Positions 1 to 64,000 of a stretch of DNA of 64,000 bases are shown here, piece by piece (within the stretch, counting starts at the first letter, position 1; every line of letters starts with the position of its first letter). Origin of the DNA: Jeotgalibacillus malaysiensis (GTDB taxonomy: Bacteria; Bacillota; Bacilli; Bacillales; Jeotgalibacillaceae); the NCBI GenBank assembly GCA_000818095.1, contig CP009416.1:1348501-1412500 (forward strand), in the 5' to 3' direction. The notes under the pieces were generated by a model. The model saw only the letters and a list, made by a program, of their open reading frames with translations. It made no database searches and was not told the origin of the DNA. The translations under genes were made by a program, and so were the position numbers.

Positions 1-38
1 AGCAGACCAATCCCATATAAAATCATCGTATACTTTAC

Positions 39-58
39 CACTTAAAAGCGTTTAAGTG
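39..58. repeat. Perfect 8-bp inverted repeat at the left edge
   Basis: CACTTAAA (39-46) and TTTAAGTG (51-58) form a perfect hairpin with a 4-nt loop AGCG, just upstream of the T-box leader. It has no T-run, so it could be an operator or the remains of a terminator for a gene left of the window. The function is unknown. Confidence 0.4.
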
Positions 59-80
59 AAACAGAATATTGCGGTGATCC

Positions 81-261
81 GACAGAATCAGTAGATCATT
101 GACATGCAGCAGCTAGAGACCGGGAATTTGGTGAAATTCCGGGCAAGTCATTGATTGAATTACCACTGTCTATTTGGATGTACGGTTTGAGTGAGTGCAA
201 AGCTAATTTGGGTGGTACCGCGGAGTTAACTTCGTCCCTTTTACAGGGGGCGGAGTTTTTT
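81..261 (+). promoter_or_regulatory. T-box riboswitch leader of the NhaC-type antiporter gene
   Basis: Stem I closes with GACAG (81-85) against CTGTC (166-170). The specifier loop has AGTA (90-93) facing GAA (157-159), the AGAGA motif lies at 115-119, and a GGTG loop caps the distal stem. The T-box core GGGTGGTACCGCGG is at 210-223. It is followed by a terminator (AACTTCGTCCC against GGGGGCGGAGTT, then six T, 228-261). Uncharged tRNA binding should favour the antiterminator and switch the gene on. Directly after GAA the specifier reads UUA (Leu, 160-162). One base on it reads UAC (Tyr, 161-163), which would fit the tyrosine T-boxes known for NhaC-type genes. The amino acid is therefore not settled. 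Confidence 0.9.
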
Positions 262-293
262 GCGTCTATATTGTTTGGTTTGGAGGACTTTGT

Positions 294-1655
294 ATGAAAA
301 AGATAGACCGGGAAATTACACCTTCTTTTATTGAAGGAGCATTAATTGTCATCATGATGATAAGTATTATGAGTGTCAGTATGATTGGATTTGGTTCGGT
401 TCCGCATATACCGATCATGATATCTATTCTACTTTTAATCATCTATGGCTTAATAAAAAGGGCATCATTTAAAAAACTTCAGGATGGAATGGTTACTGGC
501 GCTGCTTCAGGTATGCCGGCTATTTTTATCTTTTTGTTTATTGGTGTATTAATCAGCGCCTTTATGCTGTCGGGTACAATTCCGACTTTGATGTACTACG
601 GATTATATTTAACGGACTTTCCGTTTTTCTTTACTGCTGTTTTTGCAATTACGGCTATTATTGGAATCAGTATCGGAAGTTCACTCACAACTGTTGCAAC
701 AGTAGGCGTTGTGTTTATCAGTATTGCCGGTTCACTTGATTTATCTCTTGCAGTGACGGCAGGCGCGATTGTCTCGGGTGCATTCTTTGGAGATAAAATG
801 TCTCCTCTTTCTGACACAACAAACCTTGCTTCATCAGTGGTAGGGGTCGATCTCTTTACCCACATCAGGCATATGTCCTGGACAACAATTCCTGCATTTA
901 TATTAACGGCTTTATTTTTCATGCTGTTTTCTTCAGGTCAAGAAGGTAATGCAGGGCTAAGTCAGCTTCGGGAGCAGTTAATGAATACAGGGTTAATTCA
1001 TATCTACAGTTTATTGCCAATTTTACTGCTGTTTATATTTGCGGCAAAAAAAATTCCTGCTTTGCTGACGCTGATTTCAGCGATTGTCTTCAGCATCATG
1101 ATTTCCTATATCCACAGTACTGTACCGGTCTCTGAGCTTTTTCAGGTTTTGTTTTCGGGGTATAGTGCATCATCTGAGAGCGAACAGATCACAGCATTGC
1201 TGAACAGAGGTGGAGTAGAGTCGATGATGTTCACAATCGCTTTAGTCTTTTTAGCACTTGGTCTCGGCGGATTATTGTTTTCAACTGGTGTTATTCCAGT
1301 GTTATTCGATAAAATGAATGACGCAAAGCATTCGCTAGTGAAGGCAGCGGGTACTGCTGTCGGAACGAATGTACTGATTGGTGAACAATATTTGTCTATT
1401 TTATTGACCGGAGAAACTTTCTCAGAGCAGGTAGATAAAGAAAAACTCGAGAGAAAAAATCTCTCAAGAGTACTTGAAGATGCCGGAACAGTAATTAACC
1501 CGCTGATTCCATGGGGTGTCTGTGGTGTTTTTATTACGAATGTTTTAGGTGTTGAGGTCATTGATTACCTGCCTTACGCTTTCTTTTGTCTGATTTCTCC
1601 ATTGCTGACGCTTACCTATATTTTTACGGGATGGACTATTACGAAATCCGAATGA
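294..1655 (+). CDS. nhaC: NhaC-family Na+/H+ antiporter or amino-acid-linked transporter
   Basis: This is a 453-residue polytopic membrane protein with about eleven hydrophobic segments, normal length for the NhaC family. The family motifs are visible: a glycine/serine-rich stretch near residue 130 (IGSSLTTVATVG) and the GDKMSPLSDTTN signature near residue 165. Family members exchange Na+ for H+. Some relatives placed behind T-boxes are thought to carry amino acids such as tyrosine in exchange for sodium or protons. The ATG has a good GGAGG at 282-286. Expression is controlled by the T-box just upstream, which makes an amino-acid-related transport role more likely than pure sodium tolerance. 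The substrate is an inference. Confidence 0.85.
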   Translation: MKKIDREITPSFIEGALIVIMMISIMSVSMIGFGSVPHIPIMISILLLIIYGLIKRASFKKLQDGMVTGAASGMPAIFIFLFIGVLISAFMLSGTIPTLMYYGLYLTDFPFFFTAVFAITAIIGISIGSSLTTVATVGVVFISIAGSLDLSLAVTAGAIVSGAFFGDKMSPLSDTTNLASSVVGVDLFTHIRHMSWTTIPAFILTALFFMLFSSGQEGNAGLSQLREQLMNTGLIHIYSLLPILLLFIFAAKKIPALLTLISAIVFSIMISYIHSTVPVSELFQVLFSGYSASSESEQITALLNRGGVESMMFTIALVFLALGLGGLLFSTGVIPVLFDKMNDAKHSLVKAAGTAVGTNVLIGEQYLSILLTGETFSEQVDKEKLERKNLSRVLEDAGTVINPLIPWGVCGVFITNVLGVEVIDYLPYAFFCLISPLLTLTYIFTGWTITKSE

Positions 1656-1695
1656 TTTGAGGATATTGTGAACGCTACATTTTAAAATTGATTAG

Positions 1696-1709
1696 CGACA
1701 GTTTTGTCG
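1696..1709. promoter_or_regulatory. Short inverted repeat upstream of the RND pump, possible operator
   Basis: CGACA (1696-1700) and TGTCG (1705-1709) flank GTTT, about 60 bp before the pump start codon. A TetR- or MarR-type regulator site is possible. No regulator gene adjoins the pump, so this is only a candidate. Confidence 0.3.
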
Positions 1710-1768
1710 GTATAGTGAAAAGTACAGTAAAATGCCTGTCTCTGAAGACTGGCGGAAGGAGCGTTCAC

Positions 1769-4700
1769 TTGAACATCAGTCGTTTTTCAATCAGACGGCC
1801 TGTCTTTACTATCGTAACGATGTTGGTTGTTCTTTTAATAGGTACGATTTCACTATCAAGAATTCCGCTTCAGCTGATTCCTAACATTAATGCGCCGGTT
1901 TCAGTTGTTGTTACATCTTATCCTGGTGCGGGACCAACAGAAGTGCTAGAAAAGGTAACTAAGCCGATTGAAGCACAGGTATCACAGCTTCCCGGACTGG
2001 AAAATGTCCAGTCAACCTCAACTGAAGGGTCAAATCTGATTCTGCTGGAATTTAACTTTTCAACAGATATTGATGAGGTGGAAGGTGATATCAGAAGGGC
2101 AGTAGAACAGGTACAGCTGCCTGATGATGCGAATCAGCCGAGAGTATTAAAATTTGACCCTTCTCAGTTTCCTGTTATTCAGATGAGTCTGAGATCATCT
2201 GATGAAGGAGCAAATATCAGAAATCTTGCTGAAGAGCTTGAAGTTGAGCTCTCTAGAACTGAAGGTGTGGCAAGTGTTGATATTTCAAACTCTTTGTCCG
2301 AAGAAGTAAGAATTTCACTGGATCAGGATGAGCTTCAGACTTATGGTCTGACGCAGACAGATATTTCAAATGTGATCCAGTCCAATAATGTCTCCTTTCC
2401 GGGAGATACAGTCGAAACTGATGGTAAAAGCTTAACAACAAGAATATTAAGTACTTTGACATCAGTTGAAGATATTGAATCCCTTGTGGTTTCAGCTGAT
2501 CCCGCAACTGGAGACGATATTACAATAGCTGATATTGCAGACGTTACATTGGGTGAGCCGGAACAGTCTGTTATTACACGTGCAAATGATGAAGATGCAG
2601 TGCTGATCAGTGTGCTGCAGGAAGCAGATGCAAATACAGCAGATGTTTCTACAGCTTTCCAGGATGCCCTGGATGAATTACTTCAGGAAGATCAATATGA
2701 AAGTGTAACCGCTGATGTACTGTTTGATCAGGGAGATTACATCCAGCTGGCGATTGGAAATATTGCCAGTTCACTGATCTTCGGTGGTGTTTTTGCGATG
2801 GCAGTTCTGTTTTTATTCCTGAGAAATATCAAGAGTCCGATCATTATCGGTGTTGCCATTCCATACTCAGTGATCGTGACATTCGTGTTAATGTACTTCG
2901 CTGATTTTTCACTCAACATCTTTACTCTCGGTGCACTGGCGCTCGGGATCGGGATGCTAGTGGATAATGCCATTGTTGTTCTTGAAAATATCTACAGGCA
3001 TCTAGGTATGAAAAAAGATCCGAAAACAGCCGCTAGAGACGGTGCTAAAGAGGTTGCAAGTGCGATTACAGCATCTACTCTTACAACCATTGCGGTATTT
3101 ATCCCGGTTGTCTTTATTGAAGGATTAATCGGTGATCTGTTTACTGAATTTGCGCTAACTATTTCATTCAGCTTGTTTGCTTCACTGGTTGTTGCCTTAA
3201 CGGTCATACCAATGCTTGCGAGTAAAATGCTGAAAGAACCGAAAGAAGATCTTGAGAAAAAGAGAAGAGAGTCTCCATTTACAAAGCGTTTTATGGGTTC
3301 TGTTAAATGGTCACTGAAACACAGATGGGTCCCAATTTTGATTACCTTTGTACTGCTCGGTGCTGGCGGTTTTGGTATCGCAAGTGTGGGTACTCAATTC
3401 CTGCCTGCAACAGATGAAGGTTTCTTTGATATCAGCGTGTCACTCGAAAACGGGACAGCACTTGAAGAAACTGAAAATGTCATTGCTGCAATTGAAGACG
3501 TACTGAGAGAAGAAGAGTCAATTGATGTGTACCTTAGTCAGGCAGGCTCTTCAGGGCAGGGTGGAATTGATAATTCACCGGACGGTTCTCAAGGAAACAT
3601 TTTCGTTAAAATGGTCCCTCTTGATGATCGTGAAATCTCAGTATTTGAACTGATTGAAAACATCACGCCTGATATTGAAGAGGCAGCAACTTCAGTCAAT
3701 GAGACAGCAGAAGTGTCTGCTTCACTTCAGACTGCTACAGGTACTTCTCCTCAGACGCTATCATTCAGTGTGCGTGATACAAACGAAACGCGCCTGAATG
3801 AATCAGTTGAAGAGATTAGAGATGCACTGGTTGCACTCGATTCAATTACAGAAGTGGAGACAGATCTTGAGGACACTGTTGAAGAAGTTCAAATTGAAAT
3901 TAATAGAGAAGACGCAAGAGCAGCCGGGCTGTCACCGGCACAGATCTCCCAGGAGGTCAATGCCGTTACACGTGGCGCTCTGACAACACAAATTATTACA
4001 GACGATTCAGATGTATATGATGTATTCATCCAGTATGACGAAGAGATCGCCAATACAATTGAAGGCCTTGAGGATCTTGCATTAAGAGCTCCATCAGGAG
4101 AATTCATTGCACTTGGTGATGTTGCTGATATCACAATTGGAGAAGGCCCGGTATCCATTCAGCGGATCGATCAACAGGCTGCTGTAGGATTTACTGCTTC
4201 TTATACAACAAATACTAATCTCGGAGCAGTATCACAGGAAGTAGATGAAGCAATCGCTGAACTGAACCTTGCTGATGAGACTGAAGTGGTCTTTGGCGGG
4301 GACCGTGAGCTTCTTGAAGATTCAATTATGGATATGCTGCTTGCAGTAGGGCTTGCTGTTGTACTCGTTTACTTTGTAATGGCAGCTCAGTTTGAATCCT
4401 TTAAGTATCCATTTGTTATCATGTTCACCGTTCCGCTGATGGTTATTGGTGTAGCCATCGCACAGTTTGTTACACAAACGCCAGTTAGTGTGACATCTAT
4501 TATCGGGCTTCTCATTCTGACCGGGATTGTTGTTAATAACGGAATTGTGCTCGTTGATTATATTAATCAGCGGAAAGCAGCGGGGCTAACGAGTTATGAT
4601 GCGATTTATACCTCTGTCAGAGACCGTGCGCGACCGATCTTAATGACAGCACTCACGACTATTCTCGGACTTGTTCCGCTTGCGCTTGGGATCGGTGAAG

Positions 4701-4849
4701 GAACTGAGATTAACCAGCCAATGGCGATTACAGTGATCGGCGGATTAATCAGTTCGACATTCCTGACGCTGTTTATTGTTCCAATTGTCTACAGCTTCCT
4801 TGATCCTGAGACAAGAAAAATGAATAAGAAAAATAAAGTGAAAGCATGA
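1769..4849 (+). CDS. RND-family efflux transporter, AcrB/SwrC type
   Basis: The protein is about 1026 residues, with the duplicated RND plan of an N-terminal helix, a large outer loop, six membrane helices, and the same again. The proton-relay Asp lies in GMLVDNAIVV (D399), and the second-half counterpart is the VVNNGIVLVDYIN segment. It should export hydrophobic or amphiphilic compounds using proton motive force. Closest in plan is B. subtilis SwrC/YerP, which handles surfactin. I chose the TTG at 1769 because AAGGAG lies at 1756-1761 and the protein then begins with the usual NISRFSIRRPVF RND start. An upstream TTG at 1688 has no such site. No periplasmic adaptor gene is nearby, as is normal in Gram-positives. 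Confidence 0.92.
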   Translation: MNISRFSIRRPVFTIVTMLVVLLIGTISLSRIPLQLIPNINAPVSVVVTSYPGAGPTEVLEKVTKPIEAQVSQLPGLENVQSTSTEGSNLILLEFNFSTDIDEVEGDIRRAVEQVQLPDDANQPRVLKFDPSQFPVIQMSLRSSDEGANIRNLAEELEVELSRTEGVASVDISNSLSEEVRISLDQDELQTYGLTQTDISNVIQSNNVSFPGDTVETDGKSLTTRILSTLTSVEDIESLVVSADPATGDDITIADIADVTLGEPEQSVITRANDEDAVLISVLQEADANTADVSTAFQDALDELLQEDQYESVTADVLFDQGDYIQLAIGNIASSLIFGGVFAMAVLFLFLRNIKSPIIIGVAIPYSVIVTFVLMYFADFSLNIFTLGALALGIGMLVDNAIVVLENIYRHLGMKKDPKTAARDGAKEVASAITASTLTTIAVFIPVVFIEGLIGDLFTEFALTISFSLFASLVVALTVIPMLASKMLKEPKEDLEKKRRESPFTKRFMGSVKWSLKHRWVPILITFVLLGAGGFGIASVGTQFLPATDEGFFDISVSLENGTALEETENVIAAIEDVLREEESIDVYLSQAGSSGQGGIDNSPDGSQGNIFVKMVPLDDREISVFELIENITPDIEEAATSVNETAEVSASLQTATGTSPQTLSFSVRDTNETRLNESVEEIRDALVALDSITEVETDLEDTVEEVQIEINREDARAAGLSPAQISQEVNAVTRGALTTQIITDDSDVYDVFIQYDEEIANTIEGLEDLALRAPSGEFIALGDVADITIGEGPVSIQRIDQQAAVGFTASYTTNTNLGAVSQEVDEAIAELNLADETEVVFGGDRELLEDSIMDMLLAVGLAVVLVYFVMAAQFESFKYPFVIMFTVPLMVIGVAIAQFVTQTPVSVTSIIGLLILTGIVVNNGIVLVDYINQRKAAGLTSYDAIYTSVRDRARPILMTALTTILGLVPLALGIGEGTEINQPMAITVIGGLISSTFLTLFIVPIVYSFLDPETRKMNKKNKVKA

Positions 4850-4879
4850 TCAGACACGTTTGATCTCGTTTAGCACGAT

Positions 4880-4965
4880 ATAGGTAAGTGTTGCTTCACA
4901 GCTCCTGATTGAAACGGAAGGCATCCCCCGGGAGCTTCAAGCAAAAGCCAAATTCAACAGAGCCA
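4880..4965 (-). repeat. Decayed, internally deleted copy of a dispersed repeat
   Basis: The segment CACAGCTCCTGATTGAAACGG followed by AAGGC, ending in TTCAACAGAGCC, resembles the two ends of the reverse complement of the element at 20779-20996 (CACAGCTGGTGATTG... and ...ATCAACAGCCC), with the middle missing. It is judged by eye, and the match is partial. Confidence 0.45.
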
Positions 4966-4969
4966 ACAT

Positions 4970-5012
4970 CAAAAAGAGACTGAAACAATAAATTTTGTTT
5001 CAGTCTCTTTTT
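4970..5012 (+). terminator. Rho-independent terminator after the RND pump gene
   Basis: AAAAAGAGACTGAAACA pairs perfectly with TGTTTCAGTCTCTTTTT around an 8-nt loop. A T-run lies on either strand, so it could work in both directions. Confidence 0.9.
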
Positions 5013-5058
5013 CGTTTGCTGATTTTTTCTGTATAATCAGAATAAGGGGAGTGATCAC

Positions 5059-6150
5059 ATGAAAAACGGCTATTTCGTAACCGGATTTCCAGGGTTCATC
5101 AGTGAAAAGCTTTTAAGAAAATGGCTGAACGAACCGGAGGAAAAAAATATCTATTTATTAGTGCTGCCTGCGCTTCAGCAAAAAGCAGCTGAACGGATTG
5201 AAAAAATCAGAAATGAAATCCAGACCCCCTCAACGATCCATATCGTTCAGGGGGATATCACAAAGAAAGACATCGGCTTATCCGCAACGGTTTCCTCCTA
5301 TTTAAAAGAAAAAATTCATTACGTCTGGCATCTTGCAGCTGCTTATGATCTTGCAATTGATCAGCCGACTGCATACAGAGTCAACGTTACAGGGACCCAT
5401 CATGTAAATGAATGGGTAGGACAACTAACGAATCTTAAACGCTACATTTACTTCAGCACGGCCTATGTAGCAGGTCGCAGAACAGGAGTTATAAAAGAAA
5501 ATGAACTGATTCGGCCTGAACAATTCAGAAATGCATATGAGGAAACAAAATTTGAGGCAGAAGTACTTGTCGATCAACTTAAATCCCATATACCGGTTAC
5601 CATTTTAAGACCGGGGATTGTAAAAGGAGATACAAAAACAGGTGAGACAAGTAAATTTGATGGGCCATATTATTTATTAAATATTTTTGAAAAAACAAAA
5701 AAACTCTCAAGGCTTCCTTATATAAGTAAGAGTCGTTCGAAACTAAATGTAGTGCCAGTTGAGTATGTCATTGACTCAGCAAATTATTTGGGGAGACATG
5801 AAAACGGAAAAGGTAAAACCTATCATCTGACAGATCCGAATCCTTATCCGGCAAGAGAGATCTACCGCTTTTTGCTGCAAAAGCAGACCGGAAAGACACC
5901 TTCAGGATTTGTCTCTCATAAAGTGATGGATAAGGCACTTGCTATTCCGCGAGTAAGAAAGCATCTCGGGGCAGAGAGGGAAGGTCTCGAATACTTTTTC
6001 TGGGAAGGGGAATTTGATCAGTCACAGACGGCAAAGGACCTTGAGGGTGCAGGTATTCAATGCGCTGACTTTCTTGAAGGACTGGATGCAATGGTTGGAT
6101 TTTATAACCGTCATAAGCATGAAAAAAATTATCACACTTCTATAAAATAA
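5059..6150 (+). CDS. Extended SDR-family NAD(P)-binding oxidoreductase
   Basis: The protein has 363 residues. The N-terminal Rossmann motif is TGFPGFI (residues 8-14), the active-site Ser lies in YFSTAY (S133), and the catalytic Tyr and Lys are in YEETK (Y160, K164). It belongs with the thioester-reductase/male-sterility-like branch of extended SDRs, which reduce acyl thioesters or epimerise sugars. The substrate cannot be read from the sequence. The ATG follows a GGGGAG site. The gene stands alone between a terminator and the riboswitch promoter. Confidence 0.8.
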   Translation: MKNGYFVTGFPGFISEKLLRKWLNEPEEKNIYLLVLPALQQKAAERIEKIRNEIQTPSTIHIVQGDITKKDIGLSATVSSYLKEKIHYVWHLAAAYDLAIDQPTAYRVNVTGTHHVNEWVGQLTNLKRYIYFSTAYVAGRRTGVIKENELIRPEQFRNAYEETKFEAEVLVDQLKSHIPVTILRPGIVKGDTKTGETSKFDGPYYLLNIFEKTKKLSRLPYISKSRSKLNVVPVEYVIDSANYLGRHENGKGKTYHLTDPNPYPAREIYRFLLQKQTGKTPSGFVSHKVMDKALAIPRVRKHLGAEREGLEYFFWEGEFDQSQTAKDLEGAGIQCADFLEGLDAMVGFYNRHKHEKNYHTSIK

Positions 6151-6153
6151 GTA

Positions 6154-6181
6154 TTGCCTGCTTACCTGAAAATGGTATAAT
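6154..6181 (+). promoter_or_regulatory. SigA-type promoter of the Mn riboswitch transcript
   Basis: TTGCCT (6154-6159) and TATAAT (6176-6181) are 16 nt apart. The start point would fall about 10 nt before the aptamer. Confidence 0.75.
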
Positions 6182-6198
6182 GAACATAATTCAATAGC

Positions 6199-6349
6199 GC
6201 TTTGACAAAGTTGTCAAGGGGGAGTAGCTTTAGCTGCACGTGCAGCTAATTATGATCGTCACGACATGAACTAAAGCGGTTCATCGGTCATAATGGCATG
6301 ATGAATGCTTTGCAAGACCTTTGCCTTTTATTAGGCGAAGGTCTTTTTT
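6199..6349 (+). promoter_or_regulatory. yybP-ykoY manganese riboswitch
   Basis: The conserved AAGGGGGAGTAGC element (6216-6228) and the 3' TGCAAGACCTTTG segment (6311-6323) match the yybP-ykoY aptamer class, which binds Mn2+. The 3' part forms a terminator: AAGACCTTTGCC against GGCGAAGGTCTT, then T6 (6314-6349). Mn2+ binding should prevent termination and turn on the downstream TerC-type gene. Confidence 0.92.
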
Positions 6350-6434
6350 GCGTTCATTTATCGTAAATCAGAACTTCGTGATTAAGATATCGGTTATTGG
6401 AGAACATAAAAAAGAGTTAGAGGAGGAAAAAAGA

Positions 6435-7214
6435 ATGGATGCAGCATTATTATTGGAATACGGCTGGGTGCTTCTTATTTTGATTGGGCTTGAAGGGATC
6501 CTTGCAGCTGACAATGCAGTTGTCATGGCTGTAATGGTTAAACACCTGCCACCTGAACAGCGTAAAAAAGCATTATTCTATGGATTATTCGGGGCATTTA
6601 TTTTCCGTTTTGCATCACTATTTTTAATTGCAGTTTTAATTGACGTCTGGCAGGTCCAGGCAATCGGGGCACTTTATCTGTTATACATTTCAATCAGTCA
6701 CGTAACAAAGCAGATTTTGTCTAAGAAGGATGAATCTGTTGAGGCAGAAGAAGCTGAAGGTAAAGCAAAAGGATCAGGTTTCTGGATGACAGTGCTGAAA
6801 GTCGAGCTGGCAGATATCGCTTTTGCGGTTGATTCAATGCTTGCAGCAGTCGCACTGGCATTGACACTGCCTGCAGTAGGTGAATTTGAAATTGGTGGAA
6901 TTGATGGCGGTCAGTTCATCGTTATTTTCCTGGGTGGTCTGATTGGATTGATCATTATGCGTTTCGCTGCCCACTGGTTTGTTAAACTGCTCGGCAAATA
7001 TCCATTACTTGAAACAACAGCATTCCTGATTGTAGGATGGGTAGGCGTAAAGCTTGCAGTATTCACACTCGGTCACCCGAACGTACAAATAATCGATACA
7101 CACTTCCCGCACTCCACTGAGTGGAAAATTATCTTCTGGTCAGTTCTTGTACTGATCGCAGCAGGAGGATTTATTCTTGCTAAAAAGCGCGGTCAGGAAA
7201 GTGCAGCTTATTAA
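6435..7214 (+). CDS. ykoY: TerC/Alx-family membrane protein, probable manganese exporter
   Basis: The protein has about 259 residues and seven predicted membrane helices. It shows the TerC signatures of acidic residues in the membrane: GLEGILAADNAVVMA near the N terminus, and VELADIAFAVDSMLA in the middle. Relatives YkoY (MeeY) and YceF of B. subtilis help export Mn2+, or load it onto secreted enzymes. The start is the ATG with GAGGAGG just upstream at 6419-6425. An upstream in-frame ATG at 6321 lies inside the riboswitch terminator and is not credible. Control by the Mn2+ riboswitch directly supports a manganese role. Confidence 0.92.
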   Translation: MDAALLLEYGWVLLILIGLEGILAADNAVVMAVMVKHLPPEQRKKALFYGLFGAFIFRFASLFLIAVLIDVWQVQAIGALYLLYISISHVTKQILSKKDESVEAEEAEGKAKGSGFWMTVLKVELADIAFAVDSMLAAVALALTLPAVGEFEIGGIDGGQFIVIFLGGLIGLIIMRFAAHWFVKLLGKYPLLETTAFLIVGWVGVKLAVFTLGHPNVQIIDTHFPHSTEWKIIFWSVLVLIAAGGFILAKKRGQESAAY

Positions 7215-7221
7215 TGTGATG

Positions 7222-7253
7222 AAAGTCTGTTCCTTTTGGGGCAGGCTTTTTTT
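7222..7253 (+). terminator. Terminator after the TerC-type gene
   Basis: AAAGTCTG pairs with CAGGCTTT (one G-U pair), followed by a run of T. Confidence 0.65.
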
Positions 7254-7300
7254 GTGCGTCCCCGGTGTGTCCCCCTAATAAATCTAACAAATCCCCCGTT

Positions 7301-7330
7301 AACCCCCTCATATTACAAACACATTACGTA
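7301..7330 (+). promoter_or_regulatory. Possible SigI-type autoregulatory promoter
   Basis: AACCCCC at 7301-7307, with a second CCCCC at 7293-7297, recalls the C-rich -35 of SigI promoters. A CGTA at 7327-7330 recalls the -10. The spacing of 19 nt is longer than expected. A TACAAT at 7376-7381 may be a SigA -10 with a poor -35. Confidence 0.35.
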
Positions 7331-7414
7331 AAGTATATTGATTGGCTTTACCTTCCATTCGACACAATTTACCGGTACAATTTATCTATGACGTGTTGAA
7401 TAGAGGTGGAGAGA

Positions 7415-8158
7415 TTGTTGTCCTTCCTTTTGTTTGGAATTTATCCTTTCTCTTCTAAGATGAGCCTTGAGGAGAAAGTTGCTCAAATACAAAAAGGAAA
7501 CACACAGCTTTTATCTGAAGTGCTTGAGGATTATAAGCCTTTTGTGAAGAAAGCTGCATCGAAGAGTTGTCATCGGTATATTTATGATTCTGATGATGAA
7601 TTCAGTATTGCGTTAATTGCATTTAACGATGCGCTGATGAAATATCAGCCTGATAAAGGGGCTTCAGTCATCAGTTTTTCTGAAATTGTGATTAAAAGAA
7701 GAATGATAGATTATATGAGAACGCATCAAAAGGAAAAGCGGGAGTTACTGTTTGAACCGGGAGCAGAATCCGAGGAAACGGCCGGCTATCTTGAAAATGA
7801 CCAGGCGATGAAGCAGTATCAGGATGTACAGGATTCAGCCTTGAGAAAGGAAGAAATTCTCAGATACAGCATCGAATTGAGTGCCTACGGGTTAACGTTT
7901 GGGGAACTCGCAGAAAGTGCTCCTAAACATCAGGATGCCAGAAAAAATGCGATATTAATCGCACGGCTTGTCAGCACAAATCATGAATGGTTTTCAGAAT
8001 TAAAAAGTAAGAAGAGACTTCCGATTAAAAAAATTGAAAAAGAAGTGGAAGTAAGCAGAAAGACGATTGAACGGAACAGAAAGTATATCATTGCTGTGGC
8101 AGTGTTACTAAATGGACGTTACCCGTATCTTTATGAGTATGTGAAGGAGCAGTTATGA
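7415..8158 (+). CDS. sigI: RNA polymerase sigma factor SigI
   Basis: The protein is about 247 residues, like B. subtilis SigI (about 250). The segments DDEFSIALIAFNDA and IKRRMIDYMR in region 2, and SRKTIERNRKYIIA near the C terminus, are typical of SigI. SigI responds to heat and cell-wall stress in Bacillus and to polysaccharide in clostridia. Three starts are possible: GTG 7406, TTG 7415 and TTG 7418. I prefer TTG 7415 because AGAGGTG lies 7 nt upstream. The stop overlaps the ATG of rsgI, so the sigma factor and its anti-sigma factor are translationally coupled. Confidence 0.93.
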   Translation: MLSFLLFGIYPFSSKMSLEEKVAQIQKGNTQLLSEVLEDYKPFVKKAASKSCHRYIYDSDDEFSIALIAFNDALMKYQPDKGASVISFSEIVIKRRMIDYMRTHQKEKRELLFEPGAESEETAGYLENDQAMKQYQDVQDSALRKEEILRYSIELSAYGLTFGELAESAPKHQDARKNAILIARLVSTNHEWFSELKSKKRLPIKKIEKEVEVSRKTIERNRKYIIAVAVLLNGRYPYLYEYVKEQL

Positions 8159-9369
8159 TGAAAAAAGGAATCGTAATGGAAGTGAAAAAAAGACACCTTG
8201 TTCTTTTAACTGTAGATGGAGAGTTCTGCAAAGTAAAAAAACCTTCAGGCCGAATCGGTGTCGGCGATGAAGTCGTATCGAATGTAATGACTGTTACCTC
8301 ATATAACCGCCTGATTGCAACGGGAGCGCTTGCAGCGATCTTTATGATTGCTTTTGTGATTCTGCAGCCTTTTTTGAATCAGAAGACTTATGCTTATGTA
8401 GCGGTAGATATTAATCCAAGCTTTGAAATTGAATTGAATAAGCATAATGAGGCAGTCAGTCTTGAACCTGTGAATCAGGATGCAAAAGAGATTTTAAGGT
8501 ACATTAGCTGGGAAGAAAAGAAGATAGGTGATGTGATTGCTGCAATCGTACAGGAGAGCATCAGGGCTGGTTATCTCAGTTCAACAGATGGTGGTTTAAC
8601 GATTTCCACTGCTCTTTCAGAAGAAGCTGACAAAGCATTCGAAAAGACACTTCTTTCTGATTTGAAAGGATGGTCTCAAACATCAGGTGTATCAAATATC
8701 TCGTTTTTAAAAGGCAGCATGGATCATGTCACAAGAGCAGATGAAAGAGGCATTTCATTTGGGCAACTAATGCTTGAGCAGACTAGTAAAAATGAACAAT
8801 ACATTACACCTGTTCAGCCGGTGCCAGCTCGTGTGATTAGTGAACCGGAAGCAGAAATTGAAGAAAACAATGATGATCAGTCTGAATCGGATCGCGTTGA
8901 TTCGGATTCAGCACCTGGTGAGTCATCAGAGCCTGAAGCTGAAAAAGAAATACCTTCAGAATCTGCTCCTGCAAATCAGCATGGAATGGACAAAAAAGAA
9001 GAAAATATGCAGAAGCGCGATGAGAAAAAGGCTGAGCAAAAAGAGAAGAAAGAAGAAAAGCAGCCTGCAGAACAGAAAAATCGTGATAATGGAAACAGCG
9101 GCAACAACGGCAACAGCGGCAATAGCGGAAACAACGGCAACAGCGGAAACAACGGAAACAACGGAAACAACGGAAACAACGGAAACAACGGAAACAACGG
9201 AAATAACGGAAATAACAGCAACAACGGAAATAACGGCAACAGCGGAAACAACGGAAATAACGGAAATAACGGAAATAACGGAAATAACGGAAATAACGGA
9301 AATAATGGAAATAATGGAAATAATGGCAACAGTGGAAACAACGGCAGTAACCGGGGGAATGGCAATTAA
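8155..9369 (+). CDS. rsgI: Anti-sigma-I factor RsgI with Gly-Asn repeat tail
   Basis: The protein has 404 residues. Residues 1-50 form the cytoplasmic RsgI N-terminal domain that binds SigI. A membrane helix lies at about 53-75. The outer conserved domain follows, with VDINPSFEIELN, where an Asn-Pro bond is known to be cleaved in RsgI homologues. Then come an acidic/Lys-rich linker and about 29 tandem GNN/GNS triplets. The gene overlaps sigI (ATG inside its last codons), with AAGGAG upstream. In clostridia the outer end carries carbohydrate-binding modules. Here the tail is low-complexity and hydrophilic, perhaps spanning or touching the wall. That last point is inference. A second in-frame ATG at 8158 is equally possible. 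Confidence 0.92.
   Translation: MMKKGIVMEVKKRHLVLLTVDGEFCKVKKPSGRIGVGDEVVSNVMTVTSYNRLIATGALAAIFMIAFVILQPFLNQKTYAYVAVDINPSFEIELNKHNEAVSLEPVNQDAKEILRYISWEEKKIGDVIAAIVQESIRAGYLSSTDGGLTISTALSEEADKAFEKTLLSDLKGWSQTSGVSNISFLKGSMDHVTRADERGISFGQLMLEQTSKNEQYITPVQPVPARVISEPEAEIEENNDDQSESDRVDSDSAPGESSEPEAEKEIPSESAPANQHGMDKKEENMQKRDEKKAEQKEKKEEKQPAEQKNRDNGNSGNNGNSGNSGNNGNSGNNGNNGNNGNNGNNGNNGNNGNNSNNGNNGNSGNNGNNGNNGNNGNNGNNGNNGNNGNNGNSGNNGSNRGNGN
9089..9355 (+). repeat. Tandem 9-bp repeats encoding GNN/GNS in rsgI
   Basis: About 29 near-identical 9-bp units of the form GGNAAYARY run in frame. Blocks of identical codons (GGAAACAAC early, GGAAATAAC later) suggest recent slippage-driven expansion. The copy number probably varies between strains. 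Confidence 0.9.
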
Positions 9370-9391
9370 AGCAGGGATACCTGCTTTTTTT
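9369..9391 (+). terminator. Terminator of the sigI-rsgI operon
   Basis: AAAGCAGG pairs with CCTGCTTT around GATA, and a T-run follows. Confidence 0.88.
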
Positions 9392-9495
9392 GTTTGGCTA
9401 AAATGTAAACACCCACATTGTTTTAAGGTTTCTATTTAAATCTTTAGGTTTTTCATATAAGCTATGTATAGATTTCACAGAAGGGAACTGGGAAC

Positions 9496-10845
9496 ATGTG
9501 GCAGATGCTGAAAGATCGTATTAGAAAGTTAAAACCTGCCCAGCTGATTGTAACGTATTATTTTCTGGCAATCAGTTTGTCATTTGGGCTACTTCGACTG
9601 CCATGGGTGCATCAGCCTGGTCAGGAAGTTTCTTTAATTGATTCACTTTTTACTGCTGTAAGTGCGGTAAGTGTGACGGGTTTAACTGTTATACAAATTA
9701 CAGATACTTATACAGTGTTCGGAATTGTTATGGTTATGCTGATATTACAGCTTGGCGGAATAGGTATAATGTCTTTAGGAACATTTGTTTGGTTATTGAT
9801 CGGCAAGAGAATTGGATTGAGAGAACGTCAATTAATCATGCTCGATCATAATCAATATAATTTATCAGGCGTTGTAAAACTGATTATAGAAATTATAAAA
9901 ATATTATTACTGATAGAAGCGATTGGTGCATTGCTGTTGAGTCTATACTTCACACAATTTTATGAAACATGGGCTGAAGCGGTTTTACACGGTGTTTTCG
10001 CATCTGTATCAGCTACGACAAATGGCGGATTTGATATTACCGGTCAATCAATGATTCCTTATGCGAACGATTATTTCGTACAGATCATTACCATTTTGCT
10101 TATTATCCTTGGGGCAATTGGCTTCCCGGTTTTGATTGAACTAAAGCAATTTTTAAGTCACAAGTCAGGCCCTTTCCGGTTTTCATTATTTACGAAACTT
10201 ACTACAATTACTTTCGGTATTTTACTGGTTGTAGGTACCATTCTGATTTACCTGATAGAGTATAATCAGCGGTTTGCTGATGTGAGTTGGCATCAGGGGC
10301 TGTTTTATGCATTATTTCAATCAGTTTCTACACGGTCTGGTGGTCTTGTAACTTTAGAGGTTAGTACTTTTACAGAGCCAACCCAGCTAATTCTCAGTCT
10401 GCTGATGTTTATTGGTGCCTCGCCGAGTTCAGTTGGGGGAGGAATCCGAACAACTACGTTAGCCATTGCAGTGCTGTTTCTGATTAACTTTTCAAGAGGC
10501 AGACATCACATTCAGGTTTTCGGCAGGGAGATTCATCTGATTGATATTTTCAGATCTTACGTTGTTATTATCTTGGCTGTGCTCATGTCTATGATTTCAG
10601 TGATTACAATAATGATCATTGAAGATTTAGACGTTATTGCAGTTATTTTCGAAGTCACATCAGCCTTCGGGACATCAGGCATGTCTATGGGGATAACACC
10701 AACCCTCTCTACACCGAGTAAAATGATTCTAATGGTTTTAATGTTTATCGGTCGTGTTGGGTTGATTTCGTTCCTGTTTATGATTGGTGGTAACAACAAA
10801 AAAGAAAAATACCATTATCCAAAAGAGCGTGTTATTATTGGCTAA
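9496..10845 (+). CDS. ktrD: Potassium uptake channel subunit, KtrB/KtrD (TrkH) family
   Basis: The protein has 449 residues, with four repeated membrane-pore-membrane units. Each has a filter-like loop: SVTGLTV, SATTNGGFD, STRSGGLVT and FGTSGMSMG. The glycines of these loops line the K+ path. Such channels need a cytoplasmic RCK subunit, and a ktrC homologue lies in this window at 59848. In B. subtilis ktrD (ykrM) also follows sigI-rsgI, which supports this name over ktrB. The ATG follows a GGGAACTGGGA site. No c-di-AMP riboswitch was seen upstream. Confidence 0.9.
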   Translation: MWQMLKDRIRKLKPAQLIVTYYFLAISLSFGLLRLPWVHQPGQEVSLIDSLFTAVSAVSVTGLTVIQITDTYTVFGIVMVMLILQLGGIGIMSLGTFVWLLIGKRIGLRERQLIMLDHNQYNLSGVVKLIIEIIKILLLIEAIGALLLSLYFTQFYETWAEAVLHGVFASVSATTNGGFDITGQSMIPYANDYFVQIITILLIILGAIGFPVLIELKQFLSHKSGPFRFSLFTKLTTITFGILLVVGTILIYLIEYNQRFADVSWHQGLFYALFQSVSTRSGGLVTLEVSTFTEPTQLILSLLMFIGASPSSVGGGIRTTTLAIAVLFLINFSRGRHHIQVFGREIHLIDIFRSYVVIILAVLMSMISVITIMIIEDLDVIAVIFEVTSAFGTSGMSMGITPTLSTPSKMILMVLMFIGRVGLISFLFMIGGNNKKEKYHYPKERVIIG

Positions 10846-10868
10846 TCAAAAAATTTAAACCCGAAACT

Positions 10869-10909
10869 AAAAAAGGCGGTGAGACATTTTTGTCTCACCG
10901 CTCTTTTTA
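10869..10909. terminator. Bidirectional terminator between ktrD and the radical SAM gene
   Basis: AAAAAGGCGGTGAGACA pairs with TGTCTCACCGCTCTTTTT. It overlaps the stop codon of the minus-strand gene, so it serves both convergent genes. Confidence 0.88.
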
Positions 10910-12649
10910 AATACTTACACTTTCTGCTTCTTCCTTTGAAAACTCAAATATTGAAGCGTCCCCTGTCTTTGGATCATAGTATGCAAGAAGATACATCTTA
11001 ACCGGTTTATGATCAACGAGCTTTAATCCTTCCTCAAGCACAGTATGCTTATGAAGTTCTTTCTGATTGAGGCTAAGTGACATGAATTTCTTACCAGCTA
11101 GCGCAGGATTTGATAGAAGATGATCATATACATCGCTGAAACGCTTATCTCCTTTTGTCCACCAGGCTTTCCTAGGTTTGAACCTGTGCTTGGCAAGATA
11201 GTCTTTTTTCATCAAGTAGGAGACATAGGGAAGTGATTCGGGCTGATTTTCTTCAATAAACTGATACAGACGCTTAAATAAATCTTCCAGTTGGTGACCG
11301 ATTCTTGACCAGCCTTTTTCATCCCAGTAAGTTCCAAAATCCTGATAAAAGTCAAAAGGCGTATCAAATACTTCCTCTGTTAAATAGGCAATCGTTTCAT
11401 CCAATCTGTGATCGTTCCAGTACTTTTCAAGGACATCCTCAACCTGTTTAATTCTCAGTATTTCATCAAAAGAAAGTTGATTATTACCAAGAATTTCATA
11501 TGGTGCATGGTCCATGTAAATATATTGATGTGCTGCTGCATTCATTCTGAGCCCGGTTCCCCTGAGCATCTTTAAAAATCCAAGCTGCAGCTCTTCCGGT
11601 CCGAGTTCGTATACATCATTGAAAGTCTGTTTGAATGAATGATAATTTTCTTCAGGCAGTCCTGCAATCAGATCAAGGTGCTGATCAATTTTTCCGCCAT
11701 CCTTAACCATTGTGACTGTCCGCTTCAGCTTATCAAAGTTCTGCTTTCTTTTTACAAGCTCGTTCGTGTGGTCATTAGTCGACTGAACCCCGATTTCAAA
11801 GCGGAATAATCCTGCAGGCGCATGATCATTCAAGTATTGAATCACTTCAGGGCGCATAATGTCTCCCGTAATTTCAAACTGAAAAACAGTGCCAGGCAGG
11901 TGTTCATCGATTAAAAACTCAAACATTTCCATCGCATAACTCCTGCTGATATTAAATGTTCTGTCTACAAATTTAAATATGCGTGCACCATGCTGCATCA
12001 GATAACGGATGTCATTCTTTACTGCTTCACGGTCAAAATATCTTACCCCAACTTCAATAGATGATAAGCAGAACTGGCACTGAAATGGGCATCCCCGGCT
12101 CGTCTCTATATACGTTATCCTCTTTTTCAGATCAGCACGGTCTTCCGGAAATCTGAATGGTGAAGGGAGTGTTTTCAAATCAGTTTTTTGAGGCTGCGGA
12201 ATCAAGTGCATGCTGCCATCGATCATACATGCGGCGCCACGGACCTGCTTAAAGTCAATTTTGCCTGCGAAGTAGTCAAGCAGTCCTTTAAAGGTTGCTT
12301 CTCCTTCACCGACTGCTACAAAATCAATATTTTCATGAAGCCTTTCAAGCCAGTCATTTACGTCATACGTAACTTCTGGTCCACCGAGTATGATTTTGAC
12401 CTCCGGATGGATTTTTTTCAGCATTTTAATAACCTGAATTGTTTCTTCGATATTCCATATGTAGCAGCTGAATCCAATTACGTCAGGTTTTTTTGCATAC
12501 AGATCACCAACAATATTTAATACAGGATCGTTAATCGTATATTCAGCAAGTTCAATCTCGTAATCGTCCGCAGCTGCCGCCTTTAAGTATCTGATAGCCA
12601 GGTTCGTGTGTATATATTTGGCGTTTAATGATGCCAGAATTGTCTTCAT
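10907..12649 (-). CDS. B12-binding-domain radical SAM protein with DUF4080-type C terminus
   Basis: The protein has 580 residues. An N-terminal cobalamin-binding-like domain (about 1-135, with VIGFSCYIWN and GGPEV) is followed by a radical SAM core with the CxxxCxxC cluster motif CPFQCQFC (C187, C191, C194), and a long C-terminal DUF4080-like region. Such proteins use a 4Fe-4S cluster and S-adenosylmethionine, often with cobalamin, for methylations or rearrangements. The substrate of this Bacillales subgroup is not known to me. The ATG has GGAG upstream on the minus strand. A long perfect hairpin lies just in front of it. Confidence 0.85.
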   Translation of the reverse strand: MKTILASLNAKYIHTNLAIRYLKAAAADDYEIELAEYTINDPVLNIVGDLYAKKPDVIGFSCYIWNIEETIQVIKMLKKIHPEVKIILGGPEVTYDVNDWLERLHENIDFVAVGEGEATFKGLLDYFAGKIDFKQVRGAACMIDGSMHLIPQPQKTDLKTLPSPFRFPEDRADLKKRITYIETSRGCPFQCQFCLSSIEVGVRYFDREAVKNDIRYLMQHGARIFKFVDRTFNISRSYAMEMFEFLIDEHLPGTVFQFEITGDIMRPEVIQYLNDHAPAGLFRFEIGVQSTNDHTNELVKRKQNFDKLKRTVTMVKDGGKIDQHLDLIAGLPEENYHSFKQTFNDVYELGPEELQLGFLKMLRGTGLRMNAAAHQYIYMDHAPYEILGNNQLSFDEILRIKQVEDVLEKYWNDHRLDETIAYLTEEVFDTPFDFYQDFGTYWDEKGWSRIGHQLEDLFKRLYQFIEENQPESLPYVSYLMKKDYLAKHRFKPRKAWWTKGDKRFSDVYDHLLSNPALAGKKFMSLSLNQKELHKHTVLEEGLKLVDHKPVKMYLLAYYDPKTGDASIFEFSKEEAESVSI

Positions 12650-12672
12650 TTCTTTGCTCCTTTAATCGTAAA

Positions 12673-12707
12673 TCAACCCTTATTCTACAGGAGAGAATAA
12701 GGGTTGA
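12673..12707. repeat. Perfect 14-bp inverted repeat with 7-nt loop
   Basis: TCAACCCTTATTCT (12673-12686) and AGAATAAGGGTTGA (12694-12707) are exact complements. The repeat lies 24 bp before the start codon of the radical SAM gene. No T-run follows on the minus strand, so an ordinary terminator is less likely than an operator or an RNA structure in the leader. Confidence 0.75.
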
Positions 12708-12803
12708 CAACAAAGGTTCGTTATAGTGAATAATTCGTTAAAAATGGTTTATTTTATGAAAAGCAGATGTTAAAATAAAACAATGACTTGTCAGAAATTT
12801 CGA

Positions 12804-13823
12804 TCATTGAGATTCTTTATGATTTAACATTTTTTTTGCCTTAGATGCTCTCAGTTCTACAATTGGCTGAGCGGCGGCTGCTACCAGTCTTGAAGAGAGA
12901 AAAATCGTTAGTAAAAGAGATGCCGCCATAATAATCAATAGTGAGATGTAGGGATTAACCATTAATCCAAGGCCGCTTTCACGGTAAAATTGAATGATAA
13001 ACCCATGGAACAAATACACATACAGTGTATTAAGTCCCCATCTTGTAAAAAACGTCTTCGCAACAGGCGCCAATGAAAAGAATGCAATCACAAGCCAGAA
13101 ACTAACACCATAGATCAGCAGCCTAAGCATCGGACTTGCCTCAACCGGTGTACCTAAGTCTTCATAAGAATGAGACCCGAACAACCATCTGCTGCTCCAG
13201 TCAGGTAACAGGTAAATTGAAATAAAAACAATCACCAATGATACAACCGACAGGATCATCATTTTTCTGGACTTTAACTGACTGAAAAAGTCCCTGCTCA
13301 GGTAATGTCCTGCTAAGAAAAATGGAAAGAATACAAAGGTTCTTGATAAGCTTAAAGTTGAGGTATAGTCGTTCACAAAGCCGATTACCACACCGAGAAT
13401 AATACTGATCAGCATTGCTGCTTTCCACTTCAGCTTTAACACATCAACAAACAATATCAGGAGCAGACTCCAGAAGAAAAGGCTGACTAAAAACCAAAGT
13501 GCCCATTGTGGATTCAGCGGATCGATTTCCAGGTTATTTTCATTTCTTAAAAAATAATAATAGATCGTATAGATCAGCTGGAAAATTAAATAAGGAACGA
13601 TTAATTTCTTTAACAGCTTAACAAACAATCCTTTTATATAGTTTGCTTTAGCAAAGTATCCGGCGATTAAGATAAAAGCCGGCATATGAAAAAAGTAAAT
13701 GGTCTGATAGGTTGTCATCAGAATCGGATCTTCCTGTATACTGCTCTGGATTGCATGTCCAAATACAACAAGGAAGATTAAAATGAATTTCGCATTATCA
13801 AAATAATAATCACGATTTGCCAT
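12804..13823 (-). CDS. Membrane acyltransferase family 3 protein, YkrP-like
   Basis: The protein has 339 residues and about ten membrane helices. The N-terminal motif YFDNAKFILIFLVVFGHA carries the His typical of acyltransferase-3/fucose O-acetylase-like proteins, and FFHMPAFILIAGY is the second family signature. These enzymes move acetyl or similar groups onto sugars or other outer envelope molecules. In B. subtilis ykrP sits next to kinE, and here a broken kinase gene is next door in divergent orientation, so it is probably the YkrP orthologue. The acceptor is unknown. The Shine-Dalgarno sequence before the ATG is weak. Confidence 0.85.
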   Translation of the reverse strand: MANRDYYFDNAKFILIFLVVFGHAIQSSIQEDPILMTTYQTIYFFHMPAFILIAGYFAKANYIKGLFVKLLKKLIVPYLIFQLIYTIYYYFLRNENNLEIDPLNPQWALWFLVSLFFWSLLLILFVDVLKLKWKAAMLISIILGVVIGFVNDYTSTLSLSRTFVFFPFFLAGHYLSRDFFSQLKSRKMMILSVVSLVIVFISIYLLPDWSSRWLFGSHSYEDLGTPVEASPMLRLLIYGVSFWLVIAFFSLAPVAKTFFTRWGLNTLYVYLFHGFIIQFYRESGLGLMVNPYISLLIIMAASLLLTIFLSSRLVAAAAQPIVELRASKAKKMLNHKESQ

Positions 13824-13925
13824 GGTTACACCGCTTTCTATTACACTTCGTTCAAATTTACATACCCGTTTTATTTAATAATAAATCTGGTGAAATTGAC
13901 ATAGTTATGATTAAACATCATTCTA

Positions 13926-15331
13926 ATGAAAAGTAGGGATATACTTATGCTTTCGAGAGAATTATCTCAAACGGATTTCACTCAAACCAGTCATGGTCAG
14001 TCATTATCTGAGCTGCAGAGCGAACGCCTGTTAAAATATATAAGTGAATTCGCTATGATTCTGAATCCCGATGGAATTATACTCAATTTTAATGAGCAGA
14101 GCAAATGTCAATTTCACCCTGAAGTCGGAGCTTCGATATCACGATATTTAAAAAGTGAACATTTGGGATGGCTGAAGGCCTGTATGCTTGGGGAAAACCG
14201 GGACACTGCAAACCTTCAGTTTTTTAACGGTTCCTGTATAAAAGAGTGTAAGGGAGAATGTATTCCGCTGACCGGTGGGGAGGCGTATCTGTTTATTCTC
14301 AGTGACATTCACAAAGTTCAAGACGAGATCATTTATGCAAACGTTTTTGCAAGAGCGATCCATGGATTGCTGATTACAGATAATCAGGGAATATTATCAA
14401 ATCAAATATGATTGCTGACCGTCTTCTTGATCTGCCAGCCAGTAAAACAAAAAAGTTAGATGAGACCCTGGTGCGGTTTAAAGTGATTGATAAACTTCCG
14501 GGTTTCGCACAGCCGCTTGCGCCGTATAATGATGATGAGATCTTGAGTAAGGTGATCAGCATCAGTGACAGGCACTATGAATTTACAAAAGTAAAAAAAA
14601 ATCACAGATGGTTACCATCTGATCGTCATCAGGGATATCACTAAGGTAGTAGAGTATATCAGCCGGGCTGACCAGTCTGATACGTTAAAAGTCGTCGGTC
14701 AGCTTGCTGCAGGTATAGCCCATGAGATCAGAAACCCGATGACTTCCCTGAAAGGCTTTATTCAGCTACTGCAGGCAGACCTGAAAGACAGTCAGAAAAT
14801 GTATTTTGAAGTCATTAATTCAGAACTCAATCGTCTTGAAACAACGATGACCGAGTTCTTAATGCTCGCAAAACCGAAAAATAGCGTAATGAAAAGAACT
14901 AACTTGACAAAGGTGCTTGATGAAACAGTTCATATTATGCAGCCTCAGGCACTATTACACGGTATAGAACTGAAATTTTCAATTTTTGATGGTGACTCCT
15001 GGGCATTTGGAGATGAAAACCGGCTGAAGCAGGTGTTTATCAACCTGATTAAAACGCAATTGAAGCGACACCGGATAAGGGGCAAATTCAAATTTCCATC
15101 ATGCAAAAGAATCAGCAGGTGATTATGACGGTTTGTGATAATGGCTGTGGAATTCCAAAGGAAAAGCTTGAGAAACTGAACGAGCCATTTTATACGACTA
15201 AAGAAAATGGAACCGGACTCGGACTGCCTGTAAGCCTTAAAATCATTGAAGAACATAGAGGGACTGTTGAAGTAATCAGCAAAGAAGATGAGGGAACAGA
15301 ATTTAACATCGCACTGCCAATCTGCAGCTGA
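13926..15331 (+). pseudogene. Broken PAS-domain sensor histidine kinase (KinE-type sporulation kinase)
   Basis: The reading frame is cut three times by single-base changes. First, near 14385-14398 one base is missing (...TDNQG then IIKSNMIADR in another frame). Second, in the A9 run at about 14590-14600 one base is extra (KVKK then ITDGYHLVIIRDIT). Third, near 15048-15056 one base is missing (FINLIK then AIEATPDKG). Joined, the frames give PAS-like sensing regions, a phosphoacceptor box AHEIRNPMTSLKGF, and ATPase boxes DNGCGIPKEKL and GTGLGLPVSLKI. In B. subtilis kinE neighbours ykrP, as here. The gene is inactive unless all three shifts are sequence errors. Confidence 0.88.
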
Positions 15332-15336
15332 AAGAA

Positions 15337-15364
15337 GCGGCCGCAACAACATTGTTGCGGCCGC
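15337..15364. terminator. Very stable GC-rich bidirectional hairpin
   Basis: GCGGCCGCAACAA (15337-15349) pairs perfectly with TTGTTGCGGCCGC (15352-15364). It sits between the kinase pseudogene and the convergent mtnU. The T-run is short (CTTTT on the plus strand, CTTTC on the minus). Confidence 0.7.
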
Positions 15365-15374
15365 ATGCTTTTAA

Positions 15375-16142
15375 TTAATAGAAATCCACTCTCCGGTCAT
15401 CAAAGATTGGAATTCTCTTTCGGATTTCCTCTACTTCTTCAGCCTGGATCTCTCCATATATAATTTCTTCCTGATCAGAGCCTTCTGCAATGATTTTCCC
15501 CCATGGGTCGATAATCAGTGAATGGCCGCCAAATTCGTTAGCGTGATCACTTCCTACCCGGTTGCAGGCTATCACATATACCTGATTTTCAATGGCTCTC
15601 GCTTTTAATAAAGTAATCCAGTGATCAATTCTTGGTGCAGGCCACTCAGCCGGTACCGCGACCGCTTTAGCGCCATTTAATACAGATTTTCTGATCCATT
15701 CGGGAAAACGGATGTCATAACAGATAAACCCTGCAAAATGAATATCGTCAAGGGTAAAAGACGGATCATCATTCCCTTCTTTTAGATGCAGGTGCTCATC
15801 CATCAGCTTGAAGAGATGCAGCTTACTGTATTCATGAACAAGTGAACCTTTCTGATCAATCACAGGCATTGTGTTATAAATGTTTTCCTGGTGTGACTTA
15901 GCAATTGAACCACCAATAATATGAACCTGATGTTTCACAGCGAGGTCCTTTAAGACATTCACAGTCTGATTGAAATGGTCATTCATGTGTTTTAGGTTCG
16001 GCAGATCATAGCCTGTCGTCCATAGTTCCGGAAGGACAACGACATCTGCAGATTCCATATTAGAGGCCCAGCGCTTCACTTTTTCAATATTTTCCTCAGG
16101 AGATCCAAAGGCCAGATCCATTTGGAAGATTGCAATTTTCAT
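15375..16142 (-). CDS. mtnU: Carbon-nitrogen hydrolase, omega-amidase of methionine salvage
   Basis: The protein is about 255 residues, with the nitrilase-family catalytic triad visible: Glu in LPEL (E39), Lys in YSKLHLF (K107) and Cys in ICYDIRFPEW (C141). In B. subtilis mtnU (ykrU) hydrolyses the 2-oxoglutaramate or KMBA-related amides formed during methionine salvage, and it is divergent from mtnE. The same divergent pair is present here. I chose the ATG at 16142 (MKIAIFQMD) with GGGTGA upstream. A longer start at 16184 lacks a site. The other mtn genes are not in the window. Confidence 0.88.
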   Translation of the reverse strand: MKIAIFQMDLAFGSPEENIEKVKRWASNMESADVVVLPELWTTGYDLPNLKHMNDHFNQTVNVLKDLAVKHQVHIIGGSIAKSHQENIYNTMPVIDQKGSLVHEYSKLHLFKLMDEHLHLKEGNDDPSFTLDDIHFAGFICYDIRFPEWIRKSVLNGAKAVAVPAEWPAPRIDHWITLLKARAIENQVYVIACNRVGSDHANEFGGHSLIIDPWGKIIAEGSDQEEIIYGEIQAEEVEEIRKRIPIFDDRRVDFY

Positions 16143-16230
16143 ATACTTCACCCACTTTTCAGAATCATCTTTACAATTATACATTTACGTTATAACATTT
16201 AGGGCAATAATTTGAAAGAGGGGCATCTTA

Positions 16231-17406
16231 GTGAAAACGTTTGAACAATCAGATCGTCTACATAAATTACCTGAGCAGTTTTTTGCGAAGCTTTCATCTA
16301 AAGTAATGGAAAAGGTGGCAGCGGGGCATGATATTATCAATTTGGGACAGGGGAATCCTGACCTGCCGACACCGGATCATATCGTTAAAAGACTGCAGCA
16401 GGCTGCAGAAAATCCTGTGAATCATAAATACTCTCCTTTTAAAGGAATGAAATATGTAAGGGAAGCGGCAGCTGCTTTTTATGAAAGAGAATATGGTGTG
16501 AAGCTCGATGCCGATGAAGAAGTTGCACTTTTATTTGGAGGGAAAGCCGGGCTTGTTGAACTGCCGCAATGTCTTGCAAATCCTGGGGATATCGTCTTAG
16601 TGCCTGACCCGGGGTACCCGGATTACTGGTCTGGCGTATCATTAGCAGAAGCTGAAATGGTGATGATGCCACTGCTTGAAGAAAATCAGTTCCTGCCGGA
16701 TTTGACAAAAATTCCTGAAGAAGCTGCACAAAAAGCGAAGCTGATGTTCTTAAACTATCCAAACAATCCTACCGGTGCAGTTGCTGATCAGGCCTTTTTT
16801 GATGAAGTGATCACGTTTGCTGAAAAATATGATATCTGTATTGTACATGACTTTGCCTACGGTTCGATCGGTTTTGACGGGTTGCGTCCTGTAAGCTATC
16901 TTCAATCAGCGCGGTCTAAGGAAAACGGGATCGAGATCTATACACTGTCCAAAACGTTCAATATGGCGGGGTGGCGCGTTGCTTTTGCAGTAGGTAATCC
17001 TTCTGTTATAAAGGCACTTAACCTTCTTCAGGACCATCTTCACGTAAGTCTGTTCGGAGCAGTGCAGGAAGCGGCTGAGGCTGCGCTGACAGAATCCTAT
17101 GAGCCGGCACTCGAACTGTCTGATATTTATGAGAAAAGAAGAAATACGATGGTGAAGGCGTTTAATAAGGCGGGTTGGAAGGTAGAAGCACCTAAAGGGT
17201 CTTTTTTTGCCTGGTTTAAAGTGCCTGAGAGTTATACTTCAGAAAGCTTCAGTGAGCTGCTGCTCGAAAAAGCAGGTGTTGTCGTGGCGCCGGGGATTGG
17301 ATTCGGGGAGAGCGGTGAAGGTTTTGTAAGGGTGGCACTGCTCGCAGATGAAGACAGAATTGAAGAAGCGGCTTCAAGGCTTTCTAACCTGGGTCTGTTT
17401 CAATAA
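16231..17406 (+). CDS. mtnE: PLP-dependent aminotransferase MtnE-like
   Basis: The protein has 391 residues and is a class I/II aminotransferase. The PLP-binding Lys is in TLSKTFNMAGWR (K241), the substrate/PLP motifs YPNNPTG and PDPGYPDY are present, and GFVRVALL closes the C terminus. MtnE (YkrV) converts 2-oxo-4-methylthiobutyrate to methionine using glutamine. Synteny with the divergent mtnU supports this, although closely related alanine/aspartate aminotransferases look alike. The start is a GTG with GAAAGAGGGG upstream. The following metallophosphatase gene starts 36 nt later and may be co-transcribed. Confidence 0.85.
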   Translation: MKTFEQSDRLHKLPEQFFAKLSSKVMEKVAAGHDIINLGQGNPDLPTPDHIVKRLQQAAENPVNHKYSPFKGMKYVREAAAAFYEREYGVKLDADEEVALLFGGKAGLVELPQCLANPGDIVLVPDPGYPDYWSGVSLAEAEMVMMPLLEENQFLPDLTKIPEEAAQKAKLMFLNYPNNPTGAVADQAFFDEVITFAEKYDICIVHDFAYGSIGFDGLRPVSYLQSARSKENGIEIYTLSKTFNMAGWRVAFAVGNPSVIKALNLLQDHLHVSLFGAVQEAAEAALTESYEPALELSDIYEKRRNTMVKAFNKAGWKVEAPKGSFFAWFKVPESYTSESFSELLLEKAGVVVAPGIGFGESGEGFVRVALLADEDRIEEAASRLSNLGLFQ

Positions 17407-17442
17407 TACATAAAATTTACGTTTTAAGATGAGGTGAAGGAA

Positions 17443-18453
17443 TTGGCAAATGGTTATATTCAAGTAACGATTCTTCAGACGAATGACGTTCATGGACACG
17501 TAAAATCCACCTCGCACTGGGGAACCGATCATATCCATGGGATGGCGAGGCTGTCATCTTTGATAAAAAACAGACGTCAGGACGATCCTGATCTGCTGTT
17601 AATTGATACCGGGGATATGCTAAAGGGCAGCCCGCTATCGTATCATTACGCGAAATATAATGATCATATGCCAAATCCGATGATCTCCATTATGAATCAC
17701 CTGGAATACGATTGTGCAGCGGTCGGGGAATATGATTTTGATTATGGACTGCCATTTTTAAGCCGTGCAGTCGGGCGGTCATTCTTCCCATGGCTTGCTG
17801 CAAATATTGTGCATAAAACGACAAAAGAACCTTATTTCGGTTTTCCTTATACGATAAAGTCAGTAAAAGGCGTGAAAGTTGCAGTACTTGGCATTTCTGC
17901 TACGAGAAAGCTCAATGATAAACCGTTTATTTTAAAAGACATCCTGATCGAGGACGCTTATATTGCCGCTAAAAGATGGGTAGGTTTTATTCATGAAAAC
18001 GAAAGTCCTGATCTTGTGATTTTGAATTATCATGGAGGCTTTGAGAATGAAACCGGCCGGAGTCTTGATCAGGGAGAGGAAATCTCAACAATTGATGGGA
18101 TTGATATTCTGCTGACTGCCCGGGAGCATAAAAAGATCTGTGAAAATATAAACGGTAAGTTTGTTATGCAGACGAGCGGCTATGGGATTGAACTTGGCGA
18201 GATCTTCGTCGCCCTATCAGCGTTCGGCTCATCTTACAAAGTAGAATCAATAGAAGGTTGCTTTCATGCAGCCGATAAAGTTGAAGCGGATGAAAAAGTC
18301 GAAAAGCTGGTTCATTTTCAGCAGCTTGAAACGATGAACTGGAGTTTGCGCGATAAAGTTTCAGCGCATTTTTCTCAAAATGATAAAGATGATCCCGTCA
18401 TAAATGAATGGTTGAAGAATTTGCGTCTTAAGGATTATATTGACTTCTTTTAG
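17443..18453 (+). CDS. Divergent metallophosphoesterase of the 5'-nucleotidase (UshA) type
   Basis: The protein has about 336 residues and no signal peptide. The first metal motif TNDVHGH (D15, H17) and DTGDMLKGSP match the N-terminal domain of 5'-nucleotidases. The third motif, normally GNHEFD, reads GEYDFD, so the metal-binding Asn and catalytic His are replaced. The usual GHTH reads TAREHK. The C-terminal substrate-binding domain of full enzymes is missing. It may act on another phosphate compound, or have lost hydrolysis. I chose TTG at 17443 with GAGGTG 6 nt before, rather than the GTG at 17434, which lies inside that site. Confidence 0.75.
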   Translation: MANGYIQVTILQTNDVHGHVKSTSHWGTDHIHGMARLSSLIKNRRQDDPDLLLIDTGDMLKGSPLSYHYAKYNDHMPNPMISIMNHLEYDCAAVGEYDFDYGLPFLSRAVGRSFFPWLAANIVHKTTKEPYFGFPYTIKSVKGVKVAVLGISATRKLNDKPFILKDILIEDAYIAAKRWVGFIHENESPDLVILNYHGGFENETGRSLDQGEEISTIDGIDILLTAREHKKICENINGKFVMQTSGYGIELGEIFVALSAFGSSYKVESIEGCFHAADKVEADEKVEKLVHFQQLETMNWSLRDKVSAHFSQNDKDDPVINEWLKNLRLKDYIDFF

Positions 18454-18469
18454 TGCTCATCGCTATACT
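18440..18469 (+). promoter_or_regulatory. SigA promoter of the MarR-family gene
   Basis: TTGACT (18440-18445) and TATACT (18464-18469) are 18 nt apart. The -35 overlaps the end of the preceding gene. Confidence 0.75.
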
Positions 18470-18504
18470 TTAAAAGATGAATCTGACAAAAGGAATGACT
18501 GTAT

Positions 18505-18954
18505 ATGACAGATGGAGCGGATTATAACCAATCATTAAAATTATTTATTGTTTTATCCAGAGCGTATAAAGCAATTAATGAATCAAGCAGTAAGCTTTTC
18601 CAGGCACATGGCTTAAACCCGACTGAATTCGGCGTGCTTGAATTACTCTACCATAAAGGAAAGCAGCCGCTTCAGAAAATCGGCGGAAAGATTCTGCTTG
18701 CAAGCGGAAGTATTACTTATGTGGTAGATAAACTTGAGAAAAAGGGGCTGATCTCAAGAATTGCTTCCCCTGAAGACAGAAGAGTAACCTATGCTGTGAT
18801 TACAGATGAAGGCCATCAATTTATGAGCGAGATCTTTCCTGAGCATGAAAAGAACCTTCATGAGCTGATGACGGCATTATCAGATGATGAACAAAAGCAG
18901 GCAATTGAACTGCTGAAAAAGCTTGGTCTTTCTATTAAAGATCTATCTTATTAA
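18505..18954 (+). CDS. MarR-family transcriptional regulator, YkvE-like
   Basis: The protein has 149 residues. A winged helix-turn-helix lies at about 45-110 (PTEFGVLELLYHKG, GSITYVVDKLEKKGLI, and the wing SPEDRRVTYAVIT), between helices for dimer formation. The overall look is close to the OhrR/YkvE group, but the N-terminal cysteine of OhrR is absent, so peroxide sensing by that route is unlikely. It has its own promoter and terminator and stands as a single gene, followed by an M3 peptidase. The ATG has AAGGAATG upstream. Targets cannot be read from the window. Confidence 0.88.
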   Translation: MTDGADYNQSLKLFIVLSRAYKAINESSSKLFQAHGLNPTEFGVLELLYHKGKQPLQKIGGKILLASGSITYVVDKLEKKGLISRIASPEDRRVTYAVITDEGHQFMSEIFPEHEKNLHELMTALSDDEQKQAIELLKKLGLSIKDLSY

Positions 18955-18974
18955 TAGAATAATTAATGTTTTTT

Positions 18975-19004
18975 AAAAACACCGGTGTGATCCGGTGTTT
19001 TTTT
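18975..19004 (+). terminator. Terminator of the MarR-family gene
   Basis: AAAAACACCGG pairs with CCGGTGTTTTT around TGTGAT, followed by further T. Confidence 0.92.
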
Positions 19005-19076
19005 GCGCTCATAAGCAGGAAGCAGGCCTCAGTCAGTAGAAGTAAATGATTGAACTTAAATTAAAGGAGAATGATG

Positions 19077-20774
19077 ATGCTTACATTTAGTAATTATGAA
19101 TACAAACGTCCTGACATAAACCAGGTGAAGTCTCAGTTCAATGTGTTACTTGAGTCATTTCAGCATGCCGGCAGCTTTCAGGAGCAAAAGGACCTGATCA
19201 TAAAGATCAATCAGCTGAGAGATGATGTTTCAACTCAGGGGAACCTTGCATTTATCAGAGCATCAATAGATACGAAAGATGAATTTTATGAAAGTGAACG
19301 TAACTATTTTGATGAAGTGCAGCCGGAATTTGAAGAGTTAACCACAGCTTTTTATAAAGTGCTGGTAAATTCCCCTTATCGTAAGGAGCTTGAAGAACAG
19401 TGGGGACAGCAGTTCTTTGATCTGGCAGATTTCTCAATTAAATCATTCACTCCTGAGATTATTCCTTTGCTGCAGGAAGAAAACCGACTGGCATCTGAAT
19501 ATTCAAAGCTTGTCGCTTCAGCGGAAATTGAATTTGGAAATGAAACGCTGACACTGGCTCAAATCGACCCATACACAGAGTCAACTGATCGTGAAATAAG
19601 AGAAAAAGCAGTAAAAGCTAAGTTTGACTTCTTTGCAGATCATGAAGCCAAATTCGATCTATTGTATGACAGCCTTGTCAAAACGAGACATGAAATCGCT
19701 TTAAAGCTTGGATATGAAAACTTTGTGGATGTGGGCTATTTGAGAATGCTGAGAGTGGATTACGATGCAAATCAAGTAGCAAAATTCCGTGAACAGGTTC
19801 GTACATATGTTGTGCCGCTTGCAACAAAGCTCAGACAGCGTCAGCAGGAACGGATCGGAGTTTCGGAGCTGAAGTTTTGGGATGAATCACTGGAATTCTT
19901 AACGGGCAACGCAAATCCTCAGGGGGGTCCGGAATGGATTATCGTTAAAGGTAAGCAGATGTATCAGGAGCTGTCAGATGAAACAAATGAATTTTTTACA
20001 TTTATGAATGACCGTGAACTGATGGACCTTGAGGCTAAAAAGGGAAAAGAAGCAGGTGGCTACTGTACATTTATTGAAAACTATGAAGCGCCTTTTATTT
20101 TCTCTAACTTTAATGGTACTTCCGGTGATATTGATGTATTAACGCATGAAGCGGGTCACGCTTTTCAGGTCTATATGAGCAGGCACTCAAGTATTCCTGA
20201 ATATATATGGCCAACACATGAAGCAGCTGAAATACATTCAATGAGTATGGAATTTCTGACCTGGCCGTGGATGGAGAACTTCTTTGGCGATCAGACTGAA
20301 AAGTACAAGTTTGCCCATTTGAGCAGCGGTATTTTGTTTTTACCTTACGGGGTGGCTGTTGACGAATTCCAGCATCGTGTTTATGAAAAACCTGAAATGA
20401 CGCCTGCTGAGAGAAAAGCAGTCTGGAAGGAGCTTGAGGCAATCTATCTGCCGCATCGCAACTATGGCGATCACGACTACCTGAACCGTGGAGGTGTATG
20501 GCAGAGGCAGGGACATATCTACGAAGCCCCATTTTATTATATCGATTATACGCTTGCTCAGATTTGTGCGTTTCAGTTCTGGAAGAAATCAAGAGAAGAC
20601 TTTGACAGTGCATGGAAGGATTACGTGCATTTATGTAAGCTTGGGGGTTCAAAGTCGTTTACGAATCTTGTAAAAGAAGCAAACCTTCAGTCTCCGTTTG
20701 AAGAAGGCAGCCTTGAGTCTGTTGTGAAAGAAATTGAAAACTGGCTTGATGAAGTGGATGATCAAAAGCTTTAA
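19077..20774 (+). CDS. M3-family oligoendopeptidase
   Basis: The protein has about 565 residues, usual for the M3 oligoendopeptidase F-like family. The zinc motif is HEAGH (H357-H361), followed by the third-ligand segment HEAAEIHSMSMEF. These cytoplasmic metallopeptidases cut short peptides. Three tandem ATG codons (19071, 19074, 19077) follow AAGGAG, and the third has the best spacing (7 nt). It is a single gene between the MarR terminator and a repeat element. Confidence 0.92.
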   Translation: MLTFSNYEYKRPDINQVKSQFNVLLESFQHAGSFQEQKDLIIKINQLRDDVSTQGNLAFIRASIDTKDEFYESERNYFDEVQPEFEELTTAFYKVLVNSPYRKELEEQWGQQFFDLADFSIKSFTPEIIPLLQEENRLASEYSKLVASAEIEFGNETLTLAQIDPYTESTDREIREKAVKAKFDFFADHEAKFDLLYDSLVKTRHEIALKLGYENFVDVGYLRMLRVDYDANQVAKFREQVRTYVVPLATKLRQRQQERIGVSELKFWDESLEFLTGNANPQGGPEWIIVKGKQMYQELSDETNEFFTFMNDRELMDLEAKKGKEAGGYCTFIENYEAPFIFSNFNGTSGDIDVLTHEAGHAFQVYMSRHSSIPEYIWPTHEAAEIHSMSMEFLTWPWMENFFGDQTEKYKFAHLSSGILFLPYGVAVDEFQHRVYEKPEMTPAERKAVWKELEAIYLPHRNYGDHDYLNRGGVWQRQGHIYEAPFYYIDYTLAQICAFQFWKKSREDFDSAWKDYVHLCKLGGSKSFTNLVKEANLQSPFEEGSLESVVKEIENWLDEVDDQKL

Positions 20775-20778
20775 GATT

Positions 20779-20996
20779 ACTTTTTAAAAGGCTTTGTTAA
20801 AGCGGGCTGTTGATTTCCGCTTCAGGGGGACGCTTTCCGCAGGTGCGCCGTTTTGTGGCGCCATCCCTGCCTCCTCGACGCTTTGCGTCTGCGGGGTCTC
20901 ACCTGTCACGCTTCTCCTGCAGGAGTCGCCCTATCCGGCTACAATCACCAGCTGTGCAAAAACAACATCGATCTTTAACATGGCTTTTTAAAAAGT
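20779..20996. mobile_element. MITE-like intergenic repeat of 218 bp with terminal inverted repeats
   Basis: The ends 20779-20802 and 20973-20996 are 24-bp inverted repeats that agree at 21 positions. The inner part is GC-richer than its surroundings and contains nested arms such as GGTGCGCCGTTTTGTGGCGCC and GACGCTTTGCGTC. It resembles a repeat family I recognise in Bacillales intergenic DNA (core TTGATTTCCGCTTCAGG and the CTTCTCCTGCAGGAGTCG segment). There is no transposase gene inside. Three more decayed relatives lie at 4880-4965, 25143-25166 and 51578-51660. Confidence 0.8.
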
Positions 20997-20997
20997 T

Positions 20998-21039
20998 AAG
21001 TAAAAGGGAGAGACAGCTGAATGTCTCTCCCTTTTACTT
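20998..21039. terminator. Bidirectional terminator between the repeat element and clpE
   Basis: AAGTAAAAGGGAGAGACA pairs with TGTCTCTCCCTTTTACTT. It lies 2 nt past the clpE stop and, with its T-rich arms, can end transcripts from either side. Confidence 0.85.
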
Positions 21040-21040
21040 A

Positions 21041-23125
21041 TTACATCTTTTCAATTTTGATTTCATCATTTACAAGCACTGCTCTCAGCTGCTTGTCTTC
21101 AGGATGATCGTAGACAAAATCAGTCACCTGATCTTCAATCGTTTCCTGAATCACTCTTCTGAGAGGACGCGCCCCAAATGATGGATGATAGGCGAGCTCA
21201 GCAATTTTCTCTTTCACTTCCTCAGTTACTTCAAGCTTCATCTGCTGTTCCTCAATCAGCTCGTGTAACTCATTGAGCATAAGGTCAACAATTTTAATCA
21301 GATGTTCTTTACCAAGTGAGTCAAATTCAATAATACTGTCAAATCTGTTCAGGAATTCCGGCTTAAAGAAATCACTTAATGATTCAAGGATCGATGTTTC
21401 ATCGGCAGTCTGTGTAGCACCAAAACCGACCGCTTTCTTTCTGTTTCCGATTCCTGCGTTACTTGTCATAATGATCACAGTTTCTTTAAAGCTTACTGTG
21501 CGGCCCTGACTGTCAGTTAATCTGCCGTCCTCCATAATCTGCAGGAACATATGCATCACATCAGGATGCGCTTTTTCAATTTCATCGAGCAGCAGAATGG
21601 TATAAGGTGAGCGGCGTACCTTTTCTGTCAGCTGACCTGCCTGATCGTGACCGACATATCCTGGTGGTGAACCAATTAATTTAGATACACTGTGTTTTTC
21701 CATATACTCACTCATATCGAGACGAATCATGTGATCTTTCGAGCCGAATAATTCTTCTGCAAGTGTTTTTGACAGTTCTGTTTTACCGACTCCGGTTGGG
21801 CCTACAAATAAGAATGATCCTGCCGGGCGATTTTTGGACTTGAGTCCTGCACGGCTTCTGCGTACAGCTTTTGCTACACGCTTGACCGCTTCATTTTGTC
21901 CAATCACATGATGACGGAGGTTTTCTTCAAGCTCGGCCATCTTTTTGTGCTCATCCTGCTCAAGCTTACCGACTGGAATACCTGTTTTACGTTCAATTAA
22001 TTTCTGAATAAGTTCAATCTGAACAACAGGTTTTTCAGAGGAAACCGGCTGATTGAGCGCTTTTTCAAGGTCTTCTTCTTCATCTCTGAGTTTTGCTGCT
22101 TTTTCATATTCTTCATGCTTAAGCGCTTCTTCTTTTTCAGCATGAATCACCTTAAGCCGTTTCTGGACAGCATCCTTGTCAGCATGGTCAAGTGTTAGAT
22201 TCAGCTTCGAACCTGCTTCATCCATCAAATCGATTGCCTTATCCGGAAGGAAGCGGTCCTGAATATAGCGTTTTGACAGTGTAACAGTCGCTTCAATTGC
22301 TTCAGGACTATATGTCACACCGTGATAATCTTCATATCTCGGTGCGAGACCTTTAAGGATGTCGATCGCTTCTGAGATAGAAGGTTCTTTCAGGTGAATT
22401 GGCTGGAATCTGCGTTCAAGTGCAGCGTCTTTTTCAATTTTACGATATTCAGACAGTGTTGTCGCACCAACCAGCTGCAGTTCACCACGAGCAAGAGCCG
22501 GCTTCAGAATATTTCCTGCATCCATTGATCCTTCAGCTGATCCCGCACCAACGATCTGGTGAATCTCATCAATAAAAAGGATAATATTTTTTCGCTGCTG
22601 GAGTTCGCTGATCAGCTGCTTCATTCTTTCTTCAAACTGCCCTCTGATCCCTGTATTTGAAACGAGGGAAGCTACATCTAATAAAATCACTTCTTTTTGC
22701 TTTAATTTCTGAGGTACTGACCCTTCAGCAATTTTAAGAGCTAATCCTTCTGCTGCAGCAGTCTTACCAATACCGGGTTCACCGATCAGTACCGGGTTAT
22801 TTTTGTTTCTTCTATTCAATATTTCAATCATTTGTTCTATTTCTGCATCACGGCCGATGACAGGGTCAATCAGTCCTGCACCTGCCAGGTTTGTCAGATT
22901 TCTTCCGTACTCTTCAAGCAGTCCCTGTTCAGTAGCAGGCTCCTGCTGCTTCGCCTGTTCAAAAGGCTGAAACTGATCATGACCTTTTTTATTCATAGCG
23001 GCATGCAGCTTTAAGCGCTCTTCTTTATAACAGGCGGAGCACAAATGAAAATTCTGTATCTGATCATTTAACTGGACTCTGAATTGAATATTTGCAGGTT
23101 TGCTCTGGCATTTTTGGCAAATCAT
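21041..23125 (-). CDS. clpE: ATP-dependent Clp protease ATPase subunit ClpE
   Basis: The protein has 694 residues. An N-terminal C4 zinc finger (C3, C6, C29, C32), which separates ClpE from ClpC, is followed by a first AAA+ domain (Walker A GEPGIGKT, 115-122), a UVR-type coiled region, a second AAA+ domain (GPTGVGKT), and a C-terminal D2-small domain. ClpE unfolds proteins for ClpP and is strongly induced by heat in Bacillus. The ATG has GGAGGAG upstream. Two CtsR boxes in and after the promoter predict release of CtsR repression under heat or disulfide stress. Confidence 0.97.
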
Positions 23126-23161
23126 TGTGACTCCTCCTTAAGTGAGTTTTGGTCAGTAAAG

Positions 23162-23217
23162 TTTGACTAACTTTGACTTTCTGATTTTAGTATACTTTGA
23201 CCTTTATTGACTTTCAA
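23162..23217 (-). promoter_or_regulatory. clpE promoter with two CtsR operators
   Basis: On the minus strand TTGAAA (23212-23217) and TATACT (23189-23194) are 17 nt apart. CtsR box A (AGTCAAAGTTAGTCAAA, 23162-23178) matches the heptad-repeat consensus and lies near the start point. Box B (AGTCAATAAAGGTCAAA, 23196-23212) fills the spacer. Together they should block polymerase efficiently. Confidence 0.92.
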
Positions 23218-23235
23218 GTAATAAGTTTCGGGATT

Positions 23236-23268
23236 TAAAAAACCCGCTTTCTTTGAAAGAAAACGGGT
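23236..23268 (-). terminator. Terminator of the acidic lipoprotein gene
   Basis: On the minus strand ACCCGTTTTCTTTC pairs with GAAAGCGGGT (imperfect), followed by six T. Confidence 0.8.
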
Positions 23269-23276
23269 CTCATTTG

Positions 23277-24050
23277 TTATTGAATGGTATCAGCCATTTG
23301 CAGAAATGCATCCTCAAGACCGGAATCAGCTTTCGAGTATATTGCAATTCTTACATATTGATTGTCAGTTTCATATAAATAAGTTTTAAACTGTTCTTCA
23401 CTTAGTGTTGCTTCATAACCACTGATTACTTCACTTGCGCTATTTTCAGGTGTCCATTCAGCAGCGGACTCTCCCTGGATTGCATCAGCCTGGCCTTTCA
23501 TCTGTTCTTCAATCAATGACGCCTCAGACTCAGCTTTTGGATACGTGTAGACTCTCATATACTGAGCGCCGTCCTCATCATAAAATACCTGATCCACATT
23601 TGGCTCTTCAGGTGTGAAAGTAAATCCTTCAGCGACATACATGCTGTAGTTATTTTCTTCACTTTCCTGAAGAAATGCTGTACGTTCAGTTTTTTCACCG
23701 CCGATTGTCAATGTCATTGGCTGTTCAAGGAGACGCATCTCGGTTCCTTCTTCACTGTTTCCATCTTGAGTATCTTCTTCAGATCCTTCTTCTGTGGATT
23801 CTTCTGCAGGCTCCTCTTCAATGGATGATGAATCATCTGCTTCTTCCGCAGGTTCTTCTGCAGGCTCCTCAGTTTCCTCATCAGGTGTTTCAGTATCTTC
23901 ACCTGATTCTTCAACCGTCTCTTCACTTGTTTCTTCAGTGCTTTCGTTCTGCTGACTGCCATTTGTTTCATCCTGTGCGCTTTCAGTTCCGCAGGCTGCC
24001 ATAAACGCTGCGAGTATAAGTACAAGTATGAATGCTGTAAACTTTTTCAT
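23277..24050 (-). CDS. Acidic secreted lipoprotein of unknown function
   Basis: The protein is about 257 residues. An N-terminal signal peptide ends in a lipobox (LAAFMAAC, Cys near residue 20), so it should be lipid-anchored on the outer membrane face. Residues about 25-105 are a disordered Glu/Ser/Thr-rich linker. Residues about 110-257 form a folded domain that I do not recognise. The ATG at 24050 has GGAGG at 7 nt, while the ATG at 24056 is too close to it. An ECF-type promoter lies upstream, pointing to an envelope-stress role. That role is inference. Confidence 0.8.
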   Translation of the reverse strand: MKKFTAFILVLILAAFMAACGTESAQDETNGSQQNESTEETSEETVEESGEDTETPDEETEEPAEEPAEEADDSSSIEEEPAEESTEEGSEEDTQDGNSEEGTEMRLLEQPMTLTIGGEKTERTAFLQESEENNYSMYVAEGFTFTPEEPNVDQVFYDEDGAQYMRVYTYPKAESEASLIEEQMKGQADAIQGESAAEWTPENSASEVISGYEATLSEEQFKTYLYETDNQYVRIAIYSKADSGLEDAFLQMADTIQ

Positions 24051-24091
24051 GATCATTCCTCCATTTCAATATGTATGCGCTTATAACAACA

Positions 24092-24117
24092 GACGTATGA
24101 GCATTGTAAAAGTTTCA
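24092..24117 (-). promoter_or_regulatory. ECF sigma-type promoter (SigW/SigM-like) of the lipoprotein gene
   Basis: On the minus strand TGAAAC (24112-24117) and CGTC (24092-24095) are 16 nt apart, matching Bacillus ECF promoters. The predicted leader is about 35 nt. Confidence 0.7.
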
Positions 24118-24170
24118 AAAAAGTCATAAAGTGATATAGATAATGAGTAAAGTAAAGCAGGTGAAAAATA

Positions 24171-24365
24171 GTGAATAAAGAAGAAGCATATGAATTACTC
24201 GAACAGTTAAAGAATGGACAAGTAGATGAAGTGATCGTTAGTAAAGATGATTTTGATTTGTTCAGGAGTGTGTTGACAGAAAGAGAGGACTTTAAGCATT
24301 TCCGGGGAATTGCGGGGCATTACGGAAAAACGGTCTATCAATATCTTGATGAGCCAAGAAGCTGA
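24171..24365 (+). CDS. Small hypothetical protein, 64 residues
   Basis: This is an acidic, soluble 64-residue protein with N-terminal helical heptads (EEAYELLEQLKNG) and no membrane segment or cysteine. It starts at GTG 24171 with AGGTGA upstream. The next gene (an SDR) begins 12 nt after its stop, so the two are probably one operon. I do not recognise the family. The C-terminal part (FRGIAGHYGKTVYQYL) looks like a conserved core. Confidence 0.65.
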   Translation: MNKEEAYELLEQLKNGQVDEVIVSKDDFDLFRSVLTEREDFKHFRGIAGHYGKTVYQYLDEPRS

Positions 24366-24376
24366 GGAGGAGTTAG

Positions 24377-25093
24377 ATGAAGACGGTCATCGTAACAGGT
24401 GCTGCAAATGGAATCGGACTCGCCATTGCAAAAGCTTATGTGAATGATGGGGCTTTTGTATATATGGTGGATATCAATGAAAAACGGCTGAATGAGGAAG
24501 CAGGAAAGTTAGAGCAGACTGAAGCAATCACTGCTGATGTTTCAAACTATGAGCAGGTAAAAAATCTGTTTGCTCATGTAAAAGACAAATCAGGCACGAT
24601 TGATATTTTAATTAACAATGCAGGCATCTCTAAGTTCAAATCGATTTGGGAAGTAACAGTAGAAGATTGGGAAGGTATTCTGCATACAAATCTTTCAAGC
24701 GTATTCTATTGTTCAAGGGAGGCAGCACTGTTGATGGACCAAGGAGGAGCAATTGTAAACCTCTGTTCAACGCGTGCCCATATGTCTGAGCCTAATACTG
24801 AAGGATATGCAGCAACAAAAGGTGGGATTTTTGCGCTAACCCATTCCCTGGCAGTTACTTTATCTGAAAAAGAAATTACAGTGAATGCAATCAGTCCGGG
24901 CTGGATCCATACAGGGAACTATGAAGAACTGCGGAAAATTGATCATGATCAGCACCTTTCTAATAGAGTTGGAAAGCCGGAAGATATTGCGAGAGCGTGT
25001 CTGTTTCTGACAGATGAATCAAACAATTTTATTAACGGTGAAAACCTTGTTATCGATGGCGGTATGACAAGAAAAATGATTTATGAGCATTGA
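24377..25093 (+). CDS. Short-chain dehydrogenase/reductase
   Basis: The protein has 238 residues and is a classical SDR: cofactor motif TGAANGIG (8-15), NNAG segment, active-site Ser in CSTRAH, Tyr-Lys in YAATKGG, and the C-terminal GGMTRK end. It resembles 3-oxoacyl-ACP reductases and glucose dehydrogenase-type enzymes. The substrate is undetermined. GAGGAGG precedes the ATG. It follows the 64-residue gene and is closed by a terminator. Confidence 0.85.
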   Translation: MKTVIVTGAANGIGLAIAKAYVNDGAFVYMVDINEKRLNEEAGKLEQTEAITADVSNYEQVKNLFAHVKDKSGTIDILINNAGISKFKSIWEVTVEDWEGILHTNLSSVFYCSREAALLMDQGGAIVNLCSTRAHMSEPNTEGYAATKGGIFALTHSLAVTLSEKEITVNAISPGWIHTGNYEELRKIDHDQHLSNRVGKPEDIARACLFLTDESNNFINGENLVIDGGMTRKMIYEH

Positions 25094-25111
25094 TGGAAGA
25101 CCATATAGAAA

Positions 25112-25140
25112 AGGGAGGCACAAGCTGTCTCTCTTTTTTT
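25112..25140 (+). terminator. Terminator after the SDR gene
   Basis: AGGGAGGCA pairs with TGTCTCTCT (two G-U pairs) around CAAGC, and a long T-run follows. Confidence 0.75.
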
Positions 25141-25142
25141 GG

Positions 25143-25166
25143 CGTTGTTAAGGCTGGCTGTTGATA
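25143..25166 (+). repeat. Remnant of the left end of the dispersed repeat
   Basis: GTTGTTAAGGCTGGCTGTTGAT resembles the left end of the element at 20779-20996 (TTTGTTAAAGCGGGCTGTTGAT). Nothing of the rest remains. Confidence 0.5.
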
Positions 25167-25246
25167 AACGAATAAATTAATATGAAACCTTTAGTCAGAA
25201 TGTTAAGTATACTAATCATAAGGTATTAAAAGTAAGGAGAGATACA

Positions 25247-26176
25247 ATGAAACATGCATTGATTAAAGAAGTGGGTAAAGCGGTTATCGGTAAGGAGAGG
25301 GAAGTTGAACTATTAACAATTGCTCTTCTTCAGGGAGGACATGTTCTGCTTGAGAGCGTACCAGGGACAGGAAAAACACTGCTGGCTAAATCATACGCTA
25401 AAGCCTGCGGAGGAGAATATGCACGCATTCAGTTTACACCGGATGTACTCCCGTCAGACGTAACAGGACTTCATTTTTTCAATCCGGAAACAAGATCCTT
25501 TGAACTGAAAAAAGGGCCGGTCATGACAAATTTTCTGCTGGCTGATGAAATCAACCGGGCAACACCCAGAACACAGTCAAGTCTGCTCGAAGTAATGGAA
25601 GAAAAACAGGTAACGATTGATGGGGAAACGCTTGTTTCTTCATTTCCCTTTATGGTGATTGCAACTCAAAACCCTGTTGAGTCACAGCAGGGGACATTCC
25701 CACTTCCATACGCTCAGCTGGACAGGTTTATGTTCAAGCTGCCATCAGATTATCCCCTCTACGAAGATGAATCAACGATCCTGAAGCAGTGGGTATCAGG
25801 AAGTGAGCTGCCCGAGCTTGAAGAAGTCATTTCAATTGATGAGATTAAGCAGGCTGCAAAGAAAGTAAGAGAAGTAGCTGTACATAATGAAATAACCGAC
25901 TATATTTTAACTTTAATCCGAGCGACCCGTACCCATCCCTCGATTGAACATGGGGCAAGTCCGAGAGCAGCAGTAACTCTATTAAAGGCTGCACAGGGCG
26001 CTGCGTTTTTGCAGGATAGACAGTATGTCTTGCCTGAAGATGTCAAAAGTCTTTTTCAGTTCGTACTCGGTCACAGAATTCAGCTGACAGCAGAAGCCTC
26101 ACTGATGAAAAATACTGAACAGGTATTACAGGATGTTTTAGCGTCAGCTGATGCACCGGTAGAGCTGAGGCTTTAA
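25247..26176 (+). CDS. MoxR-family AAA ATPase
   Basis: The protein has 309 residues, with Walker A SVPGTGKT (37-44), Walker B LLADEINRA, the sensor-like TQNPVESQQGT, and the MoxR lid with HGASPRAAVTLL. MoxR ATPases act as chaperones that mature partner proteins, usually together with DUF58 proteins, as encoded next here. The ATG has AAGGAGA upstream. A TATACT at 25208 lacks a good -35. A TGAAAC at 25183-25188 could instead be an ECF -35, but the matching CGT is missing. It is the first gene of a three-gene operon. Confidence 0.93.
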   Translation: MKHALIKEVGKAVIGKEREVELLTIALLQGGHVLLESVPGTGKTLLAKSYAKACGGEYARIQFTPDVLPSDVTGLHFFNPETRSFELKKGPVMTNFLLADEINRATPRTQSSLLEVMEEKQVTIDGETLVSSFPFMVIATQNPVESQQGTFPLPYAQLDRFMFKLPSDYPLYEDESTILKQWVSGSELPELEEVISIDEIKQAAKKVREVAVHNEITDYILTLIRATRTHPSIEHGASPRAAVTLLKAAQGAAFLQDRQYVLPEDVKSLFQFVLGHRIQLTAEASLMKNTEQVLQDVLASADAPVELRL

Positions 26177-26179
26177 GCG

Positions 26180-27334
26180 ATGTGGCTTGAAGCAAGGTCT
26201 TCTGAGAGGCATATTCTTTTCCTTGAGATCCTGACATTTATAAGTGGGCTCCTGTTCTTTATAAGCAGTCAGTTTTTAGTCGCCAGTGTATTTATTATAA
26301 TCCTTGTTTTTATCAGACTATATCTTCATTACAACCGAAATGCTGGTTCTGACCTTTTACTGGCTGAAGAGCAAACGGTTGAAAGGCTGACAGTTGATGA
26401 TGAATCTGAATGGGTCGTTGTTTTTAAAAACGGAAAATATCCATTAAGGAATGTATCTCTTACACTTGGCTATACAGACCATGCAGTTTTTCTGAATCAT
26501 GACGCTGAAAGAGCAGGAAATACAATTCAATGGAATGGTCATGTGTCAATGGAACAATACGAGGAAGTTGAAATCCGGATTCCATTTAAAGCGGTTAGAA
26601 GAGGAAAAATGAAAATGGTCACCTGTCAGCTGTATGTGCCGCATTTATTTGGATTTGGCTATAAGATTTTGCAATATAAAGGACACTTTCATCAGGAAAA
26701 AAGAATCTATCCGGAAGTGGAAAGCGTAGACTTTTCACCGACAGTTGCAAATCATAAGCCTGGAGAAGAACCGGCTGTATATTCCCTTTACGAGGACCTG
26801 ACTCTTCCGGCAGGAACCAGGGAATACAGAACAGGCGATACGATGCAGCGGATCAGCTGGTCAGCTTATGCCAGAACCGGACAGCTTCAGACGAACCTAT
26901 ATGAGCCCGTGATTGAGGAAAAATATATGCTGATTTTAAATGTCACATATAAGCATGGGAAAAATATTTTGTTTGAAAAATTAATTAAACAGGCTGCTTT
27001 TATCATGACTGAAGCACACAGAAAGAATCAGCCGATTGGTTTATGTGTCAATGTCAGAACCAAAGCATCACCGAATTTTTACTTCATTGCACCAAATAAA
27101 GGTGTTAACCACACGAGACAATGTCTTGAAATGCTGAGTATTCTCTCTGTAGGTGATGCAACGCTTCCTGTTAATGTCATGCTGAATCAGGTTGCTGTGA
27201 TGCGGGTGCCTGTAACAGACTTTATCATCGTTGGAGAGAGTGGTTCTGCAGAAAGACTGCATGCATTGAAGAGCAGGGTCTGGACAGTCAATGGAGGAGG
27301 TACAGTCGAATGGAAACAGTCAAACGCTCAGTAA
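26180..27334 (+). CDS. DUF58 family protein
   Basis: The protein has 384 residues. Two N-terminal membrane helices (about 10-45) are followed by a beta-rich region and the DUF58 signature (YRTGDTMQRISWSAYARTGQL) near residues 215-235, then a VWA-like C-terminal fold. It is encoded 3 nt after moxR and overlaps the next gene by 25 bp, so the three are translated as a unit. Such operons are linked to envelope or protein-complex maturation. The precise role in Bacillales is not established. Confidence 0.9.
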   Translation: MWLEARSSERHILFLEILTFISGLLFFISSQFLVASVFIIILVFIRLYLHYNRNAGSDLLLAEEQTVERLTVDDESEWVVVFKNGKYPLRNVSLTLGYTDHAVFLNHDAERAGNTIQWNGHVSMEQYEEVEIRIPFKAVRRGKMKMVTCQLYVPHLFGFGYKILQYKGHFHQEKRIYPEVESVDFSPTVANHKPGEEPAVYSLYEDLTLPAGTREYRTGDTMQRISWSAYARTGQLQTNLYEPVIEEKYMLILNVTYKHGKNILFEKLIKQAAFIMTEAHRKNQPIGLCVNVRTKASPNFYFIAPNKGVNHTRQCLEMLSILSVGDATLPVNVMLNQVAVMRVPVTDFIIVGESGSAERLHALKSRVWTVNGGGTVEWKQSNAQ

Positions 27335-28455
27335 GGTTACCTTTTGCACTGGTATTCGATTCTCTTTTTCCAATAATGGTTCTGACTGCTTTTGCTGCAG
27401 GAGGGATTTTTCCTCTTCATTATGGTGCGATTATAATTGGAGTTGCGCTCGCTATCATCTCTATGGTAGTCAGCAATGTACGTCAGGCTGGCATACTGAT
27501 GATTGCCACGGTCTTTATTGCAGCGTTATTAACAGCCGGCTGGTCAGTACTTCCTCTTATGGCTCTTAGCGTTTATTTCGTCTGGCGCCTGCTTGTTAGG
27601 ACTTACCATTATGATTCGTATGAAATTACAACAATACAGCTGATCCTATTGATGGTTGTTTTTTTAGCAACATACAGTTTTCAGCTGACATATGAAATCT
27701 ATTCACCGGCTATTATCGTGATCTCACTTGTGGCAGGGTTCATTTTATACAGTGCCTCACCTTATTTCAGCAGTTTTACCGGGAAAAAAGCGCTGAAACT
27801 GTTTGGCAAATGGTCTGCTTTGTTTCTTGGCTGCTCAATGTTAATCTATTTTCTCATCGCTCCAGTCAAACAGCTTTTTATCACCGGCACTAATCAACTG
27901 ATTAACCTGATAACAAATTTCTTTGAATATACAGGTATAAACGTCAGCATTCCTGAGATCAGCCAGGAGGAGACGGAGACTTCAGAAGAAGGGGTTCCAC
28001 CAGAGTTCGAAATCTATCCTGATACTGAAACTGAGGATATAATCAGGGTTGATACCATTGAAGTAGTGATCACTATAATAGCTGCAATTATTCTTTTATT
28101 CATCGTGGTTAAAGCATTTAAGAAATTCGGTAACCCGGTTCAAACTGTAAAGCAGGTGAATGAAGAGCCAATGCTCATAAAAAATGATGTTAAACAGCCT
28201 GCAAAGGAAAAGATAACGGCTCCTAACCATGCAATCAGAAAAGAAATGCTTAAGCTTGAGAGGAAAGCTCAGGCGAAAGATGCAGGAAGAAGAAAGTCTG
28301 AAACAGTCAGAGAATGGTTTACAAGACTGAACGTCAGGCAGGCCCAGGCAATGGCTATGATTTATGAAAAAATCCGGTATGCTGATGAAGAAATTACAGA
28401 ATCAGAACATAAAGCTTTTGAACAATTTGTTAAGGATTTTGAAAAGAGAATATGA
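27310..28455 (+). CDS. Membrane protein of the MoxR operon, DUF4129-like C terminus
   Basis: The protein has 381 residues. About seven hydrophobic segments fill residues 10-200, followed by an acidic outer loop (ISQEETETSEEG), one more helix (about 250-272), and a charged cytoplasmic tail. That tail includes RRKSETVREWFTRLN and a YEKIRYADEEITESEH end typical of DUF4129 tails. In the similar B. subtilis yeaC-yeaD-yebA operon the third protein is a large transglutaminase. Here the transglutaminase domain is absent. It starts inside the DUF58 gene with GGAGGAGG at 27293. Confidence 0.8.
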   Translation: METVKRSVRLPFALVFDSLFPIMVLTAFAAGGIFPLHYGAIIIGVALAIISMVVSNVRQAGILMIATVFIAALLTAGWSVLPLMALSVYFVWRLLVRTYHYDSYEITTIQLILLMVVFLATYSFQLTYEIYSPAIIVISLVAGFILYSASPYFSSFTGKKALKLFGKWSALFLGCSMLIYFLIAPVKQLFITGTNQLINLITNFFEYTGINVSIPEISQEETETSEEGVPPEFEIYPDTETEDIIRVDTIEVVITIIAAIILLFIVVKAFKKFGNPVQTVKQVNEEPMLIKNDVKQPAKEKITAPNHAIRKEMLKLERKAQAKDAGRRKSETVREWFTRLNVRQAQAMAMIYEKIRYADEEITESEHKAFEQFVKDFEKRI

Positions 28456-28575
28456 ATGCTATAATAAAACGGACATTTATACATGTTAAATTCGTTGTGC
28501 TTATACTGTCGTCATGCTATTCTTATGATTTAAAGAGGTTATTTTAACTCATCGCCTGCAAGTGAACGATTTTTA

Positions 28576-28604
28576 TTGACGACAACGTCTGAATTCGTTA
28601 ACTT
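28576..28604 (+). promoter_or_regulatory. Probable promoter of ptsHI
   Basis: TTGACG (28576-28581) and TAACTT (28599-28604) are 17 nt apart, about 50 nt before the ptsH start. The -10 is weak. Confidence 0.5.
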
Positions 28605-28652
28605 ATTAAGGTGATGTTGTAAATACAAGTGTAGAAAAGGAGAAGATCTATC

Positions 28653-28916
28653 ATGACACAAAAAACTTTTACAGTAACAGCAGAAACTGGAATTCACGCA
28701 CGTCCTGCAACAATTCTTGTTCAAAATGCAAGTAAGTTCGATTCAGATATCCAGCTTGAATATAAAGGTAAGAAAGTAAACCTTAAATCAATTATGGGTG
28801 TTATGTCTCTAGGTGTAGGTAAAGATGCTGAAATCACAATTTATGCTGATGGAAGCGATGAAGAGGAAGCGCTGGCAAGTCTTGAAGAAACTCTAAAGAA
28901 CGAAGGCCTGGCGTAA
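28653..28916 (+). CDS. ptsH: Phosphocarrier protein HPr
   Basis: The protein has 87 residues. The phosphoryl-accepting His is in TGIHARPAT (H15), and the regulatory Ser is in [11 protein letters not shown] (S46), phosphorylated by HPr kinase to act with CcpA in carbon control. It carries phosphate from Enzyme I to sugar permeases. AAGGAGAAG precedes the ATG. ptsI follows after 2 nt. Confidence 0.98.
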
Positions 28917-28918
28917 GA

Positions 28919-30637
28919 ATGTCTTCAGTATTAAAAGGAATTGCTGCATCAAGCGGAATTGCAATTGCAAAGGCTTACCGTCTAGTAGAGCCTGATCTGT
29001 CATTTGAACAGAAAAAAGTAGAAAATGCAGAACAGGAAGTACAGCGCTTCCAGGAAGCACTACAGACATCAAAGCAGGAGCTTGAAGTAATCCGCGACCG
29101 CGCCAGAACTGAACTTGGTGAAGATAAAGCCGCAATTTTCGAAGCGCATCTGCTTGTCTTAAGTGACCCTGAACTGGTCTCTCCTATTGAGGATAAGATC
29201 AAGGGTGAACAGGTGAACGCAGAAGCAGCACTTAAAGAAACTGCAGATATGTTTGTCACAATGTTTGAACAGATGGATAACGAGTACATGAAAGAGCGTG
29301 CTGCTGATATCCGTGACGTTACAAAGCGTGTGCTTTCACATCTGCTTGGTGTAAAAGTACTTAACCCAAGCATGATCTCAGAGGAAGTGGTTGTCATTGC
29401 TGATGACCTGACCCCTTCTGATACTGCTCAGCTTAACCGTGAATTCGTTAAAGGCTTTACAACGAATATCGGTGGCCGTACATCTCATTCAGCAATCATG
29501 GCACGCTCGATGGAAATTCCTGCAGTTGTAGGAACGAAAGAAGCGACTGTAACGATTGAAAATGGCGATATGGTCATTGTAGACGGACTGAATGGTGAAG
29601 TTCATGTGAATCCGACTGAAGAAATCATCAGTAAGTACAAGCAGGAAGCTGCAGATTTTGCTGATCAAAAAGCAGAATGGGCAAAGCTTGTGGATGAAAA
29701 AACAGTTACAGCTGAAGGCCGTCACGTAGAACTTGCTGCTAATATTGGTACACCTGGAGATCTTGAGGGTGTTACGAATAATGGCGGTGAAGGAATCGGT
29801 CTTTACCGAACAGAATTTCTTTATATGGGACGTACTGAACTTCCATCAGAGGATGAACAGTTTGAATCTTATAAAGCAGTTTTAGAAGGTATGAAAGGTA
29901 AACCTGTTGTTGTCCGCACGCTTGATATCGGTGGCGATAAGGAGCTTCCATATCTGAACCTGCCTGAAGAGATGAATCCATTCCTCGGCTTCCGTGCGAT
30001 CAGACTATGCCTTGAGCAGACTGACCTGTTCCGTACACAGCTGCGTGCACTATTACGTGCAAGCTCCTATGGAAACTTAAAAGTGATGTTCCCAATGATC
30101 TCTAACCTTCAGGAATTCAGAGCTGCTAAAGCGCTTCTTCTTGAAGTAAAAGAAGAACTGATTTCAGAAGGCGTTGAAGTATCTGACTCTATTGAAGTTG
30201 GTATTATGGTTGAGATTCCATCTACTGCTGTAATGGCAGATCAGTTTGCTAAAGAAGTAGATTTCTTCAGCATTGGTACGAATGACCTGATTCAGTACAC
30301 GATGGCAGCTGACCGTATGAATGAGAGAGTTTCATATTTGTATCAGCCATACAATCCGGCGATCCTTCGTCTGATTAAAATGGTCATTGATGCTTCTCAT
30401 AAAGAAGGTAAGTGGACAGGTATGTGTGGAGAAATGGCTGGAGATGAAATCGCTATTCCAATCCTGCTTGGACTTGGACTGGATGAATTCTCAATGAGCG
30501 CTACTTCCATTCTGCCTGCCCGTACACAGATCAAGCAGCTTTCAGATGACAAGATGAAAGCATTAGCTGAGCATGTACTGACACTTTCAACAAATGATGA
30601 AGTCATTGAGGCTGTAAAAAAAGAAATAAATTTGTAA
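28919..30637 (+). CDS. ptsI: Phosphoenolpyruvate-protein phosphotransferase, Enzyme I
   Basis: The protein has 572 residues, the standard length. The phosphorylated His lies in [12 protein letters not shown] (H190). The C-terminal PEP-binding domain shows [24 protein letters not shown] and the active-site Cys in GMCGEMAG. It transfers phosphate from PEP to HPr. The gene lies in an operon with ptsH. No ptsG is present upstream, unlike B. subtilis, where ptsG-ptsH-ptsI are joined. Confidence 0.98.
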
Positions 30638-30730
30638 TATAAATGTTATTGAAATCGGGATTAAATAAATGAACAGGGGGAAGTATACTAGTAGTACAAG
30701 CATACTTTTTCATTCTGATTTCCCTTTTTT

Positions 30731-30765
30731 GAACCGGATTCCCCCCATAATCCGGTTCTTTTTTT
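30731..30765. terminator. Terminator of ptsHI, shared with the convergent gene
   Basis: GAACCGGATT pairs with AATCCGGTTC around a C-rich loop, followed by seven T. Confidence 0.9.
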
Positions 30766-31420
30766 ATGTCAAAAACGGGTTTTTCCAGGTCATTAGTACA
30801 GCACAGTCAGCTGAATCTTCATCCTCAAGATAATGCTTCATCAAACGCTCCGGCATTCTTCCAGCTTTCATTAAAAACGTCACCACAGGATCATTTAACT
30901 CCCCCTGCACAACTTTTTCGTAATACTCATCAATGGTCATCTCATCGCGGACATCCTTATAGCCGGGCATTCTGCTGCCGCCTGCAAGTTTTTTAACACC
31001 AAGGTAGACGACTGTTTCATACATGGCCCTCATTAATTCTTTACCAAGCCCGAGCCCTCTGTAATCAGGGTCAATACAAATATCAACAATATACAAAACT
31101 TCCCCGTCATCTTCGTGATTTGTTATGTAGCCATCTGAAGTAATCTGCTCCCACGTATGACTTTCCCCTGCATAATTCGTTCTCAACGCAGTAATGGAAC
31201 CGGCTAGTTTACCATCAACCTGGATGCATAACGCCCCTTCCGGAAATTTTGTAATATGAGAGGTCAGCTGTTCGTTATTCCATAGCAGGTCAGACGGGAA
31301 GGGTGGAGGAAAAGCTTTTCGCTGAAGTTCAATTAAATCGCTGAAATCCTCATTTGTATAATTCCGCACACGTACTTCATATCTTTTACTCTTATTAAAA
31401 ATAAACAGATTTTTATTCAT
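30764..31420 (-). CDS. ykwB: GNAT-family N-acetyltransferase YkwB
   Basis: The protein is about 218 residues. The GNAT acetyl-CoA site is visible as VDICIDPDYRGLGLGKELMRA (the R-G-x-G loop near residue 133). The acceptor is unknown. In B. subtilis ykwB lies next to ykwC downstream of ptsI, as here. I chose ATG 31420 because GGAGG lies just upstream on the minus strand. A longer start at 31468 would overlap the divergent ykwC leader and lacks a site. Confidence 0.87.
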   Translation of the reverse strand: MNKNLFIFNKSKRYEVRVRNYTNEDFSDLIELQRKAFPPPFPSDLLWNNEQLTSHITKFPEGALCIQVDGKLAGSITALRTNYAGESHTWEQITSDGYITNHEDDGEVLYIVDICIDPDYRGLGLGKELMRAMYETVVYLGVKKLAGGSRMPGYKDVRDEMTIDEYYEKVVQGELNDPVVTFLMKAGRMPERLMKHYLEDEDSADCAVLMTWKNPFLT

Positions 31421-31511
31421 AGCGCCCTCCTTTTTGCCAATGTTACCAACAGAATCAATCATTTGCAATTTTCAAAAAGTGAGTCACAATATGAGTATAG
31501 GAGGGGTTAGC

Positions 31512-32375
31512 ATGAAAATTGGATTTATAGGTACAGGTGTGATGGGGAAGTCGATTGTCCGCCACCTGCTTGAAGAACATTCAGTACATATTTATACGCG
31601 TACAAAACATAAAGCGGAGGAGCTGATCATACAGGGGGCAGTCTGGGAGGAAACACCATCTGCGCTCGCAGCGTCTTGTGAATTGATCTTTACAATGGTT
31701 GGGTATCCTGAGGACGTAGATCAGGTGTATACAGGGGAAAGCGGTATTTTTCATACTGCAGCAGAAGGTACAGTTTGTGTAGATTTAACAACTTCGAAGC
31801 CTGAGCTTGCAGCAGCACTTTTTGAAGAGGGGCAGCAAAGAAAGATTCATATGATTGACGCGCCGGTTTCAGGCGGTGACACCGGTGCGAAAAATGGTAC
31901 GCTCTCTATCATGGCCGGTGGAGAGGAAGAAGTATTTAATGGAGTGCTGCCGGTTCTTGAGCTTTTCGGTTCAAATATTGTCTACCACGGCAAAGCAGGC
32001 AGCGGGCAGCATACAAAGATGAGTAACCAGATTGTAATTGGTTCTACGATGATGGGTGTATGTGAAGCGCTCACTTATGCAGTAAAGTCCGGCCTTGATC
32101 CGGAAAAGGTGCTTGCAAGTATCTCGCAGGGCGCTGCAGGAAGCTGGAGTCTTAGTCACTTAGCGCCAAGAATTCTAAAGGGTGATTATGAGCCCGGCTT
32201 TTATATCCATCACTTTATAAAAGACCTTAAAATTGCACTCGAAGAAAGCAAAAAAATGGGGCTGTCACTGCCAGGACTTGAGCTCGCATTAAAGTCTTAT
32301 GAGCAGGCGCAGACAATCGGACTTTCAGAAAAAGGTACCCAGGCTTTATATAAAGTATACGAAGATCAGCTGTAA
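31512..32375 (+). CDS. ykwC: Beta-hydroxyacid dehydrogenase YkwC (3-hydroxyisobutyrate dehydrogenase family)
   Basis: The protein is about 287 residues, with cofactor motif GFIGTGVMG (3-11), substrate-site DAPVSGGDTGAKNGTL, and the catalytic Lys in GSGQHTKMSNQ. Members oxidise 3-hydroxyisobutyrate, tartronate semialdehyde or related acids with NAD(P). The exact substrate is unknown. The ATG has AGGAGGGG upstream. An earlier in-frame ATG at 31434 has no site and overlaps ykwB. Confidence 0.88.
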   Translation: MKIGFIGTGVMGKSIVRHLLEEHSVHIYTRTKHKAEELIIQGAVWEETPSALAASCELIFTMVGYPEDVDQVYTGESGIFHTAAEGTVCVDLTTSKPELAAALFEEGQQRKIHMIDAPVSGGDTGAKNGTLSIMAGGEEEVFNGVLPVLELFGSNIVYHGKAGSGQHTKMSNQIVIGSTMMGVCEALTYAVKSGLDPEKVLASISQGAAGSWSLSHLAPRILKGDYEPGFYIHHFIKDLKIALEESKKMGLSLPGLELALKSYEQAQTIGLSEKGTQALYKVYEDQL

Positions 32376-32428
32376 AAAAGCCCTTATGAATCCTTCCGTT
32401 CAGATATCGGATTCATAAGGGTGTTTTT
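32375..32428. terminator. Long terminator after ykwC
   Basis: AAGCCCTTATGAATCC pairs with GGATTCATAAGGGTGTT around a loop of about 14 nt, and T5 follows. Confidence 0.85.
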
Positions 32429-32490
32429 GATATCAATTGTATGGCTGCTGTTTTCTGCTAGATGCTATTATAAGAGGCTTTCACCGGACT

Positions 32491-33618
32491 TTATTGCAGG
32501 TAATCCTTCATTCTCCTGAAAGCTTCTATGAGCTGTGCTTCTGAACATGCGTAAGAGACCCTTATAAAACCTTCTCCTTCAGGACCGAATGCCGTCCCGG
32601 GTACTACGCCAACTCTCGCATGTTCTGCAAGATCAAGTGCAAATTGCTCAGCACTCTTCTTTCCGGGGATTCCCGCAAAGAAATAAAAAGCTCCATCCGG
32701 TTTTACTACATTAAACCCAAGCTCATTCAGCTTTTCTTCTGTCAGCTTCCTTCTTTCTCTGTAGGCTTCTTTCATTGGTTCTGCATCATTTTTGCCTGCA
32801 GTGTAAGCAGCAAGTGCTGCGTATTGTGAAATGGAGGACGCACATGACACCGTATATTGATGAACTTTCAGACATTGCGCTGCAATCGTCTCTGGCGCCA
32901 TCAGTACACCGATTCTCCAGCCGGTCATTGAATGGGATTTAGAGAGTCCATTAATGGTAATCGTCCGTTCTCTGGCAATTGTTCCGATTGATACATGCGG
33001 CTCATCATAAGTGAGCTCGCTGTATATTTCATCAGCTACAATCAGTAAATTGAACTCATCAGCCAGATCAGCAATTTTTTTTAACTCCGCCTCATCCAGA
33101 CTCACTCCTGTTGGATTAGAAGGATAAGGCAAAATGATACATGAGGTCTGTTCAGTGATGTGTGGTCTGATCATGTCAGCAGTCATTTTAAAATGCTGAG
33201 CCGTCGTATCGACAAATACAGGTACTGCACCACACTGTTGAATGACCGGCGTATAACCCGGATAGACAGGTCCGGGTAAAATCACTTCTTCACCTTTGGA
33301 TAAAATGGTCCTCAGTGCTGTATCAATGGCCTGTGATGCCCCATTCGTGACGATTATTTCATCTTCAGCACGATAATCTAACTGGTATTTCTCCTTCATA
33401 TAATCTGAGATTGCTTTTCTAAGTTCAATAATCCCTGCGTTATGTGTGTAGTTTGTATGGTTATGGTCAATCGCATCTTTTGCAGCTTCCTTAATATGTG
33501 CAGGTGTCGGAAAATCCGGCTGCCCAATTGTAAGTGAGATCATGCCATCAATATGCTGGATTTTATTAAAAAACTTTCTGATCCCTGATATTTCAATCTT
33601 TTTAACAGCTTCGTTCAT
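32491..33618 (-). CDS. patA: Aminotransferase PatA
   Basis: The protein has 376 residues and is a class I/II aminotransferase, with the PLP Lys in NGLSKSHSMTGWRIG (K227), YPSNPTG, and ADEIYSEL. In B. subtilis PatA is the N-acetyl-L,L-diaminopimelate aminotransferase of lysine synthesis. This fits the presence of dapH and dapL in the same window, giving the complete acetylated branch from tetrahydrodipicolinate to L,L-diaminopimelate. ATG 33618 has GGAAGTGA upstream. The longer frame to 33735 has no site. Confidence 0.92.
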   Translation of the reverse strand: MNEAVKKIEISGIRKFFNKIQHIDGMISLTIGQPDFPTPAHIKEAAKDAIDHNHTNYTHNAGIIELRKAISDYMKEKYQLDYRAEDEIIVTNGASQAIDTALRTILSKGEEVILPGPVYPGYTPVIQQCGAVPVFVDTTAQHFKMTADMIRPHITEQTSCIILPYPSNPTGVSLDEAELKKIADLADEFNLLIVADEIYSELTYDEPHVSIGTIARERTITINGLSKSHSMTGWRIGVLMAPETIAAQCLKVHQYTVSCASSISQYAALAAYTAGKNDAEPMKEAYRERRKLTEEKLNELGFNVVKPDGAFYFFAGIPGKKSAEQFALDLAEHARVGVVPGTAFGPEGEGFIRVSYACSEAQLIEAFRRMKDYLQ

Positions 33619-33760
33619 CAGACTCACTTCCTTTAGCATTGCGTATATACAAGCTATTGTACCGTAAAAAGTTATGTGATTACACGATTGAAAGATATTT
33701 TTGATTAAACAGGAGTAATTTTGGATAAATAACAATTATGAGGCATAGGAGGTGAGTTTT

Positions 33761-34762
33761 ATGATTAGAGTGATGGGAATGACACCCGGAGGAAGCCTGA
33801 ATGAGTTTTCCTCGGTTAAAGAAGCAAAAAAAGCAGAACTGAGATGGATGTGGGTCGATTTTAACCAGCCTGCTGAAAGAGAAGGCAGAGAACTTTCAAA
33901 ATCATTTTCATTCCATCCGCTTGCAATTGAAGACTGCGTGGAAAAGGGATATCAGAGACCAAAATTCGATAGCTATCATCAATATATTTTTCTTGTTTTG
34001 CATCACCTAACAAAGGATACATATGAAGCTGAAGAAATTGATGTTTTTGTTAATGAAAAAATGATCGTTACCTGGCATTATGAACCCTTAAAAATGATTG
34101 ATGAAATTTGGGAAAGGCAGCTGTCAGGTAATGGTCTTGCAGGGGAAGGAAATCCCATTGGCCTGCTTCACTCTATATTAGACATGACGGTGGATGATTA
34201 TTTTCCATCTGTGTATGGTATTGAAGATGTACTAAACAGAATTGAAGAAAAAACTGATGAAAATTCATCGCATGATCTGATGGACAGGCTGTTTGATGTC
34301 AGACATGATATGCAAAAGCTTAGAAGGTCACTTGTTCCGACAAGGGATATGCTATACAGGCTGCTGAATGGAACCAACGTAGCGCTTACAAGAGAGCAGC
34401 AGTTATACTTCTCAGATGTCTATGACCATGTCATCAAGCTGACAGAGATGCTTGAATCATACCGGGAATTTTCATCAGATATTCGTGATAACTATATTTC
34501 AGTCAGCTCAGATAAAATGAATAATATTATGATGACACTCACAGTCATCACAACGATATTTATGCCACTTTCATTTTTGGCAGGCTTATATGGTATGAAC
34601 TTTGTCTATATTCCTGAGCTGGAGTTTGAATATGGATATTTTGTTCTGCTTGGGGTCATGACCTTGATTGCAATCGTCATGTTTATTGTATTTCGTAAGA
34701 TTGGCTGGCTTCAATTTTCACGGTCGAAAAAGAAAAAACGCCGGAGAATTTTTAAGCGTTGA
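33761..34762 (+). CDS. corA: CorA-type divalent metal transporter
   Basis: The protein is about 333 residues. A long cytoplasmic N-terminal domain is followed by two C-terminal membrane helices. The signature YGMNF (GMN) closes the first helix and an acidic loop PELEFEY follows. This is the Mg2+/Co2+/Ni2+ channel family, pentameric and gated by cytosolic metal. The very basic tail (SRSKKKKRRR) is notable but common. ATG 33761 has a perfect AGGAGGTGA upstream. A GTG at 33752 lies within that site. Confidence 0.93.
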   Translation: MIRVMGMTPGGSLNEFSSVKEAKKAELRWMWVDFNQPAEREGRELSKSFSFHPLAIEDCVEKGYQRPKFDSYHQYIFLVLHHLTKDTYEAEEIDVFVNEKMIVTWHYEPLKMIDEIWERQLSGNGLAGEGNPIGLLHSILDMTVDDYFPSVYGIEDVLNRIEEKTDENSSHDLMDRLFDVRHDMQKLRRSLVPTRDMLYRLLNGTNVALTREQQLYFSDVYDHVIKLTEMLESYREFSSDIRDNYISVSSDKMNNIMMTLTVITTIFMPLSFLAGLYGMNFVYIPELEFEYGYFVLLGVMTLIAIVMFIVFRKIGWLQFSRSKKKKRRRIFKR

Positions 34763-34831
34763 ACATCTGAATATTCATTTTGATGTTAAGAGAGCAGATT
34801 TTTAAGCTGCTCAATCTTTTTAAAATGAAGC

Positions 34832-34864
34832 AAAAAGCCGGGACATGCGTGTTCCGGCTTTTTT
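34832..34864 (+). terminator. Terminator of corA
   Basis: AAAAAGCCGG pairs with CCGGCTTTTT around a 12-nt loop. Confidence 0.88.
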
Positions 34865-34953
34865 ATGAACAATTACATGAAATTAATTTTTAGAAAAAAG
34901 GTTTTTTAATTGCGGCTATGGAAGTGTACAGGAAAGAAATGGGGGAGCGACGT

Positions 34954-36264
34954 ATGAACAGGACTGAACATGCACCAAGAAGTGGAATGAAGCTGTTTTT
35001 TACACTGCCGATATTATCATGGGCATTATATGATTTTGCGAATACGATCTTTTCATCAAATATCAATACAGTATTTTTTCCGTTTTACCTCGATGCTCAA
35101 ATCGGCGGAAGTGCTGAAATGGAGCAGGTTGCAAGTACTTTTATTTCATATGCCAATGCATTTGCGAGCTTTTTACTTGTTGTCTTTTCGCCGCTGTATG
35201 GCGTATGGATAGACCGGACGGGACAAAAAAAGAAGTATATCGTCTGGCTTGCTTCGCTGTCCATTATCGGAACGTTCCTGATGGGGATTTTTGCTGTTAC
35301 TGATATGGCAGGAGAGTGGTTTAACCTGCCGATTAATTTATTCTTTGTTGTCATTGCATTTGTCGCTGCAAAGTTCTTTTTTAACAGCAGTCTTGTTTTT
35401 TATGACACGATGCTTAGTGACCTCGGAACGCAGAGAGAAATTCCGCTGATCTCGGGGTTTGGTGTAGCAGTCGGTTATTTAGGCACAATTGTCGGACTCT
35501 CAGTTTATTTATTTGTTCAGGAAGGAAGTCCTGAACAGGCATTTATTCCGACCGCTGTGATGTATTTGCTCTTTTCTTTGCCATTGTTCTTTTTCCTGAA
35601 AGATACGCCGGCTAAGAAAAGGAAGAAAGAGCATTTCCTGACCGGATATAAGGAAATTTATGCAACCTTTAAAGAAATGAAGTCCTATAAAAATACGTTC
35701 ACCTTTATGCTCTCTTACTTCTTTTTAAATGATGCGATTGCAACGACAATCGCAATTATGGCGATCTATGCAACATCGGTTGTCGGTTTTTCAAGTGGTC
35801 AGTTCATTATTTTATATTTGGGGTCAACAATTTTTGCTGTAATAGGATCATTTATGTTTGGGTACATTACAAAGAAAACCGGTGCCAAAATTGGTGTCAT
35901 GCTTGTGTCCATTATTTTAATAACCGCGCTGACCATTGCGGCACTCGCAACAGCTCAGTGGATGTTCTGGATCGCAGGCGCGCTGATTGGTGTTGCGCTT
36001 GGATCAATGTGGGTTACATCAAGAACGCTCATTATTGATTTAACGCCATACGAAAAAAGAGGACAGTTTTTCGGTTTATTTGCTTTTTCGGGGAAAGTAT
36101 CTTCGATCATCGGACCCGCAATTTATGGTACGATCACGCTGAATCTGAGGGAGTATGGAGAGCTTGCGAGCAGAGTCGCTCTTTCCTCACTTATCGTTAT
36201 GGCAGTAATCGGCATGATCATGCTCATCAAAGTAAAACAGCCCGAACCCCATGCCGATGCTTGA
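34954..36264 (+). CDS. MFS transporter of the Atg22/UMF1-like family
   Basis: The protein is about 436 residues and twelve membrane helices. The start ILSWALYDFANTIFSSNI is typical of the vacuole-effluxer (Atg22-like) MFS group found in many bacteria. The loop GVWIDRTGQKKKY corresponds to the conserved MFS loop 2-3. The substrate is unknown; amino acids are moved by the yeast relative. ATG 34954 has GGGGGAG upstream. The in-frame ATG at 34918 has no site. The promoter of ykuV overlaps its last codons. Confidence 0.85.
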   Translation: MNRTEHAPRSGMKLFFTLPILSWALYDFANTIFSSNINTVFFPFYLDAQIGGSAEMEQVASTFISYANAFASFLLVVFSPLYGVWIDRTGQKKKYIVWLASLSIIGTFLMGIFAVTDMAGEWFNLPINLFFVVIAFVAAKFFFNSSLVFYDTMLSDLGTQREIPLISGFGVAVGYLGTIVGLSVYLFVQEGSPEQAFIPTAVMYLLFSLPLFFFLKDTPAKKRKKEHFLTGYKEIYATFKEMKSYKNTFTFMLSYFFLNDAIATTIAIMAIYATSVVGFSSGQFIILYLGSTIFAVIGSFMFGYITKKTGAKIGVMLVSIILITALTIAALATAQWMFWIAGALIGVALGSMWVTSRTLIIDLTPYEKRGQFFGLFAFSGKVSSIIGPAIYGTITLNLREYGELASRVALSSLIVMAVIGMIMLIKVKQPEPHADA

Positions 36265-36289
36265 CTATAAAGTCAGTGATTCCTATAAT
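36261..36289 (+). promoter_or_regulatory. SigA promoter of ykuV
   Basis: TTGACT (36261-36266) and TATAAT (36284-36289) have an ideal 17-nt spacer. The leader would be about 75 nt. Confidence 0.85.
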
Positions 36290-36371
36290 GGAGATTGTGT
36301 TTTTTAATAATGATTTTAAATAAGTGAGCCTATAAACGGTAGGTTCAGTAAGTTGCCAGGAGGAATTAGAA

Positions 36372-36821
36372 ATGAAACTAAGAGCACCAATGCCTGAAAT
36401 GGACGGCGCAGTAAAATGGTTAAACAGTGAAGTAACAAGAGACGAGCTTGTTGGAGAAAAACCAACACTCATTCATTTCTGGTCAGTCAGCTGCCATCTT
36501 TGTAAAGAAGCAATGCCTGACATTAATGAACTGCGTGATGAATATGAAGAGGACTTAAATGTAGTAGCGGTTCATATGCCGCGTTCTGAAGATGATCTTG
36601 ATATGCAGGTAATCGAACAGGTTGCACAGGGTCATGATATTTCACAGCCGATCTACGTAGACAGTGAGCACAAGTTGACTGAGGCGTTCGAGAATCAATA
36701 CGTACCGGCTTATTATGTATTTGATAAAGAAGGTCAGCTTCGTCACTTTCAGGCTGGCGGCAGCGGAATGAAAATGCTCCGTAAGCGTCTGAATAGAGTG
36801 CTTGATACAGAAGAAAAATAA
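36372..36821 (+). CDS. ykuV: Thioredoxin-like thiol-disulfide oxidoreductase YkuV
   Basis: The protein has 149 residues and a thioredoxin fold with the redox pair CHLC (C41, C44) and the cis-Pro region YVPAYYVF. It has no signal peptide, so it works in the cytoplasm. B. subtilis YkuV is such a TlpA/ResA-like soluble protein of about 150 residues. AGGAGG precedes the ATG. It has its own promoter and terminator. Confidence 0.9.
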   Translation: MKLRAPMPEMDGAVKWLNSEVTRDELVGEKPTLIHFWSVSCHLCKEAMPDINELRDEYEEDLNVVAVHMPRSEDDLDMQVIEQVAQGHDISQPIYVDSEHKLTEAFENQYVPAYYVFDKEGQLRHFQAGGSGMKMLRKRLNRVLDTEEK

Positions 36822-36838
36822 ACGGATCACTTAATGAA

Positions 36839-36880
36839 AAACTTCCTTCGCCCGATATAAAGGGTGAAGGAAGTTTTTTT
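36839..36880 (+). terminator. Terminator of ykuV
   Basis: AAACTTCCTTCGCCC pairs with GGGTGAAGGAAGTTT, then T. Confidence 0.9.
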
Positions 36881-36907
36881 GTTACGGACGTAAAAGGAGC
36901 GAGAGAG

Positions 36908-37813
36908 ATGACAGAACATAATGGGATCCTGCTTGAGAGCGGGACAAATGAACTTGAAATCGTTGAATTTGAAGTGAACGGCAGCAAGTACGGGATAAAT
37001 GTGATCAAAGTGAAAGAAATCATTCAGCCGGTACCGGTGATTCCAATCCCGCATTCACATCATTATATAAAAGGAATTATTCAGCTGAGAGGAGAAGTAT
37101 TACCTGTAATAGATATGAGACAGGTGCTTGGCAGCGGATCAGCTGAATCAGCTTCACAGGAAAAGTACATTGTATCTGAATTTAATCAACAGAAGGTTGT
37201 TTTTCATGTAGATAACGTATCGATGATTCACAGGGTTTCATGGGACCAGATCGAAAAGCCATCTGATATGTATCAGAGTCATCATACGAAAGTGATTGGT
37301 GTGATTAAGCGAAATGAAGATATGCTCCTGTTACTCGACTTCGAGAGTATTATTCTTGAGATCAATCCGGAAACAGGGATTAATGTAGGGATGGTGAAGA
37401 AGCTTGGCGTACGGGAAAGGTCAGAGAAAAAGCTGGTAGTCGCAGAAGACTCACCGCTTCTCAGACAGCTGCTTTCAGACACACTGACAGAAGCAGGGTA
37501 TGACCAGGCTGAGTTTTTTGAGAACGGTCAGGATGCGCTTCGCTATCTTGAATCACTGACTGCGGACCAGTCGCCTGTTGAAGAACATGTTCAGCTCATT
37601 ATTACTGACATTGAAATGCCTCAGATGGATGGGCATCACTTAACGAAACGAATTAAAGAACATACAAAACTAAGTAAATTACCGGTCATTATCTTTTCTT
37701 CATTGATCACTGATGACTTAAAGCATAAAGGAAGCAGGGTAGGCGCGGATGATCAGATCAGTAAACCTGAAATTAATCAGCTGATTCATTCTATTGACCG
37801 TTTAATTCTTTAA
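36908..37813 (+). CDS. cheV: Chemotaxis coupling protein CheV
   Basis: The protein has 301 residues. A CheW-like domain (about 15-150, with IKGIIQLRGEVLPVID) is followed by a response-regulator receiver domain with acidic pocket E180-D181, phospho-acceptor D234 in IITDIEMPQMDG, and Lys in ISKPEI. CheV couples receptors to CheA and adjusts sensitivity when phosphorylated. AAAGGAG precedes the ATG. No other chemotaxis gene is in the window, and motAB, near clpE in B. subtilis, is absent here. Confidence 0.96.
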   Translation: MTEHNGILLESGTNELEIVEFEVNGSKYGINVIKVKEIIQPVPVIPIPHSHHYIKGIIQLRGEVLPVIDMRQVLGSGSAESASQEKYIVSEFNQQKVVFHVDNVSMIHRVSWDQIEKPSDMYQSHHTKVIGVIKRNEDMLLLLDFESIILEINPETGINVGMVKKLGVRERSEKKLVVAEDSPLLRQLLSDTLTEAGYDQAEFFENGQDALRYLESLTADQSPVEEHVQLIITDIEMPQMDGHHLTKRIKEHTKLSKLPVIIFSSLITDDLKHKGSRVGADDQISKPEINQLIHSIDRLIL

Positions 37814-37865
37814 AGTTGTTGAAGGGGCTGCTAAATAGCCAATTCTCTAGGATGCTATAATAAGA

Positions 37866-37907
37866 CAAAACCGGAGCAGTTAAATAATTCAGCTGCTCCG
37901 GTTTTTT
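37866..37907. terminator. Terminator between cheV and the convergent ykyB
   Basis: AAAACCGGAGCAG pairs with CTGCTCCGGTTTT around a 14-nt loop, followed by T. Confidence 0.9.
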
Positions 37908-37940
37908 GGCTATACAGTTAAGGGAAGAGAGTATTATAAG

Positions 37941-38378
37941 TTATTCACCTAACCGCTTAAATACTGGACGCTGATAAGCCGTTTTCTGCTGGTTTTGCGC
38001 AGGTGCAGGTTTCAGGCCAGTGTAAGACTGCAAAATGGTCTTAGCTTCCCTTAGGTTCATTCTGGTTTTGGGGTTTCTCACATTGTCTGAAAGCTTACCG
38101 AGATGCGGGAGTTCTTTGAAGTCTGATTTTTGGGGAGGGATATGAAACATATAGTCTGCACACTCTACAAGCAAGTCTGAGCGCTGCTGACTTAACCCTG
38201 GATTTCTGGAATATTGAAGACCGACTTTTTTAGCTTTTCCTTCTTTCAGCATTTGATCAATGGCAGCTTTTTTCATCTGATAGAGAAATCTTGAATCCGG
38301 TGCTGTTTTAGCATGTTTGTTGACGGTGAAAATCGCCTGGGCAATTCGCTGTGAAGAAAGTTCTGAGGGTTCACTCAT
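37941..38378 (-). CDS. ykyB: YkyB family protein of unknown function
   Basis: The protein has 145 residues and is basic and soluble. Conserved-looking segments are IAQAIFTVNKHAKTAPD, LGLQYSRNPGLSQQRSDLLV-like text near residues 52-72, and LGKLSDNVRNPKTRMNL. It matches the B. subtilis YkyB family in length and position next to cheV. Its function is unknown. It is a single gene, divergent from ppx. Confidence 0.85.
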   Translation of the reverse strand: MSEPSELSSQRIAQAIFTVNKHAKTAPDSRFLYQMKKAAIDQMLKEGKAKKVGLQYSRNPGLSQQRSDLLVECADYMFHIPPQKSDFKELPHLGKLSDNVRNPKTRMNLREAKTILQSYTGLKPAPAQNQQKTAYQRPVFKRLGE

Positions 38379-38456
38379 ATTGTCACTACCTTTTTCTATG
38401 ATTTGGACAAGTATACCTCAAATAACTGAAAATTTAAAGCTGGAGCGTGATGAGGG

Positions 38457-39998
38457 TTGAAGAATAAAACAGCAGTAATTGATATCGGTTCAAATACAAT
38501 CAGGCTGGTTCTTTATGAATACGATCCTGAAAAAGGAATGAAAGAAGTTGAGAACATTAAAACAGTCGCACGTTTAAAAATGTATCTGGATGATGAGCAA
38601 AATCTGACGGATGAGGGAGTAGCTATTCTTGAGGAAGCATTGCTTGCTTTTAATGAAATTATTGATTTTCACGGTATTAAAGATATCCGTGCAGCAGCAA
38701 CTGCAGCTGTCCGCCAGGCGCAAAACAGTGATGAGATTGTGAAGCGGATGAAAAAACAGACCGGGATTGACATTAAGATTCTGACAGAAGAGGAAGAGGC
38801 GTTTTTCGGCTTTCTGGCAGTGATTCATTCAACACCTGTTATGTCTGCAGTAACGATTGATATCGGTGGAGGGAGTACTGAAGTTACGTATTACGAACAT
38901 AAACAGCTTCAGCATTCACACAGCTTTCCGTTTGGAGCGGTTTCTCTTAAAAAAGACTTTATGGGAGGCGACCAGATGACAAAGGGCGAAAGAAAAAAGC
39001 TCATTAAATTTTTACGGGAGTCTTTTTTAAGTCTGGACTGGCTGGCTGATAAGAAGGTTCCGATTGTTGCGATTGGCGGAAGTGCGCGTAACATCGCACA
39101 AATCCATCAGCAATCTGTCAATTATCCGGTTGCTGGTGTCCATCAATACTGGATGACAGAAAATGATCTCAAAGAAGTAAATGATGAACTGATTGAGATG
39201 TCAAAGGAAGAATTAGAAAAGCTTGACGGGCTGTCAAGTGACCGGACTGATATTATTGCGCCTGCTTCTCAGGTTTTCTGTGAGCTTTATGACATTGTTG
39301 ATGCGAAAGGATTCATGTTCAGCAGAAAAGGTCTGCGGGATGGGATTGTATTCAGAGAACTGATGAAAAAATACGCGGCACCGCTTGATAAGGAAAAAGT
39401 GTTTTTATCGAGCATGAATGAGCTTGCTTTTGATTACGCCATCGAAAGATCTGAAGCAGACCATATGATTTCACTTGCTTCAGAGCTATATTCTCACCTG
39501 GAGGCAGTGGGTGAGATCAGTGAATCATCATTTGGTAAACAACTCGTTAAAAGGGCAGCATTCCTTTATTATCTGGGAGAATATATTGATTCAGATTCAA
39601 GCAGTCAGCATACTTTTTATATCATTGCGAATCGATCAATTGACGGCGTCTTACATAAAGACCGCATCGCGCTAGCACTCGCTGCATCCTTTAAAAGCAA
39701 ATCGATGTTTCAGCAGTATTTAGAGCCTTTTGACGACTGGTTCACTGAAGAAGAACTGCATGAGATCAGATTGATCGGTTCTTTGATTAAGCTTGCTTAC
39801 AGTCTGAATGGATCAAAAAGAAACCTGATCAATCAGATTGAGATGAGAAAGAAAGGTGACACACTGTATTTGAGCCTGTATGCAGAGGGGAGAACGCTGG
39901 CAGAAGAGTATCAGGCAAATAAACAGAAGAAACATCTTGAAAAAACATTGAAGACATCAATAGAACTCGACTTTATTTCAATTACTCAGGAAGTATAG
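38457..39998 (+). CDS. ppx: Exopolyphosphatase / guanosine pentaphosphatase family protein
   Basis: The protein has 513 residues. The ASKHA fold begins with VIDIGSNTIRLVLYE. The second phosphate motif is TIDIGGGSTEVTYY, and a C-terminal HD-like helical domain follows. It removes phosphate from polyphosphate ends, and related enzymes convert pppGpp to ppGpp. The start appears to be TTG 38457, with a GATGAGGG/GGAG region upstream whose spacing is not ideal. The ppk gene starts 8 nt downstream, so polyphosphate making and breaking are co-expressed. Confidence 0.92.
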   Translation: MKNKTAVIDIGSNTIRLVLYEYDPEKGMKEVENIKTVARLKMYLDDEQNLTDEGVAILEEALLAFNEIIDFHGIKDIRAAATAAVRQAQNSDEIVKRMKKQTGIDIKILTEEEEAFFGFLAVIHSTPVMSAVTIDIGGGSTEVTYYEHKQLQHSHSFPFGAVSLKKDFMGGDQMTKGERKKLIKFLRESFLSLDWLADKKVPIVAIGGSARNIAQIHQQSVNYPVAGVHQYWMTENDLKEVNDELIEMSKEELEKLDGLSSDRTDIIAPASQVFCELYDIVDAKGFMFSRKGLRDGIVFRELMKKYAAPLDKEKVFLSSMNELAFDYAIERSEADHMISLASELYSHLEAVGEISESSFGKQLVKRAAFLYYLGEYIDSDSSSQHTFYIIANRSIDGVLHKDRIALALAASFKSKSMFQQYLEPFDDWFTEEELHEIRLIGSLIKLAYSLNGSKRNLINQIEMRKKGDTLYLSLYAEGRTLAEEYQANKQKKHLEKTLKTSIELDFISITQEV

Positions 39999-40006
39999 GA
40001 GAGATA

Positions 40007-42091
40007 ATGATGGGACACAGCCATAAAAAATTCAGTAAACCGGAATACTTCAATAACCGTGAGCTCAGCTGGCTGGCTTTTAATCAGCGGGTGCTGGAAG
40101 AATCTTATGATATGACAAATCCTCTTCTTGAAAGGCTGAGATTTTTAGCTATTTTCAGTTCGAACCTGGATGAGTTTTTTATGGTGAGAGTAGCGGGTTT
40201 GAAGGACCAGGTAAAAGCGAATTTTACTAAGCCTGAAAACAAAGCCGGACTCACACCGAAACAGCAGCTTAGTGCGATTTCTGAAAAAACGCATCATCTT
40301 GTTAAGCTGCAGTATCAGACAGTTTCCACACTTATGAAGGAACTGAAAAAAGAAGATATTTCAATTAAATCAATGGATCAGCTTTCTGCTAAACAGCAGC
40401 AATTTACTGAGCATTTTTTTAAGGAGCAGATTTTTCCTGTTCTTACACCACTCGCAGTAGATGCGTACCGTCCATTCCCGATTTTATTAAATAAAAGTCT
40501 CAATATGATTGTTGAATTATCAAGTAAGCATCAGGAAAAGAAAGTTGCAATTGTTCAGGTGCCTTCCGTGCTTCCACGCTTTATCAGATTGCCTTCTATT
40601 ACTGGTTATGAATTTATCATGCTTGAAGATGTGATGAAGCATTATCTTGACAGACTTTTCATCGGTTACAGCGTCACATCCAGTCTGCTGTTCAGAATTA
40701 CGCGTAATGCCGATCTGACGATTCATGAAGAAGGAGCACGTGACCTTTTGCTTGAAATCGAAAAAGAACTGAAGAAAAGAAAATGGGGAGCTGCTGTCAG
40801 GCTTGAAATTGAACACGATGAAGCACCTCAAAAGCTGCTGTCAATCTTGACTGAAGAGCTTGAAATCGAAGAAATTGATGTCTATTCAATTCGTGGACCC
40901 CTTGATTTGACCTGTCTGTTTGATTTTATTAAAACATGCGCTAAAGATAAGGATAATCTCATTTTTGAATCCTTTATCCCTCAGCCGCCAGGGGATCTTC
41001 AGCCTGGTGAAAATATTTTTGATAAGGCATTAAAGCGGGATCTGTTTTTTCATCATCCATACGAATCATTTAATCCGATCGTAGACTTTATCGATGAAGC
41101 AGCTGAAGACCCTGACGTACTGGCGATTAAGCAGACGCTCTACCGTGTCAGCGGGGGATCACCCATTATTAATGCGTTAAAAAAAGCAGCTGAAAATGGT
41201 AAACAGGTTACTGTGCTGGTCGAATTAAAAGCCAGGTTTGATGAAGAAAACAATGTGCAATGGGCCAAAGAACTGGAGAAAGCGGGGTGCCACGTCATTT
41301 ACGGTATGACCTTTTTAAAAACGCATAGCAAAATCACATTAATTGTGCGGAAAAAAGATCAGAAAATTGAACGATTCGTTCATCTCGGAACCGGCAATTA
41401 TAATGATCAGACTGCAAAAATTTATACTGATATGGGCATTATCACCACAAAGAGAAAATTCGGTACTGATGCCACCAACTTTTTTAATTATTTGAGCGGC
41501 TATACTGAAAAGCCATCCTACCATCATCTGATTGTTGCGCCATTTTCAATACGTGATTCATTTATAGATATGATAGATAAGGAAATCGCTTTTCATAAAA
41601 AGCACAAAAATGGACATATTATTGCCAAAATGAATTCTCTGACTGACAAACCGCTTATCATCAAATTTTATGAAGCTTCTGCAGCGGGTGTGAAAATTGA
41701 ACTGATTATCAGAGGGATCTGCTGTTTAAAGCCGGGTATTGAGGGCGTCAGCGAGCATATTTCCGTCAGAAGCATCGTTGGCAGATTTCTTGAGCACAGC
41801 AGAATTTATTACTTTTATCATAATGGTGAAGAAAAATGTCTGCTTTCGTCAGCTGACATGATGACACGTAATATGGATAAGCGGGTTGAGCTGCTCTTTC
41901 CGATCACTGAACAGATCCACAAAAAACGTATCAAAAAAATTCTGGACCTTCAGCTCTCAGACAATATGAAAGCAAGAGTTCAGGATCAAAATGGTGTGTA
42001 CGCTTATGTGGAAAAAGGAGCCACTGCTGAAATTCATGCACAGAAAATCTGTCTTGAAGAGGCATATCGAATCAGTGAGGGAGAAGAGTGA
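40007..42091 (+). CDS. ppk: Polyphosphate kinase 1
   Basis: The protein has 694 residues and the full PPK1 plan: an N-terminal helical domain (YFNNRELSWLAFNQRVLEE), a head domain, and two phospholipase-D-like C-terminal domains. The phosphorylated His is in KTHSKITLIVR, and the second His is in LEHSRIYYFYH. It builds polyphosphate from ATP reversibly. A second ATG at 40010 has slightly better spacing to AGGAGA than 40007. It is in an operon with ppx. Confidence 0.96.
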   Translation: MMGHSHKKFSKPEYFNNRELSWLAFNQRVLEESYDMTNPLLERLRFLAIFSSNLDEFFMVRVAGLKDQVKANFTKPENKAGLTPKQQLSAISEKTHHLVKLQYQTVSTLMKELKKEDISIKSMDQLSAKQQQFTEHFFKEQIFPVLTPLAVDAYRPFPILLNKSLNMIVELSSKHQEKKVAIVQVPSVLPRFIRLPSITGYEFIMLEDVMKHYLDRLFIGYSVTSSLLFRITRNADLTIHEEGARDLLLEIEKELKKRKWGAAVRLEIEHDEAPQKLLSILTEELEIEEIDVYSIRGPLDLTCLFDFIKTCAKDKDNLIFESFIPQPPGDLQPGENIFDKALKRDLFFHHPYESFNPIVDFIDEAAEDPDVLAIKQTLYRVSGGSPIINALKKAAENGKQVTVLVELKARFDEENNVQWAKELEKAGCHVIYGMTFLKTHSKITLIVRKKDQKIERFVHLGTGNYNDQTAKIYTDMGIITTKRKFGTDATNFFNYLSGYTEKPSYHHLIVAPFSIRDSFIDMIDKEIAFHKKHKNGHIIAKMNSLTDKPLIIKFYEASAAGVKIELIIRGICCLKPGIEGVSEHISVRSIVGRFLEHSRIYYFYHNGEEKCLLSSADMMTRNMDKRVELLFPITEQIHKKRIKKILDLQLSDNMKARVQDQNGVYAYVEKGATAEIHAQKICLEEAYRISEGEE

Positions 42092-42138
42092 TAAGTATAT
42101 TTAACTATACTTAATGCGTCTAAAGGTTCATAAAACGA

Positions 42139-42167
42139 TTGACTTTGAAATTAATATTTGAAATGAT
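42139..42167 (+). promoter_or_regulatory. Probable promoter of the GGDEF-EAL gene
   Basis: TTGACT (42139-42144) and AATGAT (42162-42167) are 17 nt apart, about 30 nt before the start codon. Confidence 0.5.
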
Positions 42168-42199
42168 GAACGTAGTATGATGATTGGAAGGATGGACGA

Positions 42200-44284
42200 A
42201 TGGATACTCCGCATATAAAGTCAATTGATGATCAAATGAACGTACAGACTCATATTTTTGATATGCTCTCCGTAATTATTACGAAACATATAGCAGACGC
42301 AGTATTTATTATGGAAGAAGTAAACGATGAATTTATTTATAAATACGTTAATCAGTCTGCACTTGATATAGTGAATAAATCAGCTGATCAAATACTCGGG
42401 AAGAGCCTGAGTGAAGTGATGGACGGGCTGGGACAGAAGCTAAGCGGTCTTTATCGGCATGCACAGAAGATTGACAGTGATTTCAGATACAGAGATCTGA
42501 TCTTAAAAGACGGTAACTCTTTTTATTATGAAACAAATCTGACTTCGCTTGAGGATCACCTTAGCAAGCAGCGTTATATGATTGCAGTTGTCCGGGATGT
42601 TACAGATGAAGAAAACGAAAAGAATAAGCTCAGAAACCTGCATGAACATTACCAGTCTATTATTCAGCATAATCTGGATGCCATATTAACGCTATCGGAT
42701 CGTGGTGTCATTACGTCTGTTAATCAGGCAGCCATTAAAACTTTTTCAGCTCAGTCTGATCAGCTGATTGATCAGACGATTACAGCTTTATTTCCTGCAG
42801 GTGCTGCATTTAACGCGGTTAATTGTATTCAAAAAGCAGTAACTGAGGGTCCTCATGAGCTGCATTTTGTCCCGGCTGAAACCGCGGATGGAACCGCAAT
42901 TGTGGTTCATGCAAAATTTATACCGATTATCGTACAGGATCAGCCAAAAGGTGTATTTCTGATCGTCAGAGACGCTACAGATGAGCAGGAAACAAAAGAA
43001 AAAATGGATTTCCTCTATTTTCATGACAGACTGACAGGTCTTTATAACCGCCAGGCATTCAGCAGTCATATTGATAAGTTATCTGAACTGACAAGTGATA
43101 CACATTCTATTTTATGTCTGAACCTTGATCACTTTAAGAAGCTCAATAACACGCTTGGCTTTAACGCGGGCGATGAATTGCTGAAAAAGGTAGCGGGCAG
43201 ATTGCGTTCGATTCTTGCGGGTAAAGATGCACTTTACAGACTGAATGCAGATGAATTTGTCTATTTGCTGCATCATACTACCCCTGTGGAATCAAAGGAG
43301 TTTGCTGACAGGGTACTTTCATTATTCCAGGAGCCGTTTACCATTAACAGCCAGGAATACTTTGTATCTGCAAGTATAGGAATCAGTATTTTCCCGTTGG
43401 ATGGTATTCAGAGTGAAGTGCTGATCAACCGTGCAGCACAGGCTCTGCATATCGTAAAGAATAATGGTAGTCCCGGTGTAGGCTTTTATCATGATGAGAT
43501 GACACAGGCTTTTCCGAATCGTATGATTATGGAGACGCATCTGAGAAGGGCTGTCGAATTAAATGAGCTCACGCTTCACTATCAGCCGCAGGTCGACCTG
43601 CAAAATGGGGAGATCACAAGTGTCGAAGCACTGCTCAGGTGGAATAACCGGAAATTTGGTGCAGTGCCTCCATCTGAATTTATTCCAATTGCTGAAGAAA
43701 ACGGACTGATTCACTCAATTGGCGCATGGGTAATTGACCAGGCGTGCCTGCAGCTGAAAACATGGGCACTTCAGGGAATAAAACAGATCAGAATTGCCGT
43801 TAATATATCTCCAAAGCAATTTACACAAACTGATTTTGATCAAGTCATCATGAATGCTTTGAAAAAATATCAAATTGACCCACGTCTGCTTGAAATAGAA
43901 ATCACTGAAAGCGCCATGAGTAATATGAATACCACATTGATTATGTTGAAAAAGCTTAAAAAAATCGGTGTGAAAATTTCAGTGGATGACTTTGGTACAG
44001 GATACTCATCTCTTAATTATCTGAGGTTATTTCCAATCGATATTTTAAAAATAGACCAGTCATTTGTCAGGGAGATTCAGTCTGAGTGCAAAGATGCGGC
44101 CATTACAAAAACGATTATTCATCTGGCGCACAGCCTGGGTCTTGAGGTAGTTGCAGAAGGTGTAGAGGAAATAGAACAGGTATCCTTCCTGAGAAATGAA
44201 CAGTGCCAAAAAGGTCAGGGTTATTTTTTCAGCAAACCGCTGCCATCAGAGGAAATGGAAAAAAAGCTGCTTGATATCGTCTGA
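42200..44284 (+). CDS. PAS-PAS-GGDEF-EAL protein, likely c-di-GMP phosphodiesterase
   Basis: The protein has 694 residues: PAS domains at about 25-140 and 150-262, a GGDEF domain at about 270-430, and an EAL domain at about 440-690. The GGDEF active-site motif reads LNADEF (348-353), so cyclase activity is doubtful. The EAL motifs are intact: EALLR (476-480), NISPKQF, ITESA, DDFGTGYSS (596-604) and AEGVE. The likely role is c-di-GMP breakdown, gated by the PAS sensors and perhaps by GTP binding to the degenerate GGDEF domain. There are no membrane helices. GGAAGGA precedes the ATG. It sits downstream of ppx-ppk with its own probable promoter. Confidence 0.93.
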   Translation: MDTPHIKSIDDQMNVQTHIFDMLSVIITKHIADAVFIMEEVNDEFIYKYVNQSALDIVNKSADQILGKSLSEVMDGLGQKLSGLYRHAQKIDSDFRYRDLILKDGNSFYYETNLTSLEDHLSKQRYMIAVVRDVTDEENEKNKLRNLHEHYQSIIQHNLDAILTLSDRGVITSVNQAAIKTFSAQSDQLIDQTITALFPAGAAFNAVNCIQKAVTEGPHELHFVPAETADGTAIVVHAKFIPIIVQDQPKGVFLIVRDATDEQETKEKMDFLYFHDRLTGLYNRQAFSSHIDKLSELTSDTHSILCLNLDHFKKLNNTLGFNAGDELLKKVAGRLRSILAGKDALYRLNADEFVYLLHHTTPVESKEFADRVLSLFQEPFTINSQEYFVSASIGISIFPLDGIQSEVLINRAAQALHIVKNNGSPGVGFYHDEMTQAFPNRMIMETHLRRAVELNELTLHYQPQVDLQNGEITSVEALLRWNNRKFGAVPPSEFIPIAEENGLIHSIGAWVIDQACLQLKTWALQGIKQIRIAVNISPKQFTQTDFDQVIMNALKKYQIDPRLLEIEITESAMSNMNTTLIMLKKLKKIGVKISVDDFGTGYSSLNYLRLFPIDILKIDQSFVREIQSECKDAAITKTIIHLAHSLGLEVVAEGVEEIEQVSFLRNEQCQKGQGYFFSKPLPSEEMEKKLLDIV

Positions 44285-44292
44285 AAGATAGA

Positions 44293-44321
44293 TTGACATT
44301 TTTCTTTTAGTAGTTTACTGT
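44293..44321 (+). promoter_or_regulatory. SigA promoter of a small gene
   Basis: TTGACA (44293-44298) and TACTGT (44316-44321) have a 17-nt spacer. Confidence 0.7.
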
Positions 44322-44369
44322 AAAGCTGTTGTGCAGAATTTAAGTAATTTACTAAAGGAGCTTTTTCAA

Positions 44370-44594
44370 TTGAAAAAAGGGCTGACACTAAATATTCTAC
44401 GTATACCTGTTACATCAGGCGTTATTACTGTTTATATCGAAGGCTTTAATGAAGATATTTCTAAAGGAACGGCTTATGCAGAACTGAACAATGAACACGT
44501 CTCTGCGACTGGCTTTAATAAGAAAAAAACAATTGTACGTGCAATTGCAAAGCTGCATCACAAAAGTACAATTCACCAGGATCACCATCAGTAA
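44370..44594 (+). CDS. Small hypothetical protein, 74 residues
   Basis: The protein has 74 residues and is basic, with alternating hydrophobic strands (LTLNILRIPVTSGVITVYIEG) and a His-rich tail (STIHQDHHQ). It has no signal or membrane helix. The start is TTG 44370 with AAAGGAG 9 nt before. The earlier GTG at 44331 would lie almost at the predicted transcript start. It is monocistronic, with clear promoter and terminator. I do not recognise the family. Confidence 0.7.
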   Translation: MKKGLTLNILRIPVTSGVITVYIEGFNEDISKGTAYAELNNEHVSATGFNKKKTIVRAIAKLHHKSTIHQDHHQ

Positions 44595-44628
44595 ACTGAT
44601 TTGGCCTCAAGGGCTGGATCAGTTTTTT
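44593..44628 (+). terminator. Terminator of the 74-residue gene
   Basis: AAACTGAT pairs with ATCAGTTT outside an inner GGCC/GGGC-type pairing, followed by T6. Confidence 0.8.
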
Positions 44629-44654
44629 ATTTTATCTGCATTATCAGGAATAAA

Positions 44655-44700
44655 TTGAATCTGGCAGCAACTGATAGTATAATGAATGAATAGTCATTCA
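44655..44700 (+). promoter_or_regulatory. fadH promoter with FadR operator
   Basis: TTGAAT (44655-44660) and TATAAT (44678-44683) are 17 nt apart. The palindrome TGAATGAATAGTCATTCA (44683-44700) begins at the last base of the -10 and matches the Bacillus FadR consensus (TGAATGA-N4-TCATTCA). Long-chain acyl-CoA should release repression. Confidence 0.92.
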
Positions 44701-44721
44701 TTATATTGAGGAGGGGTTCAG

Positions 44722-45474
44722 ATGGGAAAAGTGTATATCGTAACGGGTGGTTCAAACGGAATGGGGAAGTATATGGCAAAAAGGCTTGCAGATGATGGAC
44801 ATTCTGTCTTAATAACAGGTAGAGATGAGGAAAAGCTGAAATCTGCAGTTGAAGAGATTGGATCTGACGTTCAGTATTTTCAAATGGATGTCCGTGAACC
44901 TGAGATGGCAGAGCAGATGGTAAAAACAGCGGTTCAGCATTTTGGCACAGTAGACGGGCTTATTAATAATGCAGCAGGTAACTTTATCTGTCCGGTTGAG
45001 AAAATGTCCGCTAATGCGTGGAGATCAGTCATTGATATTGTGCTAAACGGTACTTTCAACTGTACAAAAGCAGTAGGAGATTACTGGATTGAGCACAAAA
45101 TTAAAGGTGTCATCATTAATATGGTCGCTACATATGCATGGAATGCCGGAGCTGGTGTTGCTCATTCGGCTGCTGCAAAGGCAGGGGTATTATCACTTAC
45201 GAGGACCATTGCTGTTGAATGGGGACACAAATATGGAATCAGAGCAAACGCCATTGCTCCCGGACCGATTGAAAGAACTGGTGGTGCTGAGAAACTGTTT
45301 CAGTCTGAAGAAGCTGCTCAGAGAACCTTACAGAGTGTTCCGTTAAAACGTCTTGGAAAGCCTGAAGAAATTGCAGGGCTTGCTGCTTTTATGTTGTCAG
45401 AAGACGCAGCTTATATGAACGGTGAATGTGTAACACTGGACGGTGGACAGTGGCTGAATGCATTTCCTTTCTAA
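44722..45474 (+). CDS. fadH: 2,4-dienoyl-CoA reductase FadH
   Basis: The protein has 250 residues and is an SDR with cofactor motif TGGSNGMG (8-15). The NNAAGNFICP segment and HSAAAKAGV in place of the usual YxxxK are typical of dienoyl-CoA reductases of this type (YkuF). It reduces 2,4-dienoyl-CoA during breakdown of unsaturated fatty acids, using NADPH. GAGGAGGGG precedes the ATG. The FadR operator just upstream supports the assignment strongly. A fadG partner is not present. Confidence 0.94.
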   Translation: MGKVYIVTGGSNGMGKYMAKRLADDGHSVLITGRDEEKLKSAVEEIGSDVQYFQMDVREPEMAEQMVKTAVQHFGTVDGLINNAAGNFICPVEKMSANAWRSVIDIVLNGTFNCTKAVGDYWIEHKIKGVIINMVATYAWNAGAGVAHSAAAKAGVLSLTRTIAVEWGHKYGIRANAIAPGPIERTGGAEKLFQSEEAAQRTLQSVPLKRLGKPEEIAGLAAFMLSEDAAYMNGECVTLDGGQWLNAFPF

Positions 45475-45539
45475 ATGCAGATTGTATAAATTAAGATGAA
45501 TCGACCACCTTATTACTAAAGACTAAAGGTGGCGATCGC

Positions 45540-45746
45540 TTGGTTACAATCCTTACAATTTCAGTTATTGTTTTAATTTGTCTTTTTGGACTTGCAGGTA
45601 CGCTGCAGGCAGCGAATAAAAAGAGTGAACGGGATGAGGTTTCTGACGAAGTACAGAATCATCCCGTTCTATTCAACCCTGTTATAATTATTTACAGTCT
45701 TGCAGGGATTGCTGGTGTTGGAATTATTTTATATTATATGATGTAA
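45540..45746 (+). CDS. Small protein with two membrane helices, 68 residues
   Basis: The protein has 68 residues. Hydrophobic helices at about 3-23 and 47-67 are separated by a charged loop (NKKSERDEVSDEVQNHP). This hairpin topology is common for small membrane subunits or regulators. It starts at TTG 45540 with AAGGTGG upstream. A weak TATTAC could be a -10, but no clear promoter is seen. It lies 65 nt after fadH, which may carry it in one transcript. The family is unknown to me. Confidence 0.65.
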   Translation: MVTILTISVIVLICLFGLAGTLQAANKKSERDEVSDEVQNHPVLFNPVIIIYSLAGIAGVGIILYYMM

Positions 45747-45747
45747 A

Positions 45748-45770
45748 AAAACCGGCACAGAGGCCGGTTT
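45748..45770. terminator. Shared terminator of the small membrane gene and the glutaredoxin gene
   Basis: AAACCGGC pairs with GCCGGTTT. On the minus strand seven T follow. It abuts the minus-strand stop codon. Confidence 0.85.
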
Positions 45771-46014
45771 AGTCACACGAAATATTTAATTTTTCAGCCA
45801 GTGCTTCCAGGTTGTAGCCTCTTACTACGTCCTGGTCATTGATCAAAACCGTTGGAGTAGAGTAAGATTCCAGCGTTTTAATCATGTATTCCTGAGAAGA
45901 AAGATCTTCTTTTATATTAATCTCATTAAATTGAATATCGTTAGCTTTAAAAAAGCGCTTGACAATTTCACAGGGTGGGCACTGAGGCTGAGTGTACAAA
46001 GTTACCTTTTGCAC
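45769..46014 (-). CDS. Glutaredoxin-family protein
   Basis: The protein has 81 residues, with YTQPQCPPCEIVKRF, redox pair CPPC (C12, C15), and the TPTV cis-Pro motif with GYNLEAL, as in NrdH/glutaredoxin proteins. It reduces disulfides in cytosolic partners. I chose GTG 46014 because AAGGATG lies at a proper 8-nt distance. The in-frame GTG at 46023 is inside that region. Confidence 0.87.
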   Translation of the reverse strand: MQKVTLYTQPQCPPCEIVKRFFKANDIQFNEINIKEDLSSQEYMIKTLESYSTPTVLINDQDVVRGYNLEALAEKLNISCD

Positions 46015-46278
46015 GAAACTCACATCCTTTTAACGATTTGTATCTATACCTAGTTTCCCGTAAATACCTTGCTGTGTCAAAGAATTTGCAGTCTCTCTGA
46101 ATGGATCATGAATTTGCGCTGTTATGAGTTGAAGATGTGTGTTATAGTATTCTTTGTTTTGTTAGAGCCGAATAAGGGAATGATGATGGAGATTTCATCA
46201 AAATTGATTCTTTATCATCTGTAACTCCTCATCAAATGTTATAATGAAATGATCAACAAACAGAAGGGAGAATACCAC

Positions 46279-46536
46279 ATGTCTCAACTGATGGGTATTA
46301 TTCAAAGACTTAAAACATTGCAGGAACAGGATCAGTCAGGTGAAGTTCCTTCCCGCTTTTTCGAACTGAACGGTAAAAGAGTGTGTCAGGTGAAATATTT
46401 TGGCACAAACGATACGTTCGAGCTTGAAGTGTATGATAAAGATCAAAAACCGCAAAAATATCCTTTTGACAACATTGATATGACTGCAATTGAAATTTAT
46501 GAACTGCTTCAGGAAGAAAATAATAATCAGGCGTAA
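46279..46536 (+). CDS. ykuJ: YkuJ family protein
   Basis: The protein has 85 residues, with sequence features RFFELNGKRVCQVKYFG and YPFDNIDMTAIEIYELLQ matching the YkuJ family of small alpha/beta proteins of unknown function. In B. subtilis it lies in the order ykuJ-ykuK-ykzF-ykuL. Here ykuK and ykzF are missing, and ykuL/darB follows. ATG 46279 has AAGGGAG upstream. The ATG at 46249 lies next to a TATAAT at 46240-46245 (probable -10 with a poor -35) and cannot be used. The 46024-46239 stretch upstream holds nothing else that I can support. Confidence 0.87.
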   Translation: MSQLMGIIQRLKTLQEQDQSGEVPSRFFELNGKRVCQVKYFGTNDTFELEVYDKDQKPQKYPFDNIDMTAIEIYELLQEENNNQA

Positions 46537-46541
46537 TGAAG

Positions 46542-46564
46542 AAACCGGGCTAACCGGTTTTTTT
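46542..46564 (+). terminator. Terminator of ykuJ
   Basis: AAACCGG pairs with CCGGTTT around GCTAA, followed by T. Confidence 0.85.
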
Positions 46565-46664
46565 AATGGATTTTTTTAGCTAAAACCTGCTGCAACATAG
46601 TGGGGGAAGATTGAGATTATGTTATGATGTGTAAAGAGAGATTTTGTAAAAGGGGTTTATACTG

Positions 46665-47114
46665 ATGTTAACTACAGAACATAAAGAATTCTTAGAGACG
46701 CCAATCAGTCAATATATTATACCATCAGAAAAAATAGCACATGTACAGGAAATGAACACAGCAGAACATGCGCTGCTCGTACTGACGAAAAGCGGATATT
46801 CATCGATTCCAGTCCTTGATGCCACTTATCATCTGAAAGGTCTGATCAGTGTTCAGATGATCACAGATTCAATGCTTGGACTTGAGGAGATTGAGTTTGG
46901 CAGATTAAATGAAAAAAAAGTAAAAGATGTCATGCGCTCGGATATTCCATCTTTAAAAAAGGAAGACCAGTTTCAATTTGCGCTTAACCTTCTCGTAGAC
47001 CATCCATTTGTATGCGTCATGAGTCCTGAAGGATATTTTGAGGGACTTCTGACCAGAAGAGTGATGCTAAAGCAGCTGCAGCGTCACATCCACAAACAAA
47101 TTCAACGTTCGTAA
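46665..47114 (+). CDS. darB: CBS-domain c-di-AMP receptor DarB (YkuL/CbpB)
   Basis: The protein has 149 residues and two CBS domains (about 12-72 and 82-140). DarB binds c-di-AMP. Without it, DarB activates Rel to make (p)ppGpp and stimulates pyruvate carboxylase, linking potassium state to the stringent response. The position next to ykuJ and near ccpC agrees with B. subtilis ykuL. AAAAGGGG precedes the ATG. An MFS gene follows after 18 nt. Confidence 0.9.
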   Translation: MLTTEHKEFLETPISQYIIPSEKIAHVQEMNTAEHALLVLTKSGYSSIPVLDATYHLKGLISVQMITDSMLGLEEIEFGRLNEKKVKDVMRSDIPSLKKEDQFQFALNLLVDHPFVCVMSPEGYFEGLLTRRVMLKQLQRHIHKQIQRS

Positions 47115-47132
47115 CGTCGAGGGAGCTTATCA

Positions 47133-48626
47133 ATGTCACATTCAGAATATGAGCACGGGAGATTAAAATACCGGCCATTTATACTGGCAGCTGTCATGCT
47201 TGCAATGTTTGTCGGGGCAATTGAAGCAACAATCGTCTCGACAGCCATGCCGGCGATCACAGCTGACCTGGGAGGATTCCAGCTATATAGCTGGGTTTTT
47301 TCATCTTATTTACTAATGAGTACAGTGACTGTGCTGTTATATGGAAAGCTATCAGATATTTTTGGCAGAAAGCCGGCACTGACGCTTGGAATGTCACTAT
47401 TTTTGATCGGGTCTATTTTATGCGGTTTTGCTGAATCAATGGAATGGCTCATTGTATTCCGATTTATTCAGGGTCTGGGTGCAGGAGCAGTCATGCCTAT
47501 CGCTTCTACAATTGTCGGTGATATTTATTCAAAAGAAGAGCGTGCCAAAATTCAGGGTTATCTCTCAAGCGTATGGGGGATCTCTGCAGTGATGGGGCCT
47601 GCCATTGGCGGTCTGCTGGTTGAGACAATTGGCTGGCAATATGTGTTCTGGATCAACGTACCGCTTGGCATTCTTTCTCTGGCAGTACTATGGATATTCT
47701 TAAAAGAAAATGTTGAAAAAAATACATCACCGATTGATTATAAAGGCGCAGTCCTGTTATCAGCCGGGCTTACAATATTATTATACTTATTAGTTGAGGG
47801 CGGAATTTCAATACCATGGCTGTCCCCGACTGCTCTTAGCATGCTTGCCGTATCTGTTCTGATTATTATCCTGTTTGTCAGACACGAATTAACAGCACCT
47901 GACCCGATGATGCCATTTTCCATCTGGAGAAACCGGGCAATTTTTGTTGCGAATATCGTATCTTTGACAACAGGGGTTCTGCTGATCGGAATCTCAAGTT
48001 ACCTGCCTGCATTTGTAACGGGGGTAATGGGAGAAAGCGCGACGATTGCAGGATTTACATTAACGGCAATGTCTATTGGCTGGCCGATTGCTGCAACGGT
48101 GGCCGGGAGACTGCTGATTAAAATCGGTTATTACCGGACCAGCCTGATCGGCGGAATTTCGTTAATCATCGGTTCATTGCTTTTTGTCTTAATGAAGCCT
48201 GATTACGGTCCCCTCTGGCCAACGGTTTCTTCATTCTTCGTCGGAGTCGGTATGGGACTGACAACGACTTCTTTCATTGTATCAATTCAAAGTGCTGTTC
48301 CATGGAAGCTGCGTGGTGCAGCGACTGCAGCGAATATGTTTATGAGGAACCTTGGCAGTACGGTTGGTGTAGCGCTTCTTGGCGGTATATTAAATTCTTC
48401 GATCAGGTCAACATTTGAAAAAAGCGAGAATCCTGAAGTCAGATCTATGGGTGTTGACGCAGTAAACCGGCTGCTCGAAGCAGAACAGAGAAGTCAGATT
48501 GAACCGGGTGTTCTTCAGCAGCTGCAAACCGCAATGACAGACGGATTAAATATTGTGTATCTGATCGTCTTTGCGTTTGCTGTGATCAGCCTGTTTTTTA
48601 TACTGTTTTTACCTCGAAAAGAATAG
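47133..48626 (+). CDS. MFS drug:H+ antiporter, DHA2 (14-helix) family
   Basis: The protein has 497 residues and fourteen membrane helices. Motif C-like text (WGISAVMGPAIGG), motif A-like GKLSDIFGRKPAL, and the start FIGAIEATIVSTAMPAI-type sequence are characteristic of EmrB/QacA multidrug exporters. It lies between darB and ccpC, where B. subtilis has no such gene, so it is an insertion into a conserved block. GAGGGAG precedes the ATG. ccpC follows after 12 nt, possibly in one transcript. Confidence 0.92.
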   Translation: MSHSEYEHGRLKYRPFILAAVMLAMFVGAIEATIVSTAMPAITADLGGFQLYSWVFSSYLLMSTVTVLLYGKLSDIFGRKPALTLGMSLFLIGSILCGFAESMEWLIVFRFIQGLGAGAVMPIASTIVGDIYSKEERAKIQGYLSSVWGISAVMGPAIGGLLVETIGWQYVFWINVPLGILSLAVLWIFLKENVEKNTSPIDYKGAVLLSAGLTILLYLLVEGGISIPWLSPTALSMLAVSVLIIILFVRHELTAPDPMMPFSIWRNRAIFVANIVSLTTGVLLIGISSYLPAFVTGVMGESATIAGFTLTAMSIGWPIAATVAGRLLIKIGYYRTSLIGGISLIIGSLLFVLMKPDYGPLWPTVSSFFVGVGMGLTTTSFIVSIQSAVPWKLRGAATAANMFMRNLGSTVGVALLGGILNSSIRSTFEKSENPEVRSMGVDAVNRLLEAEQRSQIEPGVLQQLQTAMTDGLNIVYLIVFAFAVISLFFILFLPRKE

Positions 48627-48638
48627 GATGATTGAGAG

Positions 48639-49502
48639 ATGAACCATTCTGATTACCGTATGCTCGATGTATTAGCAGAGGAAATGAATATGAGAAAAGC
48701 TGCTGAAAGGCTGTTTGTATCTCAGCCGGCTCTCTCTCAGCGCCTTCAGACACTTGAAAAAGAGTGGCAGAAACCGCTTTTTATCCGCTCCAAAAAAGGC
48801 TTAACCTTAACACCTGCAGGAGAGATGATTGTCGGGATGGCAAGAGAGATCATTAAGAAGGAAGAATCGGTGAAAGAACAGATTCTGGCGATGGACGCGA
48901 AAGTGTACGGTACACTGAAAATTGCCTGTGCATCAATAGTTGGTCAGAACTGGCTGCCTAAAGTGTTAAAAGACTTTGTTGAAACCAATGCACACGCCAG
49001 AATCTCACTCATGACAGGATGGAGCAGTGAGATTCTTCAGGCTGTCTATAATGGAGAGGTTCATATTGGTATCATCCGGGGCACACCTGACTGGAATGGA
49101 CCAAAAATGCATCTTTTTCAAGACCAGCTGTATCTGGTAGACAAAGAAATTAAACGCGTGGAGGATCTCCATCTGACTGAAAGACCTTTTATTCAGTTCA
49201 AAAGTGATTCAACTTATTATCAGGAAATACAGGAATGGTGGAGCAGACAGTTTCAAATTTCACCGAGGCAGAATATTCTTGTAGATCAGATCGAAACGTG
49301 TAAACAGATGGCACTGAATGGAATAGGTTATGCAATTCTGCCGTCTATTACGCTGACAGGGCAGGAAAATGTTTTCTGTACACCACTTCACACAGAAGAT
49401 CAGACTCTAAAAAGAGATACATGGCTTATTGGATACCAGTCAGCTTTTGAACTTCCCCAAGTAGAAGCCTTTATTCAATCCGTTCAAAAGCACCTCGATT
49501 AG
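48639..49502 (+). CDS. ccpC: LysR-family regulator CcpC
   Basis: The protein has 287 residues. The N-terminal helix-turn-helix reads MRKAAERLFVSQPALSQRLQ (20-39), followed by the effector-binding domain from about 90. The sequence closely follows B. subtilis CcpC, which represses citB and citZ and responds to citrate. Synteny with ykuL supports this. No citrate gene is in the window. The start ATG follows TTGAGAG. Confidence 0.9.
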   Translation: MNHSDYRMLDVLAEEMNMRKAAERLFVSQPALSQRLQTLEKEWQKPLFIRSKKGLTLTPAGEMIVGMAREIIKKEESVKEQILAMDAKVYGTLKIACASIVGQNWLPKVLKDFVETNAHARISLMTGWSSEILQAVYNGEVHIGIIRGTPDWNGPKMHLFQDQLYLVDKEIKRVEDLHLTERPFIQFKSDSTYYQEIQEWWSRQFQISPRQNILVDQIETCKQMALNGIGYAILPSITLTGQENVFCTPLHTEDQTLKRDTWLIGYQSAFELPQVEAFIQSVQKHLD

Positions 49503-49616
49503 GTGAATCGAATTAAATGAAATTTTCTAATATTGATCACTTGTAATGTGGTACGGTGATCTGATAAAGTAAAAGACAGTTGTATAATGATACAAAAGAT
49601 TGAGAGGGGAATTCAT

Positions 49617-50330
49617 ATGAATACAATGGATGCAAATGAAATTATTTCCTATATACAGAATGCGAAAAAATCGACGCCTGTAAAAGTATATGTAAAAGGT
49701 GCTGACCTGCATAAAATCAACTTCGGAGACGAATCACAGACATTCTTATCTGAAGGGTCAGGTGTAGTCTTTGGTGAATGGGCTGACATCCAGCCGGCAC
49801 TTGAAAAGCATACAGATCAGATTTGGGATTATGTTGTAGAAAACGACCGTAGAAATTCTGCGATCCCGATGCTTGACCTGAAAAATATTAAAGCGCGTAT
49901 TGAGCCGGGTGCAATTATCCGTGATCAGGTAGAGATCGGTGATAATGCTGTAATCATGATGGGTGCATCAATTAATATTGGTTCTGTTGTCGGATCAGGA
50001 ACAATGATTGATATGAACGTAGTATTAGGCGGACGTGCAACAGTCGGTAAGAACTGTCATATCGGTGCAGGCGCTGTACTTGCGGGCGTAATTGAGCCGC
50101 CATCGGCAAAGCCTGTTATCGTTGAAGATGATGTTGTAATTGGTGCAAATGCTGTCGTTCTTGAAGGTGTCACAGTAGGTAAAGGTGCAGTAGTTGCTGC
50201 AGGTGCAATTGTGATTGAAGACGTTGAATCTTATACAGTAGTTGCAGGTACTCCTGCTAAAGTACTCAAGAAAATCGATGAAAAAACGAAATCTAAAACA
50301 GAAATTAAGCAGGAACTACGTCAGCTGTAA
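49617..50330 (+). CDS. dapH: Tetrahydrodipicolinate N-acetyltransferase DapH
   Basis: The protein has 237 residues. An N-terminal alpha/beta part is followed by left-handed parallel beta-helix hexapeptide repeats ([25 protein letters not shown] and on). It acetylates tetrahydrodipicolinate with acetyl-CoA in the lysine/diaminopimelate pathway. ATG 49617 has GAGAGGGG upstream. The ATG at 49587 lies within the TATAAT at 49583-49588, the likely -10 of this gene. dapL follows after a terminator, and patA is at 32491. Confidence 0.95.
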
Positions 50331-50340
50331 TAGCTGCTTT

Positions 50341-50371
50341 AAAAAACGCAGATGACATTCTGCGTTTTTTT
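50341..50371 (+). terminator. Terminator between dapH and dapL
   Basis: AAAAACGCAGA pairs with TCTGCGTTTTT around TGACAT. It would reduce dapL transcription from the dapH promoter, or read-through may set their ratio. Confidence 0.88.
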
Positions 50372-50403
50372 CATGAAAAAATTCGTTTGAAAGGTGTAAT
50401 GAT

Positions 50404-51519
50404 ATGGAATCATTTATTCAGGTCCGCAGAGATCTCCACAAAATTCCGGAGGTCGGCTATCAGGAATTCAAAACACAGAAGTATCTCCTGGAATATATAC
50501 ACACACTGCCCCAGGAATCTATATCAATTAAGACCTGGGAGACAGGTATCTTTGTATTGGTAAAAGGAACCGGTGATCATCCGCGAACGCTGGCTTACAG
50601 AACCGACATTGACGGCCTGCCGATTACCGAACAGACTAATCTGCCATTTTCATCGGAACACCCGGGATATATGCATGCGTGCGGTCATGATTTTCATATG
50701 AGTATCGCACTCGGTGTGCTGACGAATCTTTCAAGAGAACCGCTTAGTGACCATATCCTTTTCATATTTCAGCCTGCTGAAGAAGGCCCTGGTGGTGCAG
50801 CCCGAATGCTTCAGTCTGAAGAAATGAGAGAGTGGATGCCTGATGAGATCATGGGGCTTCATATCGCTCCTGAATACAAAGCGGGGGAAATCGCTGTAAA
50901 AGAAGGGCTTCTTTTTGCAAATACATCAGAATTAAAAATTATGCTGAAAGGCAAGGGCGGACACGCAGCTTATCCACATAAAACAAAGGATATGATCGTT
51001 GCCGGTGCCCATCTCATTACTCAGCTGCAATCGATAGTAGCCAGATCAATTGACCCGCTGAATAGTGCGGTTATTACCGTTGGAAAGCTTGAAGCAGGTA
51101 CAGTTGGCAACATTATTGCAGAAACGGCTGAGCTTAACGGTACAATGAGAAGTCTTGACCCTGAAGTGATGGAAACACTTAAAACAAGAGTATCAGCAAT
51201 TTGTGACGGAATTGCGCTGGCATTTGACTGTGAAGTAAAGATTGAATTCAATCAGCCTTATTATATGGTCTACAATGATCATCAGTTAACGGCTGATTTT
51301 ATGGCATTTGCTGAAGGGCATTCAGCGATTACCTGCATTGAATGTGATAAAGCAATGACAGGAGAAGACTTCGGTTATTTTCTGAAGAAAATACCGGGCT
51401 TTATGTTCTGGCTGGGGGTAGGGTCTGAATACGGGCTGCATCACGCAAAACTGAACCCGGATGAAAAAGCAATTGACCCTGCAATCGGATTTATTACGGA
51501 TTATTTGAGAAGTAAATAA
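50404..51519 (+). CDS. dapL: N-acetyldiaminopimelate deacetylase
   Basis: The protein has 371 residues and belongs to the M20 amidohydrolase family. Metal site residues are in [27 protein letters not shown], and GEDFGYF near the C terminus. It removes acetate from N-acetyl-L,L-diaminopimelate (B. subtilis YkuR). With PatA and DapH the acetylase branch is complete in the window. AAAGGTGT precedes the ATG. Confidence 0.93.
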
Positions 51520-51577
51520 GATTATCTGTGTAGCTTTTAAATAGGTAAGTTTATGACCCATTAAGTTAAGATAATAA

Positions 51578-51660
51578 TTTAGTGCAGCGTAAGGCAGCGA
51601 CTCAAGCAGGCTTACCGCGGTACCTGCCAAAAGCGCCCGCCTGAAGCGAAGCGGAACGGT
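51578..51660 (-). repeat. Internally deleted copy of the dispersed repeat
   Basis: In the opposite orientation to the full element at 20779-20996, GTGCAGCGTAAGGCAGCGAC and ACCTGCCAAAAGCGCCCGCC then TGAAGCG align with GTAGCCGGATAGGGCGAC and ACCTGCGGAAAGCGTCCCCC then TGAAGCG of its reverse complement. The middle is missing. Confidence 0.65.
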
Positions 51661-51661
51661 T

Positions 51662-51692
51662 AAAAGCCCGGAACGTCAAGTCCCGGGCTTTT
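51662..51692. terminator. Terminator between dapL and ykuT
   Basis: AAAAGCCCGG pairs with CCGGGCTTTT around a 10-nt loop. The T-ends lie on both sides. Confidence 0.82.
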
Positions 51693-51696
51693 ACGA

Positions 51697-52560
51697 TTAC
51701 GCTTCTTTTTGTACATATACCTGATGTGGAAACGGTATTTCAATCCCGTTGCGGTCAAGTGCTTCCTTCATTTCTTTTCTGAGCTCTCTCTCAACAGCCC
51801 ACTGTTCCATATTTGCCGTCTGTCCAATCACTCGGATCACAACGTCTGATGAGCCAAGTTCCTGAACACCTACAACATTTGGTCCATCAATAATCGCGCT
51901 GTTAGACGCAGCGACTTTATCGCATACATCCTGCAGCACTTTGATTGCTTTATCAATATCATCATCATATGAAATGCCAATATCAATCATCGCACGCATA
52001 TTGCCGCGTGAATGGTTACTCATACTTGTGATTTCACGGTTAGGTACGAAGTGGAGCGTACCATCGAATCCTCTGATTTTAGTCTGTCTAAGACCAACAT
52101 CCTCACAGATCCCTGAAAATTCCCCTGTTGTAATGTAATCACCTACATCAATCTGCTTTTCTAAAAGAATAAAAAACCCGGTTACTACATCGCTTACCAG
52201 ACCCTGTGCACCAAATCCGATTGCAAGACCGACGATACCGGCACCTGCAATCAGTGCAGTTACGTCAATATTTACAAGCTGCAAAATTGTCACAATGAGT
52301 ATGAAAAGTAGTGCATAACCAAAGACATTTTTGGTGAGACTTTCTAAAGTACGGGCTCTTCCAACAGAAATATTTTCTCTGCTTTCATATTTAGCAAAGA
52401 TTCCTGAAAGTAATCTGTTACCAATTGCTTTGACAATTAAGTAGACAATCAGAATGCCGATTATTTTCAGTGCTACGATGCCAATGTCTATAAAGAGGGC
52501 ACCCCACTCATAATCAGCAAGTCTTGCACCGAGTGTGCTTAAATTCAGTATGTTATCCAA
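51697..52560 (-). CDS. ykuT: Small-conductance mechanosensitive channel, MscS family (YkuT)
   Basis: The protein has 287 residues. Three N-terminal membrane helices (about 20-45, 70-95, 98-130), with the Gly/Ala-rich pore helix GIVGLAIGFGAQGLVSDVVTG, are followed by the cytoplasmic beta domain. It opens under membrane tension to release solutes at osmotic downshift. In B. subtilis ykuT is next to ykuU, as here. It starts at TTG 52560 with AAAGGATGA upstream on the minus strand. Confidence 0.92.
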   Translation of the reverse strand: MDNILNLSTLGARLADYEWGALFIDIGIVALKIIGILIVYLIVKAIGNRLLSGIFAKYESRENISVGRARTLESLTKNVFGYALLFILIVTILQLVNIDVTALIAGAGIVGLAIGFGAQGLVSDVVTGFFILLEKQIDVGDYITTGEFSGICEDVGLRQTKIRGFDGTLHFVPNREITSMSNHSRGNMRAMIDIGISYDDDIDKAIKVLQDVCDKVAASNSAIIDGPNVVGVQELGSSDVVIRVIGQTANMEQWAVERELRKEMKEALDRNGIEIPFPHQVYVQKEA

Positions 52561-52682
52561 TGACTGTCATCCTTTCTCCTGTTCAATCTATCGTCCTACT
52601 ATACCCTTATAACAAACAGGAAAACGTGAATCAAGAAATTAGATGAAGTTTTTAATTAAATTCGTAATTGTCTTGAATGAAA

Positions 52683-52711
52683 TTGACTATTCAAATTTAG
52701 TATATTATGAT
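52683..52711 (+). promoter_or_regulatory. SigA promoter of ykuU
   Basis: TTGACT (52683-52688) and TATGAT (52706-52711) have an ideal 17-nt spacer. Confidence 0.85.
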
Positions 52712-52781
52712 GGGACTCGTGAGTTTAATCAGAGAAAGAGATTCTTTGTCTGATCAGAATGATTATTTGGAGGGATTTTCA

Positions 52782-53324
52782 ATGGCAGAACGTATGGTAG
52801 GCAAGCAGGCGCCACGCTTTGAAATGGACGCAGTACTTGCGAACAAAGAATTTGGAAAAGTAAGCCTAGAACAAAACATGAAAGAAGATAAATGGACAGT
52901 ATTATTCTTCTATCCAATGGACTTCACTTTTGTATGTCCAACTGAAATCACTGCAATGTCAGATCGTTACGACGAATTTGAAGACCTTGATGCAGAAATT
53001 ATCGGGGTTTCTACTGATACAATCCACACACACCTTGCATGGATCAACACAGAGCGTAAAGACAATGGTCTTGGCGATCTGAACTATCCGCTTGCAGCAG
53101 ATACAAACCACCAGGTATCACGCGAATATGGCGTACTGATTGAAGATGAAGGAATTGCACTTCGCGGCCTTTACATCATCAGCCCTGAAGGTGAGCTTAT
53201 GTATCAGACTGTATTCCATAACAACATCGGCCGTGACGTAGACGAAACACTTCGCGTACTTCAGGCACTTCAGACAGGTGGACTTTGCCCGGCTAACTGG
53301 AAGCCAGGTCAAAAGACACTTTAA
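52782..53324 (+). CDS. ykuU: 2-Cys peroxiredoxin YkuU
   Basis: The protein has 180 residues. The peroxidatic Cys is in FTFVCPTE (C52) and the resolving Cys in GGLCPANW (C169), as in typical 2-Cys AhpC/Prx1 enzymes that reduce peroxides in the cytoplasm with thioredoxin. ATG 52782 has GGAGGG upstream. An in-frame start at 52707 overlaps the -10 and is excluded. Codon use is strongly biased, as in highly expressed genes. No clear PerR box was found. Confidence 0.95.
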   Translation: MAERMVGKQAPRFEMDAVLANKEFGKVSLEQNMKEDKWTVLFFYPMDFTFVCPTEITAMSDRYDEFEDLDAEIIGVSTDTIHTHLAWINTERKDNGLGDLNYPLAADTNHQVSREYGVLIEDEGIALRGLYIISPEGELMYQTVFHNNIGRDVDETLRVLQALQTGGLCPANWKPGQKTL

Positions 53325-53337
53325 TACGAATGAATGA

Positions 53338-53369
53338 TAAAAGATCAGCCTGCGGGCTGATCTTTTTTT
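53338..53369 (+). terminator. Terminator of ykuU
   Basis: AAAAGATCAGCC pairs with GGCTGATCTTTT around TGCG, followed by T. Confidence 0.92.
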
Positions 53370-53429
53370 AGCTTTAAGGGGATAAGCTGTACAATAGTAA
53401 GAAATGAGAAAAAATTCAAATAAAGGTGG

Positions 53430-53456
53430 AAATATATTTCGAAAACCGATATATTT
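53430..53456. promoter_or_regulatory. Inverted repeat upstream of the ABC exporter genes
   Basis: AAATATAT (53430-53437) and ATATATTT (53449-53456) surround an 11-nt spacer, 50 nt before the yknU start. It is a candidate operator. No clear -35/-10 pair was recognised. Confidence 0.35.
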
Positions 53457-53505
53457 AAGAGGTGTCTATTTATATAGAAGGAATTTGAAAAAGGAGGGAT
53501 AAACG

Positions 53506-55260
53506 ATGGATGTTTTTAAGAAGTTAAAAGAATTTTACTGGCCTCATAAACGTCACTTTATATTATCGATTATTTTCTTATTTGTGATGACGCTGATTAC
53601 AATTGTTTATCCGATTATTTTGCAGATTACAATTGATGATGTGGTAGGAGAGGGCAGATATAATTTGATTCCGTATCTTGCATTCGGCTTTATCGGCATT
53701 ATGGCTGTTAAAGGAATAGCCACTTTCATATCACAGTACAACGGTGACCTGTTTGGTATTATTGCTGTGTATGATCTGCGTGAAAGATTATATGATAAGC
53801 TGCAGAGCCTGCCATTTCAGTATTACGATAATGCGAAAACCGGTGACATTATGTCACGTCTGACTGCAGATGTAGAAGGGTTCCGCTTCTTTTTATCATT
53901 CGGGTTTGCTGAATTGATCAGACTTGTACTGCTGCTTGTCGTTACGACTGGCGTTATGCTTTATTATTCAGTACCGCTGACAATCGTTACGATGCTGTCG
54001 ATTCCGTTTCTAGCAGTGGCAGTATATAAGTTCGATAAAAAAGTTCACCCGGCTTTCCGTGGTGTAAGAAAGTCTTTTGGAAAGCTGAATACAAACGTTC
54101 AGGAAAATATCAGTGGGATTAATACAGTAAAGTCATTATCGAGAGAAGAACATCAGATCGATAAGTTCAACAGCTCCAATCAGGATTATAAAGAAAAGTA
54201 CTTATTCACATCCGATGTATGGGCAAAATATTTCCCGCTCATGGAATTCCTCGGAAACGTCAGTGTAATCATGCTGCTTGGGTACGGTGGATACCTGGTG
54301 GTCAATGGGAACTTGACTGCTGGTGAATTAACAGCGTTCTACAGTCTGGTAGGCTTCATCATCTGGCCAATTATGAACCTTGGATTTACGATCAATCAGT
54401 TCTCACAGTCAAAAGCTTCAGGAGAACGTCTGCTTGAAATTTTAGAAGCTGAAGAAACGATTAAAGAAAAGCCTGATGCAATTGAACTTACACGTTCAAA
54501 AGGAGAAGTGGAGTTTAAAAACGTTTCTTTAAACTATACGGCTGATGATGAAAAAGCTATAAACAATGTATCATTCAAAGTTTCAGGCGGAAAAACAATC
54601 GGGTTGATCGGTGCTACCGGATCAGGAAAGACGAGTATCACGCAGCTGATGACCCGCTTTTATGAACCAACAGAAGGATCAGTGCTGATTGATGGAAAAG
54701 AAGTCAGTGACTATACCATCAGATCCCTTCGTAAAAATGTCGGCTTCGTGCTGCAGGAATCCTTCCTGTTTTCTTCAACAATTAAAGCTAACATTGCTTT
54801 TGGGAAGCCTGAGGCGACAATGGAAGAGATCATAGATGCTGCTAAAAAAGCTGAAGCGCACGATTTTATTATGGAGATGCCGGACGGCTACGATACAATG
54901 CTTGGTGAAAGAGGGCTTGGTTTATCAGGGGGACAAAAGCAGAGAATTGCAATTGCACGTGCGATCTGTCTTGATCCGAGTATATTGATCTTAGACGATG
55001 CGACAAGTGCTGTAGATATGCAGACAGAGTTCAATATTCAAAAAGCACTAAAAGAGGTAATGAAAGGACGTACAACCTTTATTATTGCTCACCGGATTTC
55101 ATCATTAAAACATGCAGATGAAATTTTTGTTTTTGATAACGGAGAAATTACACATAGAGGCACCCATGATGAACTGATTCATCTTGAGGGGCAGTATAAG
55201 AGAATTTATGACATTCAGTACAAGGATCAAAAATCACTTTCTGCGACTGGAACGAGGTGA
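53506..55260 (+). CDS. yknU: Heterodimeric ABC exporter, degenerate-site half (YknU-like)
   Basis: The protein has 584 residues: six membrane helices (about 1-310), then a nucleotide-binding domain with Walker A GATGSGKT (369-376), signature LSGGQ (473-477) and Walker B ILILDD, where D498 replaces the catalytic Glu. Its partner carries the Glu, so the two form one active and one inactive ATP site. The lengths 584/604 match B. subtilis YknU/YknV. The BmrC/BmrD pair has the same plan and exports drugs. GGAGGG precedes the ATG. Confidence 0.9.
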   Translation: MDVFKKLKEFYWPHKRHFILSIIFLFVMTLITIVYPIILQITIDDVVGEGRYNLIPYLAFGFIGIMAVKGIATFISQYNGDLFGIIAVYDLRERLYDKLQSLPFQYYDNAKTGDIMSRLTADVEGFRFFLSFGFAELIRLVLLLVVTTGVMLYYSVPLTIVTMLSIPFLAVAVYKFDKKVHPAFRGVRKSFGKLNTNVQENISGINTVKSLSREEHQIDKFNSSNQDYKEKYLFTSDVWAKYFPLMEFLGNVSVIMLLGYGGYLVVNGNLTAGELTAFYSLVGFIIWPIMNLGFTINQFSQSKASGERLLEILEAEETIKEKPDAIELTRSKGEVEFKNVSLNYTADDEKAINNVSFKVSGGKTIGLIGATGSGKTSITQLMTRFYEPTEGSVLIDGKEVSDYTIRSLRKNVGFVLQESFLFSSTIKANIAFGKPEATMEEIIDAAKKAEAHDFIMEMPDGYDTMLGERGLGLSGGQKQRIAIARAICLDPSILILDDATSAVDMQTEFNIQKALKEVMKGRTTFIIAHRISSLKHADEIFVFDNGEITHRGTHDELIHLEGQYKRIYDIQYKDQKSLSATGTR

Positions 55261-55264
55261 CAAT

Positions 55265-57079
55265 ATGAGCAGTGATCAACGGATACAAAACAGATTTAAA
55301 TATTCAACAGACCAGGTAATTGAAAAGCCGTTCAACTGGCTTCAGCTCTGGAGACTTCTCAGATACCTCAAACCCTATTCAAAAAAGCTGCTGCCGCTAT
55401 CTATCATAATGGTACTTGTAACAACAGCGGTCAGACTTATTATTCCGATTTTAATCGGGATGTATGTCATCGATGAAGCGATTGCCGGAAGAGATGGCGA
55501 TCTGCTCATGCAGCTGGTAGGTGTCATTGCTGGACTTTATATCATTAATTACATCGCCAATGTATTCAGAATCAAATGGATGAATATTTTAGGTCAAAGT
55601 GTCATTTATGATTTGCGGAAGCATTTATTTACTCACGTACAATGGCTCAGTAACCGCTTCTTTGACCAAAGATCAGCAGGATCAATTCTGGTAAGAATTA
55701 TGAACGATATTAATTCGCTTCAGGAATTGTTTACAAATGGTGTCATCAATTTATTGATGGATATTCTCATGCTGATCGGTATTTTTATTGTATTATTCAC
55801 AATCAGTCCGGAGCTCGCAATGGCGGTAATGATTGTTCTTCCGGCCATGTTCTTTATTTCAACAAAACTGCGCAAAAAAATCAGAAGATCGTGGCAGACT
55901 GTGCGTCTGAAGCAATCAAAGCTTAACTCTCATTTAAATGAAAGTCTGCAGGGTATGAGAATTACTCAATCATTCACTCAGGAAAAAGAAAACGCGCAAT
56001 ATTTCGAAGGTGTGAATCACGAAACTTTTGAAAGCTGGAGAGATGCAACGAAAAAGAATGCGACATTCAGACCGCTCGTTGAGATGACAAATGCTGTTGG
56101 GTCAGCTATTTTGATCTGGTACGGAGCATCATTGATTCAAAGTGGAAGCTTGCAGATCGGTGAATTCGTAACATTTGCATTTTTAATCGGTATGTTCTGG
56201 GAGCCGATTTCAAGACTGGGTATGGTATACAATCAGCTTCTGATGGGAATGGCTTCATCAGAGAGAATATTTGAATTCCTGGATGAACAGCCAAACGTTG
56301 CAGAAAAGAAAGATCCGATTGAGCTCGATAAAATTAAAGGGGACGTTGAATTCAATCAGGTTGACTTTGCCTACTCAGGAGACAGAAAAGCATTGAATGG
56401 AATCGACATTCATATTAAAGCCGGAGAAACGATTGCACTGGTCGGTCATACCGGATCTGGTAAGACAACCATTGCGAACATGGTGACTCGCTTTTATGAT
56501 CCGACTGCCGGCTCAATTAATATGGATGGACATGACCTGAGGGACGTATCGCTTCGCAGCCTGCGCTCACAGATCTCCATTGTCCTTCAGGATACTTTTA
56601 TTTTCTCAGGTACAATCAAAGACAATATCCGTTTTGGATTCCCGCATGCAACAGATGAACAGCTGATTGACGCAGCAAAAGCAGTTGGTGCCCATCAGTT
56701 TATTGAGAAGCTGCCTAAAGGATATGATACGGAAGTTGAAGAAAGAGGAAATATTCTGTCGGTCGGTGAACGTCAGCTGATTTCATTTGCAAGAGCATTG
56801 CTTGCAGATCCGCGAATTATTATTTTAGACGAAGCGACTGCTTCAATTGATACAGAAACAGAGGTTGTCATTCAAAAAGCACTTGCAACCCTTTTAAAAG
56901 GAAGAACAGCTATTATTATCGCACACAGACTCTCCACAATTCGTGATGCAGACAGAATTTACGTGCTTGATCACGGGAATTTGATGGAGAGTGGTAACCA
57001 TGATGAGTTGATGAAGCATAAAGGGATCTATCAGGGTCTTGTGCATTCACAGTTCACAATGCAGCAGAATACAGGTTGA
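55265..57079 (+). CDS. yknV: Heterodimeric ABC exporter, catalytic half (YknV-like)
   Basis: The protein is about 604 residues. The membrane domain (about 30-325) is followed by a nucleotide-binding domain with Walker A GHTGSGKT (394-401), altered signature LSVGE (499-503) and intact Walker B with E523 (IIILDEATASID). The altered signature faces the degenerate Walker B of YknU. Both defects therefore fall in the same composite site. ATG 55265 has GAGGTGA upstream, 4 nt after the yknU stop. An in-frame ATG at 55184 lies within yknU. Confidence 0.9.
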   Translation: MSSDQRIQNRFKYSTDQVIEKPFNWLQLWRLLRYLKPYSKKLLPLSIIMVLVTTAVRLIIPILIGMYVIDEAIAGRDGDLLMQLVGVIAGLYIINYIANVFRIKWMNILGQSVIYDLRKHLFTHVQWLSNRFFDQRSAGSILVRIMNDINSLQELFTNGVINLLMDILMLIGIFIVLFTISPELAMAVMIVLPAMFFISTKLRKKIRRSWQTVRLKQSKLNSHLNESLQGMRITQSFTQEKENAQYFEGVNHETFESWRDATKKNATFRPLVEMTNAVGSAILIWYGASLIQSGSLQIGEFVTFAFLIGMFWEPISRLGMVYNQLLMGMASSERIFEFLDEQPNVAEKKDPIELDKIKGDVEFNQVDFAYSGDRKALNGIDIHIKAGETIALVGHTGSGKTTIANMVTRFYDPTAGSINMDGHDLRDVSLRSLRSQISIVLQDTFIFSGTIKDNIRFGFPHATDEQLIDAAKAVGAHQFIEKLPKGYDTEVEERGNILSVGERQLISFARALLADPRIIILDEATASIDTETEVVIQKALATLLKGRTAIIIAHRLSTIRDADRIYVLDHGNLMESGNHDELMKHKGIYQGLVHSQFTMQQNTG

Positions 57080-57082
57080 TTT

Positions 57083-57113
57083 AAAAGCTGACCAGCAATG
57101 GTCAGCTTTTTTT
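57083..57113 (+). terminator. Terminator of the yknUV operon
   Basis: AAAAGCTGACC pairs with GGTCAGCTTTT around AGCAAT, followed by T. Confidence 0.92.
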
Positions 57114-57165
57114 GACTATATTTTGAACAACATATTACGGTGGTGTGAATCTTAAGCATTCAGAA

Positions 57166-57223
57166 TTGAAATCATGGATGTAGGCAGATATACTAAATAT
57201 AAACCTTGTGAAGGATGTCACAA
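57166..57223 (+). promoter_or_regulatory. cydAB promoter with Rex operator
   Basis: TTGAAA (57166-57171) and TATACT (57189-57194) are 17 nt apart. TTGTGAAGGATGTCACAA (57206-57223), next to the predicted start point, matches the Rex consensus TTGTGAA-N4-TTCACAA at all but one base. A high NADH/NAD ratio, as under oxygen limitation, should release Rex. The remaining leader runs about 100 nt, with a partly similar TTGTTCATGTTCAACA at 57226-57241. Confidence 0.9.
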
Positions 57224-57327
57224 ATTGTTCATGTTCAACATATCACATACACAGTTATTGTTGTAAAAGGTTTGAGAAACAGTGGTATAGTAAATTTATT
57301 AGTATGAAGTTTTTTAGGAGGGGAATC

Positions 57328-58674
57328 ATGTTGGAATTAGATGGCGTTACGCTCAGTAGGCTATTAACAGCTACTACCCTTATATTCCATGTTATTTTTG
57401 CCACCATTGGTGTTGGGATTCCAGTAATGATTGCAATAGCCGAATTCATGGGTATTAAGAAAAAAGACCCTCACTACCTGATCCTTGCCAGACGTTGGGC
57501 AAGAGGGTTCACAATTACGGTAGCGGTTGGGGTTGTAACCGGTACGGCAATTGGTCTTCAGCTTTCATTGTTATGGCCTAGTTTTATGCAGGTTGCCGGT
57601 CAGGTTATAGCACTGCCTCTATTCATGGAAACATTTGCATTCTTTTTTGAAGCGATTTTCCTAGGGATCTACTTATATACGTGGGACAGATTTAAAAACC
57701 GCTGGCTGCACTGGCTGCTGAATATTCCGATTGTAATCGGTGCAACATTATCAGCATTCTTTATCACAACGGTAAACGCCTTTATGAATACACCACAGGG
57801 CTTTGATATTATTGATGGAGAAACAGTGAATATCAGCCCGCTTGCGGCGATGTTTAACCCGGCGACACCTACAAAGGTATTTCACGTTATTACTTCAGCC
57901 TATATGACATCAGCATTAATTCTTGCTGCAATCACTGCTTTTATCATTTTAATGAAAAAAGGAACGGATTATCATAAGAAAGCACTTCGTCTTACAATGG
58001 TTGCCGGACTGATTTTCGCAGCAGGAACTGCACTTGCAGGGGACTTGTCAGCAAAATTCCTTGCAAAGGAACAGCCTGAAAAGCTGGCTGCTGCAGAATG
58101 GCACTTTGAAACAGAATCAAATGCGGATCTCATATTATTCGGTACCATAGATGAAAATAATGAAATCAGTAATGAAATCCGGATACCGGGTATGCTAAGC
58201 TTCCTGGCAGGTAATTCATTTGATACAGAAGTAATTGGTCTGAATGAGTTTCCTGAAGAGGAGAGACCACCGCTTTGGGTTCACTATATGTTTGATATGA
58301 TGGTGGGTATCGGAATGTACTCATTATTCATTGCCGGACTGTTCGTCATGTTTATGTTCATCAAACGCTTTAACGAGTGGAACAAGCTGCTACTGATGGG
58401 TATCGTGGCAAGTGGACCGCTTGCAATGATGGCAATTGAATTCGGCTGGATCTATGCTGAAGTCGGCAGACAGCCTTGGATTTTAAGAGGAATTATGACA
58501 GTGGATGAAGCTGCTACCACATCAAGCTCTGTTGGTATTGCATTTGGTCTTTTCCTTGCTCTGTATGCAGTACTTGGATTCTTCTGTGTGAAAGTGCTTC
58601 TTAGAATGTTTAAGAACAGACCACCTGAAGCAGAGCTTGAGAAACGCTTCCCTGGAGGCACACTGGACAGTTAA
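57328..58674 (+). CDS. cydA: Cytochrome bd quinol oxidase subunit I (CydA/YthA-like)
   Basis: The protein is about 448 residues and nine membrane helices. An axial haem His is in TLIFHVIFATIG (H21), the ETFAFFFEAIFLGIYLY helix is present, and the quinol-loop end GRQPWILRG is conserved. It has the short Q-loop, as in B. subtilis YthA and cyanide-insensitive oxidases. It oxidises menaquinol and reduces oxygen to water. ATG 57328 has AGGAGGGG upstream. The ATG-less longer frame begins inside the Rex box and is excluded. Confidence 0.94.
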   Translation: MLELDGVTLSRLLTATTLIFHVIFATIGVGIPVMIAIAEFMGIKKKDPHYLILARRWARGFTITVAVGVVTGTAIGLQLSLLWPSFMQVAGQVIALPLFMETFAFFFEAIFLGIYLYTWDRFKNRWLHWLLNIPIVIGATLSAFFITTVNAFMNTPQGFDIIDGETVNISPLAAMFNPATPTKVFHVITSAYMTSALILAAITAFIILMKKGTDYHKKALRLTMVAGLIFAAGTALAGDLSAKFLAKEQPEKLAAAEWHFETESNADLILFGTIDENNEISNEIRIPGMLSFLAGNSFDTEVIGLNEFPEEERPPLWVHYMFDMMVGIGMYSLFIAGLFVMFMFIKRFNEWNKLLLMGIVASGPLAMMAIEFGWIYAEVGRQPWILRGIMTVDEAATTSSSVGIAFGLFLALYAVLGFFCVKVLLRMFKNRPPEAELEKRFPGGTLDS

Positions 58675-58688
58675 TGTGAAGAGCACAA

Positions 58689-58716
58689 GCAGTAGGCGGG
58701 GGATGCCCCGTCTGCT
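58689..58716 (+). other. Intercistronic hairpin between cydA and cydB
   Basis: AGCAGTAGGCGGGG can fold on CCCCGTCTGCT with small mismatches. It has no T-run, so it is more likely to affect mRNA stability or the subunit ratio than to terminate. Confidence 0.45.
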
Positions 58717-58770
58717 GATCCATTTCTTATACTTAACTTAGAAAAAAGCCAAAGGGAAGGAGTTACTTAA

Positions 58771-59784
58771 ATGAGTTTAGAAGTATTGGGAATTACGGTA
58801 TTGTGGTTATTCCTTTATGGGTATTTAATTGTTGCGTCTATTGACTTTGGCGCCGGATTCTTTGCTTATTATGCAAGGGTGTCAAAAAGAGAACATATTA
58901 TGAGTAAACTGATCAGCAGATATCTTTCACCTGTCTGGGAAGTAACAAACGTATTCTTCGTTTTCTTCTTTGTTGGACTGGTAGGGTTCTTCCCGGATAC
59001 TGCTTATTATTATGGAACCGCACTGCTGCTGCCAGGGTCAGTTGCAATTATACTGATCGCAATCAGAGGTTCATTTTATGCATTCGGTAATTACGGATCA
59101 AAAGACAGTACGCTGTATTTATTCCTTTACGGAGCCACGGGACTTCTGATTCCGGCTGCATTATCAACCGCGCTGACGATTTCTGAAGGCGGTTATTTAA
59201 CAGAGGATGAAAATGGTGTTACTTTTCTTGCCGGAGAGTTATTTACAAGTCCTTATTCATGGAGTGTAGTATTACTTGCAATTGTGTCTGTTCTATTTAT
59301 CAGCGCAAGCTTTTTGACTTATTACGCTGACAGGGCAGAAGATACGGAATCACGCGAGATTATGAGAAAATTTGCGCTGTGGTGGAGTGCACCAACAATC
59401 GGAGCGAGTCTTTTAGTATTTGCAGGCCTCAGGTCTCATAACAGCGAGCACTTCGGTAGAGCAATCGATCTCTGGTGGATGTTTGGTCTGTCACTCGTAT
59501 TTTTCCTGATTGCTGTCTTTTTAATTCAGCAGAAGAAGAAATATGGAACAGCCTTTTTAATGGTAATGCTTCAATTCTTCTTTGCATTTTTCGGTTACGG
59601 AGCTTCACACCTTCCTTACATTCTATACCCTTATATTACGATTGAAGGTAGTGTGGTAAATGAAACGATGGGTACAGCACTTGTTACAGTCTTCATTCTT
59701 GGCTTGTGCTTACTGATTCCATCACTCTATTTGCTGATGAGACTATTCCTGTTTGATGCAGATTATGTAAAAGGGAAAAAATAA
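58771..59784 (+). CDS. cydB: Cytochrome bd quinol oxidase subunit II (CydB/YthB-like)
   Basis: The protein has 337 residues and eight membrane helices. The N-terminal FLYGYLIVASIDFGAGFFAYY includes the conserved Asp-Phe-Gly segment, and WEVTNVFFVFFFVGLVGFFP is the second signature. It supports haem binding in CydA. GGAAGGAG precedes the ATG. It follows cydA in the same operon. No cydC/cydD assembly ABC genes are nearby, although yknUV upstream are ABC exporters of another kind. Confidence 0.93.
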   Translation: MSLEVLGITVLWLFLYGYLIVASIDFGAGFFAYYARVSKREHIMSKLISRYLSPVWEVTNVFFVFFFVGLVGFFPDTAYYYGTALLLPGSVAIILIAIRGSFYAFGNYGSKDSTLYLFLYGATGLLIPAALSTALTISEGGYLTEDENGVTFLAGELFTSPYSWSVVLLAIVSVLFISASFLTYYADRAEDTESREIMRKFALWWSAPTIGASLLVFAGLRSHNSEHFGRAIDLWWMFGLSLVFFLIAVFLIQQKKKYGTAFLMVMLQFFFAFFGYGASHLPYILYPYITIEGSVVNETMGTALVTVFILGLCLLIPSLYLLMRLFLFDADYVKGKK

Positions 59785-59847
59785 GCTCATTCTCCGGAAT
59801 TTCCTGTGCTAAAATGGAAGTAAGGACATGATAGTGGGGGAAAAATC

Positions 59848-60507
59848 GTGAAAAAAGAATTTGTTGTAATTGGACTTGGCCGTTTCGGCGGCAGTATCGT
59901 CCGCGAACTGGTTGAGCAGGGAATGGAAGTAATGGCGATTGATAAGTTTGAAGATAAAGTGGATGAATTTTCAACGATCGCTACACATGCAGTAATGGCT
60001 GATTCTACTGATGAAGCAGCACTCCGCAGCTTAGGTATCAGAAACTTTGACCATGTGATTGTTGCGATCGGTGATGATATACAGGCAAGTATTCTGACAA
60101 CGCTTATGCTGAAGGAAATTGGTGTGAAAAAGATCACAGTAAAAGCACAAAATGACTACCATGAAAAAGTATTAGAACGAATTGGGGCAGATAAAGTCGT
60201 TCACCCTGAGCGTGATATGGGAAAACGGATCGCCCACAATATTGTTTCAAATAACGTGCTTGATTATCTGGAGTTATCTGATGAACACTCAATTGTGGAA
60301 ATTGCAGCGAATAATGTGCTGATCGGTAATTCAATTATTGAGCTTGATATCCGTGCTAAATACGGTATTAATATTGTAGCGATCAAAAGAGGGGATGATA
60401 TTATTGTATCACCTCAGGCAAACGACGTTATCCGCAAAGGTGACGTGTTGATTGTCATTGGAGCGGATAATGATATTAACCGTTTTGAGAAGCGTGTGAT
60501 GCAGTAA
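59848..60507 (+). CDS. ktrC: Potassium channel gating subunit KtrC
   Basis: The protein has 219 residues. An RCK_N Rossmann domain with GLGRFGGSIVREL (9-21) binds ATP/ADP, and a C-terminal RCK_C domain (about 140-219) is where c-di-AMP binds and closes the channel in this family. It forms an octameric ring under KtrD, whose gene is at 9496. It starts at GTG 59848 with a GGGGG site. In B. subtilis ktrC (ykqB) also lies near rnjA. Confidence 0.94.
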   Translation: MKKEFVVIGLGRFGGSIVRELVEQGMEVMAIDKFEDKVDEFSTIATHAVMADSTDEAALRSLGIRNFDHVIVAIGDDIQASILTTLMLKEIGVKKITVKAQNDYHEKVLERIGADKVVHPERDMGKRIAHNIVSNNVLDYLELSDEHSIVEIAANNVLIGNSIIELDIRAKYGINIVAIKRGDDIIVSPQANDVIRKGDVLIVIGADNDINRFEKRVMQ

Positions 60508-60510
60508 AAT

Positions 60511-60545
60511 CAGGGGTGGGACAATTAATTTGTCTCACCCTTTTA
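60511..60545 (+). terminator. Terminator of ktrC
   Basis: GGGTGGGACAA pairs with TTGTCTCACCC (one G-U pair), followed by T4. Confidence 0.8.
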
Positions 60546-60606
60546 CAATTCCGCTGCGTTTCACTTATATCACAATTACAAATAGTGATTAAACATTTAA
60601 TGCACT

Positions 60607-60640
60607 AAAAAGAGCCTGAGATATATCTCAGGCTCTTTTT
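60607..60640. terminator. Terminator of rpoY-rnjA
   Basis: This is a perfect palindrome: AAAAAGAGCCTGAGAT pairs with ATCTCAGGCTCTTTTT around AT. It lies just past the minus-strand rnjA stop. Confidence 0.9.
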
Positions 60641-60645
60641 CATCA

Positions 60646-62313
60646 TCACACTTCCATAATAATTGGTAAGATCATTGGACGACGTTTAGTCTTTTCGTAT
60701 AAGAAAGGCTCTAGTGTATCGGTAATTTCATTTTTAATTTCTGACCACTGGCTTGTCTTATTCGCAAGCACTTTATTTAAATGCTTATAAAGAAGGTGCT
60801 GTGCCTGATTAATCAATTCGCCGGACTCTCTCATATAGACAAATCCGCGTGAGATTAAATCAGGTCCTGAAGCAATTTTATGATCATTCAGGTTTAAACT
60901 CACTACAACAACCACAAGGCCTTCTTCAGATAAAATGCGACGGTCTCTTAATACAATGTTTCCGATATCACCGATTCCGCTGCCATCGATATACACATTA
61001 CCTGAAGGGATTTTTCCTGCAACAGATGCTTCGTTACTGCCAAGTGCCAGTACATCACCATTTTCCATCAGGAAGCAGTTTTCTTCCGGTACACCGCAAT
61101 CAACTGCGAGGCTAGCGTGCATCTTTTGCATTCTGTACTCACCGTGGATCGGCATGAAGAATTTCGGCTTGATCAGACGGAGCATGAGTTTCTGCTCTTC
61201 CTGTGAACCGTGACCGGATGTATGGATATTGTTAAGTGATCCATGAATGACATTTGCACCAGCGCGGTAAAGCAGGTTAATTGTACGGTTTACGCTGATC
61301 GTGTTACCCGGAATTGGTGAAGATGAGAATACAACAGTATCTCCCGGAATAATCTGGATCTGGCGGTGGGTACCATTAGCAATTCTTGAAAGGGCGGCCA
61401 TTGGTTCGCCCTGGCTTCCTGTACATAAAATAACGACTTTATCTGCAGGCATTCTGTTCAGTGTATGTGCATCAATAAACGTATCTTTCGGTGCATTAAT
61501 ATAACCGAGTTCGTGACCGATATTAATTGCATTATCCATACTGCGTCCAAATACAGCTACTTTGCGACCGTACTTAACAGCTGATTCTACAACCTGCTGT
61601 AAGCGATAAATATTTGATGCGAAAGTTGCGAAAATAATACGTCCATTTACAGTCTGGAAGATATCATCAATACTTTCACCGACTTTTCGTTCTGAAAGTG
61701 TAAAATTCGGAACTTCACTGTTTGTACTGTCTGATAATAGAGCAAGAACGCCCTCTTTACCGATCTCAGCCATTTTCGTCAGGTTTGCAGGGTCTCCAAC
61801 CGGCGTGAAATCAAATTTGAAATCTCCTGTATGCACGATATTGCCAGGTGGTGTTTTAACAACTACACCAAAAGAATCGGGAATACTGTGGGTTGTGCGG
61901 AAAAAGCTTACCGCTGTTTTACGGAATTTAATCACATCATCTTCATCGATAGGGTGAAGACGTGTAGATCTTAAAAGACCATGTTCTTCAAGCTTGTTCT
62001 TTAAAAGTCCAAGCGCAAGCTTTCCGCCGTATACAGGAACATTTACCTGTCGGAGTAAATAAGGTATTCCGCCGATGTGATCTTCATGGCCGTGAGTAAT
62101 AAAAAGGCCTTTGATCTTATCAATATTTTTTTCTAAGTAAGTGTAGTCTGGAATAACATAATCAATTCCAAGAAGTTCATCTTCAGGAAATTTGATACCG
62201 GCATCGATCAGAATAATTTCATCCTGAAATTGTACGCCGTATGTGTTCTTTCCGATTTCTCCAAGACCACCGAGGGCAAACACAGCAGTCTGGTCATTTT
62301 TAACAAATTTCAT
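60646..62313 (-). CDS. rnjA: Ribonuclease J1
   Basis: The protein has 555 residues, the usual length. The metallo-beta-lactamase motif [10 protein letters not shown] (H74, H76, D78, H79), the beta-CASP domain ([15 protein letters not shown]), the HGEYRM motif, and the C-terminal dimerisation domain are visible. It is a 5'-3' exonuclease and endonuclease that matures 16S rRNA and decays mRNA. It begins 3 nt after rpoY with no strong ribosome site, so translation is probably coupled. Confidence 0.97.
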
Positions 62314-62316
62314 CTA

Positions 62317-62526
62317 TTACAGCTGTTCCAGTTTGTAATTTTGATGATTTTGTTCGTACTCTAAATATTTGCCCTCTAGCTTTTGTACAAACTCAATATT
62401 GTAGCCATGTCCGCTGAGCTTTTTACGTACTTCTTCTTCCGTCTCAGACTCAATATACATCGCCTTCGTTTTTTCTCTCACTGGTACCTCTGAAGCAATT
62501 TCCTGGTAATAAACCTTAAAAATCAT
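62317..62526 (-). CDS. rpoY: RNA polymerase epsilon subunit
   Basis: The protein has 69 residues. [20 protein letters not shown] and the helix-strand pattern [21 protein letters not shown] match RpoY (YkzG), a small core RNA polymerase subunit of Firmicutes, always placed before rnjA. GGAGAGA precedes the ATG. A terminator-like hairpin lies in its leader. Confidence 0.95.
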
Positions 62527-62552
62527 GTGTATCTCTCCTTCATATAATTACT

Positions 62553-62577
62553 AAAAAAGCGCATTCTTTGCGCTTTA
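62553..62577 (-). terminator. Terminator-like hairpin in the rpoY-rnjA leader
   Basis: On the minus strand AAAGCGC pairs with GCGCTTT around AAAGAAT, then T follows, ending about 27 nt before the rpoY start. It could end upstream read-through or attenuate rpoY-rnjA. Confidence 0.65.
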
Positions 62578-62672
62578 ATTATCATGTTCAACAATTTAAA
62601 AATCTTACTTCATTTTATAGGGTGTAAATATGTCAGTAATATTCTGTACGCTTTACCCCGAACATAAAGAAC

Positions 62673-62695
62673 AGCCCTCCTGATGATGAAGGGCT
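62673..62695 (-). terminator. Weak terminator hairpin after the 23-residue gene
   Basis: On the minus strand AGCCCT pairs with AGGGCT around TCATCATCAGG, followed by GTTCTTT. Confidence 0.5.
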
Positions 62696-62704
62696 TACAG
62701 GGGC

Positions 62705-62776
62705 TCAGGCAATCATCTTTTTACGCAACATGTCTCTCCACTGTCGTGCAAGCTTTTTCTTAAGCTTCTTCAACAT
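62705..62776 (-). CDS. Very small basic peptide gene, 23 residues
   Basis: An ATG with GGAG 9 nt upstream opens a 24-codon frame ending in TGA. The peptide begins MLKKLKKKLARQ, has a central Trp (W13), and contains ten Lys/Arg and only one Asp among 23 residues. It would form an amphipathic helix. It has its own promoter and operator-like palindrome upstream, and a hairpin downstream. I do not recognise it. Fur-regulated small basic proteins (Fbp-type RNA chaperone partners) or a membrane-active peptide are possibilities, not assignments. It fills most of the 339-base stretch between def and rpoY. Confidence 0.6.
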   Translation of the reverse strand: MLKKLKKKLARQWRDMLRKKMIA

Positions 62777-62789
62777 CGCGGATCACTCC

Positions 62790-62826
62790 TTATCATTATC
62801 ATAACGCGGAATGAGCGATCTGTAAA
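62790..62826 (-). promoter_or_regulatory. Promoter with Fur/PerR-like box for the 23-residue gene
   Basis: On the minus strand TTTACA (62821-62826) and TATGAT (62798-62803) are exactly 17 nt apart. TTATGATAATGATAA (62790-62804) overlaps the -10 and differs from the PerR consensus TTATAATNATTATAA at two positions. A Fur site is also possible. Confidence 0.6.
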
Positions 62827-62865
62827 GATAAGGTTCTTGACATAGGAAGTAAAAAAGTTATTTAA

Positions 62866-63423
62866 TTATCTTTCAAGTGGTTCAGCATCATCAGGCTCTT
62901 TGAATGGATCTTCCTGATTGATATGATCATAAAACATGATTCCGTTCAGATGATCAATCTCATGCTGTGCAGCAATTGCGGCAAGTCCTTTTAAACGGAA
63001 CTTCACCTCAGCGCCATCTGTATCAATTCCGCGGATTGTTACTCTGGCATAGCGGACAACATATCCCGGAATATTTTCATCTACTGACAGACAACCTTCA
63101 CCTGAAGTTAAATAGGTCTTATCAACTGAATGACTGATGATCTTAGGATTGGCAATACTAAAACTGTACTCCCTGCCATTGCTGTCTTCAAGATGCAGGG
63201 CAAATATTTGTTTTGAAACATTTATTTGCGGAGCAGCAAGTCCGATCCCGGGACGCAGGTCATATTTCTCAGCAGTCTCGGGATCCTGGCTGTTTTTTAT
63301 ATAGTCAAGAAGTAAAGCCATTGTTTCTTTATCTGTGTCAGATAAAGGAATCTGTACTTTTTCAGCTTTTTGCCGCAGGACAGGGTGACCGTCCCGGACA
63401 ATATCTTTCATTGTAATCATCAT
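62866..63423 (-). CDS. def: Peptide deformylase
   Basis: The protein has 185 residues, with the three motifs GIGLAAPQ (59-66), EGCLS (109-113) and HEIDH (154-158), which hold the metal and the catalytic Glu. The length and the insert after residue 45 fit the type-2 (DefB-like) enzymes of Gram-positives. It removes the formyl group from new proteins. GGGAGGAAAG precedes two tandem ATG codons (63423 and 63420). The region 63424-63575 to the next gene's promoter shows two TATAAT-like hexamers on the minus strand, but no sure promoter. Confidence 0.97.
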   Translation of the reverse strand: MMITMKDIVRDGHPVLRQKAEKVQIPLSDTDKETMALLLDYIKNSQDPETAEKYDLRPGIGLAAPQINVSKQIFALHLEDSNGREYSFSIANPKIISHSVDKTYLTSGEGCLSVDENIPGYVVRYARVTIRGIDTDGAEVKFRLKGLAAIAAQHEIDHLNGIMFYDHINQEDPFKEPDDAEPLER

Positions 63424-63575
63424 TCTTTCCTCCCGATCAAATCATTATAAGCCATATCATATCAGATTATACGGCTGAAAAAAATTAATGAAGCCAAAAC
63501 ATGTGTGTAAAAGATATATTATGACAAAAATATCTCAATTTAGGGGAATTACAATAGTGCTCCGGCTAAAAAAGA

Positions 63576-63604
63576 TTGAAGTTTGTCCTAATCATAGATA
63601 TGAT
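63576..63604 (+). promoter_or_regulatory. SigA promoter of the ykyA lipoprotein gene
   Basis: TTGAAG (63576-63581) and TATGAT (63599-63604) have an ideal 17-nt spacer. Confidence 0.8.
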
Positions 63605-63637
63605 ATTAAGTGTTATTATTCAAGGGGGTTACATTAA

Positions 63638-64000
63638 GTGAAAACATACATAGCAGGCGCTTTTTGTTTTTCAGCGATTTTACTGTCGGGTTGTGTGTTC
63701 GGAGCACCTGCAGAGGAAGAAATCAGTGAAAAACTTGAAGCTGCTGTAGCAGCAGAAGAAAATTACGTAAGTGCACAGAATGATCTGCGGGAACTCGAAA
63801 CAGCAGAGCAGGAATTATACGATGAAATTATGTCCATGAGCATGGAAGAGTTTGAACAGATTAATACTTTGGCAGATGAGGCCCTGAGTAATCTCGATGA
63901 AAGAGAAGAAAAGCTGGCTGAAGAAAGAACTGCGATTGAAAATTCACAGGAAGAATTCAGCGGTGTAGAAGAGCTTACGGGTGACCTTGAATCAGAAGAA
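63638..64000 (+). CDS. ykyA: Lipoprotein YkyA, 5' part (cut by window end)
   Basis: It starts at GTG 63638 with AGGGGG upstream. The 121 visible codons encode a signal peptide with lipobox LLSGC (Cys near residue 19), then a strongly acidic coiled-coil region (EKLEAAVAAEENYVSAQNDL and on). In B. subtilis ykyA lies between def and the pdh operon and encodes a cell-wall-binding-like lipoprotein (DUF-type YkyA). The pattern and position match. The gene continues beyond the window. Confidence 0.85.
   Translation, partial: MKTYIAGAFCFSAILLSGCVFGAPAEEEISEKLEAAVAAEENYVSAQNDLRELETAEQELYDEIMSMSMEEFEQINTLADEALSNLDEREEKLAEERTAIENSQEEFSGVEELTGDLESEE

Follow-up and report, generated by a model that had tools for sequence, protein, structure and literature searches.

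A small basic peptide gene beside rpoY in Jeotgalibacillus malaysiensis with apparent counterparts in many Bacillus-type bacteria

Genes for very small proteins are readily overlooked in annotation, and a candidate of this kind lies between def and rpoY of Jeotgalibacillus malaysiensis. The window, meaning the whole stretch of DNA that was analysed, comprises 64,000 nt (contig CP009416.1, positions 1,348,501 to 1,412,500). A preliminary description had read a complete transcription unit for an undescribed 23-residue basic peptide from this locus, with a Fur- or PerR-like palindrome over its promoter, and had proposed a metal- or peroxide-controlled small protein or a membrane-active peptide. 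This raises the question whether the unit is a gene, how it is controlled, and what its product might do. Every part named in that description was found, and the unit between def and rpoY is confirmed as complete. In the direction of transcription, the locus contains the following features:

62866..63423, minus strand: def (peptide deformylase; library matches), the 5' neighbour here and often more distant elsewhere
62835..62842, minus strand: TGTCAAGA-type element 5' of the -35 box, kept in relatives
62798..62826, minus strand: putative sigma-A-type promoter TTTACA-17-TATGAT, matching 10 of 12 consensus bases
62790..62804, minus strand: palindrome TTATGATAATGATAA, read earlier as a Fur/PerR box, with 2 mismatches to the PerR consensus; not conserved
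62780..62791, minus strand: extended Shine-Dalgarno site AAGGAG-TGATCC, read from the sequence, with GGAG at 62789-62786
62705..62776, minus strand: 23-codon gene MLKKLKKKLARQWRDMLRKKMIA, its frame taken from the sequence and from comparison across relatives
62729..62755, minus strand: codons 8-16 of this gene (AAG CTT GCA CGA CAG TGG AGA GAC ATG), synonymously unchanged in 12 Jeotgalibacillus genomes
62673..62695, minus strand: putative terminator hairpin AGCCCTTC...GGAGGGCT with a T-rich tail, from a sequence scan
62317..62526, minus strand: rpoY (RNA polymerase epsilon; Pfam/NCBIfam and relatives), the conserved neighbour 3' of the peptide gene
60646..62313, minus strand: rnjA (ribonuclease J1) 3' of rpoY (NCBIfam NF047419, 979.8 bits, cut-off 820)

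The frame opens with ATG at 62776, extends over 23 codons to TGA at 62707-62705, and specifies ten Lys or Arg residues and one Trp. By themselves, scans of the locus give mixed evidence on chance, since the region 62000-63600 contains four promoter-like sites versus 5.6 in shuffled sequences, and four terminator-like sites versus 0.8. It is the comparison with relatives that settles the question: 12 of 12 Jeotgalibacillus genomes, and about 180 loci, share the frame with its start, length and Shine-Dalgarno site, so the order and spacing of the parts are more than chance, as had been claimed.

Eleven of the Jeotgalibacillus genomes were recovered together and the twelfth (L014) separately, because an extra gene separates def from the peptide gene there. 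A profile built from 10 peptides (threshold E 0.01) matched 262 of 397 genomes of the order, spanning 90 of 135 genera. Thirty genomes were selected so that families with low scores or no profile match were represented; rpoY was present in 29 of them, and an upstream candidate accompanied it at 24 of these 29 loci; at four (L104, L105, L109, L131) the profile found no candidate upstream of rpoY, and L110 is doubtful. L131 carries a 27-residue basic frame upstream of rpoY which may be a distant form. The Fictibacillus locus L224 likewise has no peptide. Of the 398 genomes sampled from the class, 75 matched: 34 of the order, 38 of the Planococcaceae-type group f49, which includes Planococcus (all f49 genomes with RpoY), one of f55 and two of f72, the latter being weak matches that are probably due to chance (E about 9e-4, on contigs differing from that of rpoY). 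The phylum sample added five matches in 279 genomes, all from groups already positive. The g43 group is called B. subtilis-like here because up to 64 of the 68 residues of its RpoY are identical to those in the B. subtilis chain of 6wvk; its peptides are MLRRLRKKLRRQWGGMLRKKVIA or close variants.

For the comparison of loci, 185 rows were kept from 247 loci once duplicate stretches (130 nt identical) and loci lacking a hit had been removed. Two rows (L104 and L224) are false, and the 133 distinct peptides therefore include two false ones. Counts of promoters, hairpins and Shine-Dalgarno sites refer to the 175 rows with a score of at least 13, and Jeotgalibacillus is represented by 11 rows, L008 being merged with L007, to which it is identical over the stretch. 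Genome G371 yielded two copies near opposite ends of one contig (L098 and L099), probably an overlap in a circular assembly and not a duplication.

Within this set, the length is exactly 23 residues at 168 of the 185 loci and the start is ATG at 178. Nine distinct Jeotgalibacillus coding sequences gave a pN of 0.038 and a pS of 0.325 (pN/pS 0.116), and 162 of their 234 pairwise differences fall on third codon positions; the corresponding values for 24 distinct Planococcaceae-like sequences are 0.173 and 0.693. The third-position bias that the preliminary description had expected of the same frame in related genomes is thus observed, and frame, length, start and purifying selection are those of a conserved small-protein gene. 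Since the same tiny basic gene adjoins rpoY in many Bacillus-type bacteria, the 23-residue gene of Jeotgalibacillus looks real.

The predicted expression signals recur as well. Sigma-A-type promoters precede the peptide gene at 91 of 175 loci (2.9 in dinucleotide shuffles), and in 90 of these 91 the -10 box ends 20-26 nt before the ATG, so that the leader would hardly be longer than the Shine-Dalgarno site. The pattern AGGAG.?TGAT, an extended Shine-Dalgarno stretch complementary to the 3' end of 16S rRNA, stands before the peptide gene at 93 of 175 loci and before rpoY at 1 of 175. A terminator-like hairpin lies within 140 nt after the frame at 93 of 175 loci, versus 3.2 in mononucleotide shuffles. 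Taken together, the sequence comparison establishes a frame under purifying selection with its own predicted promoter, extended Shine-Dalgarno site and putative terminator, kept by rpoY across many Bacillales-type genera.

The promoter appears to be of a different kind in some lineages. The -10 motif CAYATAMTA, which resembles that of sigma-G (consensus TGAAWA-17-CATAMTA), was found at 60 of 175 loci (1.6 in shuffles), and together with a matching upstream element at 26 (0.1 in shuffles). Scored by these patterns, 15 of the 175 loci combine the two promoter kinds and 73 lack both. Neither the sigma-G-like pair nor the -10 type occurs in the 11 Jeotgalibacillus rows, and among the 29 rows assigned to Planococcaceae the -10 type occurs once, in L158, a member of f55. 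The pair was seen in the B. subtilis-like rows L164, L165 and L167 and in L092, L096 and L113, and the -10 type alone in L073, L161-L163 and L166. In the g43 rows shown, no match to a sigma-A promoter was found, so expression appears to differ in this group. These motifs had prompted the idea of a spore-only role. Genes for SASP (PF00269) are present in 269 of 398 class genomes, that of J. malaysiensis among them, and 12 of the 38 peptide-positive f49 genomes have no PF00269 match and retain the peptide, which rules out a role in spores only. The sporulation sRNA Bvs196 of B. velezensis is not the same gene, as it lies at a different locus, hinT-ecsA (PMC9147052).

Control by Fur or PerR fared differently. 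The exact palindrome TTATGATAATGATAA is present at 5 of 175 loci, all of them close Jeotgalibacillus relatives, and when up to 3 mismatches to a Fur-type pattern are allowed, the identical five are selected (1.4 in shuffles). In the last 60 nt upstream, the best match to the PerR box differs from it at 2 positions in the five rows, and the remaining six rows of the genus show 3, 3, 4, 5, 6 and 6 mismatches; these six box-less rows retain the -10 box, the start and the frame. Among 163 other loci, the best match has 2 mismatches in one, 3 in six and 4-6 in 140. A box kept in relatives, as would be expected of a PerR regulon member, is thus not seen. The reading has in its favour that the product is small and basic, that the predicted box is only 2 mismatches from the PerR consensus, and that the whole window is richer in such sites (up to 3 mismatches) than shuffled sequences, with 28 PerR-like sites versus 8.7 and 18 Fur-like sites versus 8.5; the box at the peptide gene is one of four PerR-like sites in the window with 2 mismatches. 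FbpA, FbpB and FbpC are Fur-controlled small basic proteins of B. subtilis, and the likeness to them ends with size and charge. The peptide has its own conserved place by rpoY, a Fur box over the promoter is confined to the five loci, and neither the window peptide nor 22 family members gave an above-chance match in the Pfam and NCBIfam libraries, which to our knowledge include the Fbp models. A Fur- or PerR-controlled protein of the FbpA/B/C type is therefore extremely improbable. The preliminary description had made its reading depend on relatives keeping frame, start codon and box: frame and start codon are intact in them and the box is broken. What is supported of that interpretation is a complete transcription unit for a basic small protein; metal or peroxide control and the kinship with Fur-regulated basic proteins are not supported.

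Selection at this locus seems to act on more than the amino acid sequence. Across the 12 genomes of Jeotgalibacillus, the peptide gene has 0.249 synonymous differences per site, versus 0.707 in rpoY and 0.836 in def, and eight-codon stretches without synonymous change number 2 of 15, 0 of 61 and 0 of 176, respectively. Codons 8-16 have no synonymous change at all and a single replacement (Asp15 to Glu, in L014). Judged by these rates, the DNA of Jeotgalibacillus is constrained here beyond the protein code. The unchanged codons include CGA and AGA, which are non-preferred Arg codons in such genomes. The hairpin core GCCCTTC-N-GRAGGGC follows the gene at 62 of 175 loci, is found a single time in the 4.1-Mb genome of J. 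malaysiensis, and has one occurrence beyond the peptide-rpoY interval in the 660 kb of locus sequence. Its stem variants retain pairing (e.g. T-A, T-G or C-G at the sixth pair), the tallied hairpins having been preselected for pairing, and its loops vary among loci. Strong expression, a function of the RNA, or nothing more than termination could account for the extra constraint.

Three further readings involve the RNA itself. The short transcript could be both mRNA and regulatory RNA in the manner of SR1/SR1P, with both parts under selection. The low synonymous rate, the fixed codons and the near-confinement of the hairpin core to this locus speak for it, as does synonymous depletion relative to rpoY in f40 (0.37-fold, 7 loci) and in Domibacillus with the g88 loci (0.53-fold, 6 loci). 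On the other side, the depletion is missing in Planococcaceae (0.96-fold, 28 loci), the Geobacillus group (0.97-fold, 9 loci) and Rossellomorea (1.56-fold, 18 loci), codons can be conserved by strong expression alone, and the window has no Rfam match at gathering thresholds; an unusual fold of the transcript was considered and rejected, its z of only -1.29 being ordinary. SR1P has 39 residues and is encoded at a different place. The likeness, one of description, lies in a short RNA with a small protein in Bacillus and in a possible link to RNA decay, given rnjA behind rpoY here: the available parts of two reports describe SR1 of Bacillus subtilis as a dual-function sRNA whose small protein acts with GapA in RNA degradation (PMC8152036, PMC8501984). 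All told, we regard a dual-function RNA as rather unlikely. Less credit still is due to a leader peptide whose translation would control read-through into rpoY-rnjA by attenuation. Its position upstream of rpoY on the same strand, the terminator-like hairpin soon after the frame and the Lys-rich start (codons 3-8 of the peptide in the window include five for Lys) would suit this improbable role. A sensor of particular codons, however, could not tolerate the free interchange of Lys and Arg seen at positions 4 (64/46) and 6 (60/52) among 112 distinct peptides; the peptide also has a conserved length and C-terminus, and its gene lies anywhere between 163 and 1066 nt from rpoY. Very improbable, finally, is an autoregulatory switch in which the helix binds its own terminator hairpin together with RNA polymerase and so sets rpoY-rnjA read-through. 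Lambda N is an arginine-rich peptide bound to boxB RNA, whose stem is GCCCU/AGGGC; the present case shares with it a basic helix, some 22 residues long and containing a single Trp, and the boxB-stem sequence, here in the terminator hairpin, whereas position 13 can be Leu or Met here and the hairpin loops vary, both of which argue against specific stacking on a loop.

The peptide itself is most likely a cationic amphipathic helix made from an mRNA of about 125 nt. Among the 112 distinct peptides, the mean net charge is +8.5 and the mean hydrophobic moment of residues 2-19 is 0.64, versus 0.30 in shuffled peptides; the best angle was 95 degrees in the three peptides scanned, and AlphaFold, run without an alignment on one 43-residue homologue, predicted a helix at residues 2-20 (mean pLDDT 79.8). 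Ala23 is kept in 110 peptides, Lys20 in 107 and Leu5 in 104, and none of the 112 has anything but Trp, Leu, Met, Cys or Val at position 13, so that hydrophobicity seems to outweigh stacking there.

The peptide gene is closely linked to rpoY, whose start was sought downstream on the same strand only, with at least 22 identical residues required. In 177 rows it lies 163-1066 nt downstream (median 263), and within 150-750 nt in 176 of them. Six of the 185 rows lack rpoY within reach; in five, no more than 400 nt of fetched sequence remained, unlike in L044, where its absence from the fetched 1.4 kb has no such explanation. By comparison, def ends within 400 nt upstream at 43 of 175 loci, farther away at 93, and outside the fetched stretch at 39. 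All 75 profile-positive genomes of the class fall among the 175 RpoY-positive ones, the overlaps of the peptide, SASP and RpoY lists being judged by eye; RpoY does not need the peptide, as the other 100 have no profile match.

Because of this linkage and co-occurrence, and of rnjA behind rpoY, the machinery of transcription and RNA decay is the first place to look. In the reading that we prefer, at a probability of about 40%, the peptide would be a cytoplasmic amphipathic helix docking on a partner near nucleic acid, most likely RNA polymerase or the RNA-decay machinery. In Jeotgalibacillus, the housekeeping sigma factor would transcribe a monocistronic mRNA of about 125 nt that is strongly translated. 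The product would form a single cationic alpha-helix, one side of which presents Leu2/5/9, Trp13 and Met/Leu16/17 and the other Lys/Arg, and would terminate in a near-invariant Ile-Ala. Remaining in the cytoplasm, it would use the hydrophobic side to attach to a conserved partner, presumably the machinery that its neighbours rpoY and rnjA encode, and would tune this partner's activity in growth, and also in the forespore in lineages with a sigma-G-like promoter. The identity of the partner is a guess from the gene neighbourhood, and the role with RNA polymerase or RNA decay is only inferred. Against it stand the 100 RpoY-positive genomes without a peptide match, the four order loci without a candidate and the doubtful fifth, the Fictibacillus locus, L044, and the differing expression in g43; synteny with rpoY may be mere inertia. 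The amphipathic pattern, moreover, suits a membrane surface equally, which as a site of action is nearly as likely. The membrane-active peptide named at the outset is thus possible, in the tentative form of a peripheral helix which binds anionic lipid or a curved membrane and has an envelope role in growth and forespore. A cationic, amphipathic helix with Trp, or another hydrophobic residue, always on its hydrophobic face is consistent with this, as are the many lineages with sigma-G-like motifs. SpoVM, a 26-residue amphipathic membrane helix of sporulation, is comparable in size and structure. SpoVM, however, is a mother-cell product, whereas the motif seen before the present gene in some lineages is forespore-like, and genomes lacking a SASP match retain the peptide. 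The conservation of Lys20 and Ala23 is also tighter than lipid binding alone seems to require, and the gene is kept by rpoY rather than by envelope genes.

In the libraries searched, the peptide is undescribed, as had been proposed. Against Pfam and NCBIfam, the window peptide had no match at E up to 1, and the 22 family members gave one chance-level match, to Lambda_CIII (E 0.83); solved structures yielded only chance matches (E 1.1 or above). Searches of the literature by peptide sequence did not find it, supplements and most subscription journals lying outside their scope, and the available parts of PMC2885750 and PMC2994887 contain nothing concerning this gene; the B. subtilis gene may already have a name. 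Many genera, among them B. subtilis-like ones, keep this 23-residue protein at one length and with one neighbour, yet it matches no Pfam or NCBIfam model. Because of its position by rpoY and rnjA and the switch between a housekeeping and a forespore-type promoter among lineages, it can be tested directly in an organism used in the laboratory.

Some smaller features of the locus deserve mention. The element 5' of the -35 box, TGTCA(A/T)G(A/C) in general form, is present in all 11 Jeotgalibacillus upstream sequences printed despite differing flanks, and the TGTCAAGA-type copy at 62835-62842 matched no recognised site. A second terminator-like hairpin (AAAGCGCAAAGAATGCGCTTTTTT; 62553-62576, minus strand) lies directly 5' of the rpoY Shine-Dalgarno site; it is present in the closest relatives and changed or missing in others. 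The C-terminal residues 18-23 of the peptide follow the pattern RKK-x-IA, which we take to resemble RRKKAI, the signal of MuA for ClpX; if this is true, the peptide would be short-lived.
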